Positions 1-64,000 of a stretch of 64,000 bases of DNA are shown here, piece by piece. The notes beneath the pieces were generated by a model. That model worked only from the letters and a program-made list of their open reading frames with translations, did no database searches and had not been told where the DNA came from. The stretch's first letter is position 1. The number at the start of each line of letters is the position of its first letter. The stretch comes from Sycon ciliatum (lineage: Eukaryota > Porifera > Calcarea > Leucosolenida > Sycettidae): contig NC_088644.1 of NCBI RefSeq assembly GCF_964019385.1, positions 20,079,154-20,143,153 of the forward strand, given 5' to 3'. The position numbers were made by a program, and so were the translations under genes.

Positions 1-1547
1 TTCGCTGGAGTAAGAGGAAATCATTACCGGCCGAAAGGCTGAGAAGTGAGAGTTGGCTTATGAACTACGGGCCAGCACGTTCTTTGTTCCGCTCCTCGTT
101 CAGGTGCTGCCCAACACCTTTCACACGAACTGAAGTACTCAGGGTGACTATTGTCGCAGAGTTTCCGCTGAACTCTCGGTGCCTATTCGATCCAGGGTCC
201 TAAGATCAGTACATGTATTCGTTACCTACTGAATGTGCGTAAACCGAACAGGAAGTGGCCAGTCAGCGTAACCTCTGTGCCATTCGAACGTTTCTACGCC
301 GGCTAACGCCGTAATGCTAATAAGAGTTGCAATGGGGACAATTGTGACGTGGAGATACCTTGGCAGGTCAATGCTCAACACCGCCTACCAGTCTATGAAG
401 TATGATCGTCAATGAACCCACAATCTACGTCCATGTCCATGTCCATGTACATGTATAAAGCTGCCCATACCGGACTGTAGGTCATGACGTGCACCCCATT
501 TCTGTCTTGTTTTCTCTCAATACAAAAGATGGTGAAGACCTAATCATTCGATTAGTGTGTGAGAGTTGAACAGAGCACATGTCTGAAACAATAAAGTGGC
601 TGTCACCACCAACAACATTAATAATACAATGTCATGTACAATCATGTACATGTTGGCCATGTACGTACATGTACGTTATGCGTTTTCAATGTACATGTAC
701 GTACATGTACGTTATGCGTTTGCAATGTACAATGTACATACATGTACATTGTACATGTAATTGTGCGTGTCATTGATGTATCGTAGATCTACGCTGAAGT
801 CCAGCATACTACCACTAGAAGTTAGTTAGTCGCCCCTTCTCCACCATAACGTCACGAGAGGGCGGGATGAATCCGGATCAATGTAAACATGTTATTTTGC
901 ACCTTTTTTTCCTTTTCATTCCTTCGATCTGGTGAATACGGTATTTGTGCTCCAATGTTTGTATTTTGTTTACCTTTGGCCCCTTTTCCGGTTCGGGAAG
1001 ACATCTACCGTGAAAGGGTCATGCAATGAGCCACTTTCAAAGCGCTTTCATCATGACCTCTACACATTCTAACCTGCTACTAGTCTTGTGATGATTGATT
1101 CTTGCGATGACTGGATGGATGGTGCTCGCTACTCTCTAGCGCCCACACCGGCACACGCCCTCTGCCTTGCATGCCACGAACCTGTCAGTAGGCAAAGACT
1201 AAGTGAGTTACATGTACCTCTCCTACTACACGTGTACATGTGCTTAGTATAACTTACTTATAGTTATAAAAATGATCGGCACATGCACACATCACTCTAC
1301 CGACTGCTCTACTTATAGGCGTTCTTGCACTGGACAAACTGACATTCCATGCACAGTGTAATACATTGTACTTGCACAGTATGCGCAAAGTGGCAATGCG
1401 GCGAACAATGATCAATAGTACAGGAAATTGTTTGATTGCATGATTGTATGACTGTGAGTTTGTTTCCGTATCAACCTAAAATGGACACAGTCACATTCGC
1501 TGTGAGTTATTGGGTCTGAAAATCACTCAACGCCTTTTCACACATCT
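1..1547. other. Non-coding, TGTACA-rich sequence
   Basis: No defensible gene. The stretch 625-770 is a dense cluster of overlapping palindromic words (ACATGTAC, GTACGTAC, TGTACATG). Short ORFs here come from these repeats. Confidence 0.6.
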
Positions 1548-1550
1548 TAA

Positions 1551-1810
1551 GGGGTCGTCCATAATTATCGAACTTTTTCCACGAAACGAAATAATTTCGT
1601 TATGGGGTGGGAGGGGGTTGACCAATTTCGTTTCAGAAAAGTTCGATACATGTACATGGCCATAGGAGCAGTGACACACTTGCGACTTTTGTTGTATTAT
1701 GCATGTATATGTCAACAATTTTTACGTTCTGAGGGGGAGGGAGGGAGGGGGTGGGTCTAAACTAAAATAATTCGTTTGGTGAAAAAAGTTCGATATTTAC
1801 GGACGGCCCC
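1551..1810. mobile_element. MITE with TAA target duplication
   Basis: Terminal inverted repeats GGGGTCGTCCATAATTATCG (left) and its imperfect complement ending ACGGACGGCCCC (right) enclose 260 bp without coding capacity. Both ends are flanked by TAA (1548-1550 and 1811-1813). A 3 bp TWA-type duplication suggests a PIF/Harbinger-like mover, but no transposase is present. A diverged relative lies at 56551-56865. Confidence 0.72.
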
Positions 1811-1813
1811 TAA

Positions 1814-4452
1814 AAAGACATCGACACTGAGTGGGTCAGTATTCAGTGTGTTTTTAAATTCTTCCCCAGACGTGACATACTTGTGTACATGATTGTACAA
1901 GTACATGTCATGTAGATATCTACTGTGTGGAGAAAAATTTACAATACATGTACAGTGTACATGTACATGTATACCAGTGAACGTTCACGTAATCATCATT
2001 GCATTGGTGTACTTTTACTGTACTTGCCAATGTTTGCATACATGTACATGTACATGTACACGACATGCATGCCTTACATGTACATGTATTCATCATAATA
2101 ATTATTTTGAAAGTACCTACCCATGAGAGTATCATCAGAGTATAGTGTATACAATCATGACATGCATACACGTGCAGTGTATGTCCACGTTTTCATTTGT
2201 TTTTTATTAAACAGTTAACGTGGGAGAGCTACTCAATGGAAGAATTGAGAGTATTCGAATCATTGGGTCACGGGGTAGTGGATTTATACCCCTCCAATTC
2301 CGACTGCATTGCTACGTGTGTCCCGTCACATATCTTCACCCGCAGGAGTCTAACACACATTCTCTCACTGGATGGCCCCTGCACCTCAGAGCACGGAGAA
2401 TCATTTGCAACCTGAATTATTGCATTTTGTTTCAATACACGTTTGGGACCAAATACAATGTACAACCCTGGTTATGTGTGTTGAAGGTGGTGATCATCAA
2501 TGCTAGGAATGCGTCACTTTGTATTGGCGTGCGTGCATGCCAAGCAGAGAGCTGGTACGGAAAGTACAGTACAATAGGTTCGCATTTTCAGTGCAATATG
2601 ACAAATGAGGGAAATGGGTACACACTTGTATTGGCCTAGCTCTCTCAGAGTCTCTCTGGTACCATCCCACATGTGACGAAAGGCAGTGGGTGTCCTGTCT
2701 GTAGATATGACTTGTAGTGTCGCTGTGTGGGTTGCGAGGTGACATGAGCGTGAGCGGCGACTGCAGTATACTGTGGGTCTTCATGTGTCATGTAGATCTA
2801 CCATTGCTGCAATCACGCTTTGTCTGTAGTGTTGGGTATATCACCTAAGTATTATAATAAAGATTTCGCAAGTGATATCAAGAGTACATAGACGGTCCTA
2901 AATGTATGACTGACAGTCTGTATTCTTAGTTGTACAGTATCAAAATACGGTTGCATATTATGCGATGGTAGATGTTGTTAGTGAGCCGGTTGAGCATATT
3001 GGCATTATTGCTTCATCACCACCATGATACTTGATAGTGTGTGACCTCCTTGTCTGCTACATGTACATGTATGTCCAACCGGCCGTCGAATAGCTGCCAG
3101 CACTTCCCTACCTAACCAGACGCGTCAGGCCTAAGGCTTTCTCGACCTGAGCCTGAGGTCAGAGCACCACTCATCTTATTGATCAGTTTGTTGACCATAT
3201 TCAGAATGCGAGTGGTAAGCATTATGATGGTGTTGGTAGAGTGTTGGCTGTTACTTGCAGCTTGTTGGTGAATACAATCTTGTAGTAAGCCGTACACCCC
3301 CGTCACGGCGTGGTCACAGAGTACTTGTAGTACCATTGTGGCTGTGTGGGCTAAGAAGGATACGCAGCTCATCGGGGAGGGATATGCAAGTCTAGTTTGC
3401 AACTTTTTGAGAGCATTCCATCCTTCGTAGGAGCTTCCTCCACAACTATTACTTCGGTCCTGGGGACCTGTAGACTATAAAAGGACAATTGCGCAGTGGG
3501 GATTACCATTGTACACAATCATGTACACTCATGGAGACTGTGCTGGCAGCTCGAGAGACTGCTCGATGTACATGTAATGTAGGTGCAGAGCTTCATACAC
3601 ATAAAAAGAAGGAAACCAAGACTTAGTGTTTCTGCTGCACCTCTGGGTTTCACGGGTTATTAGAGGTCATCAGGCAGCACATTGCGATTGCATGTATACA
3701 ATCGTACATGTCACACCATGTGCACGAGTGTACATTCAGGGTTGTGTTGAGTTGGCTAAATGCTACACCATCATCATCATCATCAACATCATCATCATCA
3801 TGTACATACTTGTACAGTCTAGTCCATCAGATATTGCGTTTTGGCGAGTCGAAGTGCCTTGACGTTTATCGTCTCAGTTGTGCCTTTCAGCATTCAATAT
3901 GTGTGAGAATTGTGGTGGGAGTGACTGCCGCACCGATAGGTTGACCTCTATACACCGAATACCGTCTATCTTGTGATCATCACCAGTGCACTGATATCGA
4001 CACAGAATCATGATCAGTAGGACCATGTTTAGAAGAACCAGGGTCGGCAAGCATGTGTATATCTAAATGTACATCGTATAGTCACCCATGGACAGCTGCA
4101 TAATTTACTTCGCATCCCGCTCCTACCCAATCCCGCTGGGAGATGTTCTATCCAATTTCTGGGCAGCACAACATGGAACTCTCTACCCGATCAGTAACAA
4201 ACCATGATCATTTCAAAAAATCTCTTTCAGCCCATGATCTCACTTCGCTCCATTAGTTATTTTTCTCCATTTAGGTACAGGCACACTATCACCTTCTCTC
4301 CCCCATTCCATCATTCACTCCCTCTCTCACATTATCTACAACCCCAGCACACATAACATACACTGCTGCATGGTACTTTTATTGTACCGGTAACCATGGT
4401 AACTGAACTTGAATAGGCTAATGATACTTGGGCACATCGCCGGTAATGTTTT
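1814..4452. other. Non-coding; scattered TGTACA words and a short CAT tract
   Basis: TGTACATG words cluster at 1885-2090. An imperfect (CAT)n tract lies at 3768-3800, not attached to a retrotransposon end. A possible exon around 2216-2415 was considered but could not be supported. Confidence 0.5.
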
Positions 4453-4506
4453 CATACCAATGTATTTTTTCATACCAATGTATTTTTTCATACCAATGTA
4501 TTTTTT
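4453..4506. repeat. 18-bp tandem repeat, 3 copies
   Basis: Three exact copies of CATACCAATGTATTTTTT in direct tandem. Confidence 0.9.
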
Positions 4507-4634
4507 CATCATATCCTTAGAGCTGTGGCATAATATTCATGATCGACAGTAAGAAGGCAGCAATGGCTATGGTGAAGTAAATTTGTTTATATCAATAGCA
4601 TATTGTACTTGTATGCGCATGGGGACGCACATAC

Positions 4635-4662
4635 ATGTACAGTCATGTACATGACTGTACAT
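4635..4662. repeat. 28-bp perfect palindrome
   Basis: The two 14-nt halves ATGTACAGTCATGT and ACATGACTGTACAT are exact reverse complements with no spacer. It is built from the TGTACA words that are abundant in this genome. Confidence 0.9.
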
Positions 4663-6567
4663 TATAAGAAAAGACATTTAGATCATCGTTTGGCTTAGGC
4701 GGATCAGGATCGTGTGTTGGTGATTATTGGCGTCTAGCAACCATTCCTAGGTTAGTTTGATAGGTTTGGGTCCAGAGCCAACAACAGCACCTGGGCTGAT
4801 GGTGACCGATGGCAGGCAGATAAGAGTTGCATAGCATGAGAACCAGGCAGTCGTAAAAGGCAGAAGCCCTTTCACAACTCCCTGTTGAGAACTAAGTACT
4901 TGGCCGATTTCGGCAGTTCACGCATGATACTTGATAGAATGGAACGCAAAGGAGTATTCTTCCCGATTCCTTGGCGTTCGACCTCTGAACCGTTTTCGAT
5001 TTATCCACTTGCCCCTGGGCATAGCTAATTTTTAACGTTCTTCCATTGTTGTCCTTGCTGACAAAAGAACCGGTGGGAATACCTGAAAACTATAATGTTG
5101 CCTGTAGCCGTGGGGTTGACCCGGTTTCACTTCCATCACGCCGCGGGCAGATCGACATTCCTCGAGTAGTTTTCCTTCCCATGTTGCGTGGTCAAGAGAC
5201 CTGAGGTTTTGAGGCCTGATGAAACTGTTTCAAACATAAAGTCGTGGATTAGTACCTGGATTGCACTGTACTCTCCCCCATCTCCCCCCACCCGCTCCCC
5301 CCCCCCCCCCGAGAGAGCGTGAAGAACAGGCTCTTCTTCACATGACAGCAAGACCATACAAACTAAGACCTCTTTTTACAGGGAACCCCCTTGCCTAGTA
5401 GTGCACATGTAGGTGAAGTAGTTTTATCGCGTTGACGAACCGAGGAAGAGACGCGTGAATCCAAACTCATCGACATGCCCAAGACCAATGCATGAACTGT
5501 GTTGCAGCAGCACCCCATGTAATGTTGGCTCGGTTTGGCTGCCAATTCCAGCTTCTTCAAAAGGAGAGCAACACTTTCCTTGCAGCAGCAAATGATCATA
5601 GGATCTGACTGAGCGAAGGAAAGGAGTGTGACTGTGAGCGAAAGATGCGTAACAAGTCGGTAGGCCCGTGGAACCCGCATCCTCTACTGTATGTCTGATC
5701 AAATGGAGGCCTCGAGCCGTAGAGGAGGGCAGAAATCAGCGGTCGTCTCCAGGCTTGCAGCTGCGTTACAACCGAATGGAGTCATGGGCCTATTCAGTCA
5801 AGCACACCGTTTCTACTCGAGCTGCTTGAACTCCGCCGAAGCATGAGGATAGGCTGGAACGTCCCAACTTCCTGCCACCGTTCGTCCACAGCAGACTTCC
5901 ACGGTCGTTGCAAGGCCCCAAAGCGGTGCAGACACGTCGTTTGAATTCTTCACTCTCTCCAAATCTCCTTTTCTCTCGCGTAGTTTTGTTCGGCAGGGGT
6001 ATCGAAAGGCAGAACACGCTAGCAACACTGGAAAAGGTCTGTTGATGGGACAGGATAGAGACGATTAAGAAGAATGTGGCGAGCCGAAATATTGCTCAGA
6101 CAGACGAGAGCTGCAAGGGCATCTCTTCCTCGACCTTGCCCTGATTTGCGCGACGTTTGGTACCGTAAACTGCCGTCGTCGTTTCCGCCGGACGATCGTG
6201 CATGGTTGGGTTAGGGAAACCCTTGCGGCGGAGGTGATTGCTGGCTAGCAAAAAGCTAAGCTGATGATTTAAAATATAAGATGCAACTCTAAAGCAAGCG
6301 GGCATAGTTTCATCTCGGCCAGAAACTTGAGCCGTTACTTCCCTGACTCCAAAGCCATATCCGAGTGACCTCAAAAGATTGACAAGAGAAAAGATACTTG
6401 TACAACCTTTTATTATTGTACGTCCATTACACGCTTGGTGTTCGCGAAGAATGCTTCTATATTTTCACGAGGCTTTGATATAAACTACAAGTCCAATGAT
6501 TGGAAGTACAACTGTCCGTCGCCGTCGGTCTGTTTGATGTACCGTTGGACGTTTACCGATTGCTTCG
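4663..6567. other. Intergenic and upstream region of the C4-like gene
   Basis: No gene recognised. A poly-C run lies near 5300. Minus-strand ORFs between 5136 and 6374 have no family I recognise. The stretch 6380-6567 is presumably promoter and 5' UTR of the gene starting at 6568. Confidence 0.4.
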
Positions 6568-9500
6568 ATGGCGGCTGGTGTTACACCGATACTGAAGAGA
6601 GGCAGGTCGAGTCGTGGGAAGCAATTGATCACTTACAGTAATGGGCAATTTGAGCGAAGTGCTGCTGCTGCTGCTGCTCAGACACAAGCACTCGTGGATA
6701 GTGACGACATACACGCGTACACACGACAGCTACGAATCGACGGCAGAGGGAATGCCGCTAACGGCGGTTTAGTCTACCTGCTACCAACTCCAAACAAGGG
6801 AGCACTGGCATTGCAAGGAAGAAGTCCTCTTTCCTCTGCTATCGTATCGTCAGCAAGTGATGAAACGACCTCGCGACGCTCTACAAGGGGTGACGGGCGG
6901 AAAGCGACGAATTCACCCCAGTTCATCCTCAATAGTCGAGAGAGGGTTGATGAGAACTTGGCAAGACTACCACCGAGTGCGGTCTTCTTGCCACCGATAG
7001 ATCTTGCATCGCAACAACAGTTCCAACGTCAAAATGCTGATGGCCGTCAGCTAACTAATTTTGATGGTCAACAACAGCAACAACAATCCTTCGTGTCGGG
7101 TTCACAGCGTTTCGTTCTACAACCGTACAGACCTGCAGACCAAGCCGATGTCACAGCAAACAGAACACCAGTGGTGACGAACCCTATGACGAACCAGGCT
7201 GCTGGGGCCCCTCCAAAGAATGGAGTCCACTTCGAGGACGATGTGTGAGTGTTGTACTTTTATGGTTTACACTTCTCTCTGCTTCGCTTCTCCCTTCGTA
7301 ACGGAAAAATAATAAATTATGAGAGATTTATGACTGTTGATTCTGTATCCTTTTGGTCACTCGTGCTGCGAATGATGTCCAATACGGCAATAGGCTGGGA
7401 ATGGTGAATATCACTCAAACATGGTAAGTTAGTTGAATCATGTGATTCTACTTTTCTGAAGGCCATGTGGGGGCAAAGCCAAAGGCACGAGCTTGCAAAT
7501 CTAGTGATGGTTTTGGCTTTGAGCAGCATCAATGATTACATTCTTGACTCTTGAGTCGTGTAGTGTGTGGTAGTCATAGCTTGGTGGCGTAGGTGGTCCA
7601 TGACTTTTAGAGGGCTGCATGTCACAGTTCGATTATTCTTGAATCAGTTCATACTGAAAATAGAACTGTAGTAGATTAGTAATGGAATTTGAACAGTTCA
7701 TGGGTTCATGCACATGTATAGCTAGAGCCAGCTGGTGCATTTGGACATTTGGACATTTGGACTTTGCACACAGACACTCCATTCTGGCCTGACTGCAGAC
7801 ACAGAGCAGCACGCCCCACTGCATTTGACGCACACATCCACATGCTGAACGAAGGCCGAGAGACTTTTCCTGTGATGGTGGTGGGGGAGGGGGCCACACA
7901 CCGTTTGTGCCCCTACGTGCTACGTAGCTGTACCTATTCCTACGTCAAGGGTACCTCAGTAGATTGTGCGTTGGAGCTGTTGTAGCTATGCAAGTACGGA
8001 CGGTATTCCTAACATGATCACCATGATATTATTTAGATACTGTACTGTGCTGCGCTTTGCCATGCTCTGCAGCCGATTGAAATACGCGGGAGCGTCATCG
8101 AATGCACTCTATGATGAAATCAACAGACCGGCAATGAATGCTCCAACATATAATGCGAGCAATAGCTACAAGCGGTACCTGTCGTGGAAAAACTACGCCA
8201 ACAATAATACAAACACCAGCATGGTGTCGTGTATGAAGATCGTCTTTCACATGATATCCTTGTTACTTTCCATCGTGGCCATTACGCTTGCGGTGATGGT
8301 AGCTACTGGCTATATACGTGTTCCACCGGATACCGATACCCAGCTAGCAGGCAACCAAGCTTTGGGTAAGTACAATGCTGCACAATATAGTTCAGGGCAG
8401 TGACTTACTTTGCACTGAGTGATGTGATGCCATCAGCACTATGAGCATGGCCTGGCTTTGCACTAGCGCAGCTAACACCGGGCTGGAGGACACTGATTTT
8501 TCATTCGGCCGACGTTGTTTTGCATGACAATGCACGCTTCAAGGAATTGCAACATGAGATGATGTCTCACGTTGCTGAAATCAAAAAACTTTATCCCCAG
8601 CCTCAGAAAGTGTCATTAAGACATGCCTCGATATTCCTAGAAGTGGCTTACCGAGATTTTACGTGTCACAAGCTGATAATAGTTACTTGATGAATTTGCA
8701 CGTAGCACAAGATATGTACTGATTTGTACTGATTATTAGGTACTCCGTGGCTGATAATGGGCATACATTAAAACCTGTGAAGGCGACCACTCGGATAAGG
8801 CGACCATCTATCCTGGAAGACCACTCCAACCAGGACCAAGGGATGCTATTTCCAGTCAAATGACCCTGGATAAGGAAGACCACCCGGTAGCAGAGACCAC
8901 GTTTTCAAAGTACCTTGAGTGGTCGTCTTAGACAGGTTTCACTGTATCTTCCGGTATTTAATATACCTGGTAGTTATCACTCCGTACAAGGTATCTTGTT
9001 CCATTACGGTTTAGCTATGACAATGCTAGCAAACGATTCTGGATACATGTAGGGTGATGCCCATGTTGGTTGTCATGTGTTCACTATCTATCTGTAGACA
9101 ACAATCCATGGAGACAACGAGATGCAAATGGTTTTCAATCAGGCAACAATGCTGGAGTGGATCGACGCATACCCTTCGGCCAGGATTCCCAATTTCAGCC
9201 CAATCAGCCCAACCAGCTGAACAGGATTGCGCGTATTGGCGTGCTATGGGTAAGAGCAATGTAGGAGCAGCTGTGACTGGAAGTGACCATTGGAAATATG
9301 CGGAGTGCCATATGCGGAATGCCATGCACAAGCACATACCGAGTATGTCACCTGCATTGGTGGAGCGACTCAGAGGTATTGTAGAGACCGGCAGCATGAC
9401 GGGAAAGTGCAATCAAAGGAAGTCATTGTGTACCAGTTATGAAACTGATGCAAGGATAGAGTATAGGAAAAGTGCTTCCCACACCGGGGCTCGAGCTTTT

Positions 9501-11100
9501 CCGCCGACAGAACTTGACACTTGACTGACTCACGACGCGAGAAGTCCATCGAACCTTCAGAGATTCGGACGGTGCTCACTAAACCTGAACATCTTTCAGG
9601 TTATTAACAGTCCTAACTAACGGTGCCTTTGGGAAGCGATTCACAAAATGTGCCCTGAAATTTCATATCAGCCAATCCGCATAGTGATGACCTACAATGA
9701 TATCGGGTAGGCATGCCTGCATGCAAAGCAATGCACCGTCAAGACACTCAAAAAGGGGCAATGGTCAACACACACAACGCTTCATGTTGGCAAGACAGTA
9801 TAATGTGCAAAAGGCAGTGCATTGTCACTTTCGGGTGATCGAGGTATTCGGATTTCCGGTGTTTGGATAATGGTGATATGATTGTACTCAGAAAAACACG
9901 AAACTATACATGCCTCACAACAATAATATGGTCCTAACAGGGACAATTTGCCATGCTTTGTGTCTATGATTTCTTCTGTGGAAGCTGGGTTTCCTACGTG
10001 ACAGGGTTCTTGCCAAAGCGACTTAGCGGGGCGCTGCAACCTCTTTCACCTTTTGACCGCCCCTTTCAAAATGAATGCACCACCCTTCAGAGTGTGAGCG
10101 CTACCTTTTATATGCATGATAAGTACAAATCATAATTATAGTAGCACAGTATAAAATGGCGGTGAAATCACAAGGTTTTGGGTACGATGATCCCCCCCCC
10201 CCCCCCCCTTATCACTTTTGTTCTGGCTATAACCCTGCGCGAGACATCCGCACTGAAGTCATGAAAAATATCTCAGTTTTCTGTATTATACACTGGGAAC
10301 AGAATGAATCAAGTTCTAGTATTTGTTGGAGCTCAAATTTCCCATGTTGAGGTAACCATCAGTCAAGGATAACAATCCGATTACTCTTCTTTACTGGTAA
10401 GTTGATCTGCCTGTCTGAAGATTTCGCGTTCCGTTCCTTCATTTTCTGTCCATACAAAACTGTCTCACCCACATGCGACTATTGGTTCTGGCGTTTCCTT
10501 GAATTCATGCAGCAAAGACTCGAAGATATGGACAAAGCTGCCAATGAAAACAGCCAAGTTCTGCATAGCACAGAGTTTGCACAAGCCAAACTCACCGAGC
10601 AGGTACTTTCTTGAACTGTTCAGTTCTTATTGTGCAGTACACGTACAGGACAAAGGGGATGGAGTTACTAACATAGTGCAGGCACTGTCTATACACACAT
10701 CTACATGTACACTGGTTAAAACTACTCAGGCGGATGAACCTTCGCTGTAAAGAAGTACTGCCCGCAAGCCTGGCAAAGGTGAATCCTGCAGCATAAGAGA
10801 ATCCTGCTGCCTGGTAATGGATACCGTGCTTCTTGGTATTCCATTTTTCAACGTATACTCCCGTGATTTCATCCATTTTCATGTGGGCATGTGTGTGCGT
10901 GTGTGTATTTCTGTGTGTGTGTGTGTGTTTGTGTGCGGGAGCTCGTTACATATGTGTGCTTGCATGCACATACTATGTGTGTGCGTGTCTGTGTCTGCGG
11001 CTGCGACTTTCGCCGTCCGAATGATTTATCCCGACACAAGAACTACTGCCTCGCCTAATAGCTATCATCGCCTTTGGCGATGGGCTTTCCAAATGTCCAA

Positions 11101-11190
<90 letters not shown>

Positions 11191-12222
11191 ACTGATTGGT
11201 AACTGTGGACTGTGTGACATGTTTAGATTCGAAGACTGGAGAGCATGCTTACAAGCAGTCATGAGGTAGGTGATTACTTACCAGGAGATATGTCCCTACA
11301 ATCATGCAAAAAGTGCATTTTCATTCACTGTATTTGATGATAGTAGTGTAATTCGCATGAAAGTGGCTGGAAGACTAGAGGATGAACTGCTATTCCAGCA
11401 ATGCCCAGGATGTGTTTTGTATCCCTTCAGAGTCACATTTCCACATTTCCGTGCTGTAGGGTTGGCAAATGTGTAATCTTTTTTTAAGGCATCAGTAATG
11501 TCGCATTTTCTTCTTGAAAGCTAACAGATAAAGGCATGTGCTATTCTGATAAGACAAAGCTAAGTACATGTGTGCTGTTTGAAAATATTTGCCTCTGTCT
11601 GCAGGCTATCGACCTTCTCTCAACAACGTATGTTCACTGGGGTCGCCGATCATGTCCGAGCAGTGCAGTGCATAACAGTACTGTACACGTTGTGTACTCT
11701 GGTATTGTTGCTGGCTCTGCTGATTCTCAACCGGGCAACGGTGCCAACCCACTGTGCATGCCCATGCAGCCGTCGTGGGGTGCCCATCACGCCGCACCAC
11801 AGCGCGGAGGCAAGCTGTACGGTGCCACCTACAGGCTGGGCGTGATGTCCGAGGGTGTGTACAACGTCTTCGCTGGCAACGCTCAACCCGGCGGTATGAA
11901 CAGGAGACCCATACCATGTACGGTGTGCCGAGTGCAGAGAGCTACCACCATACTCCAGCTACCAGCCACTAACCTGTGTCCGGATGGCTACCGACATCTA
12001 TATGATGGCTATCTACTCAGTGCGGCCGCCACACAGTTCAAGTCACAGTATCTGTGCTTTGATAAGCAATCCGAAAACGCCACAACACAACTGCCGGCAG
12101 ATATGCAAGTGCCCACGCCACAAATGTCGCTCTTCCCAGTCGAGGCACAGTGCAAAACAAATCTCCCTTGCCAGCAATTTACAAACAACAGGGAAATGAC
12201 CTGTGTGGTTTGTGTTGCCTAG
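6568..12222 (+). CDS. Single-pass membrane protein with short-chain collagen C4-like C-terminal domain (5 exons)
   Basis: Exons by splice-site and phase reading: 6568-7244, 8073-8365, 9098-9249, 10513-10602, 11605-12222. The sum is 1830 nt, or 609 residues plus stop, and all junction phases agree. Residues 1-225 are low-complexity (Ala run, Gln-rich stretch near 170-195) and probably cytosolic. One hydrophobic helix lies at about 280-304 (IVFHMISLLLSIVAITLAVM) with no signal peptide, so a type II topology is likely. A polar linker (324-374) and a 30-residue helical, probably coiled-coil exon (375-404) follow. Residues about 418-609 match the cysteine-rich domain of sponge/cnidarian 'short-chain collagen C4-like' proteins: VYSG, GANPLCMP, YGATY, PCTVC, GYLL, FPVEAQC, REMTCVVC. 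No Gly-X-Y collagen repeats are present. The ATG at 6568 has a good context (TCGATGG). Function is not known; an extracellular matrix or surface role is inference. A small extra exon in the introns cannot be excluded. Confidence 0.82.
8766..8944. mobile_element. Tc1/mariner-pogo-type MITE with TA duplication
   Basis: In intron 2 of the C4-like gene. The right end reads GAGTGGTCG..ACAGGTTTCACTG and the left end is its imperfect complement (AAACCTGTGAAGGCGACCAC). TA dinucleotides flank both ends. 179 bp, no ORF. Internal GACCACTC-type repeats are also seen in the diverged copy at 13868-13967. Confidence 0.62.
9487..9560. repeat. Diverged copy of the hammerhead-bearing repeat arm
   Basis: Contains GAACTTGACACTTGACTGAC plus a further CTCACGAC, identical over 27 nt to the inverted-repeat arm at about 38879. 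The part with the ribozyme is not present. It lies in intron 3 of the C4-like gene. Confidence 0.55.
11103..11189. repeat. (GT)n microsatellite
   Basis: An uninterrupted GT tract of about 87 bp in intron 4 of the C4-like gene. Open frames through it are artefacts of the repeat. Confidence 0.95.
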
Positions 12223-13083
12223 CTTCATTGGACATAACAATCACTCCATGATGTGCGTAGGACGCTAGCTCTATGTCCGCTCTGCTAGTTAAGATCACGA
12301 CCAAACTCCATTTTCACAGTAACTACAACCCATCATATGTTATGAATACTATTACAAATCGCTTTGCGGCGACTTGACAATTTTTTTGTGAAAGCCAGGT
12401 GCTGCCCACTCTCTCACCCCTCCCTCCCTTTGCCTCGTACATGTGCATTTTTGTACTTGTACTCCCAAATATTCTACATTAACAACTATTCTACATTAAC
12501 GGGCACTTGAATTAATCTTGATTGATAGTATTAATTCCTACAATGACATTTACAATATTCAAAGGCTTTTCTTTCGCCAGGGCATGCGCATGCCACTCCA
12601 CACTACACTGGTAACTATCACGGATCACGTGGAACTGTTCAGTTGTTGGCCAGGAGAATGCTGGTAGCGTGCGGTCTGAAGCATGAGTGTAAATAAATAT
12701 TGCCATCCTTAGTGGCAATTTGCCATACCTTTGTGGAGTATCCATGCATGTACTCGTACATCCTCACCACCCTCCAAGCGGTGTTTATGGTGCATATCCA
12801 CACTGATCCAGGCAGCGAATCATCATGATCATTGCCTATTTCCTCCCACTGAGAAGCATGCTAAAATTAATGATTGTGTTGACAATGACTATGTCATCAC
12901 GTGAGGATGTCAAACTCCGAGCTAGCTGTGAGTAAAACAAGGCTGCCAAGCACACAGTAGATCTACGGTGGGAGAAATGTCAAAGACAAAGTGAGGATAA
13001 TCCAATTTTGTCGATCACGATAATTACTCACCTGAAATGTACTTCGTATAACTTGGAGCGTTACCGCTCTCGAAGCAGAGAGA
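12223..13083. other. Intergenic region between the C4-like gene and the dehydrogenase
   Basis: 861 bp with no coding signal; presumably the 3' end of one gene and the promoter of the next. No clear TATA box or other element could be assigned. Confidence 0.5.
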
Positions 13084-35512
<22,429 letters not shown>

Positions 35513-35581
35513 AACATTTTATCATCCTGTTTTACTCTATAGTTTAGCACAAAATAGGTATTTCTATTTAGTAATTTGATA

Positions 35582-35777
35582 CAGTCAGACCTCGCTTATC
35601 CGGTCCTCTTTTATCCGGATCCCCCGCCATCCGGAAGAAAACAGCTGGTTACAGATTCACAGCATACGTGATGCATCCAACATAGCCGGTGTTTGGTTAT
35701 CCGGTTCCCTCGCCCATCCGGATACTTTTGTGCCAATTGTGGGAAACGGATGTGTGCGGTTATGCGAGGTCTGACTG
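35582..35777. mobile_element. pogo/Tigger-type MITE with TA duplication
   Basis: Ends CAGTCAGACCTCGC and GCGAGGTCTGACTG are inverted repeats flanked by TA; 196 bp. Internal ATCCGG words are typical of pogo-like MITEs. It lies 70 bp after the dehydrogenase stop codon. Confidence 0.85.
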
Positions 35778-35779
35778 TA

Positions 35780-36584
35780 TTATCGAAATTTGATATTTAA
35801 ATCTCTCTGCCAATGATGGACCTATTGTAGCTTCCTTGACTTGCTCCTGCTTAGAATGTGGAGAGTACGAGTATATTCTGTGTGTGTGTGAGGTACATGA
35901 CCTCTTCCTCACCGGAAATTAAGTGTATGTAATTGCGGATTGGACAAGAAAAGAGATTGCATCGTTTGAATTGCATTCTGAGCATATGTGTGGATGTGAG
36001 GAACAGGAACCATTCCGGGAGCATACATGGTACCTGTACCTGAAGCATGTTTGCATGTCATTTGTACATGTTTTGATTAAAATAAGAAGGAAGGCGTGTG
36101 AGAAAACTGCAACGCAGGTGCAGGTGGTTATAACAAGTACAAGATTGTTTCAAGTGAGGTGTCCAAAGATAATAAATTTTGCAAAGAGAACAACAGTCTA
36201 TGCTGAAATAGTTAAATGTGTAGTGTTCTATGCTTTCAACCCTGTGTGTGCATATGCGTGGATTTATGCAAACCATGCACTTGGGCAAAGGCACCATTCA
36301 TGTAAATGAATTTATCCACTACCGAACCTACAGAATTAGTGAATCAGCTCTTGTCCCTAGCCGGGGGTACTCGAAAGACGTGTCAGGCTTTTCCCCTGAA
36401 GCTGGTTGTAATGTACTCCCATTTATAGAGTCGCTTCCAACTGTTGAGTAGTTTTGTAAACAGACTTCGTTGCAGCTGTCTGCAGTGCTCTGAAAATTTG
36501 AATGGCAACTGACCCACTGATGCTACACTGTGTCACAGCCTGAATTATGTGAATACGACTACTGTCATAGTTTGTAGTCACTGT
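35780..36584. other. Convergent intergenic region
   Basis: Between the 3' ends of the dehydrogenase and PhyH genes. No gene or repeat recognised, apart from the preceding MITE. Confidence 0.5.
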
Positions 36585-37499
36585 TTACTTCGGGTTCTCA
36601 CCACCTAGCTCGAGCCTGCACCAGTGGTCGCTATCCTTCACAACAGCGTCAGGGCTCACTTTGGATCTAGCTAAATGGCCGGGCTCTTTGCGCAGCGTCG
36701 ATGCTGCTGCGTCTTGAAACCTGAAGTCTAGTGACCAGCGAACAGTGTCAGATTTGTTTGGAAGGCCGCAGTGGTACAGGTACTGACCAAACAGAATGAC
36801 GTCGCCACGTTTCGCGTCCATATCAACGGCTTGGTGAACGCAGGTTTTCATAATGTCCGCATCTAGTTCCAGGTACTCCTTGCGTTCGACGTGCGGTTGG
36901 ACGCCATTGCGATGCGACCCAGGAATGAACTGCATGCAGCCGTTGTTGGCCGTGACGTCCACCAGTGGGATCCATACGTTCACCATGCATCTCAACGCAG
37001 CGTCAAGCTGCTCATCGGTATAGTCATTGAGGGCATGCCAAGTCTTGCTCCCAGTGTACCCTGCATCCTGATGCCACAAGACCGTGTGTCGCTCAGTACC
37101 ACCGGGCACTTTAGGTCGACATGTGTAATTCGGATAGAGACGTATCTCACTTGTACCAAGCACATGTTCTGCTATGTCCAACAGGTTCTCGTTGAAGAAG
37201 ATTGGGAACAATCCTGCCAGGTGAAGTTCGCTACGGAAAATCTTCGGAGCTTCATTCAAACGATCTCGGTAGACGTGCACCAATCGCTTATCAAATGGCT
37301 CATTTCTGAAGAGAGACTCTGTCACGTTATTATCCAGTTGGTGCTGTGCTAGACTGTCGACTATGGTGTCCAGGTGCTCCTCAGCCTCATCCAGCGTCTC
37401 AGTGGGTATGAGCCCGCGTAAGACATAGAATCCGTCCTTCTGCAAACCCTCTTGAATTTTCACAAGCTCTTCTTTGCTAAGTCGCGACATTTTCGACAA
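36585..37499 (-). CDS. Phytanoyl-CoA dioxygenase (PhyH) family protein
   Basis: One uninterrupted 304-residue ORF, typical length for the PhyH family of Fe(II)/2-oxoglutarate dioxygenases. The jelly-roll iron ligands are visible: H143-x-D145 in LWHQDAGY and the distal H243 in LYHCGLPN. R254 follows eleven residues later (VRWSLDFRFQ) and is the likely 2-oxoglutarate-binding arginine. Other family features are KDGFYVLRGLIP near the N-terminus and NGCMQFIPGSHRNG at about 186-199. There is no clear peroxisomal PTS2 or C-terminal SKL, so a peroxisomal role like that of human PHYH is not supported; it is closer to the broad PhyH-domain-containing group of unknown substrate. No intron is needed. A single-exon gene next to many retroelements could be an old retrocopy, but the frame is intact. 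It is convergent with the dehydrogenase, with about 1.07 kb between the two stop codons. Confidence 0.92.
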   Translation of the reverse strand: MSKMSRLSKEELVKIQEGLQKDGFYVLRGLIPTETLDEAEEHLDTIVDSLAQHQLDNNVTESLFRNEPFDKRLVHVYRDRLNEAPKIFRSELHLAGLFPIFFNENLLDIAEHVLGTSEIRLYPNYTCRPKVPGGTERHTVLWHQDAGYTGSKTWHALNDYTDEQLDAALRCMVNVWIPLVDVTANNGCMQFIPGSHRNGVQPHVERKEYLELDADIMKTCVHQAVDMDAKRGDVILFGQYLYHCGLPNKSDTVRWSLDFRFQDAAASTLRKEPGHLARSKVSPDAVVKDSDHWCRLELGGENPK

Positions 37500-38840
37500 G
37501 ACCTCCGAGTCGCCAGGATACCATTACCAGATTACCAGACTGTCCAACCTCCTGGCCACCCCAAATAAAAACCCGGACACCTAGCGGAGATCTACTGACT
37601 ACTGTCCGTTCTCAAAGTAGATCTACCTCAACTCTAGACTGAAGTCATTCTTTATTTTCTCTTTTTTTAGTGAAAAGATCTGAACGCACACGAAGACACT
37701 TACTGACTTAGACAGTGATACAACAAGAGCGAAGTGGGCATGAACCTTCCACGCCAGTGCAGTAGGCCGCGGGGTGCCCGGATTTTGCCCCAACGCAATA
37801 CTACTACTAGTACTAGTGTGAAGCGGCATGCCGGCAACATGGTTGTCGTGAAGGTAACGCCGGCCTGTAGACAGTGTAGTTCTGCACGCTCCCTGTCAGG
37901 TGACAGCTAGCTCAGCACTGACAGAAATTCTCACCTTTTTCCCTCCACCTTCCCAAGCTAGGCCTAGGGCTACTACTACTGCTACTAGTACTAGTAGTAG
38001 AAGTAGTTGCCAGTTTCTACATTCTGTTCTCTCAGTCGTTTCTAGTAGCTTTGCCGTTCAGCTGCGTTTCTCAACGCTCCCTCTAGCTCTGGCTTAGCTA
38101 CACACTGCTGGAACTACCTGGCTGCTGCCTCCAACAGGTTACGTTGGGTTTGACAATGCTCACAGTTTCAGTTACTCCAGCCCCGTAGTTTCAAGGTGCT
38201 TTACACTACTGTAAGTACTATCGTGCACACTGACTGACTTCGCCCCCCCCCCCCCCCCCACCCCCTTCGCGTCGTTTGTGTTCAGGACACTCAACTTCCT
38301 CCTTTCGTTTCGTTTGTGTTGGCTGTGGCAGGGCACTTCGTTCCCCTTCTCACAGCTCCAGCTTATCCATCTCGTTTCACATAGCGTACAAGTATTCCTG
38401 CGCATACAGTCCTCATGGTTGAAGCTGCTCTCCGTTCGTTGGCCAACTGTCAGCCAGCAGACTCCCAATAATCGGAGTTGTCGCAATAACGCTCTTCTAA
38501 TGATTATGTTAGTTCGCGACAACCTGTATTCCCTAAACCCGAGCTACCACACAGGACGACTCTGCCGTCCCCGGCGCCGGCTGAAGCAGAAGCCACCATG
38601 CGTGAGGATCAGACACAGAGTCACAGCGAGTGCGGCCAGATACAGTTACAACGACTCTCACCATGTCAACTACTCGCTAGATCCTCTACTAATCTCCAAG
38701 ATAACTCACTTTCAAGTCAAGTAAGTGATAGCAGGTTGGTCTAGAACAGGGGCCGGACCGTCCGTAAGTAACGATATTTCAAAAACAATGATATCTTGTG
38801 TCTTGTAATGTTTCTGGAAAAGACAAAAAGGAAGAGAACG
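37500..38840. other. Upstream region of the PhyH gene; no gene recognised
   Basis: Contains ACTAGTACTAGT-type short repeats near 37800 and 37985, and a poly-C run at about 38244-38260. ORFs here show no recognisable family. Confidence 0.5.
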
Positions 38841-38969
38841 TGAAGTTGATTGTTCCAACTAGGAACACACGCTTCTTGCCGAACTTGACACTTGACTGAC
38901 TCACGACCGCCATCCGGAGCACACGAGGAGCACGTCGCACCTTCCACTCGGCAAACCTGCAAGAAAGCA

Positions 38970-39031
38970 CCACTCCCTGCTCAATACACAGTGTTTCGGG
39001 GAATTCACCCCTCATCAGTTGAGCTTGAGTA
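38970..39031 (-). ncRNA. Hammerhead ribozyme (type I fold), left arm
   Basis: On the minus strand: CTGATGAG, stem II GGGG/CCCC with loop TGAATT, GAAA, a 3-bp stem III ACA/TGT with loop CTG, then the predicted cleavage triplet GTA. Stem I inner part is GCTCAA/TTGAGC, followed by an internal loop AA/AGG and an outer helix. All invariant core residues (CUGAUGA, GAAA, NUH) are present. Confidence 0.85.
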
Positions 39032-39069
39032 AGCTGAGGAGATTCCACACTGGCACAATCTTCCTCAGC

Positions 39070-39132
39070 CTACTCGAGCTCAACTGATGAGGGGTGAATT
39101 CCCCGAAACACGGTGTATTGAGCAGGGAGTGG
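39070..39132 (+). ncRNA. Hammerhead ribozyme (type I fold), right arm
   Basis: Core CTGATGAG at 39084-39091, stem II GGGG/CCCC (39091-39094 with 39101-39104), GAAA 39105-39108, stem III ACA/TGT with loop CGG. Predicted cleavage is after A39117 (GTA). Inner stem I is GCTCAA (39078-39083) with TTGAGC (39118-39123). An asymmetric internal loop GA/AGG and an outer helix CTACTC/GAGTGG follow; this is where natural hammerheads make their loop-loop contact. Confidence 0.87.
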
Positions 39133-39749
39133 TGCTTTCTTGCAGGTTTGCCGAGTGGAAGGTGCGACGTGCTCCTCGTGTGCTCCGGATGGCGGTCGTG
39201 AGTCAGTCAAGTGTAGGGCTGAAACGATCATCCATCTAGCCCAACCGATTACTCTTTATCATAACGATCGATTATTCGATTATAATCTTTAAGAGGCCGC
39301 ACCTGGAATATGTACGTAGAATGGCCAAAAGTGGAAATATGTACAAAATTTTGCACAAAAAAGTGTTAACCCACATGCATGCACGCATACACACAATAAA
39401 ACTTAAAACAACCAAAACATCAATATGCACATTTATCCAGACACGCTCTCACATACACACGCACGCATGTGCGTGCCAAACGTACAAAACGTGGACACGT
39501 GTACACCAAGCAGATAGAATACAAGGAAGTGGGGTTTGCCATAGTTTTTTTTTTTCAATTTTGTCTGATAAATATTTACGAGACTTTGCATCGAGCGACA
39601 CCGTGGATAACATTGAGCCAAGAATTATGCAATAAACCAGAAGAGATATCTCTTCACAAGTAGGCAAATAAATGCGTAGGTGCCCGGCAACAGCAATCGG
39701 GCGAGTCACAGCAATGTACGTATTGCAACTTCAATGATACGCATACACG

Positions 39750-40145
39750 GTTGACCACCCATGCCTCCATTTTCGGCGGGTCAACCACATGGTGGCCCGG
39801 CAACTTCAAACGGGAACACACTGATACAACATACACAGTTGACCACCCATGCCTCCATTATCGGCGGGTCAACCACATGGTGGCCCGGCAACTTCAAACG
39901 GGAACACACCGATACAATAGACACAGTTGACCACCCATGCCTCCATTATCGGCGGGTCAACCACATGGTGGCCCGGCAACTTCAAACGGGAACACACCGA
40001 TACAATAGACACAGTTGACCACCCATGCCTCCATTATCGGCGGGTCAACCACATGGTGGCCCGGCAACTTCAAACGGGAACACACCGATACAACATACAC
40101 AGTTGACCACCCATGCCTCAAACCGGCGGGTCAACCACACAACAA
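39750..40145. repeat. 88-bp minisatellite in repeat B2
   Basis: Units begin with GTTGACCACCCATGCCTC at 39750, 39838, 39926, 40014 and (partial) 40102, exactly 88 bp apart. Each unit contains GTTGACC and GGTCAAC as a possible hairpin. Confidence 0.95.
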
Positions 40146-40878
40146 CATACAGGTGTCACAACACTGAGACAGTACAGCACAACACTGAGAGGCAAATGCA
40201 TTTGACCCTCCTTGGGGCCTCGTCATGTGACACAAGATACCGACGTGTCATGTCTAAAGGGAGGGAGGGAGGGGAGAAAACACAACCTTGAGTCACTTTG
40301 GCTAACTGGATGACAGAAATTGTTGACAAGGAAGTTGCTTTGCTGACACGAGGCAGGGCAAAGCGGCCACGCAAGATTTATTTTTTCATCCACCATTTTC
40401 GGAAAAAATATTTTTTATTCATGTGCCGCGTGACGAACCGTGACAAAACACGTGCATGCGTGGGCTAACTTGGCTTTGCTGCTCAAAGCCGTCATTTAAC
40501 CCACATGCATGCACGCATACACACAATAAAACTTAAAACAACCAAAACATCAATATGCACATTTATCCAGACACGCTCTCACATACACACGCACGCATGT
40601 GCGTGCCAAACGTACAAAACGTGGACACGTGTACACCAAGCAGATAGAATACAAGGAAGTGGGGTTTGCCATAGTTTTTTTTTTCAATTTTGTCTGATAA
40701 ATATTTACGAGACTTTGCATCGAGCGACACCGTGGATAACATTGAGCCAAGAATTATGCAATAAACCAGAAGAGATATCTCTTCACAAGTAGGCAAATAA
40801 ATGCGTAGGTGCCCGGCAACAGCAATCGGGCGAGTCACAGCAATGTACGTATTGCAACTTCAATGATACGCATACACG

Positions 40879-41274
40879 GTTGACCACCCATGCCTCCATT
40901 TTCGGCGGGTCAACCACATGGTGGCCCGGCAACTTCAAACGGGAACACACTGATACAACATACACAGTTGACCACCCATGCCTCCATTATCGGCGGGTCA
41001 ACCACATGGTGGCCCGGCAACTTCAAACGGGAACACACCGATACAATAGACACAGTTGACCACCCATGCCTCCATTATCGGCGGGTCAACCACATGGTGG
41101 CCCGGCAACTTCAAACGGGAACACACCGATACAATAGACACAGTTGACCACCCATGCCTCCATTATCGGCGGGTCAACCACATGGTGGCCCGGCAACTTC
41201 AAACGGGAACACACCGATACAACATACACAGTTGACCACCCATGCCTCAAACCGGCGGGTCAACCACACAACAA
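40879..41274. repeat. 88-bp minisatellite in repeat B1
   Basis: Same array as at 39750, displaced by exactly 1129 bp, with the same number of units (starts at 40879, 40967, 41055, 41143, 41231). Confidence 0.95.
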
Positions 41275-41529
41275 CATACAGGTGTCACAACACTGAGACA
41301 GTACAGCACAACACTGAGAGGCAAATGCATTTGACCCTCCCAAAAACCAGTGTTTACGACCAAGCATTTCTCACGGCATCGCTCATTAGCATAACTTCCT
41401 GCAAGTAACCATGGCAAACCCCTAAGTGATACCCACAGAGCCACACCGGCACAAGGACTGCACAACAAGCGGAAGGCACAACACTGTACAACACTACAAA
41501 TGTACCTCACTTCTGTTCTCAACACCACA

Positions 41530-42503
41530 TGGGCGTGGGCTGTTCCAGTCTTTGCTGCTAGCCATTGCACAGAGGGTATACCGGCTGCACGCCTGACATA
41601 GTGATCGGATGCTGCACTTCGCCAGCAGCCTGCACGGCATATGGCTGCTTCACAGACACTTGTACTCCGGTGAGCCATGAGTGTGGCCCCGCCAATGCGC
41701 ACAGAATGGGAGCTCACCCGGTTGCAGTTGAGGATCCTAGTCGAGAAAACTCGGGAGAAGTAGCCGCCGTCGACGAACACAAACACTGGCCGTGAGCTGC
41801 CGGCAGTAGCGGTCAGGGACCGGAACTCGGCCATAGCCGAAACTGGGTACATCATATTATGTGTGCGCAAATACCGGGCTTAAAGGTCTGAGTCGCTCAT
41901 GAGATCATTGCTGGCAGCAATCAGAGCGGCGAGTTCAGCAGAGGAGTTGGCACCAGGCACTGGTTGGCTGTGGAAGCCAGTTCTCGGAAGCGAGTAATCA
42001 CAATAGGTTCATGCTGCATCTCAGCGGCCCGTTGCCCCAAAAACGATTGTCCTTGATAGAAACCGCAGAAGCCAACATCAGAGGCATCCGTGAATAGCTC
42101 AAGGTCAGGGGACTTTGAAAACTCGACATCGTAGAAGAAGGATTGGCCATTCCAGTTTGCGGCAAAGGAGCGCGACCATTCGATGTCCAAGTGAGCTTTT
42201 GTGTTGATGTTGACTACTGACTGAAGAGACTGAGAGAGTTGTCCAGCTAAGATACAGGAGTTGACGGATGAAGGTCCTGCCAGGAGGAACCACCTTTGCG
42301 GCAAGGACAAGGTTCCGATCAGCGACAGCAGTTCCCGCGTTGTGTAGCTAGTGCGCGTGGACTACTCACTCAAAGCCGCTAGAAAGGCAAATAACTTCTT
42401 GTCAGGTAGCCGCATCACCTGGTCCTCGCTGTCGACTTCTATGCCAAGTACCGTCACCACTGTTGCTGGGCCGACCACCTTGCTGAGGTTGTCGAAGACC
42501 TGC
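41530..42503 (-). pseudogene. RT end, RNase H and tyrosine recombinase remnants of the Ngaro/DIRS-like element
   Basis: At 42503-42369 the minus strand reads VVTVLGIEVDSEDQVMRLP, the end of a DIRS/Ngaro-type RT. At 42310-41921 comes an RNase H segment with LELFTDASDVGFCGFYQG. At 41870-41530 comes the tyrosine-recombinase C-terminus: YPVSAMAEF, PVFVFVDGGYFSR, the HxxR motif in SHSVRIGGAT, and the region of the catalytic tyrosine in CWRSAASDHYVRR. The pieces are in separate frames. The RT catalytic core (YADD box) was not found, so most of RT is deleted. Not functional. Confidence 0.82.
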
Positions 42504-43729
42504 GGAACCGTTGCTTTCAGTTGAACTCATTCCATTGACCATGAAGCACACGAACATAAGCACCTTGTTAAGTGCAGCGTACTGGTTCTTGTGCTGGCCT
42601 GCACAGCTATCAGGAATAGTTTTACCCAGAATGACTGGGTTGATGATTTCTCCCTAAGAGAGGGTAATGCCACGTGCACAGCAGATGTGGTGCATAACGA
42701 ACGCACAGTGGGCATAAAATCTTCATATCCACATCAAAGGCCACAAGCGTTTGACAACCACACCTGATACGTAGATGATCAACGATCGTCCCTGCACTCA
42801 ACGTCGCTCCAGCAGTAGTAGCATGTTGCAAACCACCATCGTACGTTGTCCATGTAAATGCCTCTGCTCCTTGTCTACTTCTTTGGCTAGATTTTTTGAC
42901 AGGTAATCACAGCCATTTCTGAGTTGGCGTCAACGCCACTCGCCACGTCGAGGCCTAAATAACTGGTCCTCTGCTTCGAGTAGTTCTTGCTTGGCCTCAT
43001 GAACTCCAGGAAATTCACTACTGCGACCATGAGCTACTCTATCTGCCCACGCAACAAATAAATATTTCAACCAAGCGCGATCGATCGCTGTTTGAAGTTG
43101 TGAATTTTCAAGCGCTTCCAGCTCACACGAGTCAGCGCTTGTCTACGCAGACTAGCACAACTAATACTCTTGTACAGCTTGGCGGAGAGACAAAGGAGAA
43201 AACGGAGAAAACACAACCTTGAGTCACTTTGGCTAACTGGATGACAGAAATTGTTGACAAGGAAGTTGCTTTGCTGACACGAGGCAGGGCAAAGCGGCCA
43301 CGCAAGATTTATTTTTTCATCCACCATTTTCGGAAAAAATATTTTTTATTCATGTGCCGCGTGACGAACCGTGACAAAACACGTGCATGCGTGGGCTAAC
43401 TTGGATGCTCAAAGCCGTCATTTATGTATGCAGACCGGACACGACCTTGACCTTCGAGCTTCATGCTCCAGCTTCGTTGTACTACACTACACGTAGGAGT
43501 CGGGCTGTTTTTCGATTTTGACAGCATGTAACAAGGAAGGCGAGTCGCGCGTGCAGTGCGTAAGAAAAATTTAAAAAACGCAAAATAATCGTAATCGGTA
43601 ATCTATACGATTGCTCGATCGTTAGAGTTATCAAACGAGTACTCGATTATTCGGTATAATCGTTTCAGCCCTAGTCAAGTGTCAAGTTCGGCAAGAAGCG
43701 TGTGTTCCTAGTTGGAACAATCAACTTCA

Positions 43730-44204
43730 TGACTTTTACCGCCGAAGTCGCAACTAGGAAGAGAACGGACGGGATATAAGTATGAAACAAGAAAACCTTA
43801 TGATTCGGGCATGAAGTATGCCTCTACCTTTTACGCCTAGCAACCTTCTACTTCCGAAGTAGTCAGTCTGACCTTCCTATGTCCTAATTCTAAACGTTGG
43901 TGTTTAGTTTGCTTGCTATTTGTGCCTTGGTTGGTGAAGACATTTCTGGCTTGATTCTAATGCTGTGGCCATTTTCAGGGCATCCTCCTTCCATTGCTTC
44001 TCCTTTGACATTGGCGAAAGCAGTACTTCCCAAGTCCTCCTTTCCCTCAGTGTCGCTGGGCACTGGGCATGCACTAATTCTCACATGCACAATCATAACA
44101 CAATCATAACACAATCATAACACAATCATACACTACGCATGCCAGGAAGTACCTCGTTAGCACGTCTAGACAAAATATACTATTAAAGTCTTATATTTGT
44201 GAGG
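43730..44204. other. Spacer between the nested elements and the Penelope-like element
   Basis: No gene recognised. ACACAATCAT is repeated in tandem about four times near 44090-44130. Confidence 0.5.
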
Positions 44205-44947
44205 GTGCATAGTTATAATAGCAATAAAGAGAACAAATTCTGCAGTCATCGCCACACTACAACGAAGTCATGAAAGTTTACCAGAATTAATTTTCTTGTC
44301 ACATTCATCAGTGGAAAGTCGTCACTGAAGAGTAACCATGCTGAACAATGATTAAATATACATTCAATGCTGTCATGAAGTTGGTTGCTCCAACGAGTCT
44401 TCTAAGTTCAATGATGTGTTACGAGAACAAAATACAGTGCCAAAATAGAATGAGGGAAGGTGAGACAATAGAAGTGAAGTGAGAGCTAAGTGCAACGGCG
44501 GGTGAGAAACTAATTATAACGCTAAAACTGTGTAGTGAGACAACAATCGTGCTGTGCACCTACGAAATATTTTTTAACGCAACTACATGTTTCTTCTGCT
44601 TACAAAGATCAGGCTTATGCAAACGAATACAAACAGCCTCAAGTACTTTCAACTGACTAGCATACCGTGCACGACAAAGAACAGAAAAACTTAAGTCATC
44701 ATACACCTGCAGACACTTAGGGTGAGACAACAAGTGAAGAAAAACGGCAGACTTCTTACGATACCAACCACCATCTGATTCCTCGTCTCCAACAACCGCA
44801 ACCTCGTCCTCCGTCTCATCTCCCAACTCGTCCTCAGTGTCATCCTCAGTGTCATTCTCCTCATCAACACCGATCGGTCCCAGGCTCGCTTCATGTTTTA
44901 CCTCTGTTCGTTGACTCCTCCTTTGATCTTGATGGTAAATTGTTACC

Positions 44948-44948
44948 G

Positions 44949-44992
<44 letters not shown>
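44948..44992. repeat. (GTT)n microsatellite
   Basis: 15 pure units. Confidence 0.95.
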
Positions 44993-45109
44993 CCTGTTGT
45001 TAAATCTTGTGTTCCCAGTGTCCTCGCTGGTGTTTGACCTCCAGTACTGTAATATTGAACGAGAGAGCTTGGAAGCTCAGGGCCCTACGCTATGCTTTTT
45101 TGCCTTGAT

Positions 45110-45553
45110 GACCTAGACAAAAAAAGCATAGGGATGTTATAAATTCTTTAAAAAAATCGATTCGAACCCGAACCCGCACTATCGCGCGCCCTCATGCATC
45201 CCCCGATACACTTCGCATACATACTAATTCTTCCAAGTTGTTTCACATTGTGATCTTGCATTTGAAAGCCCTATTTGAATATGCATTGTGGCCAGCCGTC
45301 TTTGATGGCACGGTACGGTAGGGGATAGGTACGGGACAGGTACGATAGAGGGTAATACGACACCGTCTAGCTGCCCGCAATATTCAAATAGGGCTTTCAA
45401 ACGCAAGATAATAACGTGAAGCAACTTGGAAGAATGGGTATGAATGCGAAGTGTATGGGGGAATGCATGTAGGGCGATAGTGCGGGTTCGAATCCCAGGA
45501 TATGCCTGAAACAAAATAGGAGAATTGAAAAATTTATAACATCCTATGTTTTT
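45110..45553. mobile_element. Imperfect palindromic element with a B-box-like sequence
   Basis: Long imperfect inverted repeat: GGGATGTTATAAATT near 45131 pairs with AATTTATAACATCC near 45533. TTTGAAAGCCCTATTTGAAT pairs with ATTCAAATAGGGCTTTCAAA; CCAAGTTG pairs with CAACTTGG. The right arm contains GGGTTCGAATCCC (45484-45496), a perfect Pol III B-box. It lies between the GIY-YIG part and the C-terminal tail of the Penelope-like element. Confidence 0.65.
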
Positions 45554-48500
45554 TGCCGTCAGATACGGATAGCGCCAGGCGTGACACAAACAAACACACA
45601 AACAAACAAATACCAAATTAAAGCTGTGTGGACCCTGGCTAGCGCCAGCCGTTACTGAAGTAACGTCTTCTGCATAGCTACGGGAATAATTAGCCGTTGA
45701 TCGTCTAGGTCTTTGAATGTTGATTGTGTTACTTTCTTTGTTGAATTCCGTTCCCTTCAGCCTTCTCGTTGTTCACGTTCAGTGCTTGCCTCATCCATAT
45801 ATGCATGTGCCACCGACACCACAGACTCAGCCCCAGCACTGCCGATGATAGATGTAGGTGGCGGTTCTGGGGGAGGCAACGGCAAAGACGGCGATGAGGG
45901 CATCACCTCATCACAGCGTCCACTTTGGTCTTGAGCTGAATGTTGTTGTGGTGTGTTATCTTGTGTTGTTATGGTGCATTGTGTTGTGGTGACAATATGC
46001 CCATTATCCGACTCCAAGGCTCTCGATACGGGTAATGGAGGCACTATTGCCGATGACGGCAATTGTGCTAATGATGGCTGTGGCCGAGGGTTCTTCGGTG
46101 GCCTGCCGCGTTTGGGCCGCAGTGCCCGTGCCGAGCCAGTCAGCATATGCAGTGGGACGTGCTGCTTGATACGTGCGTCCAGATGTTGAAGAGTCCTACC
46201 AACGTACCGACTACCGCATTGTCGGCACTCAAATTGGTATACCAATTTAGATGCAAGTTGGGTTGGTAGGACATCCTTCCTCACCGTGAACGCACGTACA
46301 GTTGTGAAAACGGGTACAAAATGTACCGCGTAGTATGTTTGCTGTACAATTTTCCGCACCACGCGACTCATGGATAATGAGAGGTTACCTTTCCAAGGGA
46401 GAGAAAGATATGTGGGACATTAGTCCGGGCCAAAACGTATTTCCTTTTTATGCAGCCTTTCGCTCACGAGTTCCTTCAATAGATCGGCGGGGTACCCGTC
46501 TTTAGAAAAACGGACTTTAGGAAGTCCAGTTCCTCAGCTAGTTTGGAAGAGGAGCAAATACGCTTTGCTCGATCCACCAAGTTACACACCAAATTCACCT
46601 TGTATTGGTACGCACAATACGAGTCAAACATTATGTACTGGCCGGTGAATGTAGGCTTTCTGTACACAGATGTTACGGTACCCTGACTAGACTTTTCCAC
46701 AAGGACGTCTAGAAAGGGAAGTTGGTTCGCTTGTTCGTGTTCACACGTAAAACGTATGGAAGGATGTAGGTCATTTAGAATACAAAGAAAGATTTCTTGA
46801 TCTTCAAGAGAATCAAACCAGGTGAAGGAATCCTCAACAAAACGAACGTACAATGCTGGCCACAACTGTTCTGCAATCAGTGACTCGCAGTAACCAACGA
46901 ACACTTTCGCTTATACTGGACCTAATAGAGAGCCCATGGCTACCCCATCAACCTGCCTGTACATAATGTCACCGAAGGAAAACTCCACACCAGTCGTCAC
47001 GAGCAACATCAGTTCACGGAACGCCGTCTCCGATATCCATGGCGTGTCAACTTCATCATTTCGGTACAACACATCTAGGCAAATATTGGTAGTATCTTCT
47101 AACGGGACGTTCGTGAACAGACTCACAACATCAAACGAGCACATATGCGCGGAGGCCGGAACCGGGTGGGAGCGAAGGACGTCAATGAATTCGAAGGTGT
47201 CTTTAACTGTATGTTTGCAATAGAACGTTTGCACGATGTCAAGCCAACCACACAACCATTTAGAGATATTATATTGCGGTGATGCAACCATGGATAATAT
47301 GGGGCGCAACGGACAGTTCGGTTTATGTATTTTTGGTAGCCCATAGAGACGTGGCCGGACGGAACCAATGGGCCGCATTTTGAAGAACTCTTCCTCCGAT
47401 ATCTGTTTACTTTCTTTTTAAAGTTTCTTGAGAAAACTATTCAACTTTTTCTCTACTCAACTGTGTTGTCATGAGTAGATACCGGACTGAGTTGGACAAA
47501 CTTACTCGTGTCCTCAAGGATGACCGCCATTTTCGTATTGTACTCTTGTGTGCTGATAATAACTGTAGCTCGACCCTTGTCTGGTCTTGTGATTCTAATA
47601 TCAATGTTGTTCGTAAGATGACGTCGAGCCTTAAGGTGTACTCTGGATAATGAAAATGTGCTTCGGTCTGGAGGTTTTTCGGCGTGTTCTTCGGCGATGG
47701 CTCTAAGATTAGCCGTACAGATAGCACGCTGATTTTCAGACACTGGTGTAAAATTCTTAATGAGCTTTTTGTGAACATTTCGAACTGCGTAAGAACTATT
47801 TCCTTTCTGTTGTTAGAAGGAGGAATACCAAACTCCGCTCCCCGGCACAGTAATTCCTTTTGCACAGGGGATAGTTTGGTGTTGGCCAGATTAATAATCG
47901 TGTCCATGTTGGGCTTAAAGGAGCCATACCGCTTTGCACGCAGCCATTTGATGTTTTTCTCGTACTTGGCGAGGAGTTTGACTTGCTGCTTGCTGTCATT
48001 CTCGGCCAGTAGTGTACTGAATCTGAGGTAGTCGTGATAGGAAAGGAACGAACGAGCCGAACTATACAGACGTTTAAATTGAGACTGAACAGAACATAAT
48101 GTGTCACTAGAGCGCGCAATGTCGTCTTTGAGGAATACTCTTTCTATTGCTAATGAGTGATATGCACGGGCTTTGTGCACCCGATTCTGGATGGAAGTAG
48201 GGCACACTCCATTTTCCTTACAGCGCTTCAAAAAGATAATATTATGTGAAATGTTTCTAGCCAAGTAGCGTTTGCGCAGAGCATCATTCAGGATTTCAAC
48301 CTGACTCTTATCTCCGTTTAAAATATGCAAATAATCGACGTGGAGACAACAATTTTATAATAGCAATAACGAGAACAAATTCTGCAGTCATTGCCACACT
48401 ACAACGAAGTCATGAAAGTTTACCAGAATTAATTTTCTTGTCACATTCATCAGTGGAAAGTCGTGACTGAAGAGTAACCATGCTGAACAATGATCAAATA

Positions 48501-48676
48501 TACATTCAATGATGTGTTACGAGAACAAAATACAGTGCCAAAATAGAATGAGGGAAGGCGAGACAATAGAAGTGAAGTGAGAGCTAATTATAACGCTAAA
48601 ACTGTGTAGTGAGACAAACAATTTTAATGCAACTACATGTTTCTTCTGCTCACGGTATGCTAGTCAGTTGAAAGTA

Positions 48677-49237
48677 CAGTCAAATCTGCTGTTAGCGACC
48701 TCTGCTGTAGGCGACCATCTACCGTTAGCGACCGATTTTCCGTGCACCGACGGTTTCACATACAAACTGATCTGTCCAGAGCGACCATCTGCTGTGCGCG
48801 ACCAGCGACCGCGATTTCATGCACGGTGGCTGCATTCAAATCTGCTGTAAGCGACCGCGACCCAGGTTCAGTAAGGACTAAGGTGCGAAACTGTACTTGC
48901 CAGTGCGCTGTCAACTGCAAAGTGTGAAAATGCGCTGTCTTGCAAGTGCGATCGACTGGCGCCTAGCCTGTACTGAGGCTGTGCTGTAGCTCTAGCTCTC
49001 AAGTCCAGGCAGTGTCGATCTACTGCCATATCGCATACGCGTACTATACGGGTATGGTCGTCGTTGAATATCCAATAAAAATGATATTAAAAATCACATT
49101 ATTCTCGTCGATTTGAGTACATGGAAGCATATACCTGGTATGCCGGATTTACCATACATCTGCCGTAGGAGACCATCTGCCGTAAGCGACCGCTTTTTCT
49201 TGCACCAAGGGGCGGTCGCTTACGACAGATTTGACTG
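48677..49237. mobile_element. TA-flanked TIR element (pogo/mariner-like MITE)
   Basis: Ends CAGTCAAATCTGCTGTTAGC and GCTTACGACAGATTTGACTG, flanked by TA on both sides; 561 bp. It contains several internal (TA)AGCGACC words. No transposase. It is inserted in the inverted terminal copy of the Penelope-like element. Confidence 0.82.
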
Positions 49238-49975
49238 TACTTTGTTCTCGTAACACATCATTGAATGTATATTTAATCATTGTTCAGCATGGTTACTCTT
49301 CAGTGACGACTTTCCACTGAATGTGACAAGAAAATTAATTCTGGTAAACTTTCATGACTTCGTTGTAGTGTGGCGATGACTGCAGAATTTGTTCTCTTTA
49401 TTGCTATTATAAAATTGTTGTCTCCACGTCGATTATGTGCATAGTTATGGTATTCTTTTTGTTATGTTGTGTGTAATGCCCAGACATGTCAACAAGCATG
49501 AAGAGCAACTCAACAGCAATGTCATCAACTGACGGTTATGGTGAGTGACTAAGAAATAACTCGTGATGGAGCTCACATTGATAGAAAATTAGAAATCTCA
49601 AAACAAGCGACCTGTGTCGGAGAAAAAAATAAAAATAATGAAAATAATTCGAAAGCATGTGAACAGTGTTCAGTTATTCGCCTGGCACTGAGAATACAGT
49701 GTGACCAGCCAGTCTACTGAATGGTGCTGAAAGGGCACAAAGCCTTTCAGCTGGTCAGTGAAAAGGCTGTGCGGTGTGACCACGGCCGTACGCAGAGGTT
49801 GTCCTTTCGGAAAATAATTCTATACTTGTATATACTGCCTTGCACATTTGTGCATTGAGCACTATGCTTCGAGCTGACTCGACCGGCCTTGTTTGTGTTA
49901 AAATTCTATACTGGGATATTCTTAAGTTTGAGGGAGCTGAATTGGGAAATTTTACTAATGTACGAAGAAAAACTT

Positions 49976-50053
49976 GACTGCCACCTCTAGAACCCAAACC
50001 ACGGACCCTCGCTTGTAGCCAGTGATGCTCGACCATTACGCGATGGTGCAGTC
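49976..50053 (-). mobile_element. tRNA-derived SINE head
   Basis: Acceptor-like ends GACTGCACC / GGTGGCAGTC pair perfectly over six bases. There is an A-box-like ATCGCGTAATGGTCGAGC and a weak B-box. The downstream CAAGTTTTTCTTC is shared with the copy at 19373. Confidence 0.5.
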
Positions 50054-51013
50054 GTCATCCTAGCAGCGACCGTTCAAAATTTCCTTCAGACTTCGTAACG
50101 CACACTTCCCTCGAGTCCACACAGGCTGGTAGGTCGCAGCTCCCACTGTAACCATGGTAACCCACACACGTATAACCTACAGGAGTGTCGGAATGTAGAC
50201 TAGGTTGGTACGGTCAGCTACCTGAACAAATTACTCGTGGGGTTGGGGTGGTTCCTCTGAAAAATTTGCATATTTAGAGCCAGAATCAGCTCATTTAATT
50301 GATTCCCGGGGTATCTGGGGCGAAAAGTGGTAAGTTGCTCAAGACCGTAGTGACCGTAGCGTGTACGACACCTGAACTAACATAGCGCACGGGGATCCCA
50401 ATGCCTGACATAGTCAGGAGTTTGAAGGAGTTGAAACGGGAAAAGTCTGAAAATTGAACCAGAGGTGTACTAAACGATGCTTGTGTGATTGTTGAGGAAA
50501 CGGTTGAAAACGGATCACTCAGAGCTAGAGAATGCCCAATCGCAATTCCAGAGAGCAAGAAGACTATATTCAATTCATACAAAGCTCTAGACTGCAAGCC
50601 ACACTGTACTTACGATGGCTGGGGTGGTAAAACGTTGTAGTGATAGCTTGAATAGCCGGACATCGGTCCTACTGGTAGGCATCATACACAGACATGCTGC
50701 ACGGGCTCTGTTCTAGCATTCATTTTTACAGTGGCTTCCCCAAGAAGGAATCACCATAAATATTTTATGAAATGCGAGAGCATTTGACATGATGCTTCAG
50801 TCCGTAAGAATGGAGCTTCTCAACTCCACATCAGAACATCAATACTATCTGCAGTAGCGGACTTGGTTAAGAAGTATGTACATGGGTAGTAGAAGCCGGA
50901 ATATAACGATTTTTAATGAAATTGTGGCAAGGTCACCTTATTCTTCATTCCCATGCTGTACAGAGCCAATGAAGCCTTCTTCTGGTCCAGGAGACGTTTC
51001 TTTCTCTTGACCA
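50054..51013. other. No gene recognised
   Basis: Non-coding as far as I can see. A 100-residue minus ORF at 50295-50597 has no recognisable family. Confidence 0.4.
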
Positions 51014-51222
51014 ATCTCTTGTAGATTTTGATGTCTCATCTCTTGTAGATTTTGATGTCTCATCTCTTGTAGATTTTGATGTCTCATCTCTTGTAGATTT
51101 TGATGTCTCATCTCTTGTAGATTTTGATGTCTCATCTCTTGTAGATTTTGATGTCTCATCTCTTGTAGATTTTGATGTCTCATCTCTTGTAGATTTTGAT
51201 GTCTCATCTCTTGTAGATTTTG
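51014..51222. repeat. 24-bp minisatellite, about 8.7 copies
   Basis: Unit ATCTCTTGTAGATTTTGATG followed by TCTC. The unit length is a multiple of three, so two minus-strand frames stay open (MRHQNLQE or STRDETSK repeated). I treat these as repeat artefacts because no gene context is present. Confidence 0.9.
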
Positions 51223-51710
51223 GTCCTACCAGCCAGTTTTCGGTGTTGAATAATTGGGGTGATTCAAGAGCGTCCTGCTCGGGTGGGAAACGAAGCATAT
51301 CTCGCATTCCTTCATGCATAATAGCTGGGTGAGCATGTTGCTGCATGCACTACATCATAATAGTGAAATCGCTCCTTTCTCTTTACTCTACTCGCCCTGG
51401 AGCAGCTGCTTCACATGGGAAAGTAATTTCCATCCGTCCGTCGACGAGCTTTGGAGATTCTAGAACAAGGCGCTGCTCGTTCTTGTCAGAGCTCTGCGAC
51501 TTTGACAATGCTCCGCTTATGTCGTGACTGGCAAGAAGGGACTGAATGAAGGACACCTCGTCCTGAACTGAATCCTATTGGGCCTCCGCTTTCTTTTGAT
51601 TGTAGGTTCTTAGGGATGCCCGGGGAGCCCGCGATACCTAGCAAGGAGCATATGAGTATTGCACGGCGTTCAGGATGGTCTTCGCAACAGAAACCACCCG
51701 TGGCCTGTAC

Positions 51711-51830
51711 TTGATTACTTGATTACTTGATTACTTGATTACTTGATTACTTGATTACTTGATTACTTGATTACTTGATTACTTGATTACTTGATTACTT
51801 GATTACTTGATTACTTGATTACTTGATTAC
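51711..51830. repeat. 8-bp tandem repeat (TTGATTAC)15
   Basis: Fifteen uninterrupted units. Confidence 0.95.
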
Positions 51831-52121
51831 TGATTAAACATTGAATGCTCTGTACATGTATCATGTGTCCGTAAACAAACAAAACAAAGGTCCTGTGTAT
51901 GCCAGTGTGCCAGTGCTGATTGGTCCGGCACCTCCCCCCCCCCCCCCCCCGGCCCCCTGCGCGAATCCCTTCTATGGCTATGGCTACATTCATCTGTAGT
52001 GCTTGATGTGAAACTTGTTATGTAGTTCATGTAATTAGTAATTTCCTGATGTTTCACTGTGTGTTGTTGCCTTCTCTGCTTGGCGTCACTGCCTAGGTAG
52101 CATGTCTGGAGCTATTTTCCA

Positions 52122-52215
52122 GTGTAGTCCCAGTCCTTGACAGCATGCTAGCATGGTGCCATACCTCTGTGTAGTCCCAGTCCTTGACAGCATGCTAGCA
52201 TGGTGCCATACCTCT
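52122..52215. repeat. Tandem duplication of 47 bp
   Basis: Two adjacent copies starting GTGTAGTCCCAGTCCTTGAC at 52122 and 52169. Confidence 0.9.
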
Positions 52216-52377
52216 TAGATTCAGCGCATTGCAGCAGTGTCACCAGCCACTTTGCTGGCTCTGGGATCCTGTCTGCCACACCGAGGAGGGTGCTTTCAAT
52301 GTTGCCATGATCATGGGTGATCAACCACAGTGCGTGATCTCTGGTAAGCAGCTTGTTCTGTTTCATGTCACACTATA

Positions 52378-52472
52378 ACCAGGCAGGCAGGCATTGTGGG
52401 ATGGTCTAAGACCATGATTGAGAAACAGAGGGTACCAGGTTCAAGTCCTGCTTGGAAGCGGAAGGATTTTTT
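52378..52472 (+). mobile_element. tRNA-like (SINE-head) sequence
   Basis: CCAGGCAGG near the start pairs with CCTGCTTGG near the end. An A-box-like ATGGTCTAAGACC and a B-box-like GGTTCAAGTCC are spaced as in a tRNA. The downstream sequence is unrelated to the other SINE heads here. Confidence 0.4.
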
Positions 52473-52677
52473 CCAGCCGTGCTGCGACCCACAGTGGGGA
52501 CTCGTGGCCTGGAACAAGGGTAACATGGATGCAGCTAGGTACAGGAAAATCCTGTTGCAGAGTACAACTAAGTGTGTGCGGTGTGAGAACCTTAGTGTAC
52601 TCGTACTAAGTGCAGGTAACACTTTGCACGTTCTGTGTAGAGCCCGCATCCGCTTGAAGGTAAACTGTGTGTGGTTT

Positions 52678-52680
<3 letters not shown>

Positions 52681-52736
<56 letters not shown>
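52681..52736. repeat. (TG)n microsatellite
   Basis: About 56 bp of TG. Confidence 0.95.
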
Positions 52737-52737
<1 letters not shown>

Positions 52738-52739
52738 TG

Positions 52740-54125
52740 TGTAGGGTGCGGGTCGTATGACCTGACCAACACGATTGTGGGGTGCTCTCGTGCTGCTTTA
52801 CGGTAATATTTTCTCTCGAAAATGCAGCATTCATAAAATTTAATGATGTAGTTTGATCGTGATTTGAAATTGATCTCTGTTTTCTTTATTCTTTGCCTTC
52901 AGGCAGGTTGTGACGTTCAGACATTTTAGTAGCACTGCAGTCTGGGTGTCTGGGTAACTATCAGCACAACAATACAGCATGCCACTAAAACCGGAGTACT
53001 CTTGGAACAGAAGAACAAATGTTGCCGTGCTGTGCTTCAAGTGACTGGTGAGTCCTATTTGAGCTTACTTTGCGTCACCATGATCACTGTTCGATGAGGT
53101 GATCATTTAGCCATTAGGGTGCAGCTCTGCCACATGACTCCTCGCACCAAGTGGCTTCTTATTGCTGGTCTATGACCTTTGAGCTAGGTTACAATTCTCA
53201 CTGTTTCGAGCGGTGAGGTATAGACACGTAGCTTATGGATATGCACTAAATGCAAACTGCTCACAGGAATTAGTCCGAGGCTTAAAAAACCCCAAGGTTG
53301 TTGTGGCAGTACTCTTTTCTCTTTCATTTGAAACAGAGGTTCGAGAGGTAGAAGAGCTTTGACCTTCACGTAAATTCCAAAAAGCCAGATGGTTTGTTGA
53401 TGTGAACCATAATTAATTTATTTCAAACCAGCCCACTGCTCCGTTTTTCTGTGTCCAGCTCTTTCAAAATTCAAAATGCTGACCTTGAATTTTGAGACTT
53501 TTGACTGTTCTTCAGCACAAACTTCACAGCTAGTCTACTTCTAGTGTGAGACCAGGGGGAATTTTAAATGGGTATACAGGGTTCTAGCCAAAGGGGGGGG
53601 GGGGGGCACAGCCCCCCCCTCTGTTTGCGCCCCCTCCCCCTGTGAAAAAATGCAGCCCCCTACTCATTTTCCGATTTTTGTGTTTTGTCATGCCATTCAA
53701 CAATAATGCAGTCGATAGTCTGTACTAGAGGGTTCGTAAAGGCACATTTGTCTGAGGTGAAGTCTGGGGTGAAGTGAGCAGTAGCTACGTGTCATTTGAC
53801 CTACAGACAGGACACCACCTCCACAGCACCACAACGAAAGGACGAGGTGGTGGGGCGCTTTCTTGTGGTACTTTATGGTGCTAGCATTCAGTACTGCACG
53901 GTACTAGTGTTGTACACGTGGCTGCCCTAGTGTCTCTTCGTTGTACACGCGGTTGCGCGTGTAGCTCTTTGACGTACATGCTTTAGTGTCTCTTTGTTGT
54001 ACATGCAATTTTCATGTTGAACTACAGGTGACTTGCCATGTCCCATAATTAGTTTCATGCAGTAAAAAGTCTCTTCCGATCTCTGTATTTAGGGCGCGTT
54101 CGAATTGTCACTCTTTGACTTTTCG
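52740..54125. other. No gene recognised; G/C homopolymer hairpin
   Basis: Near 53599-53627 a long G run is followed by a C run, typical of the ends of CCCCCT-rich MITEs, but boundaries are not clear. Confidence 0.4.
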
Positions 54126-54185
54126 AGGAGCTTCGTTTTTCTGAAGAGGTGGCCTTATTGGCCTCTTCAGAAAAACGAAGCTCCT
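54126..54185. repeat. 24-bp inverted repeat (hairpin)
   Basis: AGGAGCTTCGTTTTTCTGAA plus GAGG (54126-54149) pairs exactly with 54162-54185, leaving a 12-nt loop that itself contains GGCC..GGCC. It is followed by three ACTCC(T/C)(T/C)GAA repeats. Confidence 0.9.
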
Positions 54186-54299
54186 TGAAACTCCTTGAAA
54201 CTCCTCGAAACTCATCCGATGGGAAGGTGGATTAGTTTCGAAGAGTTTGGAATAGCTACATCACGTAGTACGTGGAGATAGTCGATCTGATCGGACGTC

Positions 54300-55135
54300 A
54301 TCATCGCCATGATAATTCCACTGAAAAACTCCTGTGTATACGCCTTAAAAGGTTTTCTGGTATCCAAACTTCCTGTTCCAGAATGTCTTCTTGCTCGTGG
54401 TCTTGAAGTGCCTCCCATCTGCTTTGAGAGAGCTTCAGCAACTTCCAGGAAAGGTAGGTTCGTGACTGACGTTTAATAGAATACCGCCAATGCCACGACG
54501 CCAGCCAAAGCAGGTAACATGTCAAGTAGTATGGTGACAGGACAAGATGTATCCATAGGATATTCCACGGACTAGGTTTACTATAGCCACCACGAATGTC
54601 TAAGCTCTCCTCAACAACTTTCCTTAGAACAGCCTCTTCGTCTTGTCTGATCTCGTCCTTTGACTTTTTCCCCTTGCGAATATTGTCCAAAAGTAAAAGC
54701 CCCTGTTCTGTCGCACGCTGCTTTGCCTTGTTACGATACTGTGGGTGACACGGGCGTACTTGATCGCTTCATTGTATCTCTGCCAACCATTCAAGTACTG
54801 AAGAATTGAAATGATGGTGATGGATACGGCCACAACAACACGCAAGTCTACCTTGGGTGCAACACGATGGTGGTGCTGTACTGATACACATTGTCGTACA
54901 TTTCCTCAGGATGATCCAACATGTAGTCCGATAGTCGGTACGCGATTCCTCATCTCACAAGATTTCATAGGCATAGGCATTGGCTAAGCGCTGAAAGACT
55001 TCTTCGGCATTGCTGTCCTTGTTCTTATTCGGATGATACTTGCGGACTAGTGATCGGTACGATTTGCGGACTTCAGATGAGGTTGCATCTCATGTGAGCA
55101 CCAGTACATCAAAGCAATTGTCTCGCCCAGTGAAG
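54300..55135 (-). pseudogene. DNAJC25: DNAJC25-like processed pseudogene
   Basis: The minus strand carries a collinear but broken copy of a DnaJ subfamily C member 25-like protein. The J-domain piece is at about 55090-54960: SYRSLVRKYHPNKNKD (HPN in place of the catalytic HPD), then NAEEVFQRLANAYAYEIL and a TGA stop where an Arg is expected. After a frameshift come MLDHPEEMYDN and, after another, LRVVVAVSITIISILQYLNG, a membrane segment. After a third come LLLLDNIRKGKKSKDEIRQ and VVEESLDIRGGYSKP plus a second membrane segment. At least three frameshifts, one stop, the HPN change and no introns point to an old retrocopy. The family is an ER-membrane co-chaperone; this copy cannot be functional. 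Confidence 0.8.
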
Positions 55136-55273
55136 TCTTGATGACCAACACCAGAGGACAAAGAGGAAAGGACTTTCAAATCTGTCGTTATGCCGGCAAA
55201 TGTGCGCTGCCGGACCGGAAGCCGGTAGTAGGTACCCTTGTCCTCCAAAAACACTACAAAACAAGTAGCTACA

Positions 55274-55360
55274 GAGCTAGCACTCAGTCGGTAGAGCATG
55301 AGACTCTTAATCTCAGGGTCAATCTCAGGGTCGTGGGTTCGAGCCCCACGTTGGGCGCCA
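55274..55360 (+). pseudogene. tRNA-Lys(CTT)-like sequence including 3' CCA
   Basis: The D-arm (CTCAGTCGGTAGAGCATGAG), the CTT anticodon loop (ACTCTTAATCT), the T-arm (GTGGGTTCGAGCCCCAC) and TTGGGCG match animal tRNA-Lys, followed directly by CCA (55358-55360). The 5' acceptor strand is missing, two bases are inserted near the D-arm, and TCTCAGGGTCAA is duplicated. Eukaryotic tRNA genes do not encode CCA, so this is not a normal gene. On the minus strand it equals an extended retroelement primer-binding site, two bases after an LTR-like CA end. Confidence 0.72.
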
Positions 55361-55362
55361 AA

Positions 55363-55740
55363 TGTCGTCTAGCCCAATTGACGAACTGTTACTATTACTC
55401 TCCTCGCCACGCCACACAACAAAAGACTAGTACAAATTGAGAGAGAGAGAGAGAGCTTATTCTTCGATTTGACTTCACGCGGCGACTGGAGAACTCATAT
55501 CAGACAACTAACACTGACAACGAACGACTGACACTGAGACAAGACAACAGAATATAATTATAGTGAAGGTGTACAACGGGGACAAGACGAGCAAGTGTGT
55601 ACACAACGGGGACAGAAGACGGTGCAGCCGCATGTACGCAGGAGTCAAAAACAGCGCAGCAGCAGCATGTACCACGACTCAGCAGCATGTACAACAAAGA
55701 GACAGCATGTACGACAAAGAGCTACACGTGCAACCGCATG
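55363..55740 (-). mobile_element. LTR-like sequence adjoining the tRNA-Lys-like segment
   Basis: On the minus strand, sequence ending CTAGACGACA is followed by TT and then TGGCGCCCAACGTGGGG, the layout LTR / short gap / primer-binding site. The other LTR boundary is not determined and may lie beyond the MITE at 55743-56198. No coding sequence is seen. Confidence 0.4.
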
Positions 55741-55742
55741 TA

Positions 55743-56198
55743 CAGGTGGAATCCTGATAATTCGAATATGGCTTAATTCGAACATACCGCTTAATTAGAA
55801 GTTTTTCCAGAACCGATTTCTATCAATACGATTCCCACATAAACAATTATGATAATTCAAACCTCGAACTGGACATGTACGGTTAATTAGAAGTCCCACA
55901 GATTCCACTTACATAGAAAATGTGTGGGATTTGTGCTGATAATTCGAAGTTAGCAAAGTGTAATTCGAAGTTCACTGTTCACTGTACTGGTCAGTTCAGT
56001 TTGCAGGAGCAGGCTGTGCCAGTCAGTTCAGTGTCCGTAAAATTTGTGTCTAAGGTCCATAGCGCAACTCTGCGTGCCCATGAGAGCATTTTGACATACA
56101 TTATTGAGTTGTGGGTTCATGTTTGGATAATTAGAATGTCCGGATAATTAGAAGTTTTTCCTGGCATTTTGAGGTTTGAATTATCAGGATTTCACCTG
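55743..56198. mobile_element. pogo-type MITE with TA duplication
   Basis: Ends CAGGTGGAATCCTGATAATT and AATTATCAGGATTTCACCTG, flanked by TA; 456 bp. It contains several repeats of (GA)TAATTAGAAGT and TAATTCGAA. No transposase. Confidence 0.88.
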
Positions 56199-56550
56199 TA
56201 CAACAACGAGACACTAGCGCAGCCACATGTACAACACTAGTATTCAAGGTTAGTACCGGCTTGTGTGAACCTTTCTCAATGTGAACATTCCTGGATAAAA
56301 TGTATTCATCGGTGCCTAACATTGCTGTACAACTATTGATGCTCTGCTCTTCAGGATAACACACTACATTGGAATGGAGGATGAAGCAACACGTAGTCAC
56401 ACGTATTCCACGTCATTTGGGTTATATTGAACCGACAATCATCATTGGGTGGCATGTCTGATACTAGTCAATTATCTTTTTCCCCAAGTAACTCCATGCA
56501 CCGAGTGAGTAGCAACTACTTTTGATGCAGTTCCGGTGAAGTCCATATAA

Positions 56551-56865
56551 GGAGCCGTCCATAATCAATCTTTCACACAAAACGAAAAACGGGTGGGTAG
56601 GTGAAGGAGAATTTCGTTACGAAAAATATTGATAAGAATTGTGAGTTGAGCTCCCATGTCGGGAGCAACATACAAATGCCCAAGTATCGCCGAAGTTGCA
56701 CCAACCTCTTTCACAAAAATGTTGATAGCTGAAACATCCACAAACATCCAACATCCATTCTAGCCATTCTAGCTGTCAAGTCAATATATTTTTCGTCCAG
56801 GAGGGTGGGTGGGTCATAGCTAAACTTTCGTTTCGTGAAAATAGTCGATAATTCCGGATGGTCTC
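56551..56865. mobile_element. Second, diverged TAA-flanked MITE
   Basis: Ends GGAGCCGTCCATAATCAATC and GATAATTCCGGATGGTCTC, flanked by TAA at 56548-56550 and 56866-56868. The ends, the internal GGGTGGG(T) and the TTTCGTTTCGTGAAAA words match the element at 1551-1810. Confidence 0.68.
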
Positions 56866-57428
56866 TAAGGCATAAACGTTTTCTTATGTTCACAATACAA
56901 TAATATTGAAGAGTTGCTTTTCACTGTTGAAATAATGCAGATGTCTTAACTTTATGGAGGAAGATAGGGAGTATTTTATGGATTATTTTGCATTCGAATT
57001 TATGTCACTTTTTGTTCCCGTGAGTCCTGATCTGTGTAATAAGGCTAATATCATTGTAGTGCATAGGATGCATAGGATGTGTCATTTTACATTTGAACAG
57101 TTCTCCTAATTTGCAAGAGATTCAATCCCTTTTCTTCCTATACTGTAAGACATGTATATATAACGAGGAAGCAAATCTAACGTTTTAACGGATGACATTT
57201 CTTCGTTATAATAAGATCCGTTGAGACCGTACTGCTTCATATATGCTGTGTGTGGATATGGCAGAATACTGCAAGGTACATATCTTCTCGTTAACCTATG
57301 AATTTTGGACAATCGTTAAATTTGCGACTTTGCGAATAAGTTTACAGTTTTGACTTTCATCCCGCTGCGAAATTAAAATGTAAATTCATTTTGTTGTGGA
57401 AACAATCATATCAGTTACTGGCAGCAAT
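56866..57428. other. No gene recognised
   Basis: AT-rich sequence without a recognisable coding or repeat signal. Confidence 0.4.
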
Positions 57429-57736
57429 TGGGACCTGGTACCTGGGCTACCCTGCCCCTCACCTGGTGGTACCTGGGGCTACCTGGTACCTGGGATACTG
57501 CCCCTCACCTGGTGGTACCAGGGCTACCTGGTACACCCTGCCCCTCCTGATACCTGGGATACCCTGTCCCTCAACTGGTGGTACCTGGGGCTACCTGGTA
57601 CCTAGGATATCCTGCCCCTCACCTGGCGGTACCTAGGATACCTTGCCCCCTCACCTGGTGGTACCTGGGCTACCTGGTACCTGGGATACCCTGCCCCTCC
57701 TGGTACCTGGGATACCCTGCCCCTCAACTGGTGGTA
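57429..57736. repeat. Degenerate minisatellite of CCTGGTACCTGGGATACCCT units
   Basis: Irregular repeats of TACCTGG, CTGGTGGTACC and CCTGCCCCTC over about 300 bp. Open frames through it (YLVPGYPAPHLV...) come from the repeat. Confidence 0.85.
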
Positions 57737-58202
57737 CCTCAGTGGAATACCCTGCATGAATAGCATGAATCCTATTCGGGTGTACTTCCCCTATCCATTC
57801 AAGGATATGTCTGCCCACATCCCATGCTCGGGAGGTAGTCATGAATATGGGGAGCTTGGAACCCTGTATGGATCCCATTCAGGTATATCAGGTATTCTGT
57901 TCGAACACAATCACATTAATCATTGTTTCAGGAGCATAACCAGCTGACATATGGGTGCACTGACCGGGGTCACACCTGAACGGATGCACCAGGCTGGACA
58001 TGTCCTTTGTCACTTTGGAGTGCATGCACATTACATGCACATCCATGGTTACAAGCAGCAGCAAAATCCCTACATATGTATTCAGAATACTCGATACAGT
58101 ACTTGCAGATCAGACCCATTCAATCAGACAATGAGAATGGTGTACAGGCCCGCTGTTTGAGATGGCTAGGAGTACCCGCCATATCATACACAAGATATCA
58201 TA

Positions 58203-59017
58203 TTTTCCGGGGTGTTAGCCGCACTTAAAAACGCATAAAATAACACAAAATTTGCTCTGTAGCTTAGGCTGCGTTTACACGACAACGCACGGCCAGTTTT
58301 CCGTTTTCAATCCCGCATTTCTTTTTTTCTCCGTTCTGTGCGTTTACACGATCAAAGCTTATCTGAGGTGGTCTCTGTATCGTTTTGCTTGTGTACACGG
58401 GAGCAAAGAATCCGCCAAAGTCATGCGCCAAGTGTTGGCGTGGAGGCACCAATCACACTCAAGTAATAGTTGAAACAGGCCACACGACAACACTCCTCAC
58501 GTGAACAATGTAAAAAAAATTGATAGTCAGATCCGTGTAAACGGGCGGAAACGAAACAAACGTGGTGGAAACGAGGCCTAGCACACCAGTTCGACTGTTC
58601 ACACATTCAAATTTATCCGGCAGAACATTTCCGTTTTCAAATCCTTCCTCCTTGGCCAGCGTTTTGGTTTTCTTCCGTTTTGGTCTACAACTTTTCCGTT
58701 TTGCTCCGTGCACCGTGTGAATGAACCATGTATCCGAAATGAGTTGGTTGCATTTTCACCCCCAGCGTTGTCGTGTAAACGCAGCCTCAGACTCCGAATG
58801 CTGGATATACTGGATGTGAATCGATCAGCGCTACAGAGCTCCATATATAATGCACACATGGTGTCATTCATTTCTCATCTACTGAAGTACTGCAATCCAT
58901 CATTGCACAACCACAAGGCTTTTTATGTTGTCAGTTCAGAGAATGTCAACAAAACTGAATTTTGGGCCCGGAAAGGGGGTGCGGCTCATACCTCGGTGCG
59001 GGTAATACACCGGAAAA
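58203..59017. mobile_element. TA-flanked TIR element containing a second element
   Basis: Left end TTTTCCGGGGTGTTAGCCGC and right end complement TTTTCCGGTGTATTACCCGC, both flanked by TA. It encloses another inverted-repeat element at 58266-58787. Confidence 0.75.
58266..58787. mobile_element. Inner TIR element (GGCTGCGTTTACACG type)
   Basis: Perfect ends AGGCTGCGTTTACACGACAA and TTGTCGTGTAAACGCAGCCT; about 520 bp. Internal CGTTTACACG words occur. No transposase and no clear target duplication, so the superfamily is not assigned. Confidence 0.85.
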
Positions 59018-59165
59018 TATGGTATGAAAGGCTACAGCGTTATGGCCGGATCAATCAAAAACTGCTCAGTCCGGTGGTCCTGTGTACGAGTACGGTGCTG
59101 ATTTACATGTTGCGTTACTCATGTATTGGAGTTTTGTTCAAACATGTCTCACAAACAAGCTTTTA

Positions 59166-59692
59166 AAGGGGAAGTGAAATTAATTCTTTACCAGTTGTAG
59201 TCTTCGGGGTGCTGAGTCGAATGGTCTTAGTCCGAGGAAGCTGAGATGCTCCCTTCCTCCTTTATTCCTGATCGAACTCGCCATTTCCACTGAAACTGGG
59301 TGACTGCACCCTGCTAGATGGGGATTTTGTATGCAAAATGGCACTAAAAGCGCCATTTCGTTCTTATAAAAGCACGGATGACCGCGATTGGCCCATATGT
59401 TGTAGTCTTTTGGACGCAGAGTCGACTGGTTTTGGTTCGAGAAGGCTGCGATGCAGCTTTCGGCCCATATTCCCAATCGAAGATGGTTGAATAAAGCGGT
59501 AACGTGCTCATGCGTACACCAGTCACCTGGTCACTGTGCCTGCAGGGTACAACTTACAGTCTGCTTGGGCGCGTTCCTGTCATTCGAGTTGAACATTGGT
59601 GTGAAAGTTGTAGCCTCAGCTTTCTCGGACCAAGACCATTCGACTCAGCACCCCTACTGGTGAACATTTGATTTTAGGCTTAACTTCCCCTT
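59166..59692. mobile_element. Inverted-repeat element, AAGGGGAAGT ends
   Basis: AAGGGGAAGT at the left and ACTTCCCCTT at the right. Subterminal GGTGCTGAGTCGAATGGTCT has a near-perfect complement (AGACCATTCGACTCAGCACC region) near the right end. Non-coding. Confidence 0.68.
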
Positions 59693-59858
59693 CGAGGAAA
59701 ACATGGATGCAGTGAATGGGATTTTCGGTCTTTGACCACATGCTGGTGAGCTGATCTACTCACCTCCCACCGCTTGAGGCGCTGCATCTGCGCCTTGATC
59801 CTTGAAGGGTGGTGGCGTTCCTACGGATGCGGAAAACTCGGCCTCTGTATAGAGAAAC

Positions 59859-60792
59859 CGAGTAGGGTCCAGAAGAAAGACAATTTGATATCGGTTTGAA
59901 TGGCATATCTCTCGCTTCCATACGATAAGCCAAACTTGCCAAATCACCAATTATATACTCACGTTGCCATAGCAACCAGCGCAGTGATGATGTATGAAAA
60001 GCTTAGCTCCACCACAGAGAAGGTCGATCACTGCAGAATTTGGTCATTTTCAATTGGTTTATTGTATTCACGAAGTGAAAGAAGGGTTGTTTTCAATGCT
60101 GTTAGTGCAGTGAACTGCTTGTTAGTAGTCCTCTCGGTTGTGTCCTGGGACGTGACACCGACAGGAGAAAGCTGGAGTGCGGAGACATCAGCAGACAAGC
60201 GAGAATAGTGACGAACAAAATGCTGAAATCTTGGTTGGGATAAATCAGACGTTCAGTATTTCCCCCAACCAAGGACCAAGCCGTTTGCTCTTTCCACTTC
60301 CTGAAGATGGATGTGATGCTTCCTGGCGACTGTCCTATCTCTCGTATCATCTTCTGAAGCCAGGTGAGACGACGGGTGGTGGAGATTGACGAATGAAATA
60401 ATGTTGTAATTTTGAAAGTTTGCTGAAAATGTCTCAGGAGAGATGGCGAATACCAAGCATCTTCTCCTAGAGGAAACTATTTCTTAGGCACAGTCAGCCT
60501 AGGGAAATGCATGGGAAGGCCGATAAACAGTTCACGGCACTAACGGCATTGAACACAGCACTTCTTTCACATCGTGAATACAATAAGGCAATAATTATTG
60601 AAAATGACCAATTTCTGCAGTGATCGACCTTCTCTGTGGTGGAGCTAAGCCTTTCATACGTCATCACTGCGCTGGGCGCTATGGCAATGTGAGTATACCA
60701 TTGGCGATAAGGCGAGTTCGGCTTATCGTATGGAAGCGGGAGATATGCCATTCGAACCGATATCAAATTGTCTTTCTTCTGGACCCTACTCG
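59859..60792. repeat. Foldback element with roughly 270-bp arms
   Basis: The left arm 59859 to about 60128 begins CGAGTAGGGTCCAGAAGAAA. The right arm, about 60520-60792, is its imperfect reverse complement ending TTTCTTCTGGACCCTACTCG. Both arms contain ACCACAGAGAAGGTCGATCA or its complement. A loop of about 390 bp has no recognisable coding content. Confidence 0.85.
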
Positions 60793-61048
60793 AAAAAATC
60801 GATGCACGTCCCCTTTAACTACTGTAATTTCAGAAATTGTTGGTGTACTTTCGGTGCACTGCGATCTGTTTCATACCTAAAATTTCAATAACCAAACAAA
60901 CACAAACACATAAGGGAACTGCTTCTCTGTACTTAACATTTCTGTTCACCTTACCTGGCCTTTTGCCCTCATACCTACAATTTTGAACTCCTCAATTTCT
61001 GAAACTAGAATAAATCCCAAATCCATCACTAGCACTACATGAACATGC

Positions 61049-61116
61049 TATTGTTAGATTGACAGCATGAAACAATGGGTGGAAAACACTTTTTTCATGC
61101 TGTCAATCTAACAATA
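61049..61116. repeat. 24-bp perfect hairpin
   Basis: TATTGTTAGATTGACAGCAT plus GAAA (61049-61072) pairs exactly with 61093-61116; 20-nt loop. Its right arm ends one base before the hAT-like element at 61118. Confidence 0.92.
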
Positions 61117-61117
61117 T

Positions 61118-61433
61118 CAGGGGCGTAGCACCCGCTACGACTGGTACGACCATGGCCGTACCACTTTTCGAAAAGTGTCGTCTGGAACGTGCAAAACCGT
61201 AATAAAAAAATCGGGATCCATCGATGCATATTCGCATTAGACTTTGACCTTTTTCTAGACTCATACTCGTAGATCTGTTATGCATCTGCAGTCGTACTGA
61301 GTACTGTCCTCGATTCGACTGCACACTGCGCCAGAAGTGTGCCAGAAGTTCCCAGAACGCAGGATTTTGTCTCTTTTTAATTTTCCCGGGGGAGGTCCCC
61401 CGGACCCCCTCCAAAACCCCTCCTACGCCCCTG
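61118..61433. mobile_element. hAT-like MITE with CAGGGGCGTAG ends
   Basis: Ends CAGGGGCGTAGC and TACGCCCCTG with internal GGTCCGGGGG..CCCCC-type sequence, as in many invertebrate hAT MITEs. Flanking AATAT on both sides gives only a 5-bp apparent duplication. 316 bp, non-coding. Confidence 0.75.
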
Positions 61434-62159
61434 AATATGCGTGAACTAACAAGGTTTATCTAATACTAGTATTGGGTTATATTATGAACATACTATTAGT
61501 ACTAGAAAGTAGAATCGGACACAGTCATCATGGTCATGCGAGGTTCTTACCAGCTCAATCACCTCCGGCTCCTTGTTCTTGAAAGTCGATAAGGACGCGG
61601 CTCTTGTTGCTCTCCTAATCAGCAGGTGTTGCCATCATTTTAAATAATTCGCTGTCATAATGACGCGTAGGTCATGCTAGAGCAGGGACTGGCAGTCTGC
61701 ATGTGGACCTTCACATGGAGAGTGTTGTCTGGCAATGCCTGCTTCGAAGATAGCCAGCTGAGTAAAATCCATCGGACACCAGCTCTGCGGAGAACGCGAT
61801 GAGATTATCGCTTGCACCCATCATTCGGGGGTGGTATCTCCTTGTTTCCTAACACTTGCCTTATTCACAATTATTTGGCCTAGTTGAACTGCAAGTGCGC
61901 ATTTTCGCTAAATCAAGTAAATGATTCGCTACTACTACTAATAGTACTATCAACCAACTCTGCGACAACTTCGTACAAACACGCCGATTCTACTCAGCGA
62001 AGTGCTAGCATTGCTAGTAATGGTAGGGTAGTCAGGTAGTGGCACTTCCAACAGGAGAACGGCGTGCCACTCACCATGTTCACACTATCACAATCAGTAA
62101 ACTACATTATTATTATATTAATGTCATTACCATGATTACAGTACTGACTGTAACGAACT

Positions 62160-62230
62160 GTAAGTGTAATGAGAATCACACATCCATGCACATGACATGT
62201 GCATGGATGTGTGATTCTCATTACACTTAC
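62160..62230. repeat. 71-bp near-perfect palindrome
   Basis: Two 35-nt arms that are exact reverse complements, separated by a single A (62195). The arm starts GTAAGTGTAATGAGAATCAC. No second copy in the window. Confidence 0.93.
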
Positions 62231-62660
62231 AAAATTAATAATATTATAATGTTTCATTATAATCTCATTGCACAGAATCACGTGGTAATGCCAGCAATGG
62301 TCAACCTGTACCAGTACATTAAAAAAATTATACGCTGCACATTAGCTGCACAATAGCTGCACAATAGCTGCACAATAGCTGCACATTAGCACTACCAAAA
62401 ATTGTTACCGTACTCTGAATACTCACCTCTCAATAGCGACAACAAAAATTATAGTACGAATGAAAGGAAGTGACAGCAAGCCACACATGGCAACAACTTC
62501 ACGAGAAGAGGAGGAACAAAACAATAATACGCAAGGACCCAGGCTGTCAGTGTAATAATTTGGGGTGAAACGATTACACTTTCTGATTACCGAATAACCT
62601 AAACCTTTATCGATCGGTTATCCTAATAATGACGACCATTTAGCAGCCAATTCGTCAACC

Positions 62661-62663
<3 letters not shown>
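62231..62663. other. No gene recognised
   Basis: ATAGCTGCAC is repeated about four times near 62341-62385. Otherwise unremarkable. Confidence 0.45.
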
Positions 62664-62713
<50 letters not shown>

Positions 62714-62735
62714 ACACACACACATACACACACAC
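62664..62735. repeat. (AC)n microsatellite
   Basis: About 72 bp, with two ACAT interruptions. Confidence 0.95.
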
Positions 62736-64000
62736 GACTGTGTTTCAAACTGTTTTCATAGAATAGATCATTCGTAATAATTCATTCATAATAATAATAA
62801 TACAAATCGTATCGTAATCGACAGCGACATAATCACGATGTACGAACACCGCCTGCACACATGCGTGTATGGCTGCACCTGGCATTCCATCAAGCCAATT
62901 CAGTGACCAAAGTCTAGAAGTATACAACAAGCCACTGCTATGGCCATCATAAAATAGGAGAACAGATATTTGCAGCACAAAAATAGCCGAAGACATTGCT
63001 CAAGACACTCATAGTATTTACTGGCATTTTAACTTAGAGAAATCATAGAAAATAATGAGAAAATACATTTTTATAAGTGGAAAATATATGGTACATTGTC
63101 AAAAGGAACAGACAAATGGAAAAAGTCTGGTCAATCACATGTTGTACGCAAGCATGGACATGGGAGGGGCGTGCATGATTGGGGAAATGTTGCTCACTAT
63201 GGAATGCTACAATTTGCATGCATATAAATGCTACTTCAGAGGAAGAAGAAAAGGAACTGATCCGTGCACAGAGCCATACCTGCTTTAATCATTCAGTTTA
63301 GATAGTAGTACAAAGCTGATTCCACATCCTACAATTCTCTTTTTACCAGAGTTCCCACTGACAATAGAGCGAAGGCAACACTGGCAAAAGCACCTGTTCA
63401 GCAAGAGGTATAGTGTGGCTCACCCCACACTGTCAACACTAACCATCCAGTTACCAACCAGGGTGCAGGCAAAGTAATCAGGCTGCTGTGGCACTAGTCG
63501 TTGTGGTGTGCAAATCCACGGTTCAAGTTCATGAAGTAGACTTGTGATGCACCAGACCGGACCGAAGCGAAGAAGACCTGCACAGAATATGTTACAAAAC
63601 ACATGTTTGAGTCCAGAGCTGCAGACCTCATGAGAACAATGGCCTTGTCGTGGCCGATTACAAATCATTAGACTGAGGTCAGTACTGCATGCTTGAGGGT
63701 TAGCATGAGAGGTGGCTAACAATCCATTAGGCCCAAACTGCTATGCACTAACCTAGTATTAGTGGTCTGATGATCACAATGGCCTTGTAGTGGCCGATAG
63801 CAAAAGACGAGTTGACCATGATCATGATAGATACCAGGGATGAGCATCCTGACAATCAGAGTCCATCATGACACACTACTAGTAGTCTGCACTGGAATGT
63901 CTGGTGAAGCCCATCTAGTGTTTGCTAACTACGAGTATCCTGTCGTAACTGGGGCTATGCGCACTGCACTTGACTACTTAGAGATAGGAAACTTGGGCTC
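62736..64000. other. No gene recognised
   Basis: A 22-nt motif with core AATGGCCTTGT(C/A)GTGGCCGAT occurs at about 63638 and 63778, roughly 140 bp apart. No coding family recognised. Confidence 0.4.

What the first reader, a model, noticed from the sequence alone, without database searches (positions are those of the whole stretch)
38970..39132. Two hammerhead ribozymes in inverted orientation, one in each arm of a transposon-split repeat
Seen directly: both arms carry CTGATGAG, a 4-bp stem II, GAAA, a 3-bp stem III and a GTA cleavage triplet, with 6-bp stem I GCTCAA/TTGAGC. The outer part of stem I is interrupted by a small asymmetric internal loop (GA/AGG or AA/AGG), where natural hammerheads make their activating tertiary contact. 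Every invariant core base is present twice. The copies differ in the stem III loop (CGG or CTG) and the stem I loop, not in paired core bases. Known: type I hammerheads with very short stem III occur in animal retrozymes and in Penelope-like elements. Inference: the roughly 420 bp unit is a head-to-head retrozyme-like element. An arrangement with both ribozymes cleaving outward from one centre is unusual.
Basis: partly seen in the sequence, partly recalled or inferred. Interest (0 to 1): 0.88.

Follow-up and report, generated by a model that had tools for sequence, protein, structure and literature searches.

The report
Ribozyme element inserted by Penelope-type machinery
The two hammerhead ribozymes are the two arms of one insertion of a small non-coding ribozyme-bearing mobile element, and its insertion scars match those of Penelope-like retrotransposons in the same animal genome, which points to the enzyme that spreads such elements, a question left open in the papers I read.

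Summary
In detail: two type I hammerhead cores lie in inverted arms at 38979-39024 (-) and 39078-39123 (+). The arms form one ~447-bp insertion (38841-43755) with a 12-bp target duplication, split by a 4460-bp hAT-like transposon.

The element is a retrozyme-type unit of ~476 bp; a search with it gave 2,196 first-look candidates (40 scored) in this unnamed 538-Mb genome. Head-to-head is the usual footprint of one insertion, not a peculiarity of this copy. Outer ends fall at two internal sites ~35 nt apart (A ~145, B ~182); 38 of 41 insertions classed have one A and one B end. Inner junctions vary, and 7-13 bp duplications flank the whole.

Autonomous Penelope-like elements (PLEs; RT then GIY-YIG) in this genome show the same footprint (6 of 6 insertions measured). 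Best reading: PLE protein primes on both target strands and copies retrozyme RNA from two internal starts. Published work names PLEs as strong candidates but reports no motif linking them.

Not shown: cleavage, RNA circles, the partner PLE, or a shared recognition sequence. This window copy has one ribozyme per strand, each complementary to the other arm, and is probably inert.

The parts
38829..38840 (+). left copy of the 12-bp target-site duplication AGGAAGAGAACG of the retrozyme insertion
38841..39044 (-). minus arm: monomer 416-476 and 1-144; outer end at site A (144)
38979..39024 (-). type I hammerhead, minus strand, with inner stem I; predicted cleavage after base 38985 (minus strand)
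39045..39051 (.). inner junction between the two arms (monomer 416 / 411, 7 nt unassigned)
39052..39213 (+). plus arm, first part: monomer 411-476 and 1-~96 (last 8 bases are the hAT duplication)
39078..39123 (+). type I hammerhead, plus strand, with inner stem I; predicted cleavage after A39117
39214..43673 (.). 4460-bp hAT-like transposon (label recalled from 8-bp duplication and TAGGGCTGAAACGAT ends) inserted in the plus arm; duplications GTCAAGTG at 39206-39213 and 43674-43681
   Evidence: no Pfam hit in the two ORFs tested inside it
43682..43755 (+). plus arm, second part; outer end at monomer 170, in the site B range
43756..43767 (+). right copy of the 12-bp target-site duplication
44370..44406 (.). 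37-bp miniature insertion of the same element in the neighbouring PLE repeat: minus part ends near site A, plus part CTTCTAAG ends near site B; duplication TTCAATG at 44363-44369 and 44407-44413; the other PLE repeat at 48355-48622 lacks it
   Evidence: read; alignments
44213..49446 (-). Penelope-like element (family A, broken frames) with inverted arm 49234-49446, outer ends at 55 and 89, 12-bp duplication GTGCATAGTTAT
   Evidence: GIY-YIG in ORF 45760-46419 at E 0.0019, below Pfam cut-off

Best explanation
The arms are one insertion of a non-coding retrozyme-type element mobilised in trans by Penelope-like (PLE) protein. A transcript of the ~476-nt unit (TATATAA at 391, hammerhead at 443-476) is expected to self-cleave and be ligated into circles or stay as multimers (inferred). 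PLE protein nicks both strands of an AT-rich target about 7-13 bp apart (inferred from duplications). Each 3' end primes reverse transcription at one of two internal sites of the RNA, A (~145) on one strand and B (~182) on the other. The two cDNAs grow toward each other, stop at variable points, sometimes after one or more extra full units, and are joined, giving a head-to-head insert with one short tail. The window copy is such an insert, later split by a hAT-like transposon.
For: Shown: 38 of 41 classed insertions have one A and one B end, medians 145 and 182, median gap 35. Flanks share 7-13 bp in 21 of 21, 16 of them at 11 or more, against a mean of 5.4 and maximum of 11 in 420 cross-pairs. 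PLEs of the same genome: 6 of 6 measured insertions have one end at each of two sites 23-34 nt apart, variable inner junctions, head-to-head arms, extra tandem units, and shared flanks of 10-13 bp in 5, the sixth lying in a TTA repeat. These ORFs carry RT then GIY-YIG and PLE is abundant: 150 matches scored of 1,592 candidates, many frames of ~1085 aa. A purified PLE (Anolis) cleaves and extends both target strands and starts at two adjacent internal sites that explain the PLE tail (PMC11167929, passages and part of section 3). The same -+ order appears in two other hammerhead repeats of this genome. Tandem units of 476-480 bp read across the cleavage point.
Against: No sequence similarity between the retrozyme and the PLE loci outside retrozyme insertions lying in them, so the recognition element is unknown. 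Exceptions: L019 has two A ends; L009 and L015 have an end at 113 and 471; L052, L058, L066 and L068 show one arm. L011 and L024 were left out of the end counts as old or mixed; in L011 an older plus copy abuts a minus copy, which is a convergent order. Inner ends do not gather at the cleavage site (1 of 74 in 1-5), so the genome gives no trace of cleaved 5' ends. PLE families A and C show no hammerhead in my scan.
Confidence: 0.82

Rival explanations
1. LINE-type target-primed insertion with twin priming places the retrozyme RNA.
For: Twin priming gives inverted copies with duplications; LINE-like or other RT frames exist in the window (RVT_1 at E 1.8e-5).
Against: Outer ends lie at two fixed internal sites on opposite strands, not at an RNA 3' end; no poly-A tail was seen at the ends printed; the footprint equals that of local PLEs. 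That LINE twin priming starts at a 3' tail is recalled.
Confidence: 0.07
2. A foldback DNA transposon or MITE whose long terminal inverted repeats happen to hold a hammerhead.
For: Near-perfect inverted repeat with flanking duplication.
Against: The two ends differ by ~35 nt and scatter by several bases; duplication length varies 7-13; inner junctions vary; arms may contain whole extra units.
Confidence: 0.03
3. Self-priming or template switching on one cDNA or an antisense RNA makes the inverted repeat, as proposed for rotifer Penelope elements (PMC3846280, passages), rather than priming on both target strands.
For: Palindromic inner junctions were the reason given there; the head-to-head order is the same.
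Against: Both outer ends, each beside one copy of the duplication, are start sites of the same sense RNA, one A and one B; inner ends of the two arms are mostly unrelated positions.
Confidence: 0.1
4. Chance or decayed hammerhead look-alike with no catalytic role.
For: Below the Rfam cut-off; the slice of the plus arm folds better in another way (-19.0 against -15.3 kcal/mol for the hammerhead).
Against: 0.06 expected in the window. Genome-wide, 13,502 matches to the core pattern against 50 for the reversed pattern. Stem II pairs in 22 of 27 distinct loops, with 12 different stems, against a shuffled mean of 1.4 and maximum of 6. The circular monomer of L009 folds with hammerhead stems I and II.
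Confidence: 0.04

Closest known systems
Metazoan non-LTR retrozymes (PMC7229834; parts 1-4 of 6 read)
   Same: Type I hammerhead with short stem III in each unit of a small non-coding tandem repeat, many dispersed copies, duplications longer than 4 bp.
   Different: Unit of 476-480 bp against 150-450 bp reported; G+C 51% against below 50%; insertions are head-to-head with two fixed ends, which the parts read do not describe; circRNA not tested here.
Penelope-like elements, Penelope/Poseidon type (PMC11167929, PMC3846280; passages)
   Same: Head-to-head inverted ends, one short tail (30-40 bp there, median 35 here), TSD of about 8-10 bp there and 7-13 here, tandem or partial tandem units.
   Different: No RT or endonuclease: longest ATG frame of the unit is 80 aa. 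It is a passenger, not a PLE.
Plant LTR retrozymes (PMC7761336, passages)
   Same: Hammerhead-bearing non-autonomous retroelement.
   Different: Plants have type III hammerheads, LTRs and 4-bp duplications; here type I, no LTR-type ends, 7-13 bp.

Membership tests
Type I hammerhead ribozyme | Conserved core CUGAUGA..GAAA..UH with three helices, open at stem I | tested here: met
   Rfam score 20.5 is below the 34-bit cut-off
Type I hammerhead ribozyme | Self-cleavage | not testable with these tools
   no experiment; inner cDNA ends give no trace of cleaved 5' ends
Metazoan non-LTR retrozyme | Type I hammerhead in each unit of a short tandem repeat | tested here: met
   L009, L010, L017, L021 and others carry units at 476-bp spacing
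Metazoan non-LTR retrozyme | Monomer of 150-450 bp | tested here: not met
   476 bp, 477-480 in some arrays; I treat this range as descriptive, not defining
Metazoan non-LTR retrozyme | G+C below 50% | tested here: not met
   51.05% in the L009 monomer; also treated as descriptive
Metazoan non-LTR retrozyme | No protein of its own | tested here: met
   longest ATG frame on the circular unit 80 aa (+) and 19 aa (-); no domain search of it was run
Metazoan non-LTR retrozyme | Expressed as linear and circular RNA | not testable with these tools
   no RNA data
Penelope-like element (as mobilising machinery) | Insertions with two internal start sites about 30-40 nt apart and head-to-head arms | tested here: met
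   38 of 41 retrozyme insertions; 6 of 6 PLE insertions measured
Penelope-like element (membership) | Encodes RT followed by GIY-YIG endonuclease | tested here: not met
   retrozyme unit is non-coding; local PLEs do: RVT_1 E 6.6e-5 to 3.6e-7 and GIY-YIG E 0.019 to 0.00057 in four ORFs, GIY-YIG always below Pfam cut-off
Plant LTR retrozyme | Type III hammerhead, 4-bp duplications | tested here: not met
   type I; 7-13 bp

The most novel reading that the evidence does not exclude
Animal retrozymes are substrates of Penelope-like proteins: their RNA, made circular by the ribozyme, carries two start sites from which two reverse transcriptases, one on each target strand and always at different sites, run around the circle and build head-to-head tandem inserts. 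The ribozyme's role would be to supply an endless template, and this would hold for most of the thousands of hammerhead repeats in such genomes.
Probability: 0.45. Interest if true: 0.85.

Novelty: new variant of a known kind. Interest (0 to 1): 0.74.

Why it matters
Which enzyme moves animal retrozymes is open: one review says the repeats show no conserved motif that would point to a partner (PMC7761336, passage), and the main study calls PLEs a strong candidate on co-occurrence (PMC7229834). A shared, quantitative insertion footprint turns that into a testable claim. The one-A-one-B rule also bears on how PLEs themselves insert, because it suggests that the two target strands use different start sites of the RNA.

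Tried and rejected
Shared hairpin: the match GTTGGAGCAACCAACTTCATGAC in the window PLE at 44370-44398 first looked like a recognition signal common to PLE and retrozyme. None of L029-L034 (same PLE family) has it, and it is a 37-bp retrozyme insertion, so the idea was dropped.

Ribozyme-cut templates: inner ends at monomer 1 were an artefact of a linear query. With a tandem query they move to 461-475, and only 1 of 74 lies in 1-5. The 12 of 74 ends in 455-476 (3.4 expected) and 8 in 382-397 (2.5 expected) came from ranges chosen after seeing the data.

Common template for both arms: shared rare variants exceed shuffles (7, p 0.001 in 15 insertions), but 5 of the 7 come from one insertion, L043. 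Weak support only.

Rfam: a genome search with RF00163 gave 21 matches at E 0.001 or better among 74 scored of 76,236 candidates, 4 over the cut-off; it does not count the family. PDB search of an intact PLE frame gave only two weak group II-like RT hits (E 0.21).

Papers: searches found none in their listings on head-to-head retrozymes or a PLE footprint on them; the library lacks most subscription papers and supplements were not open to me, so this is not proof of absence. Cervera and De la Pena 2014 and Lunse 2017 are known to me only from reference lists.

Full report
What is there. The window is part of contig C2 of an unnamed 538-Mb genome. Its organism was not identified; that it is an animal is my inference from content (for example the PLE and retrozyme load and a PhyH gene). 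Two hammerhead cores lie in arms 98% complementary over 153 nt with 21 nt between. Self-comparison shows the right arm resuming at 43673-43729. A 4460-bp element, 39214-43673, with TAGGGCTGAAACGAT ends and an 8-bp duplication sits between. Without it and one duplication the unit is about 447 bp, flanked by AGGAAGAGAACG on both sides.

Ribozyme. All core positions are present and Rfam Hammerhead_1 aligns over its 45 positions, at 20.5 bits against a cut-off of 34. Alone, the plus-arm slice prefers another fold (-19.0 against -15.3 kcal/mol); the L009 unit, linear or circular, folds with stems I and II. In the genome the pattern CTGATGAG..CGAAAC occurs 13,502 times, the reversed control 50 times. 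Among 27 distinct loops in the 96 places shown with letters, 22 have three further stem II pairs, against 1.4 on average in shuffles. That is covariation for the class, not proof for this copy.

The element. The unit is 476 bp in L009 and repeats head to tail there and elsewhere. It has TATATAA at 391, the hammerhead at 443-476, G+C 51% and no frame above 80 aa. Searches gave 92 matches from 40 scored of 1,376 candidates (266-bp query) and 175 from 40 of 2,196 (unit query). Candidates are first-look hits, not confirmed copies. Copies scored are mostly 97-100% identical to the unit, so the family was active recently (inference).

The footprint. I classed outer ends as A (139-156) or B (164-190), ranges set after seeing the first loci. 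Of 20 held insertions 17 have one of each, one (L019) has two A, and two (L009, L015) have another end; L011 and L024 were left out. Of 21 more have one of each; four on C8 have equal ends and two of these share a junction, so they may be duplicates, and counting the four once gives 35 of 38 overall. In the list, 22 of 40 clusters could be classed at both ends, all A/B; the list stops at 150 of 175 matches. Of 39 insertions read at the inner junction (L065 dropped as equal to L060), 35 have both arms and 4 one. Inner positions spread over the unit. No cluster has the order +-, but in L011 an older plus copy abuts a minus copy.

Duplications. The longest string shared by the two flanks is 7-13 bp in 21 insertions, 16 of them 11 or more; 420 cross-pairs average 5.4 with maximum 11. 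For L017 and L026 the shared string lies off the boundary in repetitive flank, and the miniature insertion was given slightly wrong bounds in that script; its TTCAATG was read by eye. The duplications scored are 73% A+T, the window 53%. L043 shows a retrozyme inserted inside a PLE with 13 bp shared, other PLE copies giving the empty site.

PLEs. A 168-aa piece of the window PLE finds 150 scored matches of 1,592 candidates, many in frames near 1085 aa. Four intact frames show RT then GIY-YIG. In families A (unit 3483 bp) and C (3653 bp) copies are again head-to-head with variable junctions; the six with both ends inside the held stretch all have one end at each of two sites, 23-34 nt apart. Ends of partly held copies agree. 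Published: PLE insertions often end in inverted repeats with one short tail and duplications of 8-10 bp (PMC3846280, passages), and a purified PLE starts at two adjacent internal sites and extends both strands (PMC11167929, passages and part 1 of section 3).

Mechanism. Shown here: shared footprint, two end sites, A/B pairing, whole-unit duplications. Inferred: PLE protein acts in trans; each target strand primes at a different site; the template is uncut or religated at the hammerhead, since arms read across it. Whether it is circular is not decided. Unknown: what PLE protein recognises, since no similarity was found.

This copy. The plus transcript folds as a long hairpin (-343.8 kcal/mol, z -41) and holds one active-sense ribozyme, so it should not release a unit. 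It is a footprint, not a working master copy (inference).

Generality. In the first 3 Mb of C1 listed, 5 of 5 same-loop neighbours of opposite strand within 1.5 kb are -+, from three hammerhead families. Their ends could not be fetched.

Noticed in passing
window 9510-9536 (+): 27-bp exact match to the reverse complement of monomer 78-104 with no other retrozyme sequence around it; origin unexplained.
   Followed up: partly
window 20354-34121: Two 99.5% identical 4.9-kb copies (21912-26774 and 28976-33839) each with a 1363-aa frame resembling a reverse transcriptase; a related 656-aa frame between them hits RVT_1 (E 1.8e-5).
   Followed up: partly
genome C1 places: Many distinct hammerhead repeat families with spacings 228, 237, 352, 476-480 and 591 bp; the genome is very rich in hammerheads (13,502 pattern matches).
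   Followed up: partly
L015 1441-1472 and 3767-3798 (+); L017 4769-4800 (+): Hammerheads of two other families next to retrozyme insertions.
   Followed up: no
L058 upstream of 305: Sequence like a PLE end (ATTATTGTCTCCACGTCG) beside a one-armed retrozyme in a TTA repeat, perhaps a shared insertion hotspot.
   Followed up: no
window 39366-41340: Inside the hAT-like element an 845-bp stretch is repeated at 99.9% identity and contains 88-bp tandem units.
   Followed up: no
window 55282-55349 (+): Weak tRNA match just over the Rfam cut-off with an insert in the variable region.
   Followed up: no
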